A stretch of 64,000 bases of DNA from Segatella paludivivens DSM 17968 = JCM 13650 (GTDB lineage: Bacteria > Bacteroidota > Bacteroidia > Bacteroidales > Bacteroidaceae), in contig NZ_KB890686.1 of NCBI RefSeq assembly GCF_000373185.1, positions 35,917 to 99,916 on the forward strand. Reading direction: 5' to 3'. Made by a program: the position numbers and the translations under genes. This document shows positions 1-64,000 of this stretch, in pieces (positions within the stretch are counted from its first letter, which is position 1; the number at the start of each line of letters is the position of its first letter). The notes under the pieces were generated by a model. It saw only the letters and a program-made list of their open reading frames with translations, was not told the origin of the DNA and searched no databases.

Positions 1-141
1 CAAGGCATAACATACAAACAAGCTTGATGATTCTGCACTTGGCTTGCACTACTTTTGCATAAAGTAGGCGGCGGCAAGGCATAACATACAAACAAGCTTG
101 ATGATTCTGCGCTTGGCTTGCACTACTTTTAAATAAAGTAG
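1..141. repeat. 74-bp direct repeat, two copies, upstream of the aminotransferase
   Basis: Positions 1-67 and 75-141 are almost identical (period 74), separated by a short GC-rich spacer GGCGGCG. Each copy ends in a small palindrome, CTACTTT-5 nt-AAAGTAG. Copy 1 holds a match to the Bacteroidetes -7 box (TACTTTTG, 50-57); in copy 2 the same site reads TACTTTTA and has lost the G. The array may continue left of the window. It could be a duplicated promoter region for the gene at 177, but that is inference. Confidence 0.8.
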
Positions 142-176
142 ATATATAAAACAAATAACCAGAAGGAAGAATTATT

Positions 177-1370
177 ATGGGACAGTTATCAGATCGTTTG
201 AATCGTTTAGCGCCATCAGCAACACTTGCTATGTCGCAGAAAAGTAATGAAATGAAAGCTCAGGGTATTGACGTCATCAATATGAGTGTCGGTGAACCTG
301 ATTTCAACACGCCGGACCACATAAAGGCAGCGGCAAAAAAGGCAATTGACGACAACTATTCAAGGTACTCACCAGTTCCTGGTTACGCTGACTTGCGCAA
401 AGCTATTTCAGCCAAACTGAAGAATGAGAACGGACTTGACTATACGATTAATGAGATTCTGGTAAGCAATGGTGCAAAACAGAGTGTATGCAACACCTTG
501 ATGGCTTTGGTTAACGACGGAGACGAAGTTATTATACCTACTCCATATTGGGTAAGCTATCCACAGATGGTGAAACTTGCAGGCGGAAATCCAGTATTCG
601 TGAATGCTGGATTTGAGCAGAACTTCAAGATGACTCCAGAACAGCTTGAGGCAGCTATAACACCCAAGACAAAGATGCTTATCCTCTGTTCGCCAAGCAA
701 CCCTACAGGTAGCGTTTACTCACAGGAAGAACTTGCTGGTCTTGCAGAAGTAATCAAGAAGCATGACGGCATGTTTGTACTGGCTGACGAGATATACGAA
801 CACATTAACTATATTGGTAAGCATGCCAGCATAGCCACAGTTGAGGGAATGAAAGAACGTTCTATCATTGTTAACGGTGTATCAAAAGCCTATGCTATGA
901 CAGGATGGAGAATAGGTTATATAGCTGCTCCTGAATGGATCGTAAAGGGATGTAACAAATTGCAGGGACAATATACAAGCGGACCATGCTCAGTAAGTCA
1001 GAAAGCTGCAGAAGCCGCTTACACACTAGAGCAAGGTTGCGTAGAGGATATGCGTAAGGCATTTGAACGCCGTCGCAACCTCATCGTAGAACTAGCTAAA
1101 AATATTCCTGGACTGGAAGTTAACGTACCAGAAGGTGCATTCTATATATTCCCGAAATGCAGCAGTTTCTTTGGTAAGAGCAATGGCGAGAAGACAATCA
1201 ACAACTCAACCGACTTTGCACTCTACCTACTGGAAGAAGCTCATGTCGCAACAGTTGGCGGTGATGCATTCGGAGACAAGGAATGTTTCAGAATGAGTTA
1301 TGCAACAAGTGATGAGAACATTAAAGAGGCTATGCGCAGAATCAAGGAAATTTTAGCAAAGTTAAAATAA
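177..1370 (+). CDS. PLP-dependent aminotransferase, aspartate aminotransferase type (class I)
   Basis: A 397-residue fold-type I aminotransferase, probably moving the amino group between aspartate and 2-oxoglutarate in the cytoplasm. The whole family signature is visible: SVGEPDF near residue 37, SPSNPTG near 171 (PLP-contacting Asn), DEIYEH near 203 (Asp to the pyridine N), and SKAYAMTGWRIGY with the Schiff-base lysine at Lys237. FRMSYA near 372 holds the Arg that binds the substrate carboxylate. Length fits the short subgroup of bacterial aspartate aminotransferases. AGAAGGAAG just before the ATG could act as a ribosome binding site. It stands alone; the next gene has its own promoter. Substrate range (Asp, aromatic, or Ala) cannot be settled from sequence. 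Confidence 0.95.
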   Translation: MGQLSDRLNRLAPSATLAMSQKSNEMKAQGIDVINMSVGEPDFNTPDHIKAAAKKAIDDNYSRYSPVPGYADLRKAISAKLKNENGLDYTINEILVSNGAKQSVCNTLMALVNDGDEVIIPTPYWVSYPQMVKLAGGNPVFVNAGFEQNFKMTPEQLEAAITPKTKMLILCSPSNPTGSVYSQEELAGLAEVIKKHDGMFVLADEIYEHINYIGKHASIATVEGMKERSIIVNGVSKAYAMTGWRIGYIAAPEWIVKGCNKLQGQYTSGPCSVSQKAAEAAYTLEQGCVEDMRKAFERRRNLIVELAKNIPGLEVNVPEGAFYIFPKCSSFFGKSNGEKTINNSTDFALYLLEEAHVATVGGDAFGDKECFRMSYATSDENIKEAMRRIKEILAKLK

Positions 1371-1472
1371 CTGAAGCGAAACAAAAAAGAAAAATTAATA
1401 ACAATATGATTAAAATTAAAGCAATCTATCGTTAAAACTTCTTAATTAAGTTCGTAGTTATTCATAAATTGC

Positions 1473-1480
1473 TATCTTTG
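1473..1480 (+). promoter_or_regulatory. Bacteroidetes -7 box for the exbB operon
   Basis: TATCTTTG fits the TAnnTTTG consensus. TTCG at 1451-1454, 18 nt upstream, is a one-mismatch -33 element. It implies a leader of roughly 100 nt before exbB. Confidence 0.7.
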
Positions 1481-1583
1481 CCAAACAAAAAAAGTACGAG
1501 GACCGCAAGGCATCTTTTGACAATAACATTAAATCAAATAAACATTAATATTATTAATAACTAAAAATTAAAAATTTTAAATT

Positions 1584-2420
1584 ATGGCAACTACACAAAA
1601 AACAGCCAGCCCTAAGAAATCTGAGGGCTTTCAGGGAGTAAGAGGCGCATTCTGGATCATCGTCGTTTGCGGAATCATCGCTTTCACATTGTTCAACCTC
1701 TGGTTTGGTAACCCAATGCACTTCCAGGACGGACTAGCAAAGACTACACCAGCTGACGTTTGGGGTACAATCTTCAAGGGTGGTGTTATCGTACCAGTTA
1801 TTCACACACTTTTGCTTTCTGTATTGGCTATGTCAATCGAGCGCTCACTTGCACTTAAGACAGCTTTCGGTAAGGGTTCACTTCCTAAGTTTGTTGCAAA
1901 CATCAAGGCAGCTCTTAACGCTAACGATTTCGCAAAAGCACAGCAGCTTTGTGACAAGCAGAAGGGTTCTGTAGCAAATGTTGTTTCAGCTTCTCTTAAC
2001 GCTTACAAGGAAATGGAATCAGGTGCAAATGCAACTCTTAAGAAGTCACAGAAGGTTTCTAAGATTCAGCAGGCTCACGAGGAGGCAACTCAGCTTGAAA
2101 TGCCAACTCTTACAATGAACCTTCCTATCGTAGCTACTATCGTAACTCTTGGTACACTTACAGGTCTTCTTGGTACTGTTGTTGGTATGATCCGTTCATT
2201 CTCTGCTTTGTCTGCAGGTGGTGGCGCTGACTCAGCTGCACTTTCTGCAGGTATTTCTGAGGCTTTGATCAATACTGCATTCGGTATCGGTACATCATGG
2301 TGTGCTGTTGTATCTTACAACTATTTTACAAACAAGGTTGACAAGTTAACATACGCTCTAGACGAAGTAGGTTATTCAATTGCTCAGACATACGAAGCTA
2401 ACCATACAGAAGAAGCATAA
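1584..2420 (+). CDS. exbB: MotA/TolQ/ExbB proton channel family protein
   Basis: A 278-residue inner-membrane subunit of the TonB motor, which uses the proton gradient to energise outer-membrane receptors. Membrane segments lie near residues 24-43, 66-90, 178-202 and 222-245. The third has the family motif TLTGLLGTVVGMIRSF and the fourth GISEALINTAFGIG. An additional N-terminal membrane segment, compared with E. coli ExbB, is usual in Bacteroidetes. It is first in an operon with two exbD genes, tonB, a PstS-like gene and a TPR gene. The motif set makes the family secure; the assignment to TonB rather than gliding or Tol rests on the adjacent tonB. Confidence 0.95.
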   Translation: MATTQKTASPKKSEGFQGVRGAFWIIVVCGIIAFTLFNLWFGNPMHFQDGLAKTTPADVWGTIFKGGVIVPVIHTLLLSVLAMSIERSLALKTAFGKGSLPKFVANIKAALNANDFAKAQQLCDKQKGSVANVVSASLNAYKEMESGANATLKKSQKVSKIQQAHEEATQLEMPTLTMNLPIVATIVTLGTLTGLLGTVVGMIRSFSALSAGGGADSAALSAGISEALINTAFGIGTSWCAVVSYNYFTNKVDKLTYALDEVGYSIAQTYEANHTEEA

Positions 2421-2450
2421 TTTTTGCTAACCCTTTAAAAATTTATCGCT

Positions 2451-3095
2451 ATGGGTAAAGTAAAAATTAAGAAAAGTGACGTTTGGATCGATATGACGCC
2501 TATGTCAGACGTTATGACCCTTCTGCTTACCTTCTTTATGCTGACATCAACATTCGTAAAGAATGAGCCAGTGAAGGTGAACACTCCGGGTTCTGTGTCT
2601 GAGATTAAGGTGCCTGAGAACGGCGTCCTGACCATCTTGGTAAGTCCTGAAAAGGACAAAGCCGGTAAGCCAACAGGCGAAGGTCAGGTATTTATGAGTA
2701 TAGATAACACCGACCAGTTAGGTCAGCCCCTAGATGCGATGACTGGCAAGTTTGGTGTTACACTAAATGAAAAGCAGTCTAAGACTTTCAAGAACGAATC
2801 AACATTCGGTGTTCCAATGAATGAATTGAGCGGTTATTTGGCAATGTCTACACAGGCACGTCAGAAGACTCTTAACACCAAAGGTATTCCATTGGATAGT
2901 ATCAAAGGCGGCATGAGCGAATTCCAAGAGTGGGTAGATCAAGCTCGTAGAGTAAATACGAACTTAAAGATCGCACTTAAGGCAGACGCAACTACACCTT
3001 ACAAGACTGTAAAGAAGGTAATGAGTGAGCTCCAGGATATGGACGAAAGTCATTATTATATGATTACACAGCTTAAAAAACAGGGGGACGAATAA
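2451..3095 (+). CDS. exbD: ExbD/TolR family biopolymer transport protein (first copy)
   Basis: A 214-residue protein with a short cytoplasmic N-terminus, one membrane helix near residues 20-38 and a periplasmic domain. The helix holds MSDVMTLLLTFFM, whose Asp matches the essential proton-carrying Asp of ExbD. The periplasmic part is longer than the ~140-residue E. coli protein. It starts 30 bp after exbB and its stop touches the next exbD, so the two are almost certainly co-translated. In this operon type the two ExbD proteins probably form a heteromeric pair within the ExbB channel; that pairing is inference. Confidence 0.95.
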   Translation: MGKVKIKKSDVWIDMTPMSDVMTLLLTFFMLTSTFVKNEPVKVNTPGSVSEIKVPENGVLTILVSPEKDKAGKPTGEGQVFMSIDNTDQLGQPLDAMTGKFGVTLNEKQSKTFKNESTFGVPMNELSGYLAMSTQARQKTLNTKGIPLDSIKGGMSEFQEWVDQARRVNTNLKIALKADATTPYKTVKKVMSELQDMDESHYYMITQLKKQGDE

Positions 3096-3743
3096 ATGGC
3101 AAAGAAAGAAAGCAAACAGAAAAAGGTTAATGTCCGCGTAGACTTTACACCTATGGTGGATATGCTGATGCTTCTTATCACGTTCTTCATGCTGTGTACT
3201 ACATTGAGCAAGCCTCAGACAATGGAGCTGACAATGCCAAGTAATGACAAGAACACTCAAGATAATCAGAAGAACGAGGCTAAGGCTTCAGAGTCAATTA
3301 CTCTGTATGTAACAGCTGATAACAAGATCTTCTATGGTGAGGGTATCCCTCAGTATAGCAATCCAGCATGGCTCAAGGAAACAACTTGGGGTAATGATGG
3401 AATTCGTAAGATCTTGAGAAATCACTCTACAGCAAATGGAGTAAAGCCTGTAACACGTATCGAACTTGCAGTTAAAGAACTTAACGCTGATAAGGCTAAG
3501 AATCCTAAGATGTATCCAGACAGTATATATCAGAAGAAACTTAGCAAGATCAAGGGTGGTGAGCTCAAAGACGGTAAGGTCCCTACTCTAACTATCATCA
3601 TCAAACCTTCAGACAATGCATCATATAAGAATATGGTGGATGCTCTCGATGAGATGCAGATTCTAAGTATTGGTACTTACGTTATCGATAAGATTAATTC
3701 TGACGACGCGAAACTTCTCAAGTTGAAAGGTATAAGACTCTAA
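3096..3743 (+). CDS. exbD: ExbD/TolR family biopolymer transport protein (second copy)
   Basis: A 215-residue paralogue of the preceding gene, beginning on the base after its stop. The N-terminal helix has FTPMVDMLMLLITFFML with the conserved membrane Asp. The periplasmic domain is lysine- and asparagine-rich and has diverged from the first copy, so this is an old duplication rather than a recent one. Role as for ExbD: it couples proton flow through ExbB to TonB movement. tonB follows after 35 bp. Confidence 0.95.
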   Translation: MAKKESKQKKVNVRVDFTPMVDMLMLLITFFMLCTTLSKPQTMELTMPSNDKNTQDNQKNEAKASESITLYVTADNKIFYGEGIPQYSNPAWLKETTWGNDGIRKILRNHSTANGVKPVTRIELAVKELNADKAKNPKMYPDSIYQKKLSKIKGGELKDGKVPTLTIIIKPSDNASYKNMVDALDEMQILSIGTYVIDKINSDDAKLLKLKGIRL

Positions 3744-3778
3744 TCGATAAGTAACGAAACAATTAAAAAAGAAACAAA

Positions 3779-4618
3779 ATGGCAAAAATAGACTTATTTG
3801 ATCCTAAATGGGTCGAGATGGTGTTCGACGGAAAGAACAAAACTTATGGAGCATACCAGCTTCGTAAGGGTACTTCCGGTCGAAACATTAAATCTCTTAT
3901 AATCTTATTCATTGCTGCAGCTCTAGTAGGAGGTTTTCTTGCATGGAAAGTAATTGAACAAAAACAGGCTGAACAGCAAGCAGCTTATATGGAGGCTATG
4001 GAACTTTCTAAACTCCAGAAAGAGGCTAAAAAGAACGAGAAAAAAGAGGTTATTAAACCGAAAATTCAACCTAAGAAGGAGATTCCTGTTGCTCGTCAAA
4101 CTCAGAAATTTACTGCTCCTGTCATCAAAAAGGATGACCTTGTAAAAGAGGAAAATCAGATCAAGCAGATGGATAAGTTGGACGACAAAGTTGCCGTTGG
4201 TACTGAAAACCATGATGGAACTAAGGATCGTAATGTAGAGGCAGTGCGCAACGATATCGCTGTAAACACTCCTCCACCAGCTCCAAAGGAAGAAGTTACC
4301 AACAAGGTCTTCGACGTTGTAGAAGTTATGCCTTCATTCCCAGGAGGACAAGGCGCACTTCTGAGCTATCTTAGCTCACACGTTAAGTACCCTGTAGTTG
4401 CTCAGGAAAATGGTGTTCAAGGTCGTGTAACGGTTTCATTCGTTGTTGAGCGCGATGGTTCTATCACAGATGTACATGTTGTACGCTCTGTTGACCCATC
4501 ACTTGACCGTGAAGCAGCTCGCGTCGTTAGCAGCATGCCTAACTGGCAACCAGGTAAGCAGAATGGTTCTGCTGTTCGTGTTAAATTTAATGTACCTGTG
4601 CAATTTAAATTGCAGTAA
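3779..4618 (+). CDS. tonB: TonB family energy transducer
   Basis: A 279-residue periplasm-spanning protein that carries energy to outer-membrane receptors such as the SusC at 29.7-32.9 kb. A membrane segment near residues 40-56 (IILFIAAALVGGFLAWKVI) follows a cytoplasmic N-terminus. A Lys/Glu-rich, then proline-containing linker runs to about residue 180. The C-terminal TonB domain has VMPSFPGGQGALLSYL and YPVVAQENGVQGRVTVSFVV, ending PVQFKLQ, the usual Bacteroidetes form. The next start codon follows its stop without a gap. Confidence 0.95.
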   Translation: MAKIDLFDPKWVEMVFDGKNKTYGAYQLRKGTSGRNIKSLIILFIAAALVGGFLAWKVIEQKQAEQQAAYMEAMELSKLQKEAKKNEKKEVIKPKIQPKKEIPVARQTQKFTAPVIKKDDLVKEENQIKQMDKLDDKVAVGTENHDGTKDRNVEAVRNDIAVNTPPPAPKEEVTNKVFDVVEVMPSFPGGQGALLSYLSSHVKYPVVAQENGVQGRVTVSFVVERDGSITDVHVVRSVDPSLDREAARVVSSMPNWQPGKQNGSAVRVKFNVPVQFKLQ

Positions 4619-5578
4619 ATGAATAAGAACATATCTTATATATTTATAGGACTAACCCTATCTTTAGGAGTATTCTCATCTTGCAATGAGAATAAGCCTA
4701 AAGGTAGTAGAACTGATACACCGACGTCAGGGACGATTGAATTCGTCTCTGACGAAAGTTTTAGTCCAATCATTGAGGAAGAAAGACAGCAATTTGAGTT
4801 TGAATACCCAAAGGCGCATCTGAAACCTCTGTATACAGACGAACTAACCGGTCTGAAGATGATTCGAGACCTAAAGACTTGTCTGTTAATTACTTCACGT
4901 GGTTTGAAACCAGGTGAAATAGCCTACATCAAGACTAAAAACATTATACCTTCTGTATTTCCTATCGGTTACGACGGACTTGCACTTATCGTAAACAAGA
5001 ACAATAACGATACTTGCATGACAGTGAACAACGTTAAGAAAGTATTAAGCGGAAAGGTAAAGAACTGGAATCAAATATATCCAGGATCAAAGAGAGGTGG
5101 CATACAGGTTGTGTTTGACAATAGGAGTTCAGCAACATTACATTATGTAGTAGACTCTATACTTGGCGGCAAACCAATCATAAGTGACAACATCGTTGCA
5201 GCAAACAGCAGTAAGGAAGTTATCAACTTAGTAAGCAAAACTCCTAACGCCATTGGTGTTATTGGTTCAAACTGGCTTAATGACAAGCGAGACTCCACAA
5301 ACACCACATTCAAGAAGAATATTCATGTAATGTCTATATCCATTAAGGAAAAGGCTACACCAATGAACAGTTGGAAGCCATATCAGGCATACTTGCTAGA
5401 TGGAAGATATCCATTCGCAAGAACTATATACGCAATAGTAGTAGACCCAAGCAAAGCATTGCCTTGGAGTTTCGCCAACTATATTTCAAGTCCTAAAGGA
5501 CAACTTATTATCTTCAAATCAGGCTTACTGCCATATAGAGGTGACATAAGCATAAGAACTGTAAAAGTAAAGAATTAA
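4619..5578 (+). CDS. PstS-like phosphate/anion-binding lipoprotein
   Basis: A 319-residue periplasmic binding protein of the PstS type. The N-terminus has a lipoprotein signal peptide with lipobox FSSC at about residues 19-22. The body shows segments typical of PstS-like proteins: GTIEFVSDESFSP near 39, SVFPIGYDGLALIVNKNN in the middle, VKKVLSGKVKNWNQIYPGS, and FDNRSSATLHYVVD. No pstC, pstA or pstB lies nearby. It begins directly after the tonB stop, so it belongs to the TonB operon. The ligand is unknown; it may sense or bind anions rather than feed an ABC transporter. Confidence 0.85.
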   Translation: MNKNISYIFIGLTLSLGVFSSCNENKPKGSRTDTPTSGTIEFVSDESFSPIIEEERQQFEFEYPKAHLKPLYTDELTGLKMIRDLKTCLLITSRGLKPGEIAYIKTKNIIPSVFPIGYDGLALIVNKNNNDTCMTVNNVKKVLSGKVKNWNQIYPGSKRGGIQVVFDNRSSATLHYVVDSILGGKPIISDNIVAANSSKEVINLVSKTPNAIGVIGSNWLNDKRDSTNTTFKKNIHVMSISIKEKATPMNSWKPYQAYLLDGRYPFARTIYAIVVDPSKALPWSFANYISSPKGQLIIFKSGLLPYRGDISIRTVKVKN

Positions 5579-5655
5579 ACATTTCAGATTTAAACTATTC
5601 ATCCATTTTATCGTCATAGATGAAAGCAGTAAATGTTACATAACTAAACAAGATT

Positions 5656-7086
5656 ATGAAAAAGATTAAATACCTTGTAGCTGGTTTGCTGATGATGGGA
5701 TTATCAGTACCAGGAATGGCTCAGAACGCAAATTACAACGACTTACTGAAGCCAATAGAGCAGACACTTAAGTCTAACCCAAACCTTGACGCTAAAGGAC
5801 TAAAGGACTTGACTAAAGAGTATGAAAAAGAATTCAAGAAGGATCCAAAGGCTCTTGTTGCACTTGGTAATACCTTGTTGATGAGTAAAAAATATGACGA
5901 TGCTTCAGCTATCGGTAACATGGTTATTGCAAAGTTCAAAGATTGTGGTGATGCATACGTACTTCTTGGTGATGTCGCAGCAATGAAAGATGACGGTGGT
6001 GATGCTGCCATGTGGTATCAGCAGAGTATGACTATGGATCCTAAGAATCCTAATGGATACATGCGTTATGCAAATGTTTACAGAAAGCGTAGCCCGGAAG
6101 AAAGCGAAAGAGCTCTGAACCTTTTGAAGCAAGTTCGCCCAGACTACCCTATTGAGGCTGAAGCTGGAAACAACTTCTATCTTGGTGGAAACTATGCTAA
6201 GGCATACGAATATTTCGCAAAGACACAAAAAGAAAGTCTAGACCAATATTATCTTGTAGCTTATGCTGTATCAGCATATATGAACAACAAGAAAGATGAA
6301 AGTCTTGACATTGCAAAATTCGGTACACAGAAGTTTGCTCAAAACATAACTTTTGATCGTGTAGCACTTTGGAGTGCAGTAGACACTCAGAAGTTTGACG
6401 ATGCAATTACTTATGCCAATAAGATTGTCACAACAGACTCTGTTGAAAAGAGTGCCCGTGACTACATATACTATGGTTTAGCACTGAAGGGAAACAAACA
6501 GTACCAACAGGCTATTGACCAATACAACAAGGCTTTTGATATGGAGAAGAATAACTTCAAACCATATCAGTATATAGCTGATGCTTATGCAGAAATGGGT
6601 CAGGAAGACAAAGCTTTGGAATACAGCGAAAAGTATATGGCAAACAATCAGGATGCAACACCATCTGATTATGCAAAACTCGCTAACATCTACATACAGA
6701 AAGCTGCAAAGGGAGACGCTAACAAACAAGCTAACCTAGACAAGGCTTACAATATATATGATCAGATGGCAGTTAAGTGGCCTACTATCGCAGCATGGGT
6801 AAACAACATGGCTGGTATGCAAGCTTCTAAGGCTGGTCAAGACGACAAGAGCGTTGAATACTTCAACAAGGTTGTTGCTATGCTTGGTAACAAGGAAAAC
6901 CGCGAAGAAGATGAAACAAACACATTGAAGTCTGCATTAGCAAACCTTGGTTACTACTATTGGATTACTAAGCAGAACCTTGATGCTGCAAAGCCTATCT
7001 ACGAACAGTTGGTAAAGCTTGATCCTAATGACAAGAATGCTCGCGCAGCTCTTGGACTGGATAAGCCAGAAGATGTTAAAAAATAA
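5656..7086 (+). CDS. Periplasmic tetratricopeptide-repeat protein
   Basis: A 476-residue protein with a cleavable signal peptide (first ~22 residues, ending GMAQ) and TPR-like helical pairs through most of its length, for example AYVLLGDVAAMKDDGGDAAMWYQQS, YYGLALKGNKQYQQAIDQYNKAF and YYWITKQNLDAAKPIYEQLVKLDP. It is last in the TonB operon, 77 bp after the PstS-like gene. A TPR protein in this position is a regular feature of the Bacteroidetes operon, suggesting a scaffold for the TonB complex in the periplasm; its precise role is not known. Confidence 0.9.
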   Translation: MKKIKYLVAGLLMMGLSVPGMAQNANYNDLLKPIEQTLKSNPNLDAKGLKDLTKEYEKEFKKDPKALVALGNTLLMSKKYDDASAIGNMVIAKFKDCGDAYVLLGDVAAMKDDGGDAAMWYQQSMTMDPKNPNGYMRYANVYRKRSPEESERALNLLKQVRPDYPIEAEAGNNFYLGGNYAKAYEYFAKTQKESLDQYYLVAYAVSAYMNNKKDESLDIAKFGTQKFAQNITFDRVALWSAVDTQKFDDAITYANKIVTTDSVEKSARDYIYYGLALKGNKQYQQAIDQYNKAFDMEKNNFKPYQYIADAYAEMGQEDKALEYSEKYMANNQDATPSDYAKLANIYIQKAAKGDANKQANLDKAYNIYDQMAVKWPTIAAWVNNMAGMQASKAGQDDKSVEYFNKVVAMLGNKENREEDETNTLKSALANLGYYYWITKQNLDAAKPIYEQLVKLDPNDKNARAALGLDKPEDVKK

Positions 7087-7225
7087 TTTTTTAATAATAA
7101 CACTACACTAAACAGAACAGGCGAGAGAGCGAAAGCTATCTTGTCTGTTTATTGTTTATATACATCTGAGTTATTAGGCCAGCAAAGCTTTATGAAAAGG
7201 TACTCTAATTTATGGGCACAAAAAA

Positions 7226-7256
7226 AAGCGACACTTACGTGTCGCTTATATTTTTT
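7226..7256. terminator. Bidirectional intrinsic terminator
   Basis: Stem AGCGACAC/GTGTCGCT with loop TTAC, flanked by a run of A on the left and T on the right. It ends the ferredoxin gene (minus strand) and can also stop read-through from the TPR gene. Confidence 0.9.
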
Positions 7257-7267
7257 GCATTAATTCC

Positions 7268-7438
7268 TTACTCAGGAAGGCTGATTGCCTCGTTAGGACA
7301 AACATCAGCACATGTACCACACTCTGTACACATATCAGGATCAATAGAATACTTTTCACCCTCAGAAATTGCTCCAGATGGGCACTCATCAATACATGTA
7401 CCACAAGCGATACAGTCATCACTAATTACGTAAGCCAT
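7268..7438 (-). CDS. 2[4Fe-4S] ferredoxin, 56 residues
   Basis: A small electron carrier of the clostridial type. Reading the minus strand from ATG at 7438 gives 56 residues with two classic clusters: CIACGTCIDECP at residues 9-20 and CTECGTCADVCP at residues 37-48, each C-x2-C-x2-C-x3-C-P. The length is normal for this family. The gene is monocistronic, with a promoter at 7512-7519 and a terminator at 7226-7256. It probably passes electrons between pyruvate:ferredoxin oxidoreductase and other anaerobic redox enzymes, which is inference from family. Confidence 0.97.
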   Translation of the reverse strand: MAYVISDDCIACGTCIDECPSGAISEGEKYSIDPDMCTECGTCADVCPNEAISLPE

Positions 7439-7511
7439 AATAAATTAAATTTATAATATTAATAATGTTTTTGTAATATGTACCCTGACTTTACGCCAAA
7501 AAAGTACGCTG

Positions 7512-7519
7512 CAAAGATA
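7512..7519 (-). promoter_or_regulatory. -7 box for the ferredoxin gene
   Basis: Minus-strand TATCTTTG matches TAnnTTTG. The transcript would start near 7508 and carry a leader of about 70 nt. Confidence 0.7.
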
Positions 7520-7622
7520 CATATTAAAATCGAAATACCTACTTTTAGGTACGGTTTTTTAAATTATTTATACTTTATCTCAATAAAGAACTATACAATA
7601 AGAAATGGTATAATACGTTTAT

Positions 7623-8363
7623 ATGATAATGAATATAAAAGCATTTATAATAAGTATTGCCTTTGGTTGCAGCATTCTGGCAAACGGTCAGGAACGAATT
7701 GTGCAAAACCGTCCATACGCGGATTTGCGCCCATTTCATTTAGGCATTTCTATAGGTACGCATGTGCAGGACTTAGAACTTATGAATGTTGGACCACAGA
7801 CAATCAATAACGCAGACGGAACGGTTACAAGGCAACTGATAACAACAGATCAAAGCAGATGGGATATGGGATTCAACGTCGGAGTGTATGGAGAATTCAG
7901 AATAAACGAATTTCTACAAATGCGCATAGCACCTACCATGTATTTCGGCTCACGACATATCGTGTTTCACAATAGCACTACAGAGACTGTGACGGAAAAT
8001 CAACAAGACATGAAGACTGTTTACATCTGTGCACCAATAGACCTTATATTTGCGGCACCACGCTTCAATAATCACCGTCCGTATATACTTGGAGGAATTA
8101 CGCCAGCAATAAACCTGAGCGGGAAAGATAAAGACTATATCAAATTAAAAAAATATGATACATTTGCAGAAATAGGACTCGGATGTGATTTTTATCTTCC
8201 GTTTTTCAAAGTCAGACCTGAACTTAAATTCATGTATAGTCTGATGAACAGTCTAGATAAAGATCATATAAAAAGAATAGAAGACAAGAGTATGCTTCCC
8301 TATTCTAATTCGATTAGCGAAGCACACTCTAAGATGATAGTACTTACTTTTTACTTTGAGTAA
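7623..8363 (+). CDS. porT: PorT-like outer-membrane barrel (type IX secretion family)
   Basis: A 246-residue exported protein; the signal peptide ends near residue 22 (LANGQE). The body is all beta with repeated aromatic-rich strands and ends in a strand closing with Phe-Glu. The segment NRPYADLRPFHLGISIGTHVQDL resembles PorT of Porphyromonas gingivalis, a type IX secretion component. The second ATG (7629) is an equally good start. The last 20 bp overlap the convergent gene at 8344. No other type IX secretion genes are in the window. Family call moderate to good; membership in a working secretion system is inference. Confidence 0.75.
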   Translation: MIMNIKAFIISIAFGCSILANGQERIVQNRPYADLRPFHLGISIGTHVQDLELMNVGPQTINNADGTVTRQLITTDQSRWDMGFNVGVYGEFRINEFLQMRIAPTMYFGSRHIVFHNSTTETVTENQQDMKTVYICAPIDLIFAAPRFNNHRPYILGGITPAINLSGKDKDYIKLKKYDTFAEIGLGCDFYLPFFKVRPELKFMYSLMNSLDKDHIKRIEDKSMLPYSNSISEAHSKMIVLTFYFE

Positions 8364-9198
8364 GATCTAATATCATTTTACCGACATAAATAGCATTTTT
8401 GCCATTCTGGTCAACAGGTATTTTCTTTCCATCAAGATTCGTAATATAACGAAGAGTCCTGAAATAAGTATGAGAATGACCACCAAGAACAAGATCAATA
8501 TTTCTTGAACCAGCAATCATCATCTGGTCTCCCATACCTTTCTCTTCCCAGCCAAGATGAGATATACAGATAACAAGATCACACTTTTTATCCTTCTTCA
8601 ACATTGTTGCCATTTCATTTGCAACAGCGACTGGGTCCAAGTATTTTATGATGCCATAATTTGCCTTAGATACTAATCCATCCAACTTCGGATCAAGTGC
8701 AAAGACTCCTATTTTTACACCATTTCTCTTTATGATAGTATATTTCTTTACAATACTTTCAAGAGGAGTTCCCTTGAGGTCATAATTAGAACACAAGATT
8801 GGGAAATTCGCCATTTTGAATATACGAGCCATATTGTCCATACCGTAGTCAAACTCGTGGTTTCCAATTGTTCCTGCATCGTAATGCATTCTGTTCATCA
8901 ATCCAATTTCAACATCACCTTTGAAAAGAGTATAGAACGGTGAACCCTGAGAAAAGTCACCACTATCAAAAAGGAGCAAATTTTTATCCTTAGCTCTTTC
9001 CTGATCTATCATTGAAATACGACGTACAAAACCAGCACGGCCAGCAAGCAAGGTGTCAGCTAAAGTTGTTTTCAAAGGAAGTATACAACTATGCGTATCA
9101 TTCGTATGCAATATCGTCAGATGCTTCTGTGCAAAACCAACAGAAGTAATGCAGCATAAAACGGAAATAAAAAGATATCTAAATTTCATATAATTCAT
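8344..9198 (-). CDS. Periplasmic metallophosphoesterase, 5'-nucleotidase N-terminal domain
   Basis: This holds only the catalytic, two-metal half of an UshA-type 5'-nucleotidase. Visible motifs in order: LHTNDTHSC near residue 32 (metal ligands), FDSGDFSQG, GNHEFDYG (catalytic Asn-His), ICISHLGWE and LGGHSHTYF. A signal peptide precedes (FISVLCCITSVGFAQ). ATG 9198 or 9189 is the start; the TTG at 9207 in the same frame is a weaker choice. The substrate-binding half is encoded by the preceding gene, 16 bp upstream. The pair probably removes phosphate from nucleotides in the periplasm for nucleoside and phosphate salvage. Its 3' end overlaps the PorT-like gene by 20 bp. Confidence 0.9.
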   Translation of the reverse strand: MNYMKFRYLFISVLCCITSVGFAQKHLTILHTNDTHSCILPLKTTLADTLLAGRAGFVRRISMIDQERAKDKNLLLFDSGDFSQGSPFYTLFKGDVEIGLMNRMHYDAGTIGNHEFDYGMDNMARIFKMANFPILCSNYDLKGTPLESIVKKYTIIKRNGVKIGVFALDPKLDGLVSKANYGIIKYLDPVAVANEMATMLKKDKKCDLVICISHLGWEEKGMGDQMMIAGSRNIDLVLGGHSHTYFRTLRYITNLDGKKIPVDQNGKNAIYVGKMILDLTQSKK

Positions 9199-9214
9199 TT
9201 TAATCAATCAAACA

Positions 9215-9979
9215 TTATTTTATAACAACTCTGCCCTCAACTTTAGAATCAACAGCTATACCATGAGCCATTTTATCACGGAAATAATTCATAATAATAA
9301 ATCTCACATTATTATCATTCCCCTTTGGAGAGACAACAGATGTTCCATACTTGAAAGCATCCAAGCCATCATTACCTTGAGCAAGATAGTCAAGAGTGGC
9401 AACACGATAAGTAGCATTGTCATCAATCGCTTTGCCATTAATACTTGACTCAAGGAGTTTACCATCTTTGGTGATAACCAAATTAACTCCATGGCTCAAA
9501 CCTTCACCGCCCAACTTAGCGATTTCATTAAATAGCTCACGAACTTGAGAACCTGTAAGCGACAAAAAACAAATTTTATTTTCGAAAGGAGCTACATCAA
9601 CAACATCACCATAAGTAACTTTACCCTTAGCAAATGCTGCCCTTATACCACCAACATTATATAACGCAAAATCAACCTTCTCATTAAATCCATTTCCTCC
9701 CCACTGCAAAATGTCAGCAAGAAGATTTGACAACGGACTCTCTGGTCTATGCGAATATAAATATTCAGCAGTTTCGCCAACAACAGGACTCATAATGCTA
9801 TCTACCTTGTATTGGTAAGGAGCAAGAAAAGCCTGAGCCTCCTTATCTGGAGAAGCATCATAGCAACTATCAACCAAAATACGACTACGGTTAATGTCGA
9901 TCAACTCATAATGTTGCCTGCAAGAAGACACTCCTAAAGCAGCAGGAACAATTAAAAACAGTAATAATTTCTTGTACAT
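9215..9979 (-). CDS. Lipoprotein with 5'-nucleotidase C-terminal domain
   Basis: A 254-residue lipoprotein (lipobox VSSC at about residues 17-20) that matches the C-terminal, substrate-specificity domain of UshA-like enzymes: NVGGIRAAFAKGKVTYGDVVDVAPFENKI (split here by function: GGIR and the F-x-N motif), LTGSQVRELF, VATLDYLAQGNDGLDAF. It lacks the metal-binding half, which follows as a separate gene. So domain order in the operon is reversed compared with the fused enzyme. The two proteins probably act together at the inner face of the outer membrane or in the periplasm. Confidence 0.88.
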   Translation of the reverse strand: MYKKLLLFLIVPAALGVSSCRQHYELIDINRSRILVDSCYDASPDKEAQAFLAPYQYKVDSIMSPVVGETAEYLYSHRPESPLSNLLADILQWGGNGFNEKVDFALYNVGGIRAAFAKGKVTYGDVVDVAPFENKICFLSLTGSQVRELFNEIAKLGGEGLSHGVNLVITKDGKLLESSINGKAIDDNATYRVATLDYLAQGNDGLDAFKYGTSVVSPKGNDNNVRFIIMNYFRDKMAHGIAVDSKVEGRVVIK

Positions 9980-9999
9980 AAGTTTGTAATTAACTGTTA

Positions 10000-10007
10000 C
10001 AAAGGTA
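10000..10007 (-). promoter_or_regulatory. -7 box for the 5'-nucleotidase pair
   Basis: Minus-strand TACCTTTG fits TAnnTTTG and gives a leader of under 20 nt before the ATG at 9979. Confidence 0.65.
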
Positions 10008-10091
10008 GTTATTTTGTATGAGAAAATGAAGAAATATTGTTAAATTCAAAAAAAACTTCACAGATAGCAACGGTAAGTCTCAGCTTTTTTG

Positions 10092-10099
10092 TAACTTTG
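10092..10099 (+). promoter_or_regulatory. -7 box for rplS
   Basis: TAACTTTG, followed by CA exactly as at the S15 promoter (54130-54137). The leader is about 80 nt. Confidence 0.75.
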
Positions 10100-10101
10100 C
10101 A

Positions 10102-10182
10102 CAGCTTTTCGGCGAAACCGCTGGCTGCAGAAGTGTTGCATGCTAAGTTGCGTTGGACGATAAACATATTTAATTATAAGAA
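10102..10182 (+). promoter_or_regulatory. Structured leader of L19 mRNA (candidate ribosomal-protein autoregulatory element)
   Basis: Close to the expected 5' end is an outer stem CAG (10102-10104)/CTG (10121-10123), a CTTTT bulge, an inner stem CGG (10110-10112)/CCG (10118-10120) and the loop CGAAA. The S15 leader has the same plan at the same distance from its promoter, with a different outer stem that still pairs. A role in L19 feedback is inference. Confidence 0.55.
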
Positions 10183-10542
10183 ATGGATTTAATTAAAGTT
10201 GCTGAAGAAGCATTTGCAACCGGCAAAGAGTTACCAAAGTTCAACTCTGGTGACACAATCACAGTCGCTTACAAAATTATCGAGGGTTCAAAAGAGCGTA
10301 TCCAGCTTTACCGTGGTGTTGTTATCAAAATTTCAGGTCATGGTGATAAAAAACGTTTCACAGTTCGTAAGATGTCAGGAACAATAGGTGTAGAGCGTAT
10401 CTTCCCTATGGAGTCACCGAGCATCGATTCAATTGAAGTAAACAAGCGTGGTAAAGTACGTCGCGCTAAGTTGTACTATCTTCGCAAGCTTACAGGTAAA
10501 AAAGCTCGTATTGCTGAGAAAAGAACTGTTAAGGGAGAATAA
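10183..10542 (+). CDS. rplS: 50S ribosomal protein L19
   Basis: A 119-residue ribosomal protein at the 30S-50S interface, standard length for L19. Recognised by [32 protein letters not shown], and [33 protein letters not shown] (quoted in parts: [24 protein letters not shown]). It is monocistronic here, with its own promoter, a structured leader and a strong terminator, rather than joined to rpsP-rimM-trmD. Confidence 0.98.
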
Positions 10543-10568
10543 TCCTGAGAATCTTCAGAGAAGAAATA

Positions 10569-10605
10569 AAAAGAGGTCATGCATAAAGCATAACCTCTTT
10601 TTTTA
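10569..10605. terminator. Intrinsic terminator after rplS, shared with the convergent gene
   Basis: AAAGAGGT (10570-10577)/ACCTCTTT (10593-10600) with an inner ATGC/GCAT, followed by a T-run. The stop codon of the minus-strand gene (10603-10605) sits in the T-run. Confidence 0.9.
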
Positions 10606-10884
10606 TTCCTTAGTCTTTGTTTTTTTCTCATCATCTAAAAAAGTATCCTTTAAACTTTCCCAATCCTGGAATCCGGCAAACAATGCCAATCTATCCAAGG
10701 TTTCATGAGAAGGTTTTTCGGCACCATAAAGATAATGCCAAATCTTCTTCAACGAAGATGACTTGAGATTGATGTGGTGCTGAGAGAAAAAGAGTGACAT
10801 CTTCTCAAAGTCATTACCAATCTTCGCTTTCTCTACAAGTTTTGTTCCCACTTCCTTTAGCAGGAAACCAATTTTACGTTTCAT
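10603..10884 (-). CDS. Small Bacteroidetes helix-turn-helix-like protein, unknown role
   Basis: A 93-residue basic protein. The middle, LKSSSLKKIWHYLYGAEKPSHETLDRLALFAGFQDWESLK (seen in parts: SSSLKKIWHYL, TLDRLALFAGFQDW), resembles a Bacteroidetes-specific domain in which S-x-LKR-W-x-Y...TLD-LA-F-G-x-DW recurs and which is thought to be helix-turn-helix-like. It lies divergent from the AICAR transformylase gene, with the two -7 boxes only 16 bp apart, so one protein bound there could affect both. Regulatory function is inference. Confidence 0.7.
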   Translation of the reverse strand: MKRKIGFLLKEVGTKLVEKAKIGNDFEKMSLFFSQHHINLKSSSLKKIWHYLYGAEKPSHETLDRLALFAGFQDWESLKDTFLDDEKKTKTKE

Positions 10885-10910
10885 AACCTAACGAAATAAT
10901 TTCCAAGTTG

Positions 10911-10918
10911 CAAAGGTA
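10911..10918 (-). promoter_or_regulatory. -7 box for the small HTH-like gene
   Basis: Minus-strand TACCTTTG. It is arranged back to back with the box at 10935-10942, so the two promoters must compete or be co-controlled. Confidence 0.65.
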
Positions 10919-10934
10919 ATAAAAAAAATATGAT

Positions 10935-10942
10935 TATCTTTG
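10935..10942 (+). promoter_or_regulatory. -7 box for the AICAR transformylase gene
   Basis: TATCTTTG followed by CA; leader about 22 nt to the ATG at 10968. Confidence 0.7.
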
Positions 10943-10967
10943 CAAAAAGTTTAATTAACCCTCAAGA

Positions 10968-12149
10968 ATGAAAGAATTAGCTTTAAAGTACGGATGTAAT
11001 CCTAACCAGAAACCTTCCAGAATATATATGGAAGAAGGTGAATTACCAATCGAAGTCATTAACGGTCGCCCTGGCTACATCAATTTCCTTGATGCACTGA
11101 ACAGTTGGCAATTAGTAAAGGAACTTAAAGAAGCAACAGGGCTGCCAGCGGCAGCAAGTTTTAAACATGTATCACCAGCAGGAGCAGCTATCGGTTTGCC
11201 TCTCAGCGATACATTAAAGAAAATTTATTTCGTTGACGACGTAAAGATTCCTCTTACACCATTGGCATGCGCTTATGCACGTGCACGCGGAGCAGACCGC
11301 ATGTGTTCATACGGAGACTTTGTTGCACTGAGTGATACATGCGACGCAGCAACAGCGACTCTATTGAAACGAGAAGTAAGCGACGGTGTTATCGCACCTG
11401 ATTACACTCCTGAAGCAATCGAAATCTTGAAGGATAAGCGCAAAGGCACTTACAACGTGATAAAGATTGATCCAGAATACAAACCAACTCAAATAGAGCA
11501 TAAACAAGTATTCGGAATAACTTTTGAACAAGGACGCAATGAAATAAAGCTGGATGATCCAAAACTATTTGAGAACATTCCTACTAAGAATAAAACTTTC
11601 ACCGAAGAGGCAAAACGCGATTTAATCATTGCGCTAATAACACTTAAATACACACAGAGTAATTCTGTATGCTACGTAAAAGACGGTCAAGCTATTGGTA
11701 TCGGTGCTGGTCAGCAAAGTCGTATACATTGTACACGTCTTGCAGGAAGCAAAGCTGATACATGGTGGTTGCGTCAAGCACCAAAGGTAATGAACCTTCC
11801 TTTCAAAGAAGGTATCCGCCGTGCTGACCGTGATAATACAATAGACGTTTATATAGGCGAAGAGCATGATGACGTGCTACGTGACGGAACATGGCAAATG
11901 TTCTTTACAGAAAAGCCAGAAATATTCACAATGGAAGAAAAGAAAGCATGGATTGCCCAAAATACCAAAGTGGCACTTGGAAGCGATGCATTCTTCCCAT
12001 TTGGAGACAACATAGAGCGCGCCCACAAGAGCGGTGTAGAATATATCGCACAAGCAGGTGGCTCTATACGTGATGACAATGTTATTGATACATGCGATAA
12101 GTATGGCATAACAATGTCGTTCACAGGAGTACGCTTATTCCATCATTAA
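10968..12149 (+). CDS. Stand-alone AICAR transformylase (PurH C-terminal domain only)
   Basis: A 393-residue protein equal to the AICAR formyltransferase half of PurH; it transfers a formyl group from 10-formyl-THF to AICAR late in purine synthesis. The catalytic Lys-His pair is present in SFKHVSPAGAA (Lys66, His67), as are CAYARARGADRMCSYGDF, TLKYTQSNSVCYVKDGQ, GIGAGQQSRIHC and the end motif AGGSIRDDNVID. The N-terminal IMP cyclohydrolase (MGS) domain of bifunctional PurH, about 130-200 residues, is absent, and the upstream DNA has no room for it. So another enzyme must close the IMP ring, or this is a second copy beside a full PurH elsewhere. The short basic gene at 12159 follows 9 bp later. 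Confidence 0.92.
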   Translation: MKELALKYGCNPNQKPSRIYMEEGELPIEVINGRPGYINFLDALNSWQLVKELKEATGLPAAASFKHVSPAGAAIGLPLSDTLKKIYFVDDVKIPLTPLACAYARARGADRMCSYGDFVALSDTCDAATATLLKREVSDGVIAPDYTPEAIEILKDKRKGTYNVIKIDPEYKPTQIEHKQVFGITFEQGRNEIKLDDPKLFENIPTKNKTFTEEAKRDLIIALITLKYTQSNSVCYVKDGQAIGIGAGQQSRIHCTRLAGSKADTWWLRQAPKVMNLPFKEGIRRADRDNTIDVYIGEEHDDVLRDGTWQMFFTEKPEIFTMEEKKAWIAQNTKVALGSDAFFPFGDNIERAHKSGVEYIAQAGGSIRDDNVIDTCDKYGITMSFTGVRLFHH

Positions 12150-12158
12150 AATAAATAT

Positions 12159-12344
12159 ATGAGTGATATCGACGAAATTATCGAGCAAGGTATAGTCTTT
12201 AAAAAACCTTCTAGCGGTGAACCAAAAGAAGAGAAAGTAAAGACTAAGGCCAAAAAGAAAAAGTACATTACCGGTGCTCATGGTTCAGGAAGCGCTCGCC
12301 AAAAGGCGAAATACCGCGAACAAAGATCCAACAGACACAAGTAG
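12159..12344 (+). CDS. Small lysine-rich protein, unknown
   Basis: A 61-residue, strongly basic protein with an acidic N-terminus (SDIDEIIEQG), a Lys-rich centre and an Arg-rich end (SARQKAKYREQRSNRHK). It has no membrane segment or known motif. It lies 9 bp after the transformylase and before a strong terminator, so it is the last gene of that operon. The charge suggests nucleic-acid contact, but no function can be assigned. Confidence 0.6.
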   Translation: MSDIDEIIEQGIVFKKPSSGEPKEEKVKTKAKKKKYITGAHGSGSARQKAKYREQRSNRHK

Positions 12345-12352
12345 AAATAAGA

Positions 12353-12385
12353 AAAGCTCCTTTTATGAAGGAGCTTTTTTTTTAT
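12353..12385 (+). terminator. Intrinsic terminator of the AICAR transformylase operon
   Basis: AAAGCTCCTT/AAGGAGCTTT with loop TTATG, then nine or more T. Confidence 0.92.
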
Positions 12386-12417
12386 TAATAGTGATAAATC
12401 AGACGTATCTTATTAAT

Positions 12418-13545
12418 CTATTTTTTTGCGAAGTAATTACGCTGAGTTTTCACAATACCATTTTTACAGGTAAGCGTGATTTGCTGCAAAGACTTGTTAG
12501 CGTTGTCAAATACCGAAGAAGGATCTAATCTATGTCCCTTGAAGAATAGCTCAAAATGTAAATGCTCAGTAGTAGCACGCCCTGTTCTACCAGTAAGTCC
12601 TATGACTTGTCCAGCCTTGACTTTATCACCGCTCTTCACCAAATTACGTGATTGATGACCATACAAAGTCTCAAGTCCATTGTTATGTTTTATTTTGATG
12701 CAATTACCATATCCAAAATAATTACCTGACATAGTAACGACTCCGTCGAAAGCAGCACATATATTATCATTAGGGTGTGTCTTCAGGTCTACACCTGGAT
12801 GATGACGAGCACCACCGAAAGGACTTATTACATGACTTCCTGGCAACGGATAAGCCCATTCAGATTTTGGCATACCAGTAAAATCAATTTTATCATCTTT
12901 ATCAGAAACAATTATACCCTTGAGATCCTTAGACTGTTTTTCTGAATTATCAATAACAGATACATCTACATAAGTTCCATTTTTCTTGCACAAGATAGTC
13001 TGCTTACGCAGCAAATGACTATTCAAGTCTATAAAAGTCTTTGGATTAATTCGACCACCATTAACCATCAAGCTGAACTTGCAATATGTATGACCTGCAT
13101 CAGAACCGACGATAGCCACCGTTTGTCCAGCCTTTACACGCTGTCCAACAGTAACAAGATTCTGAGCATTATTCGCATAAACAGTTTCTATGCCGTTGTC
13201 GTGTCTGACAACAACAACATTTCCAGATCCAGTCACGTTTCGAGATAGACGAACTACACCACCAAACATTGCTTTAACAGCATCACCAGCTGAAGTAGAA
13301 ATCTCAAGTGCCTGATTGTCATCAACTACTTTCACCTTACCAACTGGCAATGGAAAAGAATAGCCATTACTTTGAATAGCACTAAAATCGATGCTAAAAG
13401 CATTAGAACGATCAAAAAGTCCAGACGTAGGAATAGCAATCTGTTGCTGTTCAGCAGCAGAGAAAGTTTTTTTTGCTGGGGTCATAGCAGACATTGTCAC
13501 TATGATAGAAACGCCCAGTAAAAAGTGTTTCAAATTGAAGTTCAT
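12418..13545 (-). CDS. LytM/M23 family protein with one degenerate and one complete peptidase domain
   Basis: A 375-residue exported protein (signal peptide about residues 1-25) acting on peptidoglycan. Two LytM-like domains are visible. The first (about 60-190) has the fold pattern, VVRLSRN...GNVVVVRHDNGIETVYAN...VKAGQTVAIVGS, but lacks both zinc motifs. The second (about 225-350) has HHPGVDLK and HLHFELF, so its zinc site (His, Asp, His) is complete, and GHQSRN supplies the catalytic His region. The C-terminal ~30 residues are Ser/Thr/Lys-rich. The first domain may be a binding or regulatory copy, as in EnvC/NlpD proteins. It is 65 bp downstream of pgeF with no clear terminator between, so it may be co-transcribed with it. 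Confidence 0.92.
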   Translation of the reverse strand: MNFNLKHFLLGVSIIVTMSAMTPAKKTFSAAEQQQIAIPTSGLFDRSNAFSIDFSAIQSNGYSFPLPVGKVKVVDDNQALEISTSAGDAVKAMFGGVVRLSRNVTGSGNVVVVRHDNGIETVYANNAQNLVTVGQRVKAGQTVAIVGSDAGHTYCKFSLMVNGGRINPKTFIDLNSHLLRKQTILCKKNGTYVDVSVIDNSEKQSKDLKGIIVSDKDDKIDFTGMPKSEWAYPLPGSHVISPFGGARHHPGVDLKTHPNDNICAAFDGVVTMSGNYFGYGNCIKIKHNNGLETLYGHQSRNLVKSGDKVKAGQVIGLTGRTGRATTEHLHFELFFKGHRLDPSSVFDNANKSLQQITLTCKNGIVKTQRNYFAKK

Positions 13546-13610
13546 AAAGATTCATCAAAGGTTAAATATAAATGAGTTACAGCTTTCTAAAAGCGGATTG
13601 ACACAATCGG

Positions 13611-14393
13611 CTATTCAGAAATCATAATTCCAGAGAATATTCTTCCCGAATGCTGTCCAAGCTTGCGGGCTGAGAAATAATCCTCGGAGCGAGAGAAAGT
13701 ACATATTCCAGACATCAAGATATTTTCATCTTTAAGTCCAGCTTCCCTTAATTGAATATGATTACATTCAGGAAGATTAATATGCCATTTTTCGTACTTC
13801 TTGGAAATAAGTGGCATATTGAATCCAACAGCTTCAAACTGTTGATAGACCTCATCACCAACTTCAAAGTTTTCCATAGATATACCAGGTCCTATCACGG
13901 CTTTAATGCGTGACGGATTAGATTTATACACATTGCACATTTCCACTATGGCGCGATGTGCAATACGATTGAGAGTTCCACGCCATCCTGCATGCACTGC
14001 AGCTATGGCATGGTGTTCATTATCATAAAGAAGAATAGGAATACAATCAGCTGTAGAAACCCCGATACATAAGTTTTTGATATCAGTAAGCACACAGTCT
14101 ACTCCTTCAAGAAGCATCTTGCGAACACTTTCTGGCATACTAAAAAACTCTGGAGCGATAGTGCGACATTCAATTCTATGAATCTGGTGAGGCATTATAA
14201 TATTATCAACACCGATACAAAGTTCTTCAGCCAAAGCCTTTTTGTTTTCTGAAATACACGCATCATCGTCACCGCAGAAACCATTAATATTAAACTCACC
14301 GAAAGCACCATTACTTGCCCCACCCTTTCGGGTAGAACTGAAAGCTTTGACACAATCGGCAATATCATAATATTTCAATACAGGCTTAATCAT
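13611..14393 (-). CDS. pgeF: Peptidoglycan editing factor PgeF (YfiH/laccase-domain, purine nucleoside-active family)
   Basis: A 260-residue protein of the DUF152 family. Zinc-ligand motifs are visible: IMPHQIHR near residue 67, [12 protein letters not shown] near 110 (Cys), and [14 protein letters not shown] near 132 (His), with AVIGPGIS after. Members have been linked both to peptidoglycan quality control and to purine nucleoside phosphorylation/deamination. It overlaps the obgE stop by 4 bp (ATGA) and is the end of the hpt-adk-obgE-pgeF operon. Confidence 0.92.
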
Positions 14394-15565
14394 TCCGCAT
14401 CTTTATCTTCATCATATTCGAAGTCATCAAGATCTTCGATGTCGTCATCATCAACAAACTCTAAGTCTTCTTCATCTGCACCTTCTGCATGAATTTCATC
14501 AGCAAATACAGCCATATCCTTATCACGATGTACAAGAGTATCTTCTGAAACTATTTCCTGCAACTTATTGCTTTCGCTATTGAGCTCACGCCACAATATG
14601 TCCTTAAGCTCATTTAGTCCAAATCCTGTAACTGAAGAAATAAACACTACCGGAAGAGAATCTGGTAAAGTTTCTTTCAGCATTTCAATAAGCTCATCGT
14701 CTAGCAAGTCACACTTGGTAACAGCCAACACGCGGTGTTTATCAAGCATTTCAGGATTAAACTTTTTGAGTTCATTAAGCAATACTTCATATTCGTGCTT
14801 GATGTCTTCAGTGTCACCAGGAACCATAAATAGGAACAGAGAGTTGCGCTCAATATGTCTAAGGAATCTAAGTCCAAGTCCCTTGCCTTCGCTTGCGCCC
14901 TCTATAATACCAGGGATATCAGCCATCACAAACGACTTATTATCATGATATGCAACGATACCCAAAGAAGGTTCCAATGTAGTGAAAGGATAATTAGCTA
15001 TTTTTGGACGAGCACTTGACAATGAAGAAAGCAAAGTAGATTTACCTGCATTAGGCAATCCAACAAGACCTACATCAGCAAGGAGTTTCAACTCAAGGAT
15101 GATATTCATCTCCTCCATAGGCTCTCCTGGCTGTGCATAGCGTGGAGCTTGATTAGTAGACGTACGGAACTGGAAATTACCAAGTCCACCACGGCCACCT
15201 TTCAGCAACAGTACTTCCTGCCCATCATAAGACACATCACAGATATACTTACCTGTTTCAGCATTATATACCACGGTACCGCAAGGTACATCAATATAGA
15301 AGTTCTTGCCATCGGTACCGTGACATTTGTCGCTACTGCCATTGCCACCATGCTCAGCAGCCACGTGGCGCTGATACTTTAAATGAAGCAATGTCCAGTA
15401 ATTATGATTACCTCTTAAATATACGCTTCCACCATGTCCGCCATCACCGCCGTCAGGACCGCCGTTATATTGGTATTTCACATGACGTAAATGCATGGAG
15501 CCTCTTCCGCCCTTACCAGAGCGGCAATAAATCTTAACGTAGTCAACGAAATTGGATTCAGCCAT
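14390..15565 (-). CDS. obgE: GTPase Obg/CgtA
   Basis: A 391-residue essential GTPase in 50S ribosome maturation and stress control. The glycine-rich Obg fold covers residues 1-158 ([38 protein letters not shown]). The G domain follows with P-loop GLPNAGKST near 164, [12 protein letters not shown] near 214 and TKCD near 284. It ends in a very acidic tail ([24 protein letters not shown], seen in parts). Length is within the family range. The gene lies 18 bp after adk. Confidence 0.97.
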
Positions 15566-15583
15566 TATTTTGTTTTAATTTAA

Positions 15584-16162
15584 TTAATCAGCAAGGTTAT
15601 CAATAACGTCAGAAACACGTCCGAAGATTTCCTCTAAAGTTCCGATACCTTTTACATGATAGTGTACACCTTCCTTCTCATACCAGTCGATAAGTGGAGA
15701 AGTCTGTGTGTGATAAACGTTTAGACGCTTCTTTATTGTCTCTTCGTTATCATCACTACGTCCACTCTCTTTACCACGATTGATAAGACGAGCCATAAGT
15801 TCCTCCTCAGGAACATCAAGTTCTATCATTGCAGCAATTTTGTGACCACGATCTGAAAGCATTTTCTTCAAAGCCTCAGCCTGTGGAGTTGTACGTGGGA
15901 AACCATCAAAAATTACACCCTTATGATCTGTTCCGAATGAATCATAAACACTTGCAAGGATATTAACCATCAATTCATCAGGAATGAGCTGACCGTTGTC
16001 GATAAATCCCTTAGCAGTCTTGCCAAGTTCTGTACCATTCTTGATTTCGTTACGAAGCACGTCACCAGTAGAGATGTGTCCAAGACCATACTTCTCAATA
16101 ATTTTGTCACTCTGAGTACCCTTACCGGCACCAGGAGCTCCGAAAATAACAATATTCTTCAT
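15584..16162 (-). CDS. adk: Adenylate kinase
   Basis: A 192-residue cytoplasmic enzyme that balances ATP, ADP and AMP. P-loop GAPGAGKGTQ at residues 7-16, AMP-site GHISTGDVLR, FDGFPRT near 82 and the LID Arg at INRGKESGRSDDN. The LID is the short form without the zinc cysteines, which explains the length below the 214 residues of E. coli Adk. It sits between hpt and obgE in one operon. Confidence 0.97.
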   Translation of the reverse strand: MKNIVIFGAPGAGKGTQSDKIIEKYGLGHISTGDVLRNEIKNGTELGKTAKGFIDNGQLIPDELMVNILASVYDSFGTDHKGVIFDGFPRTTPQAEALKKMLSDRGHKIAAMIELDVPEEELMARLINRGKESGRSDDNEETIKKRLNVYHTQTSPLIDWYEKEGVHYHVKGIGTLEEIFGRVSDVIDNLAD

Positions 16163-16181
16163 CTTTTTTTATTATTATAAT

Positions 16182-16736
16182 TTATTTTGCTGTCTCTTTT
16201 TCGTCACAAACAGTATAGATATCTCTAAGCTGGCGACCCTGCTGGTCATAATCCAAGCCATATCCAACAATAAAGTCGTTAGGAATTTCCATAGCAGCAT
16301 ATTCTATATTCAAAGGCACCTGGAGCTTTCCTGGTTTAAATAGAAGAGTACAAATATGAATAGCCTCAGGATTACGTGTACCCAAACTCTCAATCATGCT
16401 CTTCATCGTGAAACCTGTGTCAACAATATCCTCAACGATAACGATTGTTCTTCCTGCAAGATCCTCATTTAGACCGATAACCTCTTTTATCTTACCCGTT
16501 GAAGTGGTTCCTTGATAAGAAGCTAGTTTCACGAAAGAAATCTCACAAGGAATATTGATATTGCGGATTAAGTCCGCTGCGAATATAAAAGAACCGTTTA
16601 ATACTGCCAGCAAGAGTGGGTTTTTACCATCCATATCCTTGTTGATCTTGTCAGCAACAACCTTTACACGTTGCAGAATCTCGGATTCAGGAATAAACGT
16701 TTTAAACGTTTTGTCCTTGATTTTAACAAAGTCCAT
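16182..16736 (-). CDS. hpt: Hypoxanthine phosphoribosyltransferase
   Basis: About 184 residues; converts hypoxanthine (and guanine) with PRPP to nucleotides in purine salvage. The PRPP-binding motif VIVEDIVDTGFTM and the base-binding IVGYGLDYDQQGR are clear, with VLNGSFIFAADL early in the protein. I choose ATG 16736 (MDFVKIK). An in-frame TTG at 16763 lies inside the -7 box (16761-16768), upstream of the expected transcript start, so it cannot be used from this promoter. First gene of the hpt-adk-obgE-pgeF operon. Confidence 0.95.
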   Translation of the reverse strand: MDFVKIKDKTFKTFIPESEILQRVKVVADKINKDMDGKNPLLLAVLNGSFIFAADLIRNINIPCEISFVKLASYQGTTSTGKIKEVIGLNEDLAGRTIVIVEDIVDTGFTMKSMIESLGTRNPEAIHICTLLFKPGKLQVPLNIEYAAMEIPNDFIVGYGLDYDQQGRQLRDIYTVCDEKETAK

Positions 16737-16760
16737 AGTGCGAATTAAAATATTTTGTTG

Positions 16761-16768
16761 CAAAATTA
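16761..16768 (-). promoter_or_regulatory. -7 box for the hpt-adk-obgE-pgeF operon
   Basis: Minus-strand TAATTTTG; the transcript would begin near 16757, about 20 nt before the hpt ATG. Confidence 0.65.
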
Positions 16769-16812
16769 CTAAAAATATGTGGAACTATACCTACCGATTA
16801 GCATTAATTTTG

Positions 16813-16820
16813 TATTTTTG
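16813..16820 (+). promoter_or_regulatory. -7 box for the NAD(P)HX repair gene
   Basis: TATTTTTG ending only 7 bp before the ATG at 16828. The mRNA would have at most a few leader bases. Confidence 0.65.
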
Positions 16821-16827
16821 CAGCATT

Positions 16828-18345
16828 ATGAAGATATTTAATAGTACTCAAATACATGAGTTGGACAATTATACTATAGAGCACGAGCCTATTTCCTCTA
16901 TCGACCTTATGGAGAGAGCAGCTAAGGCTTTGACACACGCTATCACTAATATTTGGACGACAAAAACACCATTCGTTGTATTCGCCGGTCCTGGAAATAA
17001 TGGAGGTGATGCACTTGCCGTTGCACGCATGATGGCTGAAAACGGATATCAGGTGAGTGTTTATCTTTTTAATATACACAGCCATTTGTCTGACGATTGC
17101 GAAAACAACAAGAAAAGGATTGCTGAATGCAAGCATATAAAGGCTTTTAATGAAATCAATCTCAATTTCGACCCTCCACAGTTAGATGCAGAGACAGTTG
17201 TTATCGACGGATTATTCGGCAGCGGATTAAATAAGCCTCTTGCCGGTGGATTTTCATCATTGGTTAGATACATAAACCAAAGCAAATCAAAAGTTGTAAG
17301 CATTGACCTTCCTTCTGGACTAATGGCAGAAGACAACACATACAACATTAGACAGAATATCATACGAGCCAATATCACTTTCACTTTACAACAACTTAAA
17401 CTATGTATGCTTTTTGCTGACTGTCAGCAATATCTTGGTGAAGTAAGGGTACTGGATATAAGGTTGTCTCATGAATATATTGGTAACACATGCTGCCAAC
17501 ACTATGTATTAGAAGAAAACGATGTACGCACAAGAATAAAAGACCGTAATGACTTTGCCCATAAAGGCAATATGGGAACGGCTCTTCTTATTGCAGGATG
17601 TTATGGTATGTCTGGTGCTGCGGTGCTTGCATCAAAAGCATGTCTGAGATCCGGAGCAGGAAAAGTAGTAGTGCATTCTCCAAAACGCAATTACGACATA
17701 TTGCAAATTTCTGTTCCTGAAGCTGTTTTGCAGTTGGATCAGGAAGAAACAATATATTCTGAGCCTGTTGACACTGATGATTTTAATGTATTGGGGATTG
17801 GTCCCGGCATTGGACAAAACGAGACAACAGCGATTGCTCTTATTGCACAGTTGCGCCGTGCTCAATGTCCTGTTGTTGCTGATGCAGATGCTCTTAATAT
17901 TCTAGGAAGTCACAGGACGTGGATGCAGCAGTTACCGCAAGAAATAATTATGACACCGCATCCAAAAGAATTTGACCGCATAGATGGTAATATAAGTAAC
18001 GGATGTTACGAACGACTCTCTAAAGCAAGACGACTAGCAGAACATCTTCACTCATTCATTATACTAAAGGGACATTATTCAGCTCTTTGTCTACCAGACG
18101 GTAACGTGATATTCAATCCTACGGGTAATTCGGGAATGGCTACAGCTGGTAGCGGAGACGTACTTACAGGAATTATAACAGGTCTTCTCGCACGAGGTTA
18201 CTCAAGAAAAGACGCTTGTATTGTCGGAATGTATTTGCATGGATTGGCAGGTGATCTTGCGGCACACGAACTAGGAAAAGAATGTCTTATTGCAAGTGAT
18301 ATAATCAAATATTTGCCTATGGCATTTAAAAGAATAAATGATTAA
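16828..18345 (+). CDS. nnr: Bifunctional NAD(P)HX epimerase / ADP-dependent dehydratase
   Basis: A 505-residue repair enzyme that epimerises and dehydrates damaged NAD(P)H hydrates. The YjeF N-terminal epimerase domain spans about residues 1-210 (SIDLMERAAKAL, VFAGPGNNGGDALAVARMM, VVIDGLFGSGLNKPL, SIDLPSGL). The YjeF C-terminal, ribokinase-like dehydratase domain spans about 225-500 (HKGNMGTALLIAG, GIGPGIG, ADADALNIL, MTPHPKEF, ATAGSGDVLTGIITGL). The frame is open further upstream, but ATG 16828 begins the family's usual N-terminus and directly follows the promoter. Its 3' end overlaps the next start. Confidence 0.97.
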   Translation: MKIFNSTQIHELDNYTIEHEPISSIDLMERAAKALTHAITNIWTTKTPFVVFAGPGNNGGDALAVARMMAENGYQVSVYLFNIHSHLSDDCENNKKRIAECKHIKAFNEINLNFDPPQLDAETVVIDGLFGSGLNKPLAGGFSSLVRYINQSKSKVVSIDLPSGLMAEDNTYNIRQNIIRANITFTLQQLKLCMLFADCQQYLGEVRVLDIRLSHEYIGNTCCQHYVLEENDVRTRIKDRNDFAHKGNMGTALLIAGCYGMSGAAVLASKACLRSGAGKVVVHSPKRNYDILQISVPEAVLQLDQEETIYSEPVDTDDFNVLGIGPGIGQNETTAIALIAQLRRAQCPVVADADALNILGSHRTWMQQLPQEIIMTPHPKEFDRIDGNISNGCYERLSKARRLAEHLHSFIILKGHYSALCLPDGNVIFNPTGNSGMATAGSGDVLTGIITGLLARGYSRKDACIVGMYLHGLAGDLAAHELGKECLIASDIIKYLPMAFKRIND

Positions 18346-19387
18346 TATGAAAAAGATAATTACTTTTATATTATGCGCAATGGCTCTAAATGCCAGCGCA
18401 CAACAAACGGTAGAGGGAACTACATATTTTCTTCCTAAGACTGCCGTACAATTCAGAATTCTCATAGAGAAGACAACATATACTCCAGGTGAACTGGCTT
18501 TGTATGCCGAGAAATATATGAAGATGCAGAATACCGACGAGAATCCGTCGGTTGAATATCGCATATTAAGTACTACTAGCAATAGCTATGGTATACCTGA
18601 TACTACCAAGCAACATACAGCTGTTGTTGATAAAAAGCATAGCATCATTCGCATTAACAAATATGCAAATGGAATGCTACTAGCTATAAATGCCGAACCA
18701 AAAACTATAGAAAGCATAAAGGAGTTCAAGGCTGCTCCAAAACCAGCACCAGTGAATCCACGTGATTTCATGAATGCCGACATTCTTTCTGCTGGTTCAA
18801 AAGCAAAAATGGCAGAACTTATCGCACAGGATATTTATGATATTCGCGAAAGTCGCAATCAATTGTCACGTGGTGAAGCCGACTTTATGCCAAAAGACGG
18901 AGAGCAATTAAAGATTATGCTTGCCAACTTGAGCAAACAAGAAAATGCTCTGATGCAGGTATTTGAAGGTACAACAGTAAAAGATACAATCGAGAAAGTT
19001 ATAAATTTTATTCCTGAAAAGGAAGTAAACAAGCAGGTTCTCTTCCGTTTATCTAGTAAGTTAGGGCTCGTTGATTCTGATGATTTGTCAGGACGACCTT
19101 TCTATATAAGTGTTACTGACCTGCATAGCATTCCGCCGCTCAAACTTGATATTGATACCAAGAAGAGCAAAGATGATTGTGGCGTATACGTAAATCTACC
19201 AGGAAGTATACGTTTATCATTATATGACGGCAACAAGCCATACAAAAGTTTCGATATAAATGCTGCCCAATTCGGTCGGACGGAATCAATAAGCGGTGAA
19301 CTCTTCGGAAAGAAAATCACCACTCATATTGTACTTAATCCTGTTACAGGAAATGCAGACGAACTAAAGACAGAACCTTTAGAATAA
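18338..19387 (+). CDS. DUF4831 family exported protein
   Basis: A 349-residue protein with a signal peptide (ITFILCAMALNASAQ). It matches the Bacteroidetes DUF4831 family by its TYFLPKTAVQFRILIEKTTYTPGEL start, GAKAKMAELIAQDIYDIRESR-like centre (here SKAKMAEL...DIYDIRESRNQLSRGEADFMPKDG) and late VNLPGSIRLSLYDG. No function is known. It begins inside the last codons of the repair gene (ATG 18338, or ATG 18347 just after its stop), so the two are co-expressed. Confidence 0.88.
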   Translation: MINMKKIITFILCAMALNASAQQTVEGTTYFLPKTAVQFRILIEKTTYTPGELALYAEKYMKMQNTDENPSVEYRILSTTSNSYGIPDTTKQHTAVVDKKHSIIRINKYANGMLLAINAEPKTIESIKEFKAAPKPAPVNPRDFMNADILSAGSKAKMAELIAQDIYDIRESRNQLSRGEADFMPKDGEQLKIMLANLSKQENALMQVFEGTTVKDTIEKVINFIPEKEVNKQVLFRLSSKLGLVDSDDLSGRPFYISVTDLHSIPPLKLDIDTKKSKDDCGVYVNLPGSIRLSLYDGNKPYKSFDINAAQFGRTESISGELFGKKITTHIVLNPVTGNADELKTEPLE

Positions 19388-19467
19388 GATTATTGGGGAA
19401 TCTGACTTCGGATTTGGTAAATTAGCTATCAAATAATACATTCCGAAATGTATAGATTGCTTGAGTA

Positions 19468-19524
19468 ATATGGGCCTTATCACTTCCTACTGCTTTGTAA
19501 AACGCGGAGTGATAAGGCCCATAT
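19468..19524. repeat. 17-bp perfect inverted repeat
   Basis: Arms ATATGGGCCTTATCACT (19468-19484) and its complement (19508-19524), 23-nt spacer. No T-run follows, so it is not a usual terminator. Confidence 0.8.
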
Positions 19525-19812
19525 CACTCTGCATTTCGCGAAACAATTTAATTATCGTTGCGATAATTAATCATCACGGTTATTACGACCTTGTACTCCC
19601 AATCCCTAACATCTATGTAGGAAACATGTATGATTCATGTATGTTTCATGTATGATATGGCACAAACATACATAAGCATACTTACTGATTATAAGATACT
19701 TATCAAAAATGATGTATGTTATGGGTATATTTTTTCTTAAAATTTTTATTTTATATTTTTCATGGTAACAAAATAATTGATATTTGCCACAAAATAAGCC
19801 TCTCACAACAAG

Positions 19813-19859
19813 AAAAATGACTAAGCACCATGAGTTACTTTGGTGCTTAGTCACTTTTT
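19813..19859. terminator. Bidirectional intrinsic terminator
   Basis: TGACTAAGCACCA (19818-19830)/TGGTGCTTAGTCA (19841-19853), with A-run before and T-run after. It ends the deoxynucleoside kinase operon on the minus strand. Confidence 0.88.
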
Positions 19860-19941
19860 GATAATAGAATTAAGCATTAAAGTAATATATATTACCCCTG
19901 CATCTTAATTATATAATTGTATTGAGTAAATTATGCAAAGT

Positions 19942-20562
19942 CTATTTCATAGGGAACAATCCATATAATTCTGCATCAATCTGATCCGTGATAGTTTGGA
20001 AATCCTGCGGACTGTTTTCAAAATCAATATTATCGCCATCAATGATTATAAGATGTCCCTTATAATCATTAATCCAACTTTCATATCTTTTGTTTAGTCC
20101 TGTAAGATAATCTATACGTATAGTTTTCTCAAAATCTCTTCCACGTTTTTCGATATGGCTTACAAGAGTAGGAACACTAGTGCGAATATAAATCATAAGG
20201 TCAGGTAAGTCAACAAGCGAAATCATAAGATCGAATAGATCAGAATAGTTAGCGAAGTCACGATCGCTCATCATTCCCATACCATGAAGATTTGGAGCAA
20301 AGATGCAAGCATCCTCAAAAATAGTACGGTCTTGAATTATAGTCTCCTCGCTCTTTGATATTTCAACAACTTCCTTAAAACGCTTATTAAGAAAATACAC
20401 CTGTAGATTGAACGACCATCTTTCCATATCAACATAAAAATCAGCCAAATACGGATTATTGTCGACAGGTTCAAATCTAGGATTCCATCCAAATCTCTTG
20501 GCAAGCATTTTCGTAAGCGTAGTCTTGCCACTACCTATATTTCCAGCTATTGCTATATGCAT
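19942..20562 (-). CDS. Deoxynucleoside kinase (second of a tandem pair)
   Basis: A 206-residue kinase of the dCK/dGK family, phosphorylating deoxynucleosides in salvage. P-loop AGNIGSGKTTLTKML at residues 5-19, substrate-site FEPVDNNPYLADFY, MERWSFNLQVYFL, the ERS-like QDRTIFEDACIFA (catalytic Arg region), and LID IEKRGRDFEKTI. It lies 21 bp after a paralogue of the same length; identity between the two is roughly half, so each probably has its own substrate preference, as in bacteria with paired dAK and dGK enzymes. Which one prefers which base is not visible. Confidence 0.95.
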   Translation of the reverse strand: MHIAIAGNIGSGKTTLTKMLAKRFGWNPRFEPVDNNPYLADFYVDMERWSFNLQVYFLNKRFKEVVEISKSEETIIQDRTIFEDACIFAPNLHGMGMMSDRDFANYSDLFDLMISLVDLPDLMIYIRTSVPTLVSHIEKRGRDFEKTIRIDYLTGLNKRYESWINDYKGHLIIIDGDNIDFENSPQDFQTITDQIDAELYGLFPMK

Positions 20563-20583
20563 AATAAAATAAATTTCAAGTAA

Positions 20584-21204
20584 TTAAAAAAATCCGAACA
20601 ATGTAGCGTCAATCTTGTCTATTATCCCGGCAAAATCTTTTTTATTGTTTTGATAATCAATATCGTCAACATCCACGACAAGCAACTTTCCTTTATACTT
20701 ATTATATATAAAATCTTTATATAATCCGTTAAGGTTTTCAAGATACTCCAATGGTATTTTCTGTTCATAGTCACGTCCACGCTTTTGGATATTCTTTACC
20801 AAATGTGGAACACTTGATTTAAGATAAATCATTAGGTCGGGATAGTCAAGCACCATTGTCATGGAATTAAAAAGTTCCATGTAGGTATCAAAATCACGCT
20901 GAGCAAGATTGCCCATTTTATAATTGTTTGCTGTAAAAACATATACACCTTCATATATAGACCTATCCTGAATAGTTGTTTTATCGGTTGCACTTTTTCT
21001 TATATTAAGCAGGTCCTTAAACCGCTCTTTCAGGAAAAATACTTCCATATTAAACGACCATCTTGGAATATCTTTATAATAGTCCTCAAGATATGGATTA
21101 TAGTCTACAGCCTCATATTTAGGAGTCCAACCATAATATTTTACCAGCAGTTCCGTGAGTGTAGTCTTACCGCTTCCGATATTTCCAGCTATTGCTATAT
21201 GCAC
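20584..21204 (-). CDS. Deoxynucleoside kinase (first of a tandem pair), GTG start
   Basis: A 206-residue paralogue of the next gene with the same N-terminus (HIAIAGNIGSGKTTLTELL), YNPYLEDYY, RWSFNMEVFFL, QDRSIYEGVYVF and IQKRGRDYEQKI. The start is GTG at 21204; no in-frame ATG lies between it and the promoter at 21225. The downstream copy starts with ATG at the identical position, which supports this choice. Together they form a two-gene salvage operon ending at the terminator at 19813-19859. Confidence 0.94.
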   Translation of the reverse strand: MHIAIAGNIGSGKTTLTELLVKYYGWTPKYEAVDYNPYLEDYYKDIPRWSFNMEVFFLKERFKDLLNIRKSATDKTTIQDRSIYEGVYVFTANNYKMGNLAQRDFDTYMELFNSMTMVLDYPDLMIYLKSSVPHLVKNIQKRGRDYEQKIPLEYLENLNGLYKDFIYNKYKGKLLVVDVDDIDYQNNKKDFAGIIDKIDATLFGFF

Positions 21205-21224
21205 TTTATTCAGATTTTTGACTG

Positions 21225-21232
21225 CAAATTTA
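21225..21232 (-). promoter_or_regulatory. -7 box for the deoxynucleoside kinase pair
   Basis: Minus-strand TAAATTTG; leader about 16 nt before the GTG. Confidence 0.65.
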
Positions 21233-21272
21233 ATAATTTTTATTTATAATACCGAATATTAACAGCATAATA

Positions 21273-22928
21273 TCAATCATTATTTTGAGCTCCTAGCTTC
21301 TTTATCCTTCTTTCAAAATCCTCACGATCACTTATCGCACTATTCTTCACACGTGCTTTATAATTATAAATTGTATTTACCGAATAATGCAAGAACTCAG
21401 CAATCTTTGAGCTATCCTCTATGCCTACTCTTATCAAAGCAAAGATACGAAGCGTTACAGGCATGTGTCCATCATCAGTGAGCATAATTCTCTCCTCTGG
21501 AATAAGTAAAGCATTAAATTCCTCTACAAAAGTAGGAAACAAATGAAGAAAAGCATCATCAAAGTTTGTATACAATTCGTCAAGTTCCTTTTCCTTTAAA
21601 GAGGTAGACCTTGTTTCCTTAAATAGCTCTTCAAACTGTCTATTCTTTACCCTCTTGTTAACCATTCTACGGAAATCCTCAATCTTGTCTACATACAACG
21701 AGCACAATCCCATAAACCGTCCAATATACTCCTCTTTCACACGATTAGACTCACCTAGTTTTGCTATACTCGAGGCTAACTGCCGATTTAGTTCAGATAG
21801 TTTTGAATTAATTTCATGTAACTGGGCATTTGAAAACTTTAGTTTTCTTCCTGTCAAAGCAAGTCGCTTACGCTGGCTATTAACATAAAATACAGAAACA
21901 AGAAGCATTAATGCAAGCAATGCTGAAAATAAAGCAGCCATTAACAACTGGTTATTCTTATGTTCACTTTCCGTTTTATATTTCTTTGCTATTCTTGCAA
22001 GCAAAGGCGATATCTGCCATCGTCTCTAGCGTGAATCATATATATTTGCACAATCGCTAGTAAATGTTATATAATGATAGCTACGTTCTATATCTCCAGA
22101 TCCTTCCAATTGATTCGCAATCTCCCACATGGACCCCTGATCCATGACGCCATTACGTACATCAGCAAGCGCAGACTCTGCAATCCAATACATCATGTTT
22201 GTCGTATCACGAACAGCTTTATATTCCAAATATCTGAACAATGACATCATTGCATACTTATGAGATCCTTTCTTAACATGATGCAGCCATTCCGTGTTAA
22301 GTTTCATTGATTCGTGCATTTTACCTTCTGATATAAGTTTTAATTCCAAAACTTGATACCTATAACTATCATGAACAGGGAGACACGCCAATAGCTTATT
22401 TTCAAACTCTGTAGCCTTATTATTATATATTGATTTCATGGATTCCACACTTGTATAATATGCTAATTGATTATTCAGCATATACTGTGCCTGATAATAT
22501 ACAACAAGTCCACTTTTACTCAACTCATCAACATTTATCTGCAATAAAAATTTTTCAGCTTCATCATACAGTCCTGTATTTGAGCAGCACAGAGAAAGTC
22601 TTGCCAAGCATTCATTTACGTTATTCCTATTATTACTTACTTCAGCAATATAACGACATCTCTCCAAATAATACATAGCCATTTTGTTTTCAAATGGTTT
22701 ATATTCTTCATAAAGCTGATAACAGACGGCATATTTCAACGTATTATCAGATGCTTTTTCCAACTGCTTTTTTAATAAGTCTATAACTGTTTTCTTTTTG
22801 GCTACATATTTATTTGCATGTACTATTTCGTAATCCAGACAACTATATATTGAATCTAAATTACGGATTTGCGAAAACGCATTTATGCATATAAAAAATA
22901 GGATTAATAATAAAATATTCTTTCTCAT
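21273..22928 (-). pseudogene. DUF6377-type membrane regulator interrupted by an in-frame TAG
   Basis: One 552-codon frame is broken by TAG at 22028-22026, after residue 300. The first part has a signal sequence and helical, TPR-like repeats for the periplasm. Translation across the TAG reads YDSR-stop-RRWQISPLLARIAKKY, then a membrane helix (LLMAALFSALLALMLLVSVFYV), a coiled coil (FSNAQLHEINSKLSELNRQL) and a C-terminal helix-turn-helix-like end (RVGIEDSSKIAEFLHYSVNTIYNYKARVKN). The stop sits where relatives have Leu in an R-L-R motif, a one-base change from TTG. The downstream part has no ATG at its beginning, only an in-frame TTG. This architecture suits a sensor-regulator of the adjacent glucan locus. 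It could be a true null, readthrough, or a sequencing error. Confidence 0.85.
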
Positions 22929-22972
22929 GGAAAAATGTATTCATGTCACGCTAGATGCAAATTATATATTTG

Positions 22973-22980
22973 CAAAGATA
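22973..22980 (-). promoter_or_regulatory. -7 box for the DUF6377 gene
   Basis: Minus-strand TATCTTTG, about 45 nt before the ATG at 22928; it appears intact although the gene is broken. Confidence 0.7.
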
Positions 22981-23014
22981 AACTTTTTATCAGCAAATGC
23001 AAAATATTGCACAT

Positions 23015-23048
23015 AAAAATCCCATCAAGACAATTGTCAAGATGGGAT
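23015..23048 (-). terminator. Terminator of the glucan utilisation operon
   Basis: On the minus strand ATCCCATC/GATGGGAT, with the palindrome GACAATTGTC inside, then a T-run. It lies just after the GH3 gene. Confidence 0.88.
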
Positions 23049-23056
23049 CAATCAAT

Positions 23057-25300
23057 CTAATTAACCGTAAATAATGTACTCTTATTATTCAAACTGTTTG
23101 TGCCAATCATCAAATCAAACTGTCCTGGTTCTAATACTTCTTTGAGATTTACATCATAGAATTTTAATAAATCAGGAGTAATATCAAAGCTGACCTCTTT
23201 ACTTTCGCCTGACTTTAGATGTATTCTCTTAAAGCCTTTAAGTTCTCTGACAGGGCGAGAGATACTCGCCACCTTGTCATGTATATATAATTGTACTATT
23301 TCATCACCATCTCTGTTGCCAGTGTTGGTAACTGTAACAGTAGCCTTAATACTTCCGTCACGTGGCATTTCGTTTGAACTTAAACGAATATCACTATATG
23401 AAAAGGTTGTATAACTCAAACCATATCCGAATGGATATAAAGCATCATTGCGAACATCAAGGTAATTGCTTGCATATTTGGCAAAACTTTTAGAGTTCTC
23501 TGCTACAGGGCGTCCTGTTGGTAGATGATTGTAATACAAAGGTTCCTGCCCAGTAGACTGTGGCATACTTACGGTAAGTTTTCCGCTAGGATTAACATCA
23601 CCATATAACACATCACATATTGCACTTGCAGTTTCAGAACCTCCAAACCACACATTCATAATTGCATCAACATTCTCACTCTCCCATTTCATTTCTGTAG
23701 CACGGCCTGAGAAATTTAGCAGAACAACTGGTTTGCCTGTAGCAACAAGTTTTTTAAGCAAATTTTTCTGAACATCTGGCAAAGACAAGTCGCTTCTACT
23801 TGCACATTCACCACTCATTTCGGCAGTTTCACCAAGGGCAGCTACAATAATATCAGCATTTTTAGCGGCTTCGAGAGCCTCTTTCAAAGCATTATCATCA
23901 TTAACACGCTTGATTGATTTTCCAAATTCACCAGCTTTCTGTGTAGCCTCATCAGCATACACATTAGACCCCTGAGCATAATAATCAGGTTTCATTATTT
24001 CACGTAGTGTACTATATCTATCAGGAGTATAAGCTACACACCATGTACCAGCCATATTAATACGTGAATCTGCAAGCGGACCGACAAGTGCTACTTTCTG
24101 ACTATGCTTAAGTGGAAGAATGTTATCTTTATTCTTCAACAACACAAAAGTCTCAGCTGCAATTTTTCTAGCTTCATTTCTATTCTGTTGAGTAAAGATT
24201 TCTTCCTTTCTGCGTTTGCTATCCAAATATTTATATGGATCTTGAAACAAGCCTAGTTTATATTTTGCCTCAAGAACTCTGCGACATGCAATATCAATAT
24301 CGGAAACAGAAACAGAACCATCATTCACACTTTGTTCCAATGTTTTTATAAATCCCTGTGAACACATATCCATATCAGTGCCTGCCTTTAGAGCCATGGC
24401 TGAATTGCTCTTCAAATCACCTAAACCATGAGCTTCCATTTCACCAATAGAACCATAATCGGTAACAACAAAGCCGTTAAACTTCCACTGTTTGCGCAAC
24501 ACATCATTGAGCAACCAGCTACTTGCTGTAGCAGGAATACCATCAATAAGATTGAAAGATGACATCACACTGCCTACTCCAGCCTCAACAGCAGCCTTAT
24601 AAGGAGGCAAATACTGATTATACATGCGCACCTTACTCATGTCAACAGTATTATATTCTTTGCCTGACTCCACAGCTCCATAAAGAGCGAAATGTTTAAG
24701 GCAAGCCATTATATTATAATTCTTGCTATAATCACCCTGATATCCACGAACCATAGTTTCAGCAATACGTGAACCAAGATAAGGATCTTCACCTGCCCCC
24801 TCGGAAACACGACCCCAACGTTGGTCGAGAGCAATATCAACCATTGGAGAATATGTCCAATCTATGCCATCGGCACTTGCTTCCTTCGCTGAAATCTGAG
24901 CACAGCGCTCTATAGCCTGAAGATCCCAACTGGCAGAAAGAGCAAGCGGAATTGGAAAAATTGTTTCATATCCGTGAACAACATCCATTCCTACAATAAG
25001 TGGAATTCCATGTTTTGTCTTCTTAACAGCAATATCTTGAAGAGTGCGAATCTTATCCACACCCTTAACATTAAAGACACCACCTATAGAACCGTCAGCG
25101 ATGCCACTACCAACCTTGGTATCTATGGCACCACCTGTAGTGATGTCACCAGCAACCATAAGATTCAACTGACCTATTTTTTCACGCAAAGTCATTTTCG
25201 ACATCAAGCCATCAATGAACTTATTCATCTTTTCAGTCTGTGCTCCAACATTTATTGCAAGAAGAGACATTGCCAGAATTACTATTGTTTTCTTATTCAT
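23057..25300 (-). CDS. bglX: Glycoside hydrolase family 3 beta-glucosidase
   Basis: A 747-residue exported enzyme (signal peptide ending near residue 20, NVGAQ). It removes terminal beta-glucose from oligosaccharides in the periplasm. Domain order is the standard GH3 barrel, alpha/beta sandwich and C-terminal fibronectin-III-like domain: GIPLIVGMDVVHGYETIFP near 95, GWRVSEGAGEDPYLGSR-like RWGRVSEGAGEDPYLG near 160, nucleophile Asp in FNGFVVTDYGSI near 275, AALGETAEMSGECASRSDL near 490 (acid-base Glu), YPFGYGLSYTTFSYS near 620. Last of five genes in the beta-glucan locus; it starts 17 bp after the GH16 gene. Confidence 0.96.
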   Translation of the reverse strand: MNKKTIVILAMSLLAINVGAQTEKMNKFIDGLMSKMTLREKIGQLNLMVAGDITTGGAIDTKVGSGIADGSIGGVFNVKGVDKIRTLQDIAVKKTKHGIPLIVGMDVVHGYETIFPIPLALSASWDLQAIERCAQISAKEASADGIDWTYSPMVDIALDQRWGRVSEGAGEDPYLGSRIAETMVRGYQGDYSKNYNIMACLKHFALYGAVESGKEYNTVDMSKVRMYNQYLPPYKAAVEAGVGSVMSSFNLIDGIPATASSWLLNDVLRKQWKFNGFVVTDYGSIGEMEAHGLGDLKSNSAMALKAGTDMDMCSQGFIKTLEQSVNDGSVSVSDIDIACRRVLEAKYKLGLFQDPYKYLDSKRRKEEIFTQQNRNEARKIAAETFVLLKNKDNILPLKHSQKVALVGPLADSRINMAGTWCVAYTPDRYSTLREIMKPDYYAQGSNVYADEATQKAGEFGKSIKRVNDDNALKEALEAAKNADIIVAALGETAEMSGECASRSDLSLPDVQKNLLKKLVATGKPVVLLNFSGRATEMKWESENVDAIMNVWFGGSETASAICDVLYGDVNPSGKLTVSMPQSTGQEPLYYNHLPTGRPVAENSKSFAKYASNYLDVRNDALYPFGYGLSYTTFSYSDIRLSSNEMPRDGSIKATVTVTNTGNRDGDEIVQLYIHDKVASISRPVRELKGFKRIHLKSGESKEVSFDITPDLLKFYDVNLKEVLEPGQFDLMIGTNSLNNKSTLFTVN

Positions 25301-25317
25301 ATTCTAATAAGCATTTA

Positions 25318-26664
25318 TTACTTTTGAAATACTCGTAAATAATCAACCTTCATTGTTGTTGGCAAAGCTGTTTCGTCAACACCTTTATAACCACCCCAGG
25401 CACCACCCCAGGCGAGATTTAATATAGGATAAAATTCTGTATTGAAAGGCCAACCTTCTTTAGTACCATCATTATTGTATTTCAATATCTGCACACCATC
25501 AACCAAAAAACTAATAAAATCAGGAGTCCATTCACAACCATATACATGATATTCGGATTCTGCAGTATCTATAAGTTTACTTGCATGCTCAATGGTGGTA
25601 TTATTGTTGTTGTATTTTGTGCAATGAATAGTTGAAGAAACTATATTTGCATCAACACCAACTTCTTCCATAATATCTATTTCTCCGCATCCAGGCCAAG
25701 GATTTGTAGTAAAATTATTGTTAGAAGGCATCATCCAAAAAGCTGGCCATGTGCCTTTGCCTTTTGGCAACTTTATCCTTGCTTCAAAATATCCATATTT
25801 CCAACCTGTACCAGCTTTTGCATATACTCTGCCGGAATATATCTTTCCATCGCTACCCTTATAGCAATTTATATTTAATTTACCGTCTGAAAGATTTGTA
25901 ACACTATTGCTATTTATATAATTTTGTAATTCATTATTTACCCAACCAGATGGCTGTGATTCATGAGTCCAATCATTATTCAACGTCGTACCATCATTAA
26001 ATTCATCATGCCAAACCAGCTTATAACCTGCAGGAATTGTGACATTATCGTCTGACGCACTTTCCTGAGATACATTAATTGTCAAACTACCAGTACCGTC
26101 ACCTTCATTAACAACTACTTTTGCTGTACGTGAAAGTAGATTTTGATTTGCTGTGGCTGTTATTGTAAGTTGACCACTACTACCCTTTGTTGCAGTGAGC
26201 CAGCTTTCTGAAGACGAAACTGTCCAATTAGCATTTCCTGTAATGACAACATCCTGTGATTCACCCTTAGACATAAGTTCCAAACTGTTGACCGATGCCT
26301 TTAAAGGAGCTGCTTGAGTAACAGGAACTGTATAACGAGTTGTTCCTGACTTTACAATAATTTCACCGGTGCGAGAATCACTAGTAGTATTGTCATTAAT
26401 GGTCACAGCAACAGTTCCAGTTTTTGAATTAGAACCAGATACAGTGACAGCCATCCAGTCTGAAGGAGATGCATAAGCAGTCCACTCTCCACGTGAGCAA
26501 GTCACATCAATATTGTAAGTCTTGCTATAAGCTGAAGCTGAAATATGGTCAATACTACAAGTGATATTTGCTTCATTAACTGTACCACCTCCATTATCAC
26601 TGCTACATGATATAAAAGGAATAACCGCCAACAGAAGGGTCAAAAGTTTTATAGAATGCTTCAT
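25318..26664 (-). CDS. Surface GH16 endo-beta-glucanase with two BACON domains
   Basis: A 448-residue lipoprotein (lipobox FISC near residue 20). Two BACON-type domains come first, about 35-115 (WTAYASPSDWMAVTVSG) and 118-200 (ANWTVSSSESWLTA). The GH16 catalytic domain covers about 210-448: KLVWHDEFNDG, YFEARIKLPKGKGTWPAFWMMP, and the active site GEIDIMEEVG near residue 326 with nucleophile and acid-base Glu. The family cleaves beta-1,3- or mixed beta-1,3/1,4-glucans such as laminarin and lichenan. As a surface lipoprotein it would make the first cut before SusCD import. The exact substrate is not fixed by sequence. Confidence 0.95.
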   Translation of the reverse strand: MKHSIKLLTLLLAVIPFISCSSDNGGGTVNEANITCSIDHISASAYSKTYNIDVTCSRGEWTAYASPSDWMAVTVSGSNSKTGTVAVTINDNTTSDSRTGEIIVKSGTTRYTVPVTQAAPLKASVNSLELMSKGESQDVVITGNANWTVSSSESWLTATKGSSGQLTITATANQNLLSRTAKVVVNEGDGTGSLTINVSQESASDDNVTIPAGYKLVWHDEFNDGTTLNNDWTHESQPSGWVNNELQNYINSNSVTNLSDGKLNINCYKGSDGKIYSGRVYAKAGTGWKYGYFEARIKLPKGKGTWPAFWMMPSNNNFTTNPWPGCGEIDIMEEVGVDANIVSSTIHCTKYNNNNTTIEHASKLIDTAESEYHVYGCEWTPDFISFLVDGVQILKYNNDGTKEGWPFNTEFYPILNLAWGGAWGGYKGVDETALPTTMKVDYLRVFQK

Positions 26665-26751
26665 TTGTATAATTTATTATAGTTGTAAAACTTTAAAAGG
26701 AAAGACGAGGATGAAGCTAACCACCCTCTGTCTTTCCATATTTCATAATGA

Positions 26752-28167
26752 TTATTTTGGATTATGTTTCTGAATAATGATGTTACTGATTTTCAGAACA
26801 GCATTTGCAGGAGCTCCACCAAAGTCAAAGACGACCTTACCTTGATCAAAATCAAACTTTGATATTTGTTTAGCAAAACGAACAAGGTTATCACCCTTCT
26901 TCAAACTAATCGTTCCATTATAGAATGCAGTAGTAGGATCATTTTTTATATCAGGATCCTTGTTAACTTTGAAAGTCATTCTTTGTATATCCTGACTAGC
27001 ATTAATCGTGAAACTATAGTCATAGTTATTGTCCTTAACTATTGAAATTGGAACCGTATTTATTGTACATTGACCTTTCCATTCAGCATTTGTTGCATAA
27101 GGAGCTGTGATTGTATAGGTTCCGTTAGCATAAGCAAATCCAGGATCAGCAGTCTGCGTCCATGCATCATTGTCTGACCAGAAGAATGTCATCTTACCTG
27201 CTGTATTAAATGCCTTACCAAGATTCAGATCTGAGTTTACATCACACCAGTTAATTTTGTCTGGGTCGAAGGCTTCTACAGCTTCATCAGCACCATTTAT
27301 CAATATTAGCTGCCATGCAATAGTACCAGGCACATCATAAATCAGAGTCATCTTCTTACTAGTCAGGCTTGCGATTTTAAATGTTTCTGTACCAGTCATC
27401 ATCTTTTGATCTGCCATATATGGGAATAGAGTTTTGGCAGGCAAGGTTATCGTAACCATTCCAGCGGCATCATCATATCCCAAAGAATATTTTGCAGTGG
27501 TATTAATACCAGGGAAAGTGGTAGCTACAACATCATAATCAGAACTTGAACTTATTCCAAATGCGGTAACGTCATGATTACAGAATGTCTTTCCATCGGC
27601 ACCAGCACTATAAGTATACGCATTATTATTGTCAAAAGTAATACGGTCATCATAAACGCCATTAGCTGATTTCTCGTCTGGTGCTGCTTTCCACCATCCT
27701 GTGCCATCTGTTCCAGAAGCACCACAAGCAAGATGAGCAGCATCCTTACTTGAGATACGCCATTCCTTAGTGCCACCTGCAGCAAGATTAGCAAGAGTTG
27801 GTCCAAAGTCATAACGAGTAGAATCAACCTTGAATGTACCCTTGACTACGCCGTCACTAAATCCATTTTTGTTTCCAAGCTGCAATGTATAATTATATGT
27901 ACCAGCCAATATGTATTTTTTCTCATAACCATTTACGGTCGTCTTAACATCTGGAGGTCCCTGTATATTCCAAATAGGATAACAACCTTTGTTATTTAAT
28001 TGGAATGTCACATTATTTGTCGACTGATTTACAGCAACAGTATAGTCGGCATCTGATATTGAAGGTATACCATTGGCATTAGCGCCATCAAAGGTTTCTG
28101 GAGAACAGCCGGTTAAGAGCAGTCCCAAAAACAAGAAGCTTGTCAGATATTTAAAAATATTTTTCAT
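26752..28167 (-). CDS. Surface glycan-binding lipoprotein (SusE/SGBP position)
   Basis: A 471-residue lipoprotein with lipobox LTGC near residues 18-21 followed by SPETFDG, an acidic-type surface export context. It is rich in beta strands and aromatic residues (WWKAAPDEK, FFWSDNDAWTQTADPGFAY), as expected for carbohydrate-binding modules, and ends in a domain with FDFGGAPANAVLKISNI. No catalytic motif is seen. Being directly after susD, it most likely holds the glucan at the cell surface. It is not similar enough to SusE or SusF for a symbol. Confidence 0.85.
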   Translation of the reverse strand: MKNIFKYLTSFLFLGLLLTGCSPETFDGANANGIPSISDADYTVAVNQSTNNVTFQLNNKGCYPIWNIQGPPDVKTTVNGYEKKYILAGTYNYTLQLGNKNGFSDGVVKGTFKVDSTRYDFGPTLANLAAGGTKEWRISSKDAAHLACGASGTDGTGWWKAAPDEKSANGVYDDRITFDNNNAYTYSAGADGKTFCNHDVTAFGISSSSDYDVVATTFPGINTTAKYSLGYDDAAGMVTITLPAKTLFPYMADQKMMTGTETFKIASLTSKKMTLIYDVPGTIAWQLILINGADEAVEAFDPDKINWCDVNSDLNLGKAFNTAGKMTFFWSDNDAWTQTADPGFAYANGTYTITAPYATNAEWKGQCTINTVPISIVKDNNYDYSFTINASQDIQRMTFKVNKDPDIKNDPTTAFYNGTISLKKGDNLVRFAKQISKFDFDQGKVVFDFGGAPANAVLKISNIIIQKHNPK

Positions 28168-28185
28168 ATTCTTTCCTCTTTTTGA

Positions 28186-29712
28186 TTAATATTTATTCTG
28201 AACCAAAGCTGGGTCTGTATCCAATTCACCTTGTGCGATAGGAATATACTTTTTGCTTTCGGTCCAACTATTCGTACGATAACCATATTTATCAGGAGTT
28301 AAAACCTTTGCAGCTTCACCTGTACGAACAAGATCCCAATAACGTTTACCCTCACCGATAAATTCAAGATGACGCTCTTTCAAAACATCGTCAAGAGTAG
28401 CCTTGCTGAATTCTCCAAGTCCAGCTCTAGTATGTACTTGATTAAGCCAAGTCTTAGCATCTCCTGTTTCAGAACCACCTGTTCTAAGTGATAATTCAGC
28501 AGCATCAAGCAATGTCTCAGCATAACGATAGTAACGATAATTGTTATTATAGTTAAGGTTCTTTGATGTTGGGCAATTTGCATTGTTTGCATCAAAAGGA
28601 CGATACTTTGCTAACCAAAGATGCGTATCCTGATAACGGGCTGTATAGTCGGTACCTCTAACATCCCAGATTGTAGCGCTACGTCGGGTATCATTGTCAC
28701 TATACAGTGCATAAGTCTCTAGACGTACAGGGAGGAATCCCCAACCATCCTGACCCTTTGACCAACCATCACCGCCTGGCCAACTGTTAGGACTTATAAG
28801 TGTAGGAAGAACTGTTCCGCCAATAGCTAAAGGAGATCCCCAGTCGCGTTCAGAAATAGACTCTTCGTAATTGATTTCAAAAATTGACTCATTACACCAT
28901 TCGCCACTTTCAGCCCAAATATCACCAAATTTAGGATTGAGTTGATACTGATTACTGCCGATTATTTCATTAAGATAACTCAAAGCTGTAGCATAACGTG
29001 ATTGATCATTCTGATACATTACCATTTCTGCATACATCATAATAGCAAAAGCCTTTGTTACACGACCATAATCTGCAGTTTTAGACATTTTCATTGGTAA
29101 ATCACCATTCTTTAGAATGTCTTCCAACTCTACGATAAGTTGACTATAAACATCATCGGCTTTCAGTTGAGGAGCTTTGTATGGAGATTCCATATTGGTA
29201 AGATAGAAAGGAATATTTCCAAAGTAGTGCCACAACATATTGTAATAGAATACACGCAATGTACGGGCTTGCATCTCATACCACTTTTTATTGGTATCAG
29301 TAAGATTACCAGCGGCATAACCTATATATTTTATAACATCATTACAACGCTTGATACCAGAATAGTCAACGGTCCAAAGTGAACTTAAAGTATTGTTAGC
29401 ATCACCTTCATAGTTAAAGAGTTTGTGCCAATTCTGCATATCACTAATGTTACTACCACCAACCCAGAAATCATCACCCAGAATCTCAGCATCTATATTC
29501 AGGGCATTATACTGTCCTAATCCCCAATCAGGCCAATGCATAGGATCATATGCAGCCACGACAGCTTCTTGGATATGGGCATCTGTTGTATAATATTCTT
29601 CCAAAGGCTCGCCTGCAGGATTCTCAACGTTGAGAAAACTATCGTTGCAACTGGTCGTAAGCATTACCGAAACGCCCAGTAAACCTAAAAATATTAATTT
29701 ATTTTTTTTCAT
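28186..29712 (-). CDS. susD: SusD/RagB family nutrient-binding lipoprotein
   Basis: A 508-residue lipoprotein (lipobox TTSC near residues 19-22) that forms the lid over the SusC pore. Family signs: CNDSFLNVENPAGEPLEEYYTTD start, an all-helical N-terminal half with TPR-like pairs (RCNDVIKYIG, WYEMQARTLRVFYYNMLWHYFG), and the C-terminal RYAETLLDAAELSLRTG...LNQVHTRAGL...ERHLEFIGEGKRYWDLVRTG. It lies 21 bp after susC. Ligand inferred from neighbours to be a beta-glucan. Confidence 0.96.
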   Translation of the reverse strand: MKKNKLIFLGLLGVSVMLTTSCNDSFLNVENPAGEPLEEYYTTDAHIQEAVVAAYDPMHWPDWGLGQYNALNIDAEILGDDFWVGGSNISDMQNWHKLFNYEGDANNTLSSLWTVDYSGIKRCNDVIKYIGYAAGNLTDTNKKWYEMQARTLRVFYYNMLWHYFGNIPFYLTNMESPYKAPQLKADDVYSQLIVELEDILKNGDLPMKMSKTADYGRVTKAFAIMMYAEMVMYQNDQSRYATALSYLNEIIGSNQYQLNPKFGDIWAESGEWCNESIFEINYEESISERDWGSPLAIGGTVLPTLISPNSWPGGDGWSKGQDGWGFLPVRLETYALYSDNDTRRSATIWDVRGTDYTARYQDTHLWLAKYRPFDANNANCPTSKNLNYNNNYRYYRYAETLLDAAELSLRTGGSETGDAKTWLNQVHTRAGLGEFSKATLDDVLKERHLEFIGEGKRYWDLVRTGEAAKVLTPDKYGYRTNSWTESKKYIPIAQGELDTDPALVQNKY

Positions 29713-29733
29713 AATTGTAGTCTTGATTAAGAT

Positions 29734-32700
29734 TTAGAACGTTACATTTACACCAATAGTCCAAGTACGAGCCTGCGGATAAATACCACGGTCTATACCA
29801 AGAGAAGTTCCACCTGAAGATATTTCAGGATCAAAACCCCAATATTTTGTCCATGTAACAAGATTCTCTGCCATTACGTAGAAACGAATACGATCAATAA
29901 AGAATTTCTTGGTTATCATACTTGGTATTGTATAACCCAAAGATATGTTCTTAATACGGAAATAAGATCCATCATGAACATAAAGGTCAGACACAACCCA
30001 GTTGTTTGTATCGCCAAGAACCAAACGAGGATACTTATTTGAAGTACCTTCACCCGTCCAACGCTGTAACATCCATGAAGGATAGTTACCAGAGTAGATA
30101 TCAGAACGATATGTAGCATCAAATACGTCGGCACCACTTACACCTTGAACAAATATATTAAAATCAAAATTCTTCCAAGATGCATCAAACTTCAAGCCGA
30201 ATGTCCAATCAGGGGTACCATTACCGATGTTTGTACGGTCATCAGATGTTATCTGACCATCACCATTTACATCAACGAAACGCACATCACCAGGAACAGC
30301 CTTTGGCTGAATCATTTGCCCCTTTGAATTTGTATAAGCCTTTACATCTGCCATATTCTGGAATATTCCAGCTGTCTTATAACCAAAGAAATAAGGGAAA
30401 GGTAGACCGTTAGATCCACGTGTTCCACCACCAGAAATACCTTGGAAACTATCAAGGTCTATATAACCTGTGCTATTACCAAGATTTGTCAATTCATTAT
30501 GAAGATAAGTTGCGTTACCTTTGATTCCAAATTGTGCATCTGCAACATGCCATCTGTAACCAAGTTCAAATTCAATACCCTTGTTTGTCATATCACCGAC
30601 ATTAGCAAGAGGAGCTGTTTCACCGACATAACTTGGTATTGGACGAGAAATGATCATTCCATTTGTTTTCTTTACATAATAGTCTGCAGAGAAAGTAAGT
30701 GCATTATCAAGGAATCCTAAGTCAATACCAATATCAGTCTGTTCGCTTTCCTCCCATTTCAAATCTGGGTTAGGAAGTCTTGTTGCCTTTGAACCATTTG
30801 TTTTCTGTGCAACCTGACCGAAGAGGTAGTTATTACCCATTGCGGTAAGTGATGTGTAACCAAAATCAGGAATGTTATCATTACCATTCTTACCCCAACT
30901 GAAACGAACCTTAAGATTTGACAACCAATCTTTAGTTACTTTCATGAAATCTTCATTCATGATATTCCATCCAACAGAGAAAGAAGGGAAGGTACCATAT
31001 TTGTGATTAGAACCAAAACGACTTGAACCATCACGACGAATAGTTGCCTGAGCCATATATTTCTCGTCATAGTTGTAACTCAAACGACCAAATAATGAAG
31101 AAATTCTGTGCTCTGTATTAAAACCACCATAAACACCATACTGAACAGTTCCACCAGTAATATTACCAGCATCATCCTTTGTGAGAACCAATGATCCAGT
31201 AGCGTAATCAATAGAAGGTTTGTCTACATTTACCAAATTCCAACGATTACCACCAATATAATCACCTTTATACTTCAAAGCTGACTGACCAAGAACTACA
31301 CCAAAGGTATGCTTACCTATAGTTTTATCCCATGTCAAGGTATTTTCTACCTGCCATGTTGTGCTCTTGTTAGATGAAGCATTCGCACTTGTATGAGTTG
31401 CATTGTTGTTTCCTGAAAGATAATACAATGATGTAGTGGCACCATTACTTCCCCAGAAAGCTAAATCCGCACTATATGTGAAATGATATTTTATATTATC
31501 CCATATACCTAAGTCAACAGAGAACTTTGGAACAAATTTATGGCTCCAATTACGAGTTGGATTTACCTGCATCATAGCCAAAGGGTTATTCATTTCCTGA
31601 TAAGTTCCGAAATAACCAACAACTGTATAAGGATTTCCTTCAGGATCTCTTGCCAAATCATATGCTGAATATTTGTCAATCATTGATGTAGCAACAGAAC
31701 CAAGAGCAACTGGCGACATAAGTGGTGACATATACAATGCAGAACCAAGTACTGACCCAAATTCAGAGTTAGTTGATATACCAGTACTATGTGTACGCAT
31801 GTATGACATATTCACATTAAGATTCAATGTATTAAGATAGTCACGCTGCTTTGTAGCGTCAATAAGTTTATACTGTGTATTACTACGCAATGTAAGACGG
31901 TCATAATTTGACTGTCCGTAATTTCCACCAATAATACCATCCTGTGAATAATAACCAGCTGACAAATAATAGTTGACAGCATCAGAAGCTCCACTAATTG
32001 AAACGTCATGATTTACAACTGGGGCATTATCATTAAATACAAGGTTTTGCCAATCAGTTCCATTACCAGTAATGGCATTACCGTTTGTATCAGTCAACTT
32101 ATAAGGATCTGCATATGGAGCAGCTTGTCCAGCATTGGTATACTTTTCATTCTGCAATATAGCATAATCTGTAGCATTAACTACGTCACGATGTTTCCAA
32201 GCACTTTGCCAACCATAAGAGAAATTATAGTTAATCTGTGCTTTGCCTACTTTTCCTTTCTTTGTTGTTACCAATACAACACCATTGGCAGCACGGGCAC
32301 CATAGATAGCACCAGATGCAGCATCTTTTAATACTTCGATACTCTCAATATCATTAGGATTAACGAAATCAAGACCACCTTCAATAGGCATACCATCTAC
32401 AATATAAAGAGGGTCGGAATTATTGATAGTACCAGTGCCACGAATACGGATACGTGCTGCTTCACCAGGCTGACCAGATGAAGATGTTACGTTAACACCT
32501 GCAGCAAGTCCCTTCAAAGCATTGTCCATACGGACTGGAGCTGTATTAGCAAGATCTGAAGCAGAGACCTTAGCAATAGCTGCTGTAACGACACTCTTTT
32601 TCTGAACGCCATAACCAACAACAACAACTTCTTCCAAAGATGCAGAACTTTCTTTTAATACAATGTGAAGATTGTCCGCTACTTTAACACGCTGTGTATC

Positions 32701-32931
32701 ATATCCAATATAAGATATGACTAGCGTCGAACCTGGTGCTACGGAAACCTTAAAATTTCCATCAATGTCAGTAACAGAACCCTGTGAGGTTCCCTGCTGA
32801 ACAACCGATGCACCAATGATTGGCTCACCCTGACCGTCAACGACTGTGCCAGAATAAAACTTATTCTGAGCAAATGACATCGTTGATACAAGTAAAGCCA
32901 CAAACAAGAGTAATAGTCTAGATTGTTTCAT
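29734..32931 (-). CDS. susC: SusC/RagA family TonB-dependent outer-membrane transporter
   Basis: A 1065-residue importer for oligosaccharides. In order: signal peptide to about residue 21, a carboxypeptidase-D-like regulatory domain (~22-100; GTVVDGQGEPIIGASVVQQG), the TonB box area (SLEEVVVVGYGVQKK), plug domain (IRIRGTGTINNSDPLYIVDGMP, EVLKDAASGAIYGARAANGV) and a 22-strand barrel ending in a terminal Phe (TIGVNVTF). It is first in the glucan operon. Energy would come from an ExbBD-TonB complex such as the one at 1.6-4.6 kb. Confidence 0.97.
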   Translation of the reverse strand: MKQSRLLLLFVALLVSTMSFAQNKFYSGTVVDGQGEPIIGASVVQQGTSQGSVTDIDGNFKVSVAPGSTLVISYIGYDTQRVKVADNLHIVLKESSASLEEVVVVGYGVQKKSVVTAAIAKVSASDLANTAPVRMDNALKGLAAGVNVTSSSGQPGEAARIRIRGTGTINNSDPLYIVDGMPIEGGLDFVNPNDIESIEVLKDAASGAIYGARAANGVVLVTTKKGKVGKAQINYNFSYGWQSAWKHRDVVNATDYAILQNEKYTNAGQAAPYADPYKLTDTNGNAITGNGTDWQNLVFNDNAPVVNHDVSISGASDAVNYYLSAGYYSQDGIIGGNYGQSNYDRLTLRSNTQYKLIDATKQRDYLNTLNLNVNMSYMRTHSTGISTNSEFGSVLGSALYMSPLMSPVALGSVATSMIDKYSAYDLARDPEGNPYTVVGYFGTYQEMNNPLAMMQVNPTRNWSHKFVPKFSVDLGIWDNIKYHFTYSADLAFWGSNGATTSLYYLSGNNNATHTSANASSNKSTTWQVENTLTWDKTIGKHTFGVVLGQSALKYKGDYIGGNRWNLVNVDKPSIDYATGSLVLTKDDAGNITGGTVQYGVYGGFNTEHRISSLFGRLSYNYDEKYMAQATIRRDGSSRFGSNHKYGTFPSFSVGWNIMNEDFMKVTKDWLSNLKVRFSWGKNGNDNIPDFGYTSLTAMGNNYLFGQVAQKTNGSKATRLPNPDLKWEESEQTDIGIDLGFLDNALTFSADYYVKKTNGMIISRPIPSYVGETAPLANVGDMTNKGIEFELGYRWHVADAQFGIKGNATYLHNELTNLGNSTGYIDLDSFQGISGGGTRGSNGLPFPYFFGYKTAGIFQNMADVKAYTNSKGQMIQPKAVPGDVRFVDVNGDGQITSDDRTNIGNGTPDWTFGLKFDASWKNFDFNIFVQGVSGADVFDATYRSDIYSGNYPSWMLQRWTGEGTSNKYPRLVLGDTNNWVVSDLYVHDGSYFRIKNISLGYTIPSMITKKFFIDRIRFYVMAENLVTWTKYWGFDPEISSGGTSLGIDRGIYPQARTWTIGVNVTF

Positions 32932-33353
32932 GCTTAAAACTTTTGATTAACAATTTTAAATATTAGTTATTAGTTATTTTCAACTATGCAAATATAGAAC
33001 AAATTTGAAAACTCCGTACTTTTCAAAAACACAAAAGTGGATAAAAATATAAGCATTGAAAAATTAAAGTTCTAATAATCAGCACATTACGTTTTTATAG
33101 CAGTAGCATAAAAGTGGATTGAATATAGAAACAAAAATAGCCAAAAAAGCACGTTTTCTTCTGTGTGCGGTAACAGTTTTTATAACAAAAGACGTTTTTT
33201 TATTTATTCTTATGCTATAAAAAAGTAATAATCACACAACTAGAGTTTTTAGATCACATACATTTTTGTTTTTGTAGCTTTAGTAAGTAATCAAGAATTT
33301 CATTATACTACATAAATTCTAAATCGTTTCAAGTATTATCTGAGTGACAAATG
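32932..33353. other. Regulatory gap upstream of susC (~420 bp)
   Basis: No gene seen. AT-rich, with the susC -7 box at 32989-32996 and two direct copies of AAAAGTGGAT (33033-33042 and 33110-33119), 77 bp apart, each followed by an A/T-rich stretch. These could be activator sites for the glucan operon. Confidence 0.5.
32989..32996 (-). promoter_or_regulatory. -7 box for the glucan utilisation operon
   Basis: Minus-strand TATATTTG; leader about 55 nt to the susC ATG at 32931. Confidence 0.65.
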
Positions 33354-34178
33354 CTAATCACTCAACGATTTTAAATAATGTTCAGCTTGTTTTATACCAC
33401 CGTATTTCTTAAGCAAAGAAAGCACATAATCATAATCATTAATATGTGGATTGCGTTCCATAAATATTCGTGCAGCCCTGTCCATGAGTTTAGCATTCAT
33501 CAGTTTAACATTAATCATTTTGTTTCCTTCCACTCTACCAAGCTGAATCATTATAGTAGTACTAATCATATCAAGGATCAATTTTTGTGAAGTACCAGCC
33601 TTCATACGGGTACTACCTGTAACAAACTCAGGACCTGTAATAAGCTCTACGGTAAAATCAACCTCATGAGAAATAATGCTATCTGCATTATTAACAATAC
33701 AGCCAGTCGGTATACCACGACTATGGCACCATTTCAATGTAGACAACACAAAAGGTGTAGTACCACTAGCAGAAAATCCGACAACAATATCATCAGCCGT
33801 GACACCTCTCTCAACAAGCTGCTGCCAACCATTGTCAAGATCATCCTCACGTGACTCACGAGTTTGCGTAAGATCTTTTATTCCACCAGGAAAAATTGCC
33901 TGAATTTGATGCCCATCTGTACCAAAGGTGTTTTGCACCTCAATAGTATCAAGGGTGGCAAGTCTTCCACCAGTACCGCAACCACAATAAAATAGTCTGC
34001 CTCCCAACTTTAAGCGAGAAAGGATTTCCTTAATCAGAGTGTTTATCTGTGGTAACGCCTTGTTGATAGCCATAGGAACAGACATATTCTCATGGTTGAT
34101 ATCGGCAGTAATCTCTTCAATGGTCTTCTTCTCAAGATGATCATAGTTAGACGAAAGTTCTGTTAATCGTGTTTCCAT
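33354..34178 (-). CDS. murQ: N-acetylmuramic acid 6-phosphate etherase
   Basis: A 274-residue cytoplasmic SIS-domain enzyme that splits the lactyl ether of MurNAc-6-P in cell-wall recycling. Motifs: RLFYCGCGTGGRLATLD near 62, VGFSASGTTPFVLSTL near 133, GPEFVTGSTRMKAGTSQKL near 190, the latter being typical of MurQ. The usual length is ~300, so it is slightly short at the C-terminus. No MurNAc transporter or kinase is adjacent. The -7 box at 34183-34190 nearly touches the ATG. Confidence 0.94.
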   Translation of the reverse strand: METRLTELSSNYDHLEKKTIEEITADINHENMSVPMAINKALPQINTLIKEILSRLKLGGRLFYCGCGTGGRLATLDTIEVQNTFGTDGHQIQAIFPGGIKDLTQTRESREDDLDNGWQQLVERGVTADDIVVGFSASGTTPFVLSTLKWCHSRGIPTGCIVNNADSIISHEVDFTVELITGPEFVTGSTRMKAGTSQKLILDMISTTIMIQLGRVEGNKMINVKLMNAKLMDRAARIFMERNPHINDYDYVLSLLKKYGGIKQAEHYLKSLSD

Positions 34179-34182
34179 ACGG

Positions 34183-34190
34183 CAAATATA
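34183..34190 (-). promoter_or_regulatory. -7 box touching the murQ start
   Basis: Minus-strand TATATTTG ends 4 bp before the ATG at 34178, so the transcript would be leaderless if this box is used. Confidence 0.5.
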
Positions 34191-34198
34191 ATTAAAAA

Positions 34199-34230
34199 AG
34201 CGGAAACATTACTGTTTCCGCTATATTTTT
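34199..34230 (-). terminator. Terminator after the class II aldolase gene
   Basis: AGCGGAAACA (34199-34208)/TGTTTCCGCT (34213-34222) with loop TTAC; the run of A at its left gives U on the minus transcript. Confidence 0.9.
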
Positions 34231-34259
34231 ATTGACCTATATTTAAGTCAAAGAGTTGC

Positions 34260-35267
34260 TTACTGAGCAAGTTTGTTATCAGATGCCAATACATCAACAA
34301 TCTTGTGCTTGTACATCTTCTCCATTTCGTCACGAGCTGGACCACAGAACTTACGTGGATCAAACTCACCTGGCTTGTCTGCAAATACCTTACGAACTGC
34401 AGCAGTGAAAGCAAGACGAGAGTCAGAATCGATGTTAATCTTGCAAACAGCGCTCTTAGAAGCCTTACGAAGCTGCTCCTCTGGGATACCAACTGCGTCT
34501 GGCAACTTACCACCATTTTCATTGATCATGTCAACATACTCCTGTGGTACAGAAGAAGAACCATGAAGAACGATTGGGAAACCTGGCAATTTCTCCATTA
34601 CTGCATCGAGAACGTCGAATGCCAATGGAGGAGGAACCAACTTACCTGTCTTAGGGTCACGTGTGCACTGCTCTGGCTTGAACTTGTAAGCACCATGTGA
34701 AGTACCAATAGAAATAGCCAAAGAGTCAACGCCTGTACGTGTAGCGAAGTCGATAACTTCCTCTGGCTTTGTATAATGAGAAACCTCAGCAACTACGTCA
34801 TCCTCAACACCAGCGAGGACACCAAGTTCACCTTCTACAGTTACATCAAACTGATGAGCATAATCAACAACCTTCTTTGTCAAGGCGATATTCTCCTCAT
34901 AAGGAAGAGCAGAACCATCGATCATTACAGAAGAGAAACCGAAGTCTACACAACTCTTGCAAATCTCGAAGCTATCTCCGTGGTCAAGGTGAAGAACAAT
35001 CTCAGGATGAGCACAACCAAGTTCCTTTGCATACTCTACAGCACCCTGTGCCATATAGCGAAGAAGAGTCTGGTTTGCATAGTTACGGGCACCCTTAGAA
35101 ACCTGAAGGATAACCGGTGACTTGAGCTCAGAAGAAGCCTTTATGATGGCTTGGAGCTGCTCCATGTTATTGAAGTTAAATGCTGGAATAGCATAACCGC
35201 CATTAATGGCTCTCTTAAACATCTCGCGAGTATTTACGAGACCTAAATCTTTGTAACTAACTGCCAT
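34260..35267 (-). CDS. fba: Class II fructose-bisphosphate aldolase
   Basis: A 335-residue zinc-dependent glycolytic aldolase. Zinc and catalytic motifs are visible: PAFNFNNMEQ near 31, HLDHGDSFE near 96 (Asp and His), EGELGVLAGVEDD near 147, SLAISIGTSHGAYKF near 190 (His), and LHGSSSVPQEYV near 245 (His). I chose ATG 35267 (MAVSYKDLG); the open frame runs on to 35345 but that passes through the -7 box at 35316-35323. Single gene with its own terminator. Confidence 0.97.
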   Translation of the reverse strand: MAVSYKDLGLVNTREMFKRAINGGYAIPAFNFNNMEQLQAIIKASSELKSPVILQVSKGARNYANQTLLRYMAQGAVEYAKELGCAHPEIVLHLDHGDSFEICKSCVDFGFSSVMIDGSALPYEENIALTKKVVDYAHQFDVTVEGELGVLAGVEDDVVAEVSHYTKPEEVIDFATRTGVDSLAISIGTSHGAYKFKPEQCTRDPKTGKLVPPPLAFDVLDAVMEKLPGFPIVLHGSSSVPQEYVDMINENGGKLPDAVGIPEEQLRKASKSAVCKINIDSDSRLAFTAAVRKVFADKPGEFDPRKFCGPARDEMEKMYKHKIVDVLASDNKLAQ

Positions 35268-35315
35268 AATTTTATTATATTTAAAAAATAATCTATTATA
35301 AAATCTTTGTGACTG

Positions 35316-35323
35316 CAAATTTA
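35316..35323 (-). promoter_or_regulatory. -7 box for fba
   Basis: Minus-strand TAAATTTG; leader about 45 nt. Confidence 0.65.
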
Positions 35324-35492
35324 ACATTTTCTTTTGATGGTACAAAATGTTCGCTTGTTTTTTACCATTGCAAAGAGGTTAAAAAATTTAATATTGTTTT
35401 AAATCAACTTCTTTAAATATTGTTTTGTAAAACCGAGGTTACAAAAAAGGAAATACCTTTTTGCATGAAACTGCCACAATTAATTATGATTT

Positions 35493-36734
35493 TCAAGACC
35501 TAAATTTATTCCATATTGGACTACGACGCAACATCGTTCCATTCTTTCTTGTAAGCTCAGAAGCAAACAACAATACTATAATATAACCGAATAACGGGAT
35601 AATGAACGGAATGACCAAATTGGTGTTATCTGCGACAATTCCCATAAGCAAGAATCCACAACCACCGATAGGAGTCATCATAAGCAGAGAGGATGCACTC
35701 ATCTTTAGATTACCTAATCCGGTAAGTGCAAGTGAGAATATTGTAGGGAACATTATTGCCTCAAAAAGATAATTGCAGATTATAGCGACCATAGACAACT
35801 TACCAAGATCAAACAATACAAATATCATACACAAAACACTTCCAGAAGCGCATGTAAGCAACATAATCTCTGCAGGAATGCGACGCATAATCCAACTACC
35901 CAAAAAACGTCCAATCATAAAGAATGCCAACGCAACTGTAAGTGTAATACTCGCTACATTATCATTCATCCAACCTTGACCTGTAACAAAGTTTATAAAG
36001 TAACTGTTTATAGATATTTCTGCAACCTCATAAGCCAACAAGGCAAAAAGCCCAAACACAAACATTGGATGATGACGGAAAAGCTTCATGATACGTGTGC
36101 CACGACTACGGTCTTCATCTGTTTCCTCATGCTGTATTTCAGGCAATTCTACTCTTGAAAACACAATAGCGATAACCAGGACTAAAATTCCTAGTATGGT
36201 ATAAGGTACAACAACATCATCGCCGTCTGACGCTCCATTGAAAAAGAACTGACCGATTGTAAATGTTGCGAAAAGACTACCAAGACCATTAAAAGACTGA
36301 GAAAAATTCAGTCTGCTTGTTCCGGTTTCTTTGTCACCCAATTCTGTAACGTATGGATTTGCTGATGTTTCCAAGAATACCAGACCACAGCCTATAATGA
36401 ATAATGCTATCAAGTATGCAAAAAATGTGTCCATTGCAGCACACGGTATAAACATCAAAGCACCAATTCCAAACAGCAGAAGTCCTATTACGACACCGAG
36501 CCTATAACCATTACGGTTGATAAACCATCCAGCAGGTATCGCCATAAGGAAATATCCAAAATAAGTTGTCACCTGTATCAATGAAGACTGGGTGATACTG
36601 ATATTAAGTGAATTCTGAAAATGCTTGTTTAATACATCCAAAATAGCCCTTGCAAATCCCCAAAGAAAGAATAAGGATGTTATAAGAACGAATGGTATAA
36701 AATACTGTTTACTTGTTAATTTTGTCTTTGCCAT
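35493..36734 (-). CDS. FucP-type sugar:proton symporter (MFS)
   Basis: A 413-residue inner-membrane transporter with 12 predicted helices. Family marks are FVLITSLFFLWGFARAILDVLN near residue 14, GYFLMAIPAGWFINRNGYRLGV near 54, ETSANPYVTELG near 122 and RLNFSQSFNGLGS near 139, all shared with L-fucose/glucose/galactose permeases. It follows the GH43 gene by 40 bp on the same strand and would bring in the sugar that enzyme releases. The sugar is not fixed by the motifs. Confidence 0.92.
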   Translation of the reverse strand: MAKTKLTSKQYFIPFVLITSLFFLWGFARAILDVLNKHFQNSLNISITQSSLIQVTTYFGYFLMAIPAGWFINRNGYRLGVVIGLLLFGIGALMFIPCAAMDTFFAYLIALFIIGCGLVFLETSANPYVTELGDKETGTSRLNFSQSFNGLGSLFATFTIGQFFFNGASDGDDVVVPYTILGILVLVIAIVFSRVELPEIQHEETDEDRSRGTRIMKLFRHHPMFVFGLFALLAYEVAEISINSYFINFVTGQGWMNDNVASITLTVALAFFMIGRFLGSWIMRRIPAEIMLLTCASGSVLCMIFVLFDLGKLSMVAIICNYLFEAIMFPTIFSLALTGLGNLKMSASSLLMMTPIGGCGFLLMGIVADNTNLVIPFIIPLFGYIIVLLFASELTRKNGTMLRRSPIWNKFRS

Positions 36735-36774
36735 AACAGACTATATATGTTATTATATTTATTACTTATTAATA

Positions 36775-38268
36775 TTATTCCGCGAAGTCAACATTTCCAC
36801 CATCTGCATACATTCCAATGACAACTCCTGTGAATCCTCCAGTAACCTCTGAACTCAGAAGGCTACAATTTAATTCTCCTAGTGACTTATATGATGTTCC
36901 ATCATCACTGTATTCAAACTTATACATTTTATCATTATATGAAATTCGAAGATTCATCCATTCAGACCATATCTTATCTGATTTTACTATATAATCAATA
37001 TTTTTAAGTTTGCAACGAAGAGATACATGACCATCTTTGACAAACAAATCATAATGTCCGTCATTTATCTGATACACAGACAAGCCGCCTTCGGCATTAC
37101 CTTTTGGATGAACACGAAACTCAACACTTCCACAAACCTGTTCCTGTCGTTTACCAACAAACGTAGGCTGATTATTTTCAGACAAGCTACCATGTCCTTT
37201 AAACACAAGCTTATTACCATTGAAAGCATAGTTCCCAGAAATGGGATTCTGTATATGTATATACTCAGGTCCTAAATCTGAACGATTAAAATCAAAAGGC
37301 AGAGCATGGGGCATCTTATGCTCTTTTAGAGTTACAGCATTCATCAATGTATCTATAGGATTCCCACCATTTATTACTGGCCATTCACCTGTTTTCCATT
37401 CTACAGGTGCAAGGCAAGTCTCGCGTCCAAGATGATGATAACTTCCTCCAAAATTACGGTAAGCTAGGAATACAAGCCACCAGCGACCATCCATTGACTG
37501 AACGAAATCACCATGTCCTGTACCTTGAATCTGCATGTTCTGCCCTTTTCTACTACAATTTGTCAATATAGGATTAGCAGGATTGCTCTCATAAGGTCCA
37601 TAGATGTCACGACTACGAGCTATTGTAAGATGATGAGCCAATTCCGTTCCACCCTCAGAAATCAAAAGATAGTAATAACCGTCTTTCTTGTATATATGGG
37701 GACCTTCAGGATATCTTCCACCATCACCCTGCCAAAGCATACGGCTTTTGGACAATTGCTTACCAGTTTTGGCATCTATTTCACTAAGCCATACTGCATC
37801 ACCAGGATTTGAGCACATATAAACCTTGCCATTTTCAAAATACAATGAAGGGTCAATACCCTGTTGAGACAACCAAACAGGTTCACTCCAAGGTCCGGCA
37901 GGATTAGTAGCTGTAACAAGAAAGTTTCCACCATTACCGACATTAGTCGTTATCATATAATATGTTCCATTATTATATCTTATCGTTGGCGCATAAATTC
38001 CTAACCACGACGAAGCTCCTTTCAATGGAAGCTGCGAATCACGTGTCAACACATTTCCAATCTGTTCCCAATTTATCAAGTCATTACTATGAAAAACTGG
38101 AACACCTGGAAAATACTGAAAAGACGAATTAACCAAATAAAAATCATCTCCCACCCTACACACACTTGGATCAGGATGATAACCGGGGATAATCGGATTA
38201 CGATAACCTTGTGAGAAACTGCTCTCTGAAATAATAATAAAAAAGAACAGACTTAGTATTTTCTTCAT
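36775..38268 (-). CDS. Exported GH43 family glycosidase
   Basis: A 497-residue protein with signal peptide (residues 1-20). The five-bladed GH43 domain has YRNPIIPGYHPDPSVCRVGD (base Asp near 33), GIDPSLYFENGKVYM (Asp, pKa tuning) and RYPEGPHIYKKDGYYYL (acid Glu). A C-terminal beta-sandwich (about 330-497; GSVEFRVHPKGNAEGGLSVYQ, GFTGVVIGMYADGGN) is of the kind found in beta-xylosidase/arabinofuranosidase subfamilies. It probably trims xylosides or arabinosides in the periplasm; forms an operon with the FucP-type transporter. Confidence 0.93.
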   Translation of the reverse strand: MKKILSLFFFIIISESSFSQGYRNPIIPGYHPDPSVCRVGDDFYLVNSSFQYFPGVPVFHSNDLINWEQIGNVLTRDSQLPLKGASSWLGIYAPTIRYNNGTYYMITTNVGNGGNFLVTATNPAGPWSEPVWLSQQGIDPSLYFENGKVYMCSNPGDAVWLSEIDAKTGKQLSKSRMLWQGDGGRYPEGPHIYKKDGYYYLLISEGGTELAHHLTIARSRDIYGPYESNPANPILTNCSRKGQNMQIQGTGHGDFVQSMDGRWWLVFLAYRNFGGSYHHLGRETCLAPVEWKTGEWPVINGGNPIDTLMNAVTLKEHKMPHALPFDFNRSDLGPEYIHIQNPISGNYAFNGNKLVFKGHGSLSENNQPTFVGKRQEQVCGSVEFRVHPKGNAEGGLSVYQINDGHYDLFVKDGHVSLRCKLKNIDYIVKSDKIWSEWMNLRISYNDKMYKFEYSDDGTSYKSLGELNCSLLSSEVTGGFTGVVIGMYADGGNVDFAE

Positions 38269-38342
38269 TGCGTTATTTAAATTTCAACATACAGATAAGT
38301 ACGAGATACAACTAGATATGTCAAGTAAATCTATATTTCATG

Positions 38343-38350
38343 CAAAGATA
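38343..38350 (-). promoter_or_regulatory. -7 box for the GH43-transporter operon
   Basis: Minus-strand TATCTTTG; leader about 70 nt to 38268. Confidence 0.7.
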
Positions 38351-38467
38351 AAACAAGATGCGGGAAAAACAAAATATAAAATAAAGTTTTCTCTGTTTTA
38401 TCCCAATAACATTACCACAAATCACGAAATACACATTATTGCCACATAAAAATAGTCTTTAGGGCAT

Positions 38468-38531
38468 AAAAAAAGGAGTACCGCTGTACTCCGACCTTGT
38501 TAACCTTAAATCTAATACTATGAAAAACATG
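38468..38531 (-). ncRNA. Small RNA unit, copy A
   Basis: A complete mini-gene: -7 box TATATTTG (38542-38535), about 64 nt, then terminator GGAGTAC/GTACTCC with seven T. The body is nearly the same as copy B, 181 bp away. An ATG (38530) at the extreme 5' end opens a frame MFFIVLDLRLT..., but its stop codon (38459) lies beyond the terminator, so a complete peptide is unlikely. The layout, a Bacteroidetes promoter directly followed by a short RNA and terminator, matches the Bacteroidales-1 RNA motif as I recall it; not verified. Confidence 0.75.
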
Positions 38532-38647
38532 GTGCAAATATATTCAGATTTACATTAAAATCCAAACATCGCATATTATATAGTGTTATTTTTACAATTT
38601 ATTAAAACTTTTATTGGTGTTTTTAAGACAATTAAAGCATAAGGCAT

Positions 38648-38712
38648 AAAAAAAGGGGCTCCGCTGAGTCCCAACCTTTGTTAACCTTAAATCTAATACC
38701 ATGAAAAACATG
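38648..38712 (-). ncRNA. Small RNA unit, copy B
   Basis: Same plan as copy A: -7 box TACCTTTG (38723-38716), body with the shared segment from ATGTTTTTCAT to TTAAGGTTAACA, terminator GGGACTC/GAGCCCC (one A-C mismatch) and seven T. The terminator stems of A and B differ in sequence but keep pairing, while the body is almost unchanged, so both parts seem to be under selection. Confidence 0.75.
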
Positions 38713-38832
38713 GTGCAAAGGTATAACAGTTTTATTCAAAAGCCAAATAAACCTGAGCAGATTTTATTGACCATATTATTTTTTTGATTTACATCAACCA
38801 AGCGTTTCGATAGCCATTTTTCATTTAATTTA

Positions 38833-41800
38833 TTATGATTCGTTTATTACCACAGCACCTTCCTGCTTCATGCCATCCATCATTATCTTCAAAGGTTTAT
38901 CAAACTTTACGTGACGTACATAATCCGTTTCTTCTATTGCTGGCATAGCATCAAGAACATCCTTACGTATAAAGCCTCCGCATTCGGAATTGCAGTCTAT
39001 CGTAAAATAGCCTACACCAAAAGAGGTTAGATTTTGAAAAAAATGTGTTCCCTGACTAGGATCTACATGATAGTTTTTTAAGGCCAGTTCAACTATTATA
39101 CGTGCAGCAGATATATGCGGCCATTTCACTGGAACTCCAAGATAATGGTCACTTGATCCCCAACGTCCAGGTCCGATAAGCACATAGTTTTTAGCTTCAG
39201 CAAGGAACTTTCTATTTATTCTTTCGATATCATCTGCTACATAATAATTATTCATCGCCGAAAAATTATCATCGTATTTCACGTAGACAACATCAACAAC
39301 ATCATCACTTACGCCATGTCCTAATGAGTTATGTGAACGTAACAGGCAGCTATCATCAGGAATTTTCATAATATCGGTTTCTAATACTCCCTTTGTTTCC
39401 ACGATAGGACGAATCTGCAACAAATAAAACTCACCAGTTTTGTTTTCATTTATATTGCATGCGAATTCTATCTCAATAGGACGACGCATCGCACTGGAAC
39501 CATACTTCATAGATAACTGCAAGATCTCTGGCAAAGGAAAAACATCCTGTTGAAGTACACCGGCAAATGATATAATCTTGCGTCCTCCCTCATACAAACC
39601 GTCATTAATAATCTGATCGTAGGGATCAAAAGTAGAAACAATATAATTCAGAGATTTATCATGCTCTGCATCCTTTACTTTCAATTTTAGAATATTAAAT
39701 CCATCATCAACCTTGAAGTCACTTCCGACATCAGACATATCTAACGCATAGAATTGGGTCTGGGTTTCGCGTAAAGCAGTTTCAACTTCACTTGTCTGCA
39801 TCACTTGATCAGGATGATAAGGAGAGACCCGCAACGTCTGTCCACCATCGACAATATACTTTCCAAGTCCCAAAGCTAAAGAAGCAATACCATCTTCAGC
39901 AGTTTCATTCCCAACTGGATAATAGTTGATTGAACGCAATACACCACTAATATTAGGATAAAAATGATTTCCATATTGATGGCCGACGACCTCCTGCAAG
40001 ATAACTGACATTTTCTCTTGATCGATAACATTACTCGTTGCGGTCATATATGCTTTTGAATCACGATAGTACACAGAAGCATATACACTTTTTATTGCGG
40101 CTGCAAGCATCTGTAACATCAGGTACTTGTCTGCAGTATTTGGTATCATATAAGTATTGTATATACCGGCAAAAGGCTGATAATGACTATCTTCAAGCAA
40201 ACTTGATGATCTCACAGCAATAGGACTTTTGGTCGCATCGAAGAACGTAAAAAAATCTGCGATCAACGAATCAGGAAGTTGTGCTCTAAGAAAATGCTGT
40301 AATATCTCATCATCTGGTGCATCACTAAGTGCTATTTGATAAAGATGGTTTTGTTCCATAAACTGATCAAATATATCAGTACAAAGAACTACCGTTTTTG
40401 GTATCTGCACTGATGCACCTGAATATTGATTGAATTCAGAATGTGTCTTTATAACATTATCAAGGAAAGCTAAACCACGTCCTTTACCTCCTAGAGAACC
40501 TTCACCGATACGTGCAAAATGTGCATAACGGTCGTATTTCATTCTATCGAATACAGCAACAACTCCAATATTTTTCATGTGGCGATACTTCACTATGGCA
40601 TCAAAAATTATCTGTCTATGAGCATCTACATCCTGCAATTTATGCCAAGTGACATTTTTAAGAAACTGCGACACAGGGAATATAGCACGTGCACTAAGCC
40701 AACGGCTCATGTGATTACGACTTACATGATAAAGCATTGAAGCATTTGGTATCTTAAAAATATTATCTTGCAATTCCTTCAATGATCTTATCCTCATTAC
40801 TTCTTCGTGAGTAGTTGGATCGCGGAAGATGAAATCGCCAAATCCCATGTGCTCTTCCATTATTCGACGCAAGTCAAGACTCATTGTCTTGGAATTTTTG
40901 TCAACGAAACGAAAATACTCTGCTTCTGCCTTTTCACGGTATTTGCATTCTGAGCTTTCCATTATTAGTGCAACATACTCATCACGTTTACGAATAGCAC
41001 GCAACAATTTCAACCCAGCTTCAGGATCTTTATAAACAGCAGAGTCACGCAATGGAGATGGTTGCAACACATTTTCTTTAGGAGAAATCTCCCTCATCGG
41101 GAAACGTGCGTCACTGATTACGCCTATACAATTATCAGCAAACTTATTATATATATTCATCGCTTCCTCATAAGTACGTGCAAGCACAACTTTAGGACGT
41201 CCACGCATACGAAGCGTTGACTGATGTCTGTTAAGCGCCTCTGTGGCAAAACGCTTACTTTGAGCAAGTATGTAACTATATAAATTGGGTAATATCGAAG
41301 AGTAAAAACGAATACTATCCTCCACTAGCAATATCATCTGCACACCACTTTCCTTGGTGTCATGCTCTAGATTCATCTTATCTTCAAGAAGTTTTATTAT
41401 TGATAGAATAAGATTAGTATTTCCTAGCCAACAGAATACATAATCGAAGATACTTAAATCCTCGTTCTGCATTCTTTTAGTAATACCATGAGAAAAAGGT
41501 GTAAGTACAACGCATGGTATATCCGAAAACATACCTTTTATATCTCTTGCCACAGTGAAAGCATCATTATCTGCATTACCTGGCATACAAATCACCAAAT
41601 CTATATTAGTTGTATTAAGAACTTTAGCAGCCTCATCAGTCGTTGATACCTGAGTAAATGTTGGTGGATATCTAAGTCCTAGCTCCATATACTCATTATA
41701 TATTTTTTCTTCCACACGTCCGTCATCCTCCAACATGAATGCATCATAAGGATTGGCAACTATGAGTACGCTATATATGCGCCTCATCATAAGATTCGCG

Positions 41801-41856
41801 AACGTTACATCTTTCAGATAAAACTTATTAAATTCATGGGGTATTTTACTTTCCAT
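38833..41856 (-). CDS. Receiver-domain/PEP-synthase-like ATP-binding protein
   Basis: A 1007-residue cytoplasmic protein. Two receiver-like domains come first: ~24-160 (YSVLIVANPYDAF; acceptor position degenerate, DLVICMPG) and ~172-300 (ILLVEDS acid pair, VISDARFP with a likely acceptor Asp near 246, ALIMESS). From ~440 a PPDK/PEP-synthase N-terminal ATP-binding domain follows: GSLGGKGRGLAFLDN near 452, PIAVRSSSLLEDSHYQPFAG near 545, EIEFACNINENKTGEFYLLQIRP. A C-terminal region with LIGPGRWGSSDHYLGVPV and GTHFFQNL ends it. The phospho-histidine swivel motif and PEP barrel of true PEP synthases are missing. Similar long proteins occur in Bacteroidetes under the PEP/pyruvate-binding label; function unknown, maybe signal-controlled phosphotransfer. 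Confidence 0.85.
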   Translation of the reverse strand: MESKIPHEFNKFYLKDVTFANLMMRRIYSVLIVANPYDAFMLEDDGRVEEKIYNEYMELGLRYPPTFTQVSTTDEAAKVLNTTNIDLVICMPGNADNDAFTVARDIKGMFSDIPCVVLTPFSHGITKRMQNEDLSIFDYVFCWLGNTNLILSIIKLLEDKMNLEHDTKESGVQMILLVEDSIRFYSSILPNLYSYILAQSKRFATEALNRHQSTLRMRGRPKVVLARTYEEAMNIYNKFADNCIGVISDARFPMREISPKENVLQPSPLRDSAVYKDPEAGLKLLRAIRKRDEYVALIMESSECKYREKAEAEYFRFVDKNSKTMSLDLRRIMEEHMGFGDFIFRDPTTHEEVMRIRSLKELQDNIFKIPNASMLYHVSRNHMSRWLSARAIFPVSQFLKNVTWHKLQDVDAHRQIIFDAIVKYRHMKNIGVVAVFDRMKYDRYAHFARIGEGSLGGKGRGLAFLDNVIKTHSEFNQYSGASVQIPKTVVLCTDIFDQFMEQNHLYQIALSDAPDDEILQHFLRAQLPDSLIADFFTFFDATKSPIAVRSSSLLEDSHYQPFAGIYNTYMIPNTADKYLMLQMLAAAIKSVYASVYYRDSKAYMTATSNVIDQEKMSVILQEVVGHQYGNHFYPNISGVLRSINYYPVGNETAEDGIASLALGLGKYIVDGGQTLRVSPYHPDQVMQTSEVETALRETQTQFYALDMSDVGSDFKVDDGFNILKLKVKDAEHDKSLNYIVSTFDPYDQIINDGLYEGGRKIISFAGVLQQDVFPLPEILQLSMKYGSSAMRRPIEIEFACNINENKTGEFYLLQIRPIVETKGVLETDIMKIPDDSCLLRSHNSLGHGVSDDVVDVVYVKYDDNFSAMNNYYVADDIERINRKFLAEAKNYVLIGPGRWGSSDHYLGVPVKWPHISAARIIVELALKNYHVDPSQGTHFFQNLTSFGVGYFTIDCNSECGGFIRKDVLDAMPAIEETDYVRHVKFDKPLKIMMDGMKQEGAVVINES

Positions 41857-41883
41857 GGTTGTTTATAGTTTGCATTATAACTG

Positions 41884-41891
41884 CAAATATA
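41884..41891 (-). promoter_or_regulatory. -7 box for the PEP-synthase-like gene
   Basis: Minus-strand TATATTTG; leader about 24 nt. Confidence 0.65.
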
Positions 41892-41936
41892 ACATTAATA
41901 ATTGGCAATACAATGAAAAATTAATTGTATTTTTGT

Positions 41937-41944
41937 TATCTTTG
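41937..41944 (+). promoter_or_regulatory. -7 box for the GSCFA gene
   Basis: TATCTTTG followed by CA; leader about 115 nt to 42065, divergent from the box at 41884. Confidence 0.7.
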
Positions 41945-42064
41945 CACACTAGAGAAACTGATTTAAATAGCATAATTCAAACTATGCTCACTCTCTTGCA
42001 ATACTTTCATTCACAGGAGGCAGAATAAATAAGACTAGAACGTAACGGACAAAAAATCAAGATT

Positions 42065-42871
42065 ATGGAATTTACAACAAAAGTAAACATAACTAAATCA
42101 TCATGGACAATTCATCCTTGTGAAAGAATGCTTTTCGTGGGTTCATGCTTTGCTGAGAATATTGGCAAAAGATTTCATGAGGAGAAATTCAATACAGATA
42201 TAAATCCATATGGTGTAATGTATAATCCGGCGAGCATTCTGCATACTGTTGAAAGATTTTGTGAAGAGTCCGAAAACAAGCCAGATAAGGCTTTCCTTAC
42301 TCTAGGCACAAACCATGTTTATATTTTAAATGAGACTGGTGAGATTGTAGACAATTGCATGAAAAAGTCACAAAAACTATTTACCGAGAAAGTATTGTCT
42401 ACAGATGAATGTTACAACTATCTACGCAAAGCAGTTATGAGATTGATGTCTAAGAATCGAGACATTAGAATTATTGTTACAGTAAGTCCTATCCGGTATC
42501 GTAAATACGGATATCACGAGAGTCAACTCAGTAAGGCAACTTTGTTGCTAGCTGCAGACCGACTGTCAAAAGAGGAACACGTGGATTATTTTCCTGCCTA
42601 CGAAATAGTTAATGACGAACTGCGTGACTATCGCTTCTACAAAGAAGACATGCTACATCCTAGCGATCAAGCTGTTGAATATATATGGGAACGATTTGCT
42701 GAAATCTATTTTGGCGATGACACGAATAAGTTTCTAAATGAATGGAAGCCGATAAAAGAAGCATTAAACCACAAGCCCTTCAATCCAGAAGGAGATGAAT
42801 ATAAAAGATTTATTGCAGAAGCAAAGAATAAATACGATTTATTGGTAAAGAAATGGGGCATTAACAAATAG
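42065..42871 (+). CDS. GSCFA domain protein (SGNH-like hydrolase family)
   Basis: A 268-residue cytoplasmic-type protein. The name-giving motif GSCFAENIGKRF lies near residue 26; TVSPIRYRKYGYHES near 140 and DMLHPSDQAVEYIWERF near 200 (Asp-x-x-His) complete the pattern of an SGNH-like hydrolase with Ser, Asp and His. No signal peptide. Substrate unknown. Single gene between its own promoter and a shared terminator. Confidence 0.92.
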   Translation: MEFTTKVNITKSSWTIHPCERMLFVGSCFAENIGKRFHEEKFNTDINPYGVMYNPASILHTVERFCEESENKPDKAFLTLGTNHVYILNETGEIVDNCMKKSQKLFTEKVLSTDECYNYLRKAVMRLMSKNRDIRIIVTVSPIRYRKYGYHESQLSKATLLLAADRLSKEEHVDYFPAYEIVNDELRDYRFYKEDMLHPSDQAVEYIWERFAEIYFGDDTNKFLNEWKPIKEALNHKPFNPEGDEYKRFIAEAKNKYDLLVKKWGINK

Positions 42872-42893
42872 GTAAACAAGATACTTTAAAAAG

Positions 42894-42940
42894 AAAAAGT
42901 CTGCATTGTTATCAATATGATACAATGCAGACTTTTATTA
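42894..42940. terminator. Bidirectional terminator
   Basis: AAAGTCTGCATTGT (42896-42909)/ACAATGCAGACTTT (42922-42935), with A-run before and T-run after; serves the GSCFA gene and the convergent YfhO gene. Confidence 0.92.
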
Positions 42941-42954
42941 TTTAATGTAGAATA

Positions 42955-45447
42955 CTAGAGCGTTTTCTTTTGTTTTTTACGTTCTATATATACCGTAAGC
43001 AAAACTACAAGCAGAAGTATCAAATAAGAAACATAAGCAATAGTCTCAGTCTGGTCGACACTCTTCGGATAGAATGTAAGCACAACCTTATGACTTCCTG
43101 GTGCAACATTCAATGCGCGGAGCACATAGTTCGCACGACCTAGTTCTACAGGTTTACCATCAACAGTCGCAGTCCATTCAGGATAGTATATTTCTGAGAA
43201 TACAACTACTCCACCTGTTGCACTCTTCACATCATAACACAACTTGTTTGGCTCGTATGAAGTAATCTTAACCAAAGACGTACTGTCTTGCGGTTTAGAC
43301 TGTCCAAGTTGTTTCTTGAATTTAGAATCAGCAACAGCCTCATGGCGAAGGTCTATTTTTGCAACTTGATCTATTTCCTGATTTGCATTGTCTACATAAT
43401 CAACTTTGTCAACAAACCAAGCGTTACCATACACATAAGGATTCTGTATTGCTACCGTCTGATTACCCTGCAAAGGAACAATAAAGTATTTTGCATTGAG
43501 CATATTAAGTATTGGGAAGATGCTGTCACCGCTAACCTTTGTCATATCACCTCCAGCGGTTGATATTGCAGGCATCAGTTTCTGCATTTCAGGACTGATA
43601 TAAGCCTCTATCAGTTCTTGATAGCGACGAAGTTTTGCAGCATGATATCCACCAATACTCTTATGATAATAACTTGTTTCGTTCTCATTAAATGTGTTGG
43701 TAGACAAATTCAGCACACGATAATCCAAACTCTTATCCTGAAGAATCTGTTTATCAGTTGCCGTCATTGCCGGTGCCTGTTCACGAACACTCTGTTCTAC
43801 AAACATGTCATCATTAAGATAACGCTTGTTTACCTGCCACATATCAATAAGACAAAGCAAGGTAATAGCACCTATCATATACTGAGCCTTTAGTTTGCCT
43901 AACTTGAAAAGGAACAAGAAGAAAGAACCGATAACGATAATCCAGAATGAGCGCCAACAATCTGACGTAAATATATTTTCACGGATACTACGCAAATTAG
44001 TCTCCAAAGGACCTATATATTCTGCCGGAATACTCTTTAGAGCCTGCATTTCTGATGAAGAAATGAAGTCTGAGAAGAATACATTAGGCATAATTGCAAA
44101 AAGTAATGCAACACCAGCTGTAAGTCCAAAACTAATATAGACAAACTTTATCTTGCTCTTAAGAATCTCTGGTTCATCAACTATCTTCTTTAAAGTGAGC
44201 ATTGCAAGCAGCGGTATCGTGAATTCGGCAATTACAAGAATCGACGCAACCGTTCGGAACTTACTATACATCGGTATATAGTCTATGAAAAAGTTTGTGA
44301 AAGGCATTAAGTTTCGTCCCCACGACAACAGGATACTTAATACCGTGGCACCAAGTAAAGCCCATTTCATAGGTCCTCTTACAATAAACATTCCTAGTAT
44401 AAACAACATAAGCACAAATGCACCTACATATACAGGTCCACTTGTTCCAGGTTGTTCGCCCCAATACTGACCCATTTGCTGATATATCTGCATGAAATTA
44501 GGATCAGCCTTTTCCATAGCCTTGGCATTTGCTGCTAATGGCACAGAAGCACCACCTTTAGTGTTTGGCACAAGTAATGTCCAAGTTTCATCAATACCAT
44601 AACTCCATTGAGTTATATAGTCACGATCAAGCCCACTGTTTGTTTGGTTAGCTGTATTCTTCTTTACCAATTCACTTTTACCTCTCATACTCTCCTGAGA
44701 GTATTGCCATGTATGGTAAAGATTGGATATATTAAGCATTATTCCGATGAGGGCACCGGCAGCACATGCTAACGTAGCCTTTCCGAAATGCTTTAAATTC
44801 TTTTGTTTTATAGCCTCTACTAGATATGCGATAATCATGAAGAATATTACAAACAAGAAGTAATATGTCATCTGCACATGATTTGCAGCGACCTCAAACG
44901 CAGAGAAAATCGCGGTAACTATAAATCCCCAGAGATACTTCTTTCGATACGAAAGCACAACTCCAGCTATCATAGGCGGAAGATAAGCAAGAGCCATCAC
45001 CTTCCATATATGTCCTGCTGCTATAATGATAAAGAAATAGGATGAGAAGGCCCAAATAACAGAACCCAAAGCCGCAAGCGATTGTCTGAAATCAAAAGCG
45101 CGAAGAAGAATATAGAAACCCAAAAGATATGCAAAAACATACCATACGTTCTCAGGCAACCACAAATGATATGCCTTAATAGCCTGCTGCAAAAAACTTG
45201 TACTCTGATAAGTTGGTGCAGTCTGATAAGTTGGCATTCCACTAAATGTAGAATTAGACCATCGTGTTATCTTACCTGTACGGTCATGATATTCGCTTTG
45301 TTCCTGACCTGCACCACGTCCAGCTGAAGCATCATGGCGATACAAAATTCGTCCTTCTGTATCAGCAGGAAAGAAATAGGCAAAAGAGATAATTGCAAAA
45401 ACTACCACAACCAGGAGGTCCGGCAGATATTTCTTTAAAGTTTCCAT
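42955..45447 (-). CDS. YfhO family polytopic membrane protein
   Basis: An 830-residue inner-membrane protein with about 12-14 helices, including YLPDLLVVVVFAIISFAYFF at the start and VSYLILLLVVLLTVYIER at the end. The first periplasmic loop has HDASAGRGAGQEQSEY and WSNSTFSGMPTYQT, and the C-terminal periplasmic part has VVFSEIYYPEWTATVDGKPVELGRANYVLRA (PEW-ATVDG being a YfhO mark). YfhO proteins are GT-C-like and affect glycosylation of cell-wall polymers in Gram-positives; in Bacteroidetes their role is unknown. Confidence 0.93.
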   Translation of the reverse strand: METLKKYLPDLLVVVVFAIISFAYFFPADTEGRILYRHDASAGRGAGQEQSEYHDRTGKITRWSNSTFSGMPTYQTAPTYQSTSFLQQAIKAYHLWLPENVWYVFAYLLGFYILLRAFDFRQSLAALGSVIWAFSSYFFIIIAAGHIWKVMALAYLPPMIAGVVLSYRKKYLWGFIVTAIFSAFEVAANHVQMTYYFLFVIFFMIIAYLVEAIKQKNLKHFGKATLACAAGALIGIMLNISNLYHTWQYSQESMRGKSELVKKNTANQTNSGLDRDYITQWSYGIDETWTLLVPNTKGGASVPLAANAKAMEKADPNFMQIYQQMGQYWGEQPGTSGPVYVGAFVLMLFILGMFIVRGPMKWALLGATVLSILLSWGRNLMPFTNFFIDYIPMYSKFRTVASILVIAEFTIPLLAMLTLKKIVDEPEILKSKIKFVYISFGLTAGVALLFAIMPNVFFSDFISSSEMQALKSIPAEYIGPLETNLRSIRENIFTSDCWRSFWIIVIGSFFLFLFKLGKLKAQYMIGAITLLCLIDMWQVNKRYLNDDMFVEQSVREQAPAMTATDKQILQDKSLDYRVLNLSTNTFNENETSYYHKSIGGYHAAKLRRYQELIEAYISPEMQKLMPAISTAGGDMTKVSGDSIFPILNMLNAKYFIVPLQGNQTVAIQNPYVYGNAWFVDKVDYVDNANQEIDQVAKIDLRHEAVADSKFKKQLGQSKPQDSTSLVKITSYEPNKLCYDVKSATGGVVVFSEIYYPEWTATVDGKPVELGRANYVLRALNVAPGSHKVVLTFYPKSVDQTETIAYVSYLILLLVVLLTVYIERKKQKKTL

Positions 45448-45485
45448 TATATTTGTATAAACGTTTATATTTTGATATCTGCATG

Positions 45486-45493
45486 CAAAGATA
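45486..45493 (-). promoter_or_regulatory. -7 box for the YfhO gene
   Basis: Minus-strand TATCTTTG; leader about 35 nt. Confidence 0.65.
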
Positions 45494-45590
45494 GTGCAAA
45501 TATTGAAGAGAACAAAACGATTTTGTCCATTTTTTATCTTAACACAACACCAATCTTCAACAGCTATTAATGATACATGCTAAACATAAT

Positions 45591-45640
45591 AAAAAAACAT
45601 ACGGGACATAACTTTATCGTTATGCCCCGTATGTACAAAA
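45591..45640. terminator. Terminator after amt
   Basis: ACATACGGGACATAAC (45597-45612)/GTTATGCCCCGTATGT (45619-45634), one mismatch; a run of A on the left gives U on the minus transcript. Confidence 0.9.
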
Positions 45641-45655
45641 AACCAAAATTAAACT

Positions 45656-47068
45656 CTATTGTCTATTCTCATTCTTTGTTTTTATGTGTTCTTCATATTC
45701 TGCTAATTCACGTTCTCCAACATGTGCAAGTCCATAATGTTCGTCGTGCTGACTAAGGTCTAGACCTATTTCCTCACTTTGAGAACTTACTCGCATTGGA
45801 ATCATTTTATCTATAAGCCAATATCCGAAATAGCTCATACCAAAAGTATAAACAAATACGATTACAACGGCCAATATGTGATAGAGGAATACTATAAAAC
45901 CAGCCCAAGTTCCAGATATTAATCCACCTTGGATGAATATACCTGTAAGAACTGTACCGAAAATACCACCAGTTCCATGAGTTGGGAATACGTCTAAGGC
46001 ATCATCAATTCTAGAATGACTGCGCCAATAAACTGCAATATTACATATGATTGTTATAACAAAAGAAATAAAGATACTCTGTCCAACAGTTACATATCCA
46101 GCAGAAGGAGTAATGGCGACAAGACCGACAACACATCCAACAGCAGCACCCATAGCAGAAGGTTTACGTCCACGAAGACAATCAAAGAATATCCATGTCA
46201 TCATCGCTGTTGCACTTGCAGTGTTTGTATTAAGGAATGCCTTAACTGCTGTACCATCTGCATGAAGTGAACTTCCAGCGTTAAATCCAAACCATCCAAG
46301 CCAAAGTAATGCTGCACCAAGTAATACAAATGGAATATTTGCTGGTTCTGCGTCTATAGTTGACTTCTTTCTGCGTCCTAAGAATATAGCTCCTGCCAAA
46401 GCCGCCACACCAGAAGATGCATGAACCACAATACCACCCGCAAAATCGACAACTCCCCATTTCAGGAATAAGCCATCAGGATGCCATGTCATGTGGGCCA
46501 GCGGACAATAAATCATAACGAAGAAGAATATCATGAAGAACAGGTAGCCAGAAAATCTAACACGTTCGGCAAAAGATCCTGTAATCAAAGAAGGTGTTAT
46601 AATAGCGAATTTCATTTGGAACAAAGCAAACAAAGCAAGAGGGATAGTAGCACCACCAAGTACTTTACCAGTAGCTGTCATATAGACTCCTGCTCCAACA
46701 TGCTTAAACATTAAGAACGTCAATGGATTACCTATAATACCTCCAATATCATCACCAAAAGCAAGGCTGAATCCAAAAACTACCCAAAGGATACTGATAA
46801 GTCCCATCGCGATGAAACTTTGAAGCATCGTTGAAATAACATTCTTAGCTCCAACCATTCCACCATAGAAGAATGACAGTCCTGGAGTCATCATTAGCAC
46901 GAAGATTGTTGAAGTGATAAGCCATGCAACATCTGCGGCATTAATCTTTGAGAAATCACATTTGAACGAAGGTTCACCTACGAAAAGCCCTGAAATGGCA
47001 ATAATAACCATTGAGAGCATAAGTATTATCCATCTCTTTTTCATTACTCTGTTTGTATTGTATACCAT
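45656..47068 (-). CDS. amt: Ammonium transporter
   Basis: A 470-residue Amt/Mep channel with 11-12 helices. Marks: LMMTPGLSFFYGGMVGAKNVISTM near 58, DFAGGIVVHASSGVAALAGAIFLGRR near 210 (first pore His), FNAGSSLHADG near 258, FPTHGTGGIFGTVLTGIF near 365 (second pore His). An N-terminal helix plus exported segment precede the core. ATG 47068 and ATG 47044 (MKKRW) are both possible starts. It follows asnB by 19 bp; no glnK/P-II gene is next to it, which is unusual because amt and glnK are usually paired. Confidence 0.95.
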   Translation of the reverse strand: MVYNTNRVMKKRWIILMLSMVIIAISGLFVGEPSFKCDFSKINAADVAWLITSTIFVLMMTPGLSFFYGGMVGAKNVISTMLQSFIAMGLISILWVVFGFSLAFGDDIGGIIGNPLTFLMFKHVGAGVYMTATGKVLGGATIPLALFALFQMKFAIITPSLITGSFAERVRFSGYLFFMIFFFVMIYCPLAHMTWHPDGLFLKWGVVDFAGGIVVHASSGVAALAGAIFLGRRKKSTIDAEPANIPFVLLGAALLWLGWFGFNAGSSLHADGTAVKAFLNTNTASATAMMTWIFFDCLRGRKPSAMGAAVGCVVGLVAITPSAGYVTVGQSIFISFVITIICNIAVYWRSHSRIDDALDVFPTHGTGGIFGTVLTGIFIQGGLISGTWAGFIVFLYHILAVVIVFVYTFGMSYFGYWLIDKMIPMRVSSQSEEIGLDLSQHDEHYGLAHVGERELAEYEEHIKTKNENRQ

Positions 47069-47087
47069 AATTATAATAAAATTCTAA

Positions 47088-48758
47088 TCAATCTTTATAA
47101 GCCTGCTCATGTATCCCGGTAACTGCCCTTCCGCTAGGGTCATTCATATTTTTAAAAGCCTCATCCCATGCAAGGGCCTCTGCCGTACTGCAAGCAACAC
47201 TCGGTACACTTGGCACAGTAAGTGCAGCGCTGTCACTTGGGAAATGTTCTGCAAATATAGAACGGTAATAATATTCTTCTTTATTGCGTGGAGGATTAAT
47301 AGGGAATCGCTCTTCCGCATGTTCCATCTGCTCATCACTAACCTGATCTGACGTTATTTTCTTCAAAGTGTCTATCCATGAATATCCTACTCCGTCACTA
47401 AACTGTTCCTTTTGTCTCCAAGCTACCTCTGCCGGCAGCATATCAGCAAAGCCTTCTCTTACGATTTTCTTCTCCATCGTCTGTCCAGGACACATCTTTG
47501 CTTCTGGATTTGTTCGCATTGCGATATCAAGAAATTCTTTGTCAAGGAATGGCACACGACCCTCTACTCCCCATGCAGCAAGACTCTTGTTGGCGCGAAG
47601 ACAATCATACATATAAAGTTTAGACAATTTTCTAACAGTCTCTTCATGGAAAGCCTTTGCCGAAGGTGCCTTATGGAAATAAAGATATCCACCGAAAATT
47701 TCATCAGCGCCCTCACCAGATAAAACCATTTTTATACCCATACTCTTTATCACTCTTGCCAAAAGGTACATTGGGGTTGAAGCTCTGACAGTAGTAACAT
47801 CATAAGTTTCTATGAAATATATAACGTCACGTATTGCGTCAAGACCTTCCTGTATGGTGTAGTTAATTTCATGATGAACTGTTCCTATATGATCTGCCAC
47901 CAACTTAGCCTTAGCTAAATCAGGAGCGTTCTTTAATCCTACAGCAAAAGAATGAAGTCTTGGCCACCATGCCTTTGTAGAACCGTTATCCTCTACTCTA
48001 TTCTGAGAAAATTTCTCAGCGACAGCACTAATAACAGAAGAATCTAATCCACCAGAAAGCAAAACGCCATAAGGAACATCACTCATAAGCTGGCGCTTTA
48101 CAGCATCCTCCAGACCATCGTGAATCTCCTTAACACTAGCCTTATTGTCTTTCACATTATCATAATCCATCCAATCGCGTGTATAATAACGTTTCATCTT
48201 ACCTTCACGACTGCTATAATAATGTCCTGGCAAAAACACCTCATATCTGTCACAATTGCCTTCAAGAGCTTTAAGTTCACTTGCTACATAAACTTTTCCG
48301 TCGTCATCATATCCTATATAAAGAGGTATGACTCCCATTGGATCACGAGCAATAAGGAACTCATCCTTTTCTGCATCATAAAGTGCAAATGCAAAAATAC
48401 CACTTATATCCTCAAGAAAATCTATTCCTTTTTCTCGATATAAAGCAAGGATGACTTCGCAATCACTTCCTGTTTGGAACTGATACTTACCCGCATATTG
48501 TTTTCTTATATCATGATGATTGTAGATTTCACCATTCACCGCGAGAATCTGTTTCTTGTCTGGGCTGAATAAAGGTTGTTTTCCTGATTCAGGATCTACA
48601 ATTGATAATCTTTCATGAGCTAGAATCGCGGAACAGCCACAATAAATTCCATTCCAATCCGGACCGCGATGACGAATTTTTTGACTCATACGCAAAGCTT
48701 TCTGTCTTAGTTCAGAAGTTTGCTCTTTAATATTAAATATTGCTACGATTCCACACAT
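47088..48758 (-). CDS. asnB: Asparagine synthetase B (glutamine-hydrolysing)
   Basis: A 556-residue enzyme making asparagine from aspartate, glutamine and ATP. Catalytic Cys2 in MCGIVAIF opens the class II glutaminase domain (RHRGPDWNG, NGEIYNH, SDCEVILAL). The synthetase domain has PYGVLLSGGLDSSVISAV near 229 (PP-loop) and VLSGEGADEIFGGYLYFHKAP near 345. Operon with amt, so both are probably induced when nitrogen is limiting. Confidence 0.97.
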   Translation of the reverse strand: MCGIVAIFNIKEQTSELRQKALRMSQKIRHRGPDWNGIYCGCSAILAHERLSIVDPESGKQPLFSPDKKQILAVNGEIYNHHDIRKQYAGKYQFQTGSDCEVILALYREKGIDFLEDISGIFAFALYDAEKDEFLIARDPMGVIPLYIGYDDDGKVYVASELKALEGNCDRYEVFLPGHYYSSREGKMKRYYTRDWMDYDNVKDNKASVKEIHDGLEDAVKRQLMSDVPYGVLLSGGLDSSVISAVAEKFSQNRVEDNGSTKAWWPRLHSFAVGLKNAPDLAKAKLVADHIGTVHHEINYTIQEGLDAIRDVIYFIETYDVTTVRASTPMYLLARVIKSMGIKMVLSGEGADEIFGGYLYFHKAPSAKAFHEETVRKLSKLYMYDCLRANKSLAAWGVEGRVPFLDKEFLDIAMRTNPEAKMCPGQTMEKKIVREGFADMLPAEVAWRQKEQFSDGVGYSWIDTLKKITSDQVSDEQMEHAEERFPINPPRNKEEYYYRSIFAEHFPSDSAALTVPSVPSVACSTAEALAWDEAFKNMNDPSGRAVTGIHEQAYKD

Positions 48759-48809
48759 AATAATATGTTCTACTGTTTATTGGTTACAATTTGTTTGCTA
48801 TTTATGCTG

Positions 48810-48817
48810 CAAAGTTA
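48810..48817 (-). promoter_or_regulatory. -7 box for asnB-amt
   Basis: Minus-strand TAACTTTG; leader about 50 nt. Confidence 0.7.
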
Positions 48818-49074
48818 GCAAAACGATAGCAAAAAAGGCAAAACACAATACAAAAAGATATTAAAATAGGCAGAAAGTGTAAAACTGTAAGGTCACAGAT
48901 GTCTGGTAGTTACAATTCGGCGCTATTAAAGCATAAATAGTATTAAAATGAAATAAAGCTTCAAAATGAAGATTTTTTATGTATCAAAGGAACATATAAA
49001 TGCATAAAACATTTATGTATTTATCCTCAAATGATAGACGCTGGTGCACAATAACTATAAATAACAATAATTTA

Positions 49075-49107
49075 TTTGTTCATAAGATGAGGTTTTTATT
49101 AACTTTG
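49075..49107 (+). promoter_or_regulatory. Full Bacteroidetes promoter for mtnN-luxS
   Basis: -33 element TTTG (49075-49078), 21-nt spacer and -7 box TAACTTTG (49100-49107). The best two-part match in the window; leader about 20 nt. Confidence 0.8.
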
Positions 49108-49129
49108 CACCAAAGAAAATATATAAAAG

Positions 49130-49771
49130 ATGAAGATAGGAATTATAGTTGCGATGGATAAAGAATTCGCACAACTGGAGAAAGTGTTTCATAATGATGA
49201 AAATATCATAATTCAGAAATGCGGCATTGGTAAGGTTAATTCTGCTATTGGTGCAACAAAGATGATATCCGAGCATCATCCTGACCTGATTATTTCAACA
49301 GGATGCGCTGGCGGAGCCGACACTACACTGAATGTAGGGGATGTTGTTGTTGCAGAAGAATGTACATACCATGACGCATATTGTGGAGACAACTGCGAAT
49401 TTGGACAGATTCTCGGTATGCCGGCACGTTTCAAAGCACCTGAAAATTTGGTAAGTGTGGCTTTAAAGCTAAATCACGGAGAACTTAAAATAAAGAAGGG
49501 ACTTACTGTAAGCGGAGAGTGGTTTGTTGACAGCCAAGAAAAGATGACACAGATAATGGAAAAGTTCCCTACTTCTACAGCTGTAGACATGGAGAGCTGC
49601 AGCATAGCACAAACATGCCATATCTTCGGTACACCATTTATCAGTTTCAGAATAATAAGTGATGTTCCACTTAAAGACAACAAGGCACAAATGTATTTCG
49701 ACTTCTGGGACCGTATGGCTGAGGGAAGTTTCGAAGTTACAAAAAGTTTTATTGACGCAATAAATAAATGA
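49130..49771 (+). CDS. mtnN: 5'-methylthioadenosine/S-adenosylhomocysteine nucleosidase
   Basis: A 213-residue enzyme that removes adenine from MTA and SAH. Visible: IIVAMDKEFAQLE (Glu near 12), CGIGKVNSAIGAT, ISTGCAGGADTTLNVGDVVVA, TAVDMESCSIAQTCHIFGTPFISFRIISD near 150-183 (catalytic Glu in DMES and Asp in ISD; seen in parts). Slightly short for the family (~230). Its stop overlaps the luxS start (ATGA), a sensible pairing because LuxS acts on the S-ribosylhomocysteine it releases. Confidence 0.96.
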   Translation: MKIGIIVAMDKEFAQLEKVFHNDENIIIQKCGIGKVNSAIGATKMISEHHPDLIISTGCAGGADTTLNVGDVVVAEECTYHDAYCGDNCEFGQILGMPARFKAPENLVSVALKLNHGELKIKKGLTVSGEWFVDSQEKMTQIMEKFPTSTAVDMESCSIAQTCHIFGTPFISFRIISDVPLKDNKAQMYFDFWDRMAEGSFEVTKSFIDAINK

Positions 49772-50253
49772 TTATGGATAAAATACCAAGTTTTACAATA
49801 AATCACGAAGCACTTCTTCGTGGCATTTACGTTAGCCGCAAGGATAATGTCGGTAATGAGACTATCACTACTTTTGACATTAGAATGAAGGAACCTAACA
49901 GAGAACCTGTATTGCATAATGGAGCAATACATACTATTGAACATCTTGCTGCAACATATTTGCGCAATGATGCAGAATGGAAAGACCGCATAATATACTG
50001 GGGACCTATGGGGTGCCTCACTGGCAATTACCTACTAGTCAAGGGAGACGTTCAGAGCAAGGATATTGTTGAATTAATGAAGAGAACATTTAAGTTTGTA
50101 GCCGACTTTGAAGGAAACATTCCAGGAGCTGCGGCAAAGGACTGTGGCAATTATCTTCTTCATGATCTTCCTATGGCAAAATACGAAGCAGCAAAATATC
50201 TGCACGAAGTATTAAATAATATCAAAGAAGAAAACATGGTATACCCTAAGTAA
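49768..50253 (+). CDS. luxS: S-ribosylhomocysteine lyase (AI-2 synthase)
   Basis: A 161-residue metalloenzyme that converts S-ribosylhomocysteine to homocysteine and DPD, the AI-2 precursor. Metal site HTIEH near residues 55-59 and Cys in AAAKDCGNYLLHDL near 127; also GPMGCLTGNYLL with the catalytic Cys. ATG 49768 overlaps the mtnN stop; ATG 49774 is an alternative. mtnN and luxS together form a full SAH-to-homocysteine route and an AI-2 source. Confidence 0.96.
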   Translation: MIMDKIPSFTINHEALLRGIYVSRKDNVGNETITTFDIRMKEPNREPVLHNGAIHTIEHLAATYLRNDAEWKDRIIYWGPMGCLTGNYLLVKGDVQSKDIVELMKRTFKFVADFEGNIPGAAAKDCGNYLLHDLPMAKYEAAKYLHEVLNNIKEENMVYPK

Positions 50254-50265
50254 ACTATTGTTATT

Positions 50266-50306
50266 GGCAAGTTGGCAATTTCATTATAATTGCCAACTTA
50301 CTATTT
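50266..50306. terminator. Terminator between luxS and the convergent lipoprotein gene
   Basis: AAGTTGGCAATT (50269-50280)/AATTGCCAACTT (50288-50299), followed by ACTATTTTT. Confidence 0.85.
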
Positions 50307-50310
50307 TTCA

Positions 50311-51171
50311 TCAAAACTTATATATTCCTCCATCAATCCATTCGTCATCAGCTTTCAAAACAACTCCTTTTGTAGAACTGTTTACATCTGTAGCAAACAG
50401 ATTTCCCGTACATGTGGTAACACCACAAAGTGAAATTTTCACATCATCAAAGATCCGTTCATAAATAGTATTTCCTACACCGTCAAGGCATGAAACGGTT
50501 ATGCTCAGACTACTGGTCGCATCTTGAGGAAAGGTGTATAATTCATAAACTGAGGAATCGGCACGAGCATCCACATCAACATTCCGTATCTCTGTCTGTC
50601 GTGAGTTAACACATCCCATACCACTGGCACCATCAAGGGTACTACTACCGCCAGTATAAAAGAACTTTATTTGTTTGACATCCTCAGGAACCTTATCCTT
50701 GATCGTGAACAATATCTTTGCGACGCATCTTTTAAGAGTCATCTGATAATCAGAGTTTCCCTTTACATTGATGTCTTCACTATAAACGAATGTATCAGTC
50801 ACTTTTCCGTTAAAGGTTATTCTATTCATGTTTGTCATTGAAGCATTCGAGCTACAATTATGCGCTAAAGCCACAACCATATAGTTCCCTTCTGGGAGTG
50901 ACACTTTTATAGTGCCAAAATCATTATCGTTATCAGAACATTGACTAATAGATTTCACCCTATCCCCAATACTGTCATAGACGGCAAAGTTTATCTTATT
51001 GCACACTTTCGATACATCTACGATACCACGAGTATCAATATTTCCTACATGGAAATTAAGTTCAAAACCATCTTTGTTCTCAACATCAGACTTATCAAAA
51101 CTTACCCGCTCGCAAGAAGTCTGTGTAAAAATAAGTATTATTAGTATTAAAGTATTTATTAATTTAGTCAT
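50311..51171 (-). CDS. FimB/Mfa2-like fimbrial anchor lipoprotein
   Basis: A 286-residue lipoprotein (lipobox QTSC near 17-20). The layout is that of Bacteroidales minor fimbrial anchor proteins: GFELNFHVGNIDTRG after the signal, a first beta domain with INFAVYDSIG and LPEGNYMVVALAHN, then LKRCVAKILFTIKD and a second beta domain with YELYTFPQDATSSLSITVSC. It would tie a fimbrium or surface fibre to the outer membrane; no fimbrillin gene is next to it. It follows the barrel gene by 8 bp. Confidence 0.75.
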   Translation of the reverse strand: MTKLINTLILIILIFTQTSCERVSFDKSDVENKDGFELNFHVGNIDTRGIVDVSKVCNKINFAVYDSIGDRVKSISQCSDNDNDFGTIKVSLPEGNYMVVALAHNCSSNASMTNMNRITFNGKVTDTFVYSEDINVKGNSDYQMTLKRCVAKILFTIKDKVPEDVKQIKFFYTGGSSTLDGASGMGCVNSRQTEIRNVDVDARADSSVYELYTFPQDATSSLSITVSCLDGVGNTIYERIFDDVKISLCGVTTCTGNLFATDVNSSTKGVVLKADDEWIDGGIYKF

Positions 51172-51179
51172 TATCTATT

Positions 51180-51872
51180 TTACATATCAAATTTATATCC
51201 CACAGTCAACGCAAAAAAGTTGCTTTTGGAATCATTCACCTTGTTATTTTTAGTTACACCTATATTATATCTTGCGTCAACTACAACATGCATGTATTCA
51301 TAAGATACACCCAACGGTATTGACACATCAACACTCTTATATTTATCATTGGTATTTTCATCATGTTTCACCATCGTACCATAAGAATGCTCTCCCGTAC
51401 GTTCATTTATAGTGAAAGGGGTTACTTCGTATTTTTCATTAGTGTCTACAGGAAAGCCCATCTGCAAACCAGCTTTAATAGCCAATCCATCTGCCACATA
51501 ATAATTCAATGTAAGCGGAACATTTATGACATTTAAGTTCACCGTATGATCTGCATAACCTTCATAGTTTACAGATGACGAAGCACTTAATCCGCTCTCG
51601 TCAAGATAACGGCAGCCCTGCATTGTATATAATGCAGCCAATGACACACTTAACGGTGAGGTCAACTGATATTCAGCCTCTATTCCACCAGTAAAACCGG
51701 CTTTGTATTTTGGCGAACAAGCAGTATTCTTCCCAATAATGAAATCATTGTTTGTCATATCAGACAGACATACACCAACCTTTGGAATGATTGAAAATGT
51801 TCCAACACGGCTTTGCGCACTGCAAAAAACTGTCGTTGCACAAAGAGATAATAAAAAGAAAAAGCGCTTCAT
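51180..51872 (-). CDS. Outer-membrane beta-barrel protein (porin-like)
   Basis: A 230-residue exported barrel; signal peptide MKRFFFLLSLCATTVFCSAQ. Strands alternate, ending FFALTVGYKFDM, a typical C-terminal barrel strand. Short glycine-rich turns (KYKAGFTGGIEAEYQL) are like the OmpA/PorT-type 8-stranded family. The start codon and first codons lie inside a 16-bp hairpin followed by a T-run (51864-51899). It is paired with a FimB-like lipoprotein gene and may help assemble or display it. Confidence 0.85.
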   Translation of the reverse strand: MKRFFFLLSLCATTVFCSAQSRVGTFSIIPKVGVCLSDMTNNDFIIGKNTACSPKYKAGFTGGIEAEYQLTSPLSVSLAALYTMQGCRYLDESGLSASSSVNYEGYADHTVNLNVINVPLTLNYYVADGLAIKAGLQMGFPVDTNEKYEVTPFTINERTGEHSYGTMVKHDENTNDKYKSVDVSIPLGVSYEYMHVVVDARYNIGVTKNNKVNDSKSNFFALTVGYKFDM

Positions 51873-51899
51873 AATAAAAAGTATTTTATTATGAAACGC
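51860..51899 (-). promoter_or_regulatory. Hairpin with T-run overlapping the barrel gene start
   Basis: On the minus strand GCGTTTCATAATAAAA pairs over 16 positions (one G-U) with TTTTATTATGAAGCGC, followed by TTTTTC. The ATG (51872-51870) is in the right arm. This is either a terminator for the gene upstream (51922-52143) or an attenuator/start-codon block of the barrel gene. Confidence 0.7.
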
Positions 51900-51921
51900 C
51901 TTGATATTGAATTTATTGCAT

Positions 51922-52143
51922 TTAATCTACTGCATTGTAACCTTTTGTACTGTTATGAGCTAACAAATCCTTAAGATTCTGCTCTTTAAATCCGCGTTCT
52001 TCCTGTTCTTTATGAATGAGTTCTGCCTCTTCCTTTTCAGCTTCAGAATGCTCGAATGTTATTGTACGGCTCTTCAATTCAGCAATCCCCCATCCTATCA
52101 GGGCAACTACTATAAGTGCTATAAAAATGTATAATCCAGTCAT
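51922..52143 (-). CDS. Small single-helix membrane protein
   Basis: A 73-residue protein with an N-terminal membrane helix (GLYIFIALIVVALIGWGIAEL, residues 3-22) and a charged cytoplasmic tail rich in Glu and Lys (EAEKEEAELIHKEQEERGFKEQ). No family recognised. It is 19 bp downstream of typA and probably transcribed with it. Confidence 0.75.
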   Translation of the reverse strand: MTGLYIFIALIVVALIGWGIAELKSRTITFEHSEAEKEEAELIHKEQEERGFKEQNLKDLLAHNSTKGYNAVD

Positions 52144-52162
52144 AATATAGATCTATTAAATA

Positions 52163-53965
52163 TTAAATCTTATTTGAACGCTTACGCTCCTGGTGATCAA
52201 GGATGACCTTACGAATACGCATATTCTTAGGAGTTACCTCTACATATTCATCTTCCTTGATGTATTCTAGACATTCCTCAAGACTCATCACAGTCTTTGG
52301 AATTACACGAGCCTTGTCATCACTACCACTGGCACGCACGTTAGTAAGCTGCTTTGCCTTTGTTACATTGATAACTAGGTCATTATCATGAATATGCTCA
52401 CCTACAACCTGACCATAATAAACTTCTTCTCCTGCGTCAATAAAGAATTTACCACGATCCTGAAGTTTATCAATTGAATAAGCAAATGAAGTACCTGTCT
52501 CCATGGCAATCATTGAACCGTTCAAACGGCGTGTGATTTCACCCTTGTATGGCTGATACTCCTTATAAATATGTGCCATGATAGCCTCACCCTGACTTGC
52601 AGTAAGTACATTGGTACGAAGACCAATGATACCACGTGAAGGAATATCAAATGTAATATTTACACGATCACCTTCAGTGTCCATACCAGTCAATTCACCC
52701 TTACGGCGAGTTACCATATCAACCATCTTACTAGAATAGTCTTGTGGAACGTTGATTGTGAGTTCCTCAATAGGTTCACACTTAACGCCATCAATTTCCT
52801 TATAGATTACCTGTGGCTGACCAACCTGAAGTTCATATCCTTCACGGCGCATTGTCTCAACAAGTACACTAAGGTGAAGTACACCACGACCACTAACAAC
52901 CCATTTATCGGTTGAATCCTCGTAAGGACGTACACGCAAAGCTAGATTCTTTTCTAGTTCTTTCTGCAAACGTTCATTGATATGACGGCTAGTACAGAAC
53001 TTACCTTCCTTACCAAAGAATGGAGAATCATTAATCGTGAAAAGCATACTCATTGTAGGCTCATCAACAGCGATAGGTGGCAATGCCTCTGGATTTTCCC
53101 AGTCTGCGATAGTATCACCAATCTCAAAACGCTCCAAACCAACAACAGCACAGATATCACCACTTTTTACTACGTCGGTAGGCTTGTGACCCATACCTTC
53201 GAAAGTACGCAATTCCTTAATTTTGGTTTTTTCCTTAGTTCCGTCACGATGACAGATTGTGATGTTCATACCATTCTTCAATTCACCACGGTGAACACGA
53301 CCTACAGCTATACGACCTGTATAACTAGAATAGTCAAGAGAAGTAATCAACATCTGAGGAGTTCCGTCAAGATGCTTTGGAGCTGGGATAATTTCAATAA
53401 TCTTATCAAGAAGATATTCAATATTATCTGTTGGCTTTTGCCAGTCTTCTGCCATCCAACCGTTCTTTGCAGAACCATAAACAACTTTAAAATCAAGCTG
53501 CTCTTCAGTGGCATTCAGATCGCACATAAGGTCGAAAACCATTTCATAAACTTCGTCAGGACGACAGTTTGGCTTATCAACTTTATTAACGACAACGATT
53601 GGCTTCAATCCGAGTTGCAAAGCTTTCTGCAACACGAAACGAGTCTGAGGCATAGGGCCCTCAAAAGCGTCAACAAGCAAAAGGCAACCATCTGCCATAT
53701 TCAGCACACGCTCAACCTCTCCACCGAAGTCAGAGTGTCCAGGAGTATCTAGAATATTGATTTTTACACCTTTCCAGTTTATTGATACATTCTTTGAAAG
53801 AATGGTTATACCTCGCTCACGCTCCAAATCATTGGAGTCAAGAACTTCGCCACTGTTATCCTGTCCGTCACGGAAGAGTTTTCCAGCGAGCATCATTTTG
53901 TCGACCAATGTTGTTTTTCCGTGGTCGACGTGTGCAATTACTGCAACGTTTCTAATGTCTTGCAT
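52163..53965 (-). CDS. typA: Translational GTPase TypA/BipA
   Basis: A 600-residue ribosome-binding GTPase involved in 50S assembly and stress. [14 protein letters not shown] at residues 10-23 (P-loop), [11 protein letters not shown] near 48, [14 protein letters not shown] near 72, NKVDKPN near 126. Domains II, III, V and the TypA-specific C-terminus ([32 protein letters not shown]) follow in order. Full family length. Confidence 0.98.
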
Positions 53966-54002
53966 TTCTTTACCTTAAATATGCTAAATTACAATTTCGA
54001 TG

Positions 54003-54010
54003 CAAAATTA
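54003..54010 (-). promoter_or_regulatory. -7 box for typA
   Basis: Minus-strand TAATTTTG; leader about 35 nt. Confidence 0.65.
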
Positions 54011-54129
54011 CAAAAAATAACTGAAGTAATGTTCATTATTGATTACTAATGGTTTACATAGGCACGTTAAAAAACGTTATAACGGATAAAACTATCTAAT
54101 TATCGCACTTTATTTTTAAGTTTTATTGC

Positions 54130-54137
54130 TAACTTTG
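54130..54137 (+). promoter_or_regulatory. -7 box for rpsO
   Basis: TAACTTTG followed by CA, identical to the L19 promoter. Leader about 108 nt. Confidence 0.75.
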
Positions 54138-54248
54138 CAGCGCATTTTCGGAGAATCCGATGCATTTGAGAGTGTGGCTGTTGTGATTAAGGCAGTTTGA
54201 CACCCGAAGGATGTAATGATGCAACTTAATTTAATCAATTTCACAGCT
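54138..54248 (+). promoter_or_regulatory. Structured leader of S15 mRNA (candidate ribosomal-protein autoregulatory element)
   Basis: Near the 5' end, outer stem GCAT (54142-54145)/ATGC (54160-54163), TTT bulge, inner stem CGG (54149-54151)/CCG (54157-54159) and loop AGAAT. The L19 leader has the same plan with a different but still pairing outer stem. The remainder of the leader could hold further structure. Confidence 0.55.
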
Positions 54249-54518
54249 ATGTATTTAGACAAAGCAAAGAAGGAAGAAATCTTCAACCAGTATGGTAAGT
54301 CAGCTACTGACACAGGTTCTGCAGAGAGTCAGGTCGCACTTTTTACATTCCGTATCAAGCATCTTACTGAGCATGTAAAGGCTAACCGCAAGGACAAAGT
54401 GACAACTCGTTCACTGACTCAGCTTGTAGGTAAACGCCGCGCATTGCTTGATTATCTTTACTCTAGCGATATCAATCGCTACCGTGCTATCATCAAGGAA
54501 CTCGGTCTTCGTAAGTAA
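54249..54518 (+). CDS. rpsO: 30S ribosomal protein S15
   Basis: An 89-residue 16S rRNA-binding protein, exactly family length. ATG 54249 (MYLDKAKKEEI) is chosen; an in-frame ATG at 54216 would add 11 residues not found in S15. Marks: GSAESQVALFTFRIKHLTEHVK (seen in parts: TGSAESQVAL, RIKHLTEHVK) and VGKRRALLDYLYSSDINRYRAII. Confidence 0.98.
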   Translation: MYLDKAKKEEIFNQYGKSATDTGSAESQVALFTFRIKHLTEHVKANRKDKVTTRSLTQLVGKRRALLDYLYSSDINRYRAIIKELGLRK

Positions 54519-54540
54519 TCTGGTTATTGGATTAAGAATA

Positions 54541-54580
54541 AAAAAATCCCGCACCTCTATTGAGTTGCGGGATTTTTTTA
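54541..54580. terminator. Bidirectional terminator after rpsO
   Basis: AAAAAATCCCGCA/TGCGGGATTTTTT with a 12-nt loop; also ends the convergent folK operon. Confidence 0.93.
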
Positions 54581-54617
54581 TCATTACGGTTTTGATACAA
54601 AATAACAAAACCTACAA

Positions 54618-55037
54618 TTACTTCTTTTTTAGTATCTCATTTAACGGGGTCATTACAAAATCCCTCTCCTTCATTAAAGGATGAGGAATTTTCAAGTCAG
54701 GTTCATCAACCGTAATATCATCATAAATCAATATGTCTATGTCTATTATGCGGTCTTGATACTCATGATTTACCGACTTTCCAACTCTTCCCATGCGCTT
54801 TTCAATCTCCTGCGTTGCCTCCAGCAACTGTCTCGGAGCAAGTGGTGTTTCCACACACACGCACATATTTATGAAAAGGTTTGGACTTTCAAACCCCCAT
54901 GGCTCAGTCTCATAAAGAGCTGACTGACACGTAACAGTACCAATCATGCTTTCCATGTATTGAACAACCTCACGCATATTGCGCTTACGGTTTCCAATAT
55001 TCGAACCCAAACCTAGGTAAACTTTATGTAAAGCCAA
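54618..55037 (-). CDS. folK: HPPK, folate biosynthesis pyrophosphokinase, TTG start
   Basis: A 139-residue enzyme transferring pyrophosphate to 6-hydroxymethyl-dihydropterin. YLGLGSNIGNRKRNM near residue 7, ALYETEPWGF near 40, FINMCVCVET near 52, and the metal motif DRIIDIDILIYDD near 93 are all present. The only workable start is TTG 55037: the frame hits stop codons just upstream and no ATG lies before the conserved N-terminus. Last gene in the ftsX operon. Confidence 0.93.
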   Translation of the reverse strand: MALHKVYLGLGSNIGNRKRNMREVVQYMESMIGTVTCQSALYETEPWGFESPNLFINMCVCVETPLAPRQLLEATQEIEKRMGRVGKSVNHEYQDRIIDIDILIYDDITVDEPDLKIPHPLMKERDFVMTPLNEILKKK

Positions 55038-55052
55038 TGTTGCTACAAATTA

Positions 55053-56219
55053 TCAATCGTTGAGTATCAGCAGAGAGTCGCCATAGCATCCAAACATATA
55101 ACCGTTTGCAGCAGCTTTCTTATAACACTCCATAACTATGTCATAACCACCAAAAGCAGCTGTAGACATAAGTAATGTAGAATATGGATGATAGAAGTTG
55201 GCAACCATACAGTCTGCCAATCCAAAATCAAATGGAGGGAAGATGAACCTGTTTGTCCATCCAGAGTATTCTTTCAACAAACCGTCTGTACCAACAGCAG
55301 TTTCAGTTGCCTTAACAACACTCGTACCAATGGCAAGAACATGATGTCCGCTTTGTTTTGTCTTGTTTACCAAATCACAAGCCTCAGCAGTAATAACCAT
55401 CTGCTCAGAATCCATCTTGTGTTTTGTCAAATCTTCAACTTCAATAGGATTAAAGTTTCCTAGTCCGCAATGCAAAGTTATATAAGCGTCATTGATACCA
55501 CGTATTTCCATACGTTTCATCAATTCACGACTAAAATGCAATCCTGTAGCTGGAGCTGTTACCGCCCCTTCATTCTTGGCATATACAGTCTGAAAATCTT
55601 CCAAATCCTCAGGTGTAGCGTGATTGCTTTCACGGTTATCTATAATATAACGTGGCAATGGAGACTCTCCTAGTGCGAACAAATCATTTCTGAACTCATC
55701 ATGATCACAATCATAAAGGAAACGAAGCGTACGACCACGGCTAGTTGTATTATCAATAACCTCGGCAACCATTGTGCTAGTCTCGTCAAAGAATAGTTTG
55801 TTTCCAATACGAATCTTGCGAGCTGGCTCTACAAGAACATCCCACAAACGCATCTCCTCATTGAGTTCGCGCAACAAAAACACCTCTATCTTTGCATCAG
55901 TCTTCTCCTTCGTGCCATAAAGGCGTGCAGGGAAAACCTTAGTATCATTGAAAACGAAGGTATCGCCTTCATCGAAATAATCGAGTATATTGCGAAATTC
56001 CAGATACTCACCCTCAATAGGCTTACCATCGGCATCCTTCTTGAACATGTCTATTTCACCAGATTTTTTGTGAAGCACCATCAGACGACTCTCATCACGA
56101 CGAGTCACCTTGAAAGATTCCTTGGTGCCATCATCATTGGTGAATTCACGAGTGAAACTGTGAGGATACAGGGCTACCTGCTCCTTATTCAGATTAAATT
56201 TGAACTGTGATAACTTCAT
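55053..56219 (-). CDS. queA: tRNA preQ1(34) S-adenosylmethionine ribosyltransferase-isomerase
   Basis: A 388-residue enzyme that builds epoxyqueuosine on tRNA from [17 protein letters not shown] near 94, [12 protein letters not shown] near 190, [20 protein letters not shown] near 213, [12 protein letters not shown] near 250 and [21 protein letters not shown] near 330 are QueA marks (the long ones seen in parts). It is longer than E. coli QueA (356) because of an insertion of charged residues between ~30 and 80 ([17 protein letters not shown]), seen commonly in Bacteroidetes. Confidence 0.95.
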
Positions 56220-56221
56220 AT

Positions 56222-56920
56222 TTATTTATCAGTTTGTACTAACCATTCTTTTATTTGCTCGTAATCGAGACATTTATCTATTGTAAAATCACCGACTCTG
56301 GTACGTCTCAATGCAGTAAGATATGCTCCACTGCCAAGTGCACGCCCCAAGTCACGTGCCAAAGCGCGTATATAAGTTCCCTTTCCACATACTACATGAA
56401 TACTGAGCAACATCTTTTCAGCATCGAAATCTGTCACCTCAATCTCATCAATATGTACATTTTTGGTTCTCAGCGTCACTTCTTCACCAGCACGGCGCAA
56501 GTCACAAGCACGATCTCCGTTTATCTTCACTGCGCTATATGTAGGCGGAACTTGCTCTATATCGCCAATAAACTGTTTGAGTTTACTGATTATAAGTTCA
56601 CGAGTAATATGCTCTGTAGGAAAATGCTCATTTTCCTCATGCTCCATATCATAGCTCACCGTTGTAGCACCCAGCTGCAAAATAGCTGTATATTCCTTTG
56701 TATGACCTTGAAATTCCTCTATTCTCTTTGTAGCTTTACCGGTACACAATATCAAAACTCCTGTTGCCAAAGGATCAAGCGTTCCGGCATGGCCTATTTT
56801 AACTTTATATCCAAGTTCATGTGAAAGCACATAGCGCACATGCGCCAATGCGCCAAAACTTGTTATGTGGTAAGGTTTATCTATTGCAAACACCTCACCT
56901 GCCTTGAAATCCTTATTCAT
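56222..56920 (-). CDS. truB: tRNA pseudouridine(55) synthase
   Basis: A 232-residue enzyme. The catalytic Asp sits in [19 protein letters not shown] near residue 48; [36 protein letters not shown] and [12 protein letters not shown] follow. No C-terminal PUA domain, which is the usual short Bacteroidetes form. Its ATG shares one base with the uppP stop. Confidence 0.96.
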
Positions 56921-57750
56921 CAGCTAGCCATTACTAGTGAATGCCCAGTAAGAAGCATTACCAAAATTATTAATCCAACAACAATACGATACCAACCGAA
57001 TGCCTTGAAACCATATTTGGCAAGGAAACTTACAAACCATTTCATTGCCAGCAAAGCAACGAAAAATGCGATAACACATCCTACTAACAATAGCATTATA
57101 TTATGTGGTGTAGCCCATTTTGTACCTTCGCCGAACATTTCTATCAAATCAAGCAGTGTAGCTCCTGCCATTGTTGGTACGGCAAGGAAAAAAGAAAATT
57201 CAGCTGCATTCTTACGTGTCAGTTTCTGCTGCATTCCTCCGACAATGGTCGACATACTGCGACTCATACCTGGAATAACAGAAAGGCACTGGAATAAACC
57301 TATAAAGAAGGCACGTCTGCAAGTAACCTTATTATCTTCTTTACCTTTATTGAATATTCTGTCACAAAACAGCATAAAGATACCACCTAGCACAAGCATA
57401 ACAGCAACAACTTCTACACTATCAAGCAGCCAGTCAAGCAATCCTGATTTCTTTGCAGCCAAGCCGATAAATACAGCTGGTATAACGCCAACGATAAGAA
57501 GACCATAGAATTTCATCTTACTGATAAATTCCTCATAGTTTCTCATTTGGAAAAATTTTTTCCAATATAAACATACGACAGACAGAATTGCTCCAAACTG
57601 TATAATGAAAGTAAAGGCATGAACAAATGGATTGCCTTGTTGGATACCTAGTAAATTCTGAGTTATTATCATGTGACCGGTTGATGATACCGGCAGGAAT
57701 TCAGTCAAGCCTTCAACAATGGCAATGATGATTGTTTGTATTAAATCCAT
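56920..57750 (-). CDS. uppP: Undecaprenyl-diphosphatase
   Basis: A 276-residue inner-membrane enzyme (BacA type) recycling the lipid carrier for cell-wall synthesis. Catalytic motifs EGLTEFLPVSSTGHMII near residue 13 and PGMSRSMSTIVGGM near 160 are complete; about eight helices. It shares a base with the stop of the DUF3098 gene at one end and with truB at the other. Confidence 0.97.
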   Translation of the reverse strand: MDLIQTIIIAIVEGLTEFLPVSSTGHMIITQNLLGIQQGNPFVHAFTFIIQFGAILSVVCLYWKKFFQMRNYEEFISKMKFYGLLIVGVIPAVFIGLAAKKSGLLDWLLDSVEVVAVMLVLGGIFMLFCDRIFNKGKEDNKVTCRRAFFIGLFQCLSVIPGMSRSMSTIVGGMQQKLTRKNAAEFSFFLAVPTMAGATLLDLIEMFGEGTKWATPHNIMLLLVGCVIAFFVALLAMKWFVSFLAKYGFKAFGWYRIVVGLIILVMLLTGHSLVMAS

Positions 57751-57992
57751 TATTCAGCAGCGTTATTTTCGTCTTTTGGTTTACGGATAACAGCGTAGAT
57801 GATAGATATAAAACCTACGAAGCATACTACCGGAGCTACCTTTATGCGAATAGCACTGAATATTTCTGGGTTAAATGTATTCTCTGTAGAACCTGCACCA
57901 CCCATGAGAATAAACCCGATTATGACAATAGCCACACCGACAGCCAACAATATAAAGTTGGTTTTGTCGAAAGCGAAATTCTTCTTATCCAT
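57750..57992 (-). CDS. DUF3098 two-helix membrane protein
   Basis: An 80-residue protein: FAFDKTNFILLAVGVAIVIIGFILMGG, then IRIKVAPVVCFVGFISIIYAVIRKP. Both helices are clear. It is always found with ftsX and uppP in Bacteroidetes as far as I recall, and may assist FtsX; the function is unknown. It overlaps uppP by one base. Confidence 0.9.
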   Translation of the reverse strand: MDKKNFAFDKTNFILLAVGVAIVIIGFILMGGAGSTENTFNPEIFSAIRIKVAPVVCFVGFISIIYAVIRKPKDENNAAE

Positions 57993-58019
57993 TGTTTTTT
58001 TATTTATATTTCTTATTTA

Positions 58020-58898
58020 TCAAATCTTATAAAGATCACCTGCCTTCATCTTCAAGAACTTGTTGACAGACAGACTTGAACATATTGCTGTAATGATGAT
58101 TCCAAACAAGAACACAGATATTGCGGTGATAGCAGCTATGTCCCATGTAACGACTGTCAAGACTCCTGGTTCGTAGCTATACAGTGCATATGCACATGCT
58201 CCCAAAACGCCAATAGCAACCAAAGCTGCAATCATACCGACCACGATGGCACGCACTACGAAAGGATAACGTATAAAGCTCCATGATGCTCCAACTAGTT
58301 TCATTGTATGAATTGAGAATCGGCGTGCATATATTCCAAGACGAACAGTATTGTTTATCAAAGAGAATGATACGAACGTGAGCAATACAGCCAATACAAA
58401 AAGTACCAGACTAATCTTTTGTAGATTATCATTCACACTATTTACCAATGCCTGCTGATATGTTATATCACCAACCTTAGGATATTTCTTCAGTTCTTTT
58501 GTAATCCATTTTAGCGAATCAGTATTGGCGTAGTCGCCTTTCAACTGAAGTTCTATTGAAGCAAGGAAAGGATTTGTGCCAATGAATTCAGAAGGGTCAG
58601 TTCCCATAGCCGCAGTCTGTTCCTTCAAAGCAGCTTCCTTGCTGATATATGTAATCTTCTTTATATACGGACGATGATGAATCATACTGCACAACTGCTG
58701 TGCCTCAGGATTTGTAATATCGTCCTGAAGCATCATTGTTACAACAAGATTCTCCTTAACATAAGTAGATAAGTTTCTGGCTGTAAGCACAGAAAAAACT
58801 ACCATTCCCAACAAGACAAGCACCATTGCAGTGCTTATGCACAAAGTTATAACCTGCAATCCGTGACGACTGCGGGATGTTTTACGTTTCTTTCCCAT
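58020..58898 (-). CDS. ftsX: Cell division protein FtsX
   Basis: A 292-residue ABC-type transmembrane subunit with a periplasmic loop after helix 1 and three further helices. Marks: LQVITLCISTAMVLVLLGMVVF near 12, PSEFIGTNPFLASIELQLKGDY near 103, and the C-terminal VNKFLKMKAGDLYKI. ftsE is not adjacent, which is common in this phylum. First gene of a six-gene operon with DUF3098, uppP, truB, queA and folK. Confidence 0.95.
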   Translation of the reverse strand: MGKKRKTSRSRHGLQVITLCISTAMVLVLLGMVVFSVLTARNLSTYVKENLVVTMMLQDDITNPEAQQLCSMIHHRPYIKKITYISKEAALKEQTAAMGTDPSEFIGTNPFLASIELQLKGDYANTDSLKWITKELKKYPKVGDITYQQALVNSVNDNLQKISLVLFVLAVLLTFVSFSLINNTVRLGIYARRFSIHTMKLVGASWSFIRYPFVVRAIVVGMIAALVAIGVLGACAYALYSYEPGVLTVVTWDIAAITAISVFLFGIIITAICSSLSVNKFLKMKAGDLYKI

Positions 58899-58931
58899 TT
58901 AATAAAAGAGTGTATTACACCAAATATCTTG

Positions 58932-58939
58932 CAAAGATA
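58932..58939 (-). promoter_or_regulatory. -7 box for the ftsX-folK operon
   Basis: Minus-strand TATCTTTG; leader about 30 nt. Confidence 0.7.
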
Positions 58940-59006
58940 GTGCAAAAGTGATGATAACACAATAGTTTAACAGCAATTAACTCTTAACAGAACTAAGTTT
59001 AGTCTA

Positions 59007-59456
59007 TTATTTCCAAGGGTAAATCAGCCGGTCTGTATCATATCCTCTACGTGAAGCTTCAGATAATACCAATGCTAATTCTTCTTCTGATAATTCAGGT
59101 CTGCGTGAAAGTATCCATAAGTATTTTGAGGAGCTTCCGCCAACCAATGCCCATTTATAGTTTTCAGCTACAGCCAGCACTCTGTAATCTGAATAAAAGA
59201 TCCAGAAGAAAGACACTCTTAGCAGTCCCGGAACAGAGGTTGTCTTTGCTTTTCCAACAGCACTCTTCACCCTACCTGTTTTTATGTCAACACCTGAATT
59301 TACAACTTTGATTGTTCCATTAGGATTAAGCGAATACTCTGCAATCGCATTACCAATGCCACGTTCAAAACGATTGTCAATTCTAGCAATCTCATACCAT
59401 CTGCCTAGATACTTATCCAGTGCTAGAATTGGAACTGTAGTTATATCTGGTTTCAT
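59007..59456 (-). CDS. Blc-type lipocalin, no signal peptide
   Basis: A 149-residue lipocalin. The first structurally conserved region is LDKYLGRWYEIARIDNRFE near residue 12; further marks are NPNGTIKVVNSG and YKWALVGGSSSKYLWILSRRPE, close to Blc. The protein starts directly at the fold without a signal peptide or lipobox, so unlike E. coli Blc it should stay in the cytoplasm. Ligand unknown. Confidence 0.92.
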   Translation of the reverse strand: MKPDITTVPILALDKYLGRWYEIARIDNRFERGIGNAIAEYSLNPNGTIKVVNSGVDIKTGRVKSAVGKAKTTSVPGLLRVSFFWIFYSDYRVLAVAENYKWALVGGSSSKYLWILSRRPELSEEELALVLSEASRRGYDTDRLIYPWK

Positions 59457-59504
59457 AAGCTGAATATATTTATTTTACTAAAATCATGACAGCAAGATGT
59501 TGCA

Positions 59505-60287
59505 TCAATACGACGCAGTACAAGGTATTCCCGCAGCAATCACTCTATCGCGAATTGCATCTAATTCTTCAGGGGTAGCCTTTTCAAGTTTCTGATCAGG
59601 AGTCTCACGATCTATTGTGTATATCATAACCTCCTGAGGTTGAATACTTAACACTGCATCAAGCCAAGGTTTCACATATATTTCACCCGTGTTATCAACA
59701 TCAACTCCGTCAATGGTCTTACCTTTTAAAAACATAGATTGTATTATCACATGTCCGTTGAAGAGTTTCAGGTCATCAATAATATTACTGATGTCATACG
59801 ATTTTTGAGTAGGGCGATCTACACGTTGTATGTATGCTGGGTCGACCGTATCCATTTTAAGTATATTATTATCAACCAATAAAAGGGCTTCTCTTACCTT
59901 TTCTTTATTAATGAACGTACTGTTACTCAATACACTTATTTTTGCTTCTGGACAATATTGATTTCTAAGTTCTATTGTATCACATATAATATCATAGAAA
60001 TCCGGATGAGCCGTAGGTTCTCCATTACCTGCAAAGGTAAGCACATCAGGGTGAACATTCTGCAAGTGCATTTCCTTCAGTTTTTTTTCCAGAGCTGAAG
60101 CTACTTCGCTTCTAGTTGGGCGTTTTTGCATAGGAATCCGTTGTTTGTTAAATCCACATTCACAGTAAATACAGTCAAATGTGCAAACCTTGCCGTCAGC
60201 CGGCATAAGGTTTATACCTAATGAAATACCAAGTCGGCGACTATTAATTGGGCCGAATATTGGTGAAGGATATATTACAGTACTCAT
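59505..60287 (-). CDS. Radical SAM protein
   Basis: A 260-residue enzyme with the cluster motif CTFDCIYC at about residues 34-41 (C-x3-C-x2-C), followed by ECGFNKQ. LTFAGNGEPTAHPDF near 85 is the SAM-binding glycine region in its GNGEPT form. This pattern fits the COG0731-like group of uncharacterised Fe-S oxidoreductases. Reaction unknown. Confidence 0.9.
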   Translation of the reverse strand: MSTVIYPSPIFGPINSRRLGISLGINLMPADGKVCTFDCIYCECGFNKQRIPMQKRPTRSEVASALEKKLKEMHLQNVHPDVLTFAGNGEPTAHPDFYDIICDTIELRNQYCPEAKISVLSNSTFINKEKVREALLLVDNNILKMDTVDPAYIQRVDRPTQKSYDISNIIDDLKLFNGHVIIQSMFLKGKTIDGVDVDNTGEIYVKPWLDAVLSIQPQEVMIYTIDRETPDQKLEKATPEELDAIRDRVIAAGIPCTASY

Positions 60288-60345
60288 ATTATATTTTATT
60301 ACCTGGGCATAGCCAACATATTAACTTTCCCATTTCTTGTATCTG

Positions 60346-60353
60346 CAAATATA
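60346..60353 (-). promoter_or_regulatory. -7 box for the radical SAM gene
   Basis: Minus-strand TATATTTG; leader about 55 nt. Confidence 0.65.
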
Positions 60354-60457
60354 TAAAAACAATATTACTCAAACAAATATTTTATTGAAGTTTTAATTTA
60401 TCCAAACTAATAAAGTTTAATAAGGCAATCACCAAACTGTATTTATTACATCAAAAA

Positions 60458-60505
60458 CAAATATCCGACAGGAAGTGGAGAGAATACTCCCTGCCGAAAT
60501 ATTTG
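60458..60505 (-). terminator. Terminator-like two-part hairpin of an unidentified minus-strand transcript
   Basis: Outer stem CAAATAT (60458-60464)/ATATTTG (60499-60505) and inner 11-bp stem (60466-60476/60486-60496) with a 9-nt loop. On the minus-strand RNA the two imperfect pairs are G-U, on the plus strand A-C, so the RNA is probably minus. TTTTTGATG follows on that strand. Confidence 0.5.
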
Positions 60506-61280
60506 TCATTCATTTGCATGCAGGCTACACTGCATTACTTTGAATATTTTTGTTTATCAAATTATTCTTACAATCGTTTTTTAGCGTAAATTTATTACTT
60601 TTCAGCAATGTATCTAGTTTGCTGTTTTATATTAAGACGCAAATTCATCGAAAAAGTTGCACCGGCGTTGTATTTTTCTGTTTTTTTTGCAAGAATTTTT
60701 ATACAAAGTCCAAGATATCGTCTTTTGTGAATAAAAAAACATAGTATATCATGTGATTCATTGGTATTACTCTTTGTTATATTATATATAAACTCCCCCC
60801 TGCGCTTTTGTTTTTTTAGCTACAAGGCTACGTTCTAGCTACAGCATTATTAAAAAGGCCGAAGTAAAAAACAACACAGACAAAAAGCATTCCCATATAT
60901 ATTGTACACGCGCACACTAAAGTTTTTCAAAAAACAAATGTCGAACTGTCGATTAGCTGAGTGCCAATAATTTAGATAGCTTTTGGGGCAAAAACAATTG
61001 TCGGTAATTTTTAAAAAAATAAAATCAGCTATCTTTTCATTAACATTGCATTTCTATATAGAAACGCATCTTACTGGAGTGTGAAAAAACGCCTCTGAAT
61101 TATGAACTATTTTGCTTTTCATCGATAAAAGGCAGAAAAAGCCGTCCCTATACTGTCACTTATTTTTTTACATTATCAGTCGTATATAACTGATAATCAA
61201 GCGATAGACACATCGACACTATATTTATTAAAAAGCCTAGGTGATAGAATTAACTGGCATTCAATTATAAAATCGTTTCT

Positions 61281-61386
61281 ACGACATAAAGTTTGCGTTA
61301 CTACGACATAAAGTTTGCATTACTACGACATAAAGTTTGCATTACATCGATCAAACGTTTGCATTATATCGTCAAAACGCATTCCA
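61281..61386. repeat. Tandem 22-bp iteron-like repeats, about five units
   Basis: Units ACGACATAAAGTTTGCGTTA, then two of ACGACATAAAGTTTGCATTA (starts 61281, 61303, 61325), followed by two diverged units (from about 61347 and 61369) that keep only the CG and AAACG/TTTGCATTA parts. The units are directly joined with no spacers. Confidence 0.8.
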
Positions 61387-61438
61387 CATGAAAAATATTG
61401 GGGAATATCCTCAAGTAAATTATTTCTTAAAGCCTTAA

Positions 61439-61954
61439 TTATAAAGATCCTTTATCCTTAGCATTTCTAGCATATTCAAATAATGCTAAAGGCAAATGAC
61501 AATATCCATTCGGATTTTTATCTAGATAATCTTGATGATATTCTTCAGCTGCATAGAAATTTTGAAGGGCTTTAATTTCAACAGCTATTGGTTCGGATAA
61601 TTCTTTTTGCTGTTGATTAAAAACTTTCTCTATGACAGGAAGCTGATCTTTAGATGTATAGTAGACACCTGTACGATATTGTGTACCACAATCACCACCT
61701 TGTTTGTTCACACTTACCGGATCAATCGCTTTGAAGTACATATTAAGTAAAAACTCAAGATTTATTTTCTTCTCATCATATTTAATATACACTGTTTCTG
61801 CAAAGCCGGTCGTATCAGTGCACACTTCTTTATATGTCGGATTTTCAGTATGTCCATTTGCAAATCCAACTTTTGTTTCCAATACTCCGTCTATTTGTTT
61901 GAAGAAATGTTCTGTTCCCCAGAAACATCCTCCGGCTAAATATATTTCTTTCAT
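61439..61954 (-). CDS. msrA: Peptide methionine sulfoxide reductase MsrA
   Basis: About 171 residues. The catalytic motif GCFWGTEHFF is near residue 9; later YKEVCTDTTGFAETV, DPVSVNKQGGDCGTQYRTGVYY and AAEEYHQDYL are all MsrA marks. I choose ATG 61954 (MKEIYLAGG). The frame also opens with TTG at 61963, but that lies within the -7 box. The mRNA would have at most a few leader bases. No msrB is fused or adjacent. Confidence 0.96.
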   Translation of the reverse strand: MKEIYLAGGCFWGTEHFFKQIDGVLETKVGFANGHTENPTYKEVCTDTTGFAETVYIKYDEKKINLEFLLNMYFKAIDPVSVNKQGGDCGTQYRTGVYYTSKDQLPVIEKVFNQQQKELSEPIAVEIKALQNFYAAEEYHQDYLDKNPNGYCHLPLALFEYARNAKDKGSL

Positions 61955-61960
61955 AATATA

Positions 61961-61968
61961 CAAAGATA
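61961..61968 (-). promoter_or_regulatory. -7 box next to the msrA start
   Basis: Minus-strand TATCTTTG ends 6 bp before the ATG at 61954. Confidence 0.65.
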
Positions 61969-62096
61969 ATAATTAGTTTTCAAAACATATAATATTTTGA
62001 CTATTTTCCCAACAAATGAGGATTGCATAACTTAAAGAACTGTACTTAATAATAAGCCAACGTTCCTAAACTATACCGATCGGTGGTTTTAGAATT

Positions 62097-62159
62097 ATCG
62101 TGAAAACAGTATTCTGTACCAACATCAATACAGAGCCGGCTGGATACTGTTTTCACGAT
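62097..62159. repeat. 16-bp perfect inverted repeat with nested stem
   Basis: Arms ATCGTGAAAACAGTAT (62097-62112) and its complement (62144-62159). The 31-nt spacer contains a second stem TCTGTA (62113-62118)/TACAGA (62129-62134). No T-run follows. Confidence 0.85.
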
Positions 62160-62181
62160 CACCCGAGAATACGCAGAAGCG

Positions 62182-63195
62182 TTATTTTATATTTCCTACT
62201 TTGATAAGATACTCTGCAATCTGAACGGCATTCAGGGCTGCACCCTTACGGATCTGATCACCTGTTAGCCATAATGTATTTCCATTATCATCGGCTAGAT
62301 CCTTGCGAACACGACCTACATAAACATCATCCTTTCCTGCACTTTCAAGTGGCATTGGATATACATAGTTCTGAGGATCGTCTACAAGAGTTACTCCAGG
62401 AGCAACCTCAAGAGCCTTACGTATTTCAGCAACATCTACAGGTTTTTCTGTTTCAAACCATACACTTTCAGAATGAGAACGAAGAGAACTTACACGTACG
62501 CAAGTGGCACTTGTGCGAACATCGCTGTGCATAATCTTACGAGTCTCGTTATACATCTTCATCTCTTCTTTTGTATAGTCAGTCTCTGTCATTTTATCAA
62601 TCTGTGGAATCACGTTGTAAGCCAACTGATGAGGGAACTTATTAATAGTCTTAACCTCGCCATCCTCAACCAATTCCTTATATTGCTGCTGGAGTTCTGC
62701 CATTGCTGCAGCACCAGCTCCACTTGCACTCTGATAACTAGATATATGGATTTTCTTAATATGGCTGATATCCTCAATAGGCTTCAACACAACAACCATC
62801 ATGATAGTTGTACAGTTTGGGTTTGCAATAATATTGCGTGGTCTGTCAAGAGCATCCTCAGCATTAACCTCAGGCACTACCAAAGGAACATCATTTTCCA
62901 TACGGAAAGCACTTGAATTATCAATCATCACAGCACCATATTTTGTTATGGTCTCTGCAAATTCCTCAGAAGTTCCACCACCAGCAGATGTAAATGCGAT
63001 ATCAACATCTTTGAAATCATCATTATGCTGCAAAAGTTTAACTTCGTAGTCTTTTCCCTTAAAATTGTATTTACTTCCGGCACTGCGTTTAGAGCCAAAT
63101 AAAACTAGTTCATCCATTGGGAAATTCCTTTCTGCAAGAATGCGTAGGAATTCCTGCCCCACGGCTCCACTTGCGCCAACAATTGCTACTTTCAT
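62182..63195 (-). CDS. asd: Aspartate-semialdehyde dehydrogenase
   Basis: A 337-residue enzyme reducing aspartyl phosphate to the semialdehyde, needed for Lys, Met, Thr and diaminopimelate. [18 protein letters not shown] at the N-terminus binds NADP; the catalytic Cys is in [13 protein letters not shown] near 130; [14 protein letters not shown] follows and [16 protein letters not shown] near 235 has the active-site residues. Standard length. Single gene. Confidence 0.97.
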
Positions 63196-63232
63196 ATTGA
63201 TATCTTTTAAAAAATTAATTTAATTTCAGATG

Positions 63233-63240
63233 CAAAAATA
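63233..63240 (-). promoter_or_regulatory. -7 box for asd
   Basis: Minus-strand TATTTTTG; leader about 35 nt. Confidence 0.6.
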
Positions 63241-63320
63241 CAACTTTTCATATTAATATCATTCAAAAGTGATATTTTTTTTGCACCTTTGCATTATCAT
63301 TTATAAATCGTGCAGCTTTT

Positions 63321-64000
63321 ATGCAAAATATATCGCAATATCTACCGATAACAGATCCGACGTGGATATTCTTCATCGTCCTATGTATCATTCTGTTTGC
63401 CCCTATCCTAATGGGCAAATTGCGTATTCCGCATCTCATAGGAATGATTCTGGCAGGAGTTATCGTCGGACCGCACGGTTTCAACATATTATCACATGAC
63501 AGCTCGTTTGAATTGTTCGGTAAAGTAGGACTTTACTACATCATGTTTCTCGCCGGGCTGGAGATGAACATGGCCGACTTCAAGAAAAATAGAATAAAGA
63601 CTTCAACACATGGTATTCTAGCATTCGCAATACCAATGATCATAGGTTTTGCGCTCAATACGTCGCTACTGAAATATGGAGTTCTTACATCAATACTTCT
63701 TGCAAGTATGTATGCATCGCATACACTCATAGCCTACCCTATCGTATTAAGATACGGATTGTCTCAACAACGAAGTGTTACAATTGCAGCCGGAGCAACA
63801 GCCATTACAGACACATTGACATTGCTTGTTCTAGCCATTGTCGGTGGGATGTTCAAGGGAGAAGTTAATGGCTTTTTTTGGTTTATGCTGGCAATAAAAC
63901 TCTTCATCGTATTCTTTATCATCATATATTTCTTCCCACGAATGGCAAGATACTTCTTTCAACGATATGAAGAGAATGTTACACAATTCATATTCGTACT
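63321..64000 (+). CDS. CPA2/Kef-type cation:proton antiporter, 5' part
   Basis: The frame from ATG 63321 is open to the window edge (226 codons), so the gene is cut off. It encodes helices from the start (WIFFIVLCIILFAPILM), followed by LRIPHLIGMILAGVIVGPHGFNIL, YYIMFLAGLEMNM and SMYASHTLIAYPIVLRYGLS, the pattern of CPA2 sodium or potassium:proton antiporters. AAGATAITDTLTLLVLAIVGG continues the transport domain. Any C-terminal regulatory domain lies outside. Confidence 0.92.
   Translation, partial: MQNISQYLPITDPTWIFFIVLCIILFAPILMGKLRIPHLIGMILAGVIVGPHGFNILSHDSSFELFGKVGLYYIMFLAGLEMNMADFKKNRIKTSTHGILAFAIPMIIGFALNTSLLKYGVLTSILLASMYASHTLIAYPIVLRYGLSQQRSVTIAAGATAITDTLTLLVLAIVGGMFKGEVNGFFWFMLAIKLFIVFFIIIYFFPRMARYFFQRYEENVTQFIFV

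Follow-up and report, generated by a model that had tools for sequence, protein, structure and literature searches.

Tandem FopS-type small RNA genes between a PPDK_N gene and a glycan gene cluster in Segatella paludivivens

FopS is a family of paralogous small RNAs described in Bacteroides thetaiotaomicron by Ruttiger et al. 2025 (PMC11697453), and the family, its structure and its general function are already in print in the sections of that article available to us. According to these sections, the FopS seed pairs with the start regions of susC-like mRNAs, translation is blocked and RbpB antagonises the effect. For FopS-10, the R1' seed pairs with the start region of the susC gene BT_3983, translation is blocked in vitro and RbpB relieves the block, and compensatory mutations bring the pairing back. 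The evidence for this mechanism comprises EMSA, in-line probing, compensatory mutations, in vitro translation, deletions and a knock-down. The same sections report that FopS has a canonical sigma-ABfr promoter and that RbpB contacts the RNA in its 5' part, in a phylum, the Bacteroidota, without classical chaperones (PMC11697453). Our literature basis further included parts of PMC2864571 and PMC12119571. In the journal literature covered (few subscription titles, preprints apart), one other paper, as far as its accessible text goes, names FopS in passing, and for Bacteroidales-1 in connection with 6S RNA, or with sRNA and Bacteroides, only the 2010 discovery paper was found.

Two small RNA units and their family

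We analysed 64,000 nt of the genome of S. paludivivens DSM 17968 = JCM 13650 (the window), in which two promoter-to-terminator units lie on the minus strand with starts 181 nt apart. Both exceed the 56-bit cut-off of RF04319, the Rfam model of FopS, and match all its positions (1-71). Unit 1, the upstream copy (38645..38711), scores 71.2 bits (E 1.9e-8) and unit 2, the downstream copy (38465..38530), 70.9 bits (E 2.2e-8), E values that hold for the whole window and are far beyond chance. No other Rfam family came near its own cut-off in the region searched around the units. Each unit comprises a TAnnTTTG box, almost the same 31-nt 5' part, a hairpin and a T run. The -7 box is TACCTTTG in unit 1 (38716..38723, minus strand) and TATATTTG in unit 2 (38535..38542, minus strand), and a -33 TTTG stands upstream of each of them after a 20-nt spacer (38744..38747 and 38563..38566, respectively, minus strand). 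The sigma-ABfr consensus is TTTG, about 20 nt and TAnnTTTG; like FopS, both units have a promoter of this type, and their spacer is 20. A sigma-70 promoter scan was set aside for these units; the sigma-70 promoter model is unsuited to the phylum.

The conserved seed, at 38681..38709 in unit 1 and 38500..38528 in unit 2 (minus strand), is unpaired in the structure line of the family model and, in either unit, an exact copy of type I; the units share with FopS a single-stranded 5' seed and, after it, a terminator. The base before the start-codon complement of the seed is G in unit 1 (CAUGG) and A in unit 2 (CAUAG). The terminators read GGGACUC-AGCG-GAGCCCC in unit 1, with one A-C mismatch, and GGAGUAC-AGCG-GUACUCC in unit 2 (both minus strand). 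At the level of sequence, each of the two units comes with a Bacteroidota-type promoter and an intrinsic terminator of its own. Across 26 rows from relatives (25 distinct), hand-chosen for the Prevotella-type hairpin with Bacteroides-type stems excluded, 97.1% of the stem cells are paired, and 45 cells are changed on both sides compared with 13.3 in shuffles, none of the 500 shuffles being as high. Counted over the same 26 rows as stem pairs changed on both sides (4 versus 3.3 in shuffles) or as further pair types (10 versus 9.2), there is no excess. One stem pair is open in 5 of the 25 distinct rows, unit 1 included, and a consensus terminator scan of the minus strand lists unit 2 and not unit 1. 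Moreover, the whole-unit fold of unit 1 is no better than its shuffles (z +1.14), and that of unit 2 has z -2.0 against shuffles, with some weak pairs of its seed in the predicted fold.

Upstream of the pair lies a gene for a 1007-aa protein with a PPDK_N (PEP-synthase-like) domain (38833..41856, minus strand; Pfam PF01326, E 1.4e-42), which marks a conserved locus. Downstream, a GH43 glycosidase gene (36775..38268, minus strand; Pfam PF04616, E 4.5e-89) opens a glycan gene cluster that runs on the same strand as the units and further encodes an MFS transporter, an aldolase and a SIS protein. Unit 2 ends about 200 nt ahead of the GH43 start on that strand, an arrangement that would suit terminators or leader elements of the adjoining GH43 operon rather than trans-acting small RNAs. 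However, a full promoter and a conserved seed are found in each unit, the three remaining copies in this genome adjoin other genes, and the seed is kept across loci whose neighbours differ; we regard a mainly leader or terminator role as very improbable.

A sequence-only reading of this DNA had described twin small RNA genes 181 bp apart, each with its own -7 box and a strong terminator whose stem varies while pairing holds, next to a glycan operon and a PEP-synthase-like gene. Both units lie where it placed them, on the minus strand, which it had not given, and RF04319 matches bear out their duplication and their retention in relatives. The -7 boxes are there, and the promoters are more complete than it said because of the -33 TTTG; the neighbours are recovered by Pfam as the GH43 cluster and the PPDK_N nucleotide-binding domain. 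The terminator claim stands for the stem in relatives and is weaker for unit 1, with its mismatch. The identity that it suggested for the units, Bacteroidales-1, did not survive: the one point in its favour is the layout as that reading described it, RF01693 has no match at all in 38300-38860 up to E=10, and we give this assignment virtually no chance. The genome does hold a genuine Bacteroidales-1 RNA on another contig (C24:119300-119484, 125 bits), which differs from the units in family, in length (the RF01693 model has 179 positions) and in locus. The accompanying phrase, no known function, is inapplicable since the function of FopS is in print (PMC11697453, in the sections available). The GibS model (RF04182) was also tried and rejected. 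It gave weak matches of 35.1 and 33.5 bits, and the first seed part, R1, is common to GibS and FopS (PMC11697453, same sections), so that the units might be GibS or another small RNA with only R1 in common. These scores fall far short of the 115 bits set as threshold for GibS, however, the FopS scores are more than 35 bits higher, and GibS, unlike the units, has a second seed, together with a different promoter class (PMC11697453, same sections). We see next to no probability in a GibS-like identity, and refer to the units as FopS hereafter.

Copies in the genome and the tandem locus in relatives

FopS is multicopy in B. thetaiotaomicron, and the copy count that the sequence-only reading had proposed gives five copies in this 3.46-Mb genome, namely the window pair and one copy each on three other contigs (C35, C1 and C12). 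By their seeds, three are of type I, the common form, and two of type II, which has a 2-nt insertion. Type II seeds (GATTATTAAGGTTAA) go with a terminator stem of another kind and turned up in two viral contigs as well as several genomes of Prevotella; the loci concerned include L002 and L005 in the genome itself (C1 and C12), and L108, L112, L114 and L117.

RF04319 exceeds its cut-off in 39 of 60 relatives, in 83 of 393 genomes sampled from the order and in 6 of 392 genomes of the phylum, all six of which belong to the same order; these counts take in the genome itself, and in the order and phylum surveys only 12 candidates were scored per genome. The 83 genomes place FopS in many of the order's families other than the one to which Bacteroides belongs. 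Among 86 loci fetched as family matches, which are mostly best-scoring and two of which are the window pair itself, the type I seed is exact, at whatever position in the locus, in 74, the type II seed alone is present in 7 and neither is found in 5. Of 79 distinct exact-seed copies, 77 have the TAnnTTTG box at one fixed distance from the seed, which is also that of unit 1, and in the other two it is at most 2 nt off. A TTG stands 19-21 nt ahead of the box in 69 of 104 distinct contexts, compared with 5 of 104 at a control spacing of 11-13.

For the PPDK_N protein, the nearest relatives with a name come from a Prevotella MAG (93%) and from Segatella maculosa (82%), records of the genome itself having possibly been left out. 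In 12 of 80 named relatives, the PPDK_N gene is followed within 700 nt, on its own strand, by an exact FopS seed, in three as a pair (loci L006, L007, which is from S. maculosa, and L022) and in nine as a single copy, and 68 have none; this synteny count covers exact seeds only, so that altered copies are missed, and in three of the 80 loci the sequence beyond the gene runs to less than 700 nt. The spacing of the pairs is 182 nt in L006, 180 nt in L007 and 287 nt in L022. In a family-model scan that concerned the pairs themselves only, the relatives G016 and G024 have FopS pairs about 180 nt apart, and the G024 pair has the same scores as the pair in the window. In the window, in L006, in L007 and in G016, the start-codon complement is preceded by G in the upstream copy and by A in the downstream one; in L022 it is preceded by A in both. 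Because this G/A difference is kept in the first four, the sequences suggest an old duplication in which each copy has kept its own identity in close relatives, and not repeated recent duplication. The tandem layout probably raises dosage.

Pairing of the seed with start regions

In sequence, the unpaired 5' seed of the units is the antisense of start-codon regions such as AACCUUAAAUCUAAUAC-AUG-AAAAA, and its pairing with mRNA start regions would, by analogy with B. thetaiotaomicron, most likely block ribosome entry. The targets would be, in particular, mRNAs of susC-like outer-membrane transporters that head glycan-utilisation operons, and an RRM protein, RbpB-like, may counteract the units. 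This ribosome block is experimental in B. thetaiotaomicron (PMC11697453, in the sections available) and is carried over to the present genome by analogy. Altogether, we hold it probable that these copies function as FopS in full, that is, as paralogous small RNAs that block start regions, those of susC-like mRNAs foremost, with an RRM protein working against them.

The duplex energy of the seed with start regions (-45 to +25) was compared with that of shuffled seeds, a measure that ignores accessibility. Start regions were set mechanically at the first ATG, and the best-scoring SusC loci were used: 30 of 38 above the cut-off in the genome itself, 30 of 46 in G297, 15 each in G016, G432 and G795, and 14 in G396, where one of 15 loci was dropped, its start region not being callable. 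With the full seed, SusC starts pair better than expected in the congeners G016 (z -3.2) and G432 (z -4.9) and in three other genomes, G297 (z -7.0), G795 (z -5.8) and G396 (z -5.3); in none of the five did any of 100 shuffles come out as low. In S. paludivivens, the 30 susC genes gave a small excess (z -2.2, 4 of 100 shuffles as low), and 343 sampled ORFs gave none (z -0.6, 40 shuffles), a sample of about 12% of the genome plus the window that was not filtered for SusC and includes the window's own SusC gene. The 28 sampled genes of this genome that start with ATGAAAA, a control confined to it, reached z -2.4, level with its SusC set; part of the SusC signal is therefore the ATGAAAA start. 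When the leader alone was used, the excess was gone in the SusC sets of S. paludivivens (z -0.8, 18 of 100 shuffles) and of G016 (z -0.7, 27 of 100 shuffles), and it was kept in G432 (z -2.3), G297 (z -3.0), G795 (z -4.2) and G396 (z -2.1). A start-region test of the 15 of the 30 own SusC loci that lie on the plus strand found no enrichment and is superseded by the test on both strands. Sites complementary to the seed with at most 3 mismatches to its 21 specified bases do not occur in the genome outside the five small RNA genes.

The prediction of mRNA pairing, proposed in the sequence-only reading as a check, is thus favourable for SusC in five other genomes, but not in S. paludivivens beyond the level of ATGAAAA genes. 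Since the leader-only excess stays in G432, G297, G795 and G396, other genomes lend the SusC mechanism support; it is plausible in the genus, and for S. paludivivens we only infer it, because the excess is small and level with that of the ATGAAAA genes. Within the window, the best-pairing start region of the ORFs tested (-17.3 kcal/mol) belongs to a SusC-like gene (29734..32931, minus strand; SusC family match, locus L125), which we name as a candidate target only. Of the 343 sampled start regions, the best belongs to a 264-aa ORF on contig C18 (L269:6136-6930, minus strand; -19.6 kcal/mol) and is the only one at or below -18. Its leader reads UUAACCUUUUAG..UAUACUAUG, the protein starts with MLGAIIGDIVGSRFEF, and the product is, by eye, ADP-ribosylglycohydrolase-like.

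One might ask whether the main targets of these FopS RNAs lie elsewhere than in susC mRNAs, the seed being held by a different set of start regions or by binding to the RRM protein. Other families of the order have an identical seed although SusC complementarity here is at the level of ATGAAAA genes, the best sampled start region is not that of a susC gene, and the 5' part of FopS is where RbpB makes contact (PMC11697453, in the sections available). However, both congeners show the SusC excess with the full seed, and the sample of other targets amounts to about 12% of the genome and the window. We find this reading rather unlikely, if a serious one, and keep susC-like start regions as the foremost targets. 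A fixed seed alongside weak SusC pairing in the same genome raises the question of what holds the seed constant.

Phage contigs and comparison with known systems

The exact type I seed is also present in 24 IMG/VR contigs, some of which are near-copies of one another; 13 carry a host-like TAnnTTTG box and 11 lack it, and the hairpins after the seed in these 11 are, by eye, unlike the bacterial ones. The IMG/VR contigs with the seed and an unlike hairpin are L152, L156, L157, L162, L164-L168, L170, L171 and L175, a group in which the box is absent in all members but one; L175 is either a near-copy of L157 or counted among the 11 box-less contigs. L339, one of the two type II viral contigs, has no TAnnTTTG box. 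When proteins from five of the 11 box-less contigs were searched against PHROGs, four had a terminase or tape-measure match near the seed (E 9.7e-24 in L164 and 2e-12 in L165; 6.7e-4 in L156 and 1.4e-4 in L157, both weak), and the L162 protein had no match. By eye, the L156 ORF also occurs in L166, L168 and L170, and the L157 ORF in L167 and L175. Terminase or tail genes thus adjoin some of the exact seeds with unlike hairpins, so that one and the same seed seems to have been acquired in separate lineages of phages. Matches also come from three records labelled Bacteriophage sp. and from 22 plasmid-collection records. In the named, induced Bacteroides phage BX-TP2 (PQ571285.1:44818-44850), the 5' part is matched at 97% in an unannotated stretch near the end of the phage genome.

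Phage carriage itself is not new, since the FopS sequence is noted in one Caudovirales phage (PMC11697453, in the sections available). We speculate, and give it only a slim chance, that throughout the order the FopS seed serves as a portable antisense to a start-codon region, under a constraint broader than SusC control, and that what look like several phage lineages, with hairpins of their own and no host promoter box, possibly use it in infection to silence surface proteins of the SusC type or to titrate the RRM protein. This idea is based on a seed that is unchanged in this Prevotella although its SusC leaders match no better than shuffled seeds.

The main text of PMC11697453 as available to us contains neither Prevotella nor tandem nor any word that begins with synten, the species survey being in its supplements, and Prevotella copies may already be in the RF04319 member list. 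Our additions are modest: a tandem locus that is conserved in Prevotella, and phage contigs that carry exact seeds but lack the host promoter box. For the locus itself, the gain is a corrected identity and a concrete predicted function, the repression of sugar-import proteins known from B. thetaiotaomicron. Among other bacteria, OmrA and OmrB of Escherichia coli are neighbouring, Hfq-dependent paralogues that have the 5' seed in common, differ in their 3' parts and act on mRNAs of outer-membrane proteins. They are listed as a paralogous pair in PMC11697453 (same sections), and the window pair resembles them in layout, with no homology claimed, and differs from them in belonging to a phylum without classical chaperones.

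The closest described system is thus FopS of B. thetaiotaomicron, with which the window units share the full-length model match, the R1' seed, a single terminator hairpin, a Bacteroidota-type promoter and the multicopy state. FopS further features RbpB binding and antagonism, a 65-70 nt transcript and a bile response; on the side of S. paludivivens, one RRM_1 gene (a 110-aa ORF from the first ATG) is present. In contrast to B. thetaiotaomicron, this genome has two copies in tandem 181 nt apart, a Prevotella-type terminator stem, a 2-nt seed insertion in two of its five copies and weak SusC pairing. With five copies in the genome and not 14 as in B. thetaiotaomicron, the Prevotella tandem locus offers a place to study dosage and target choice.
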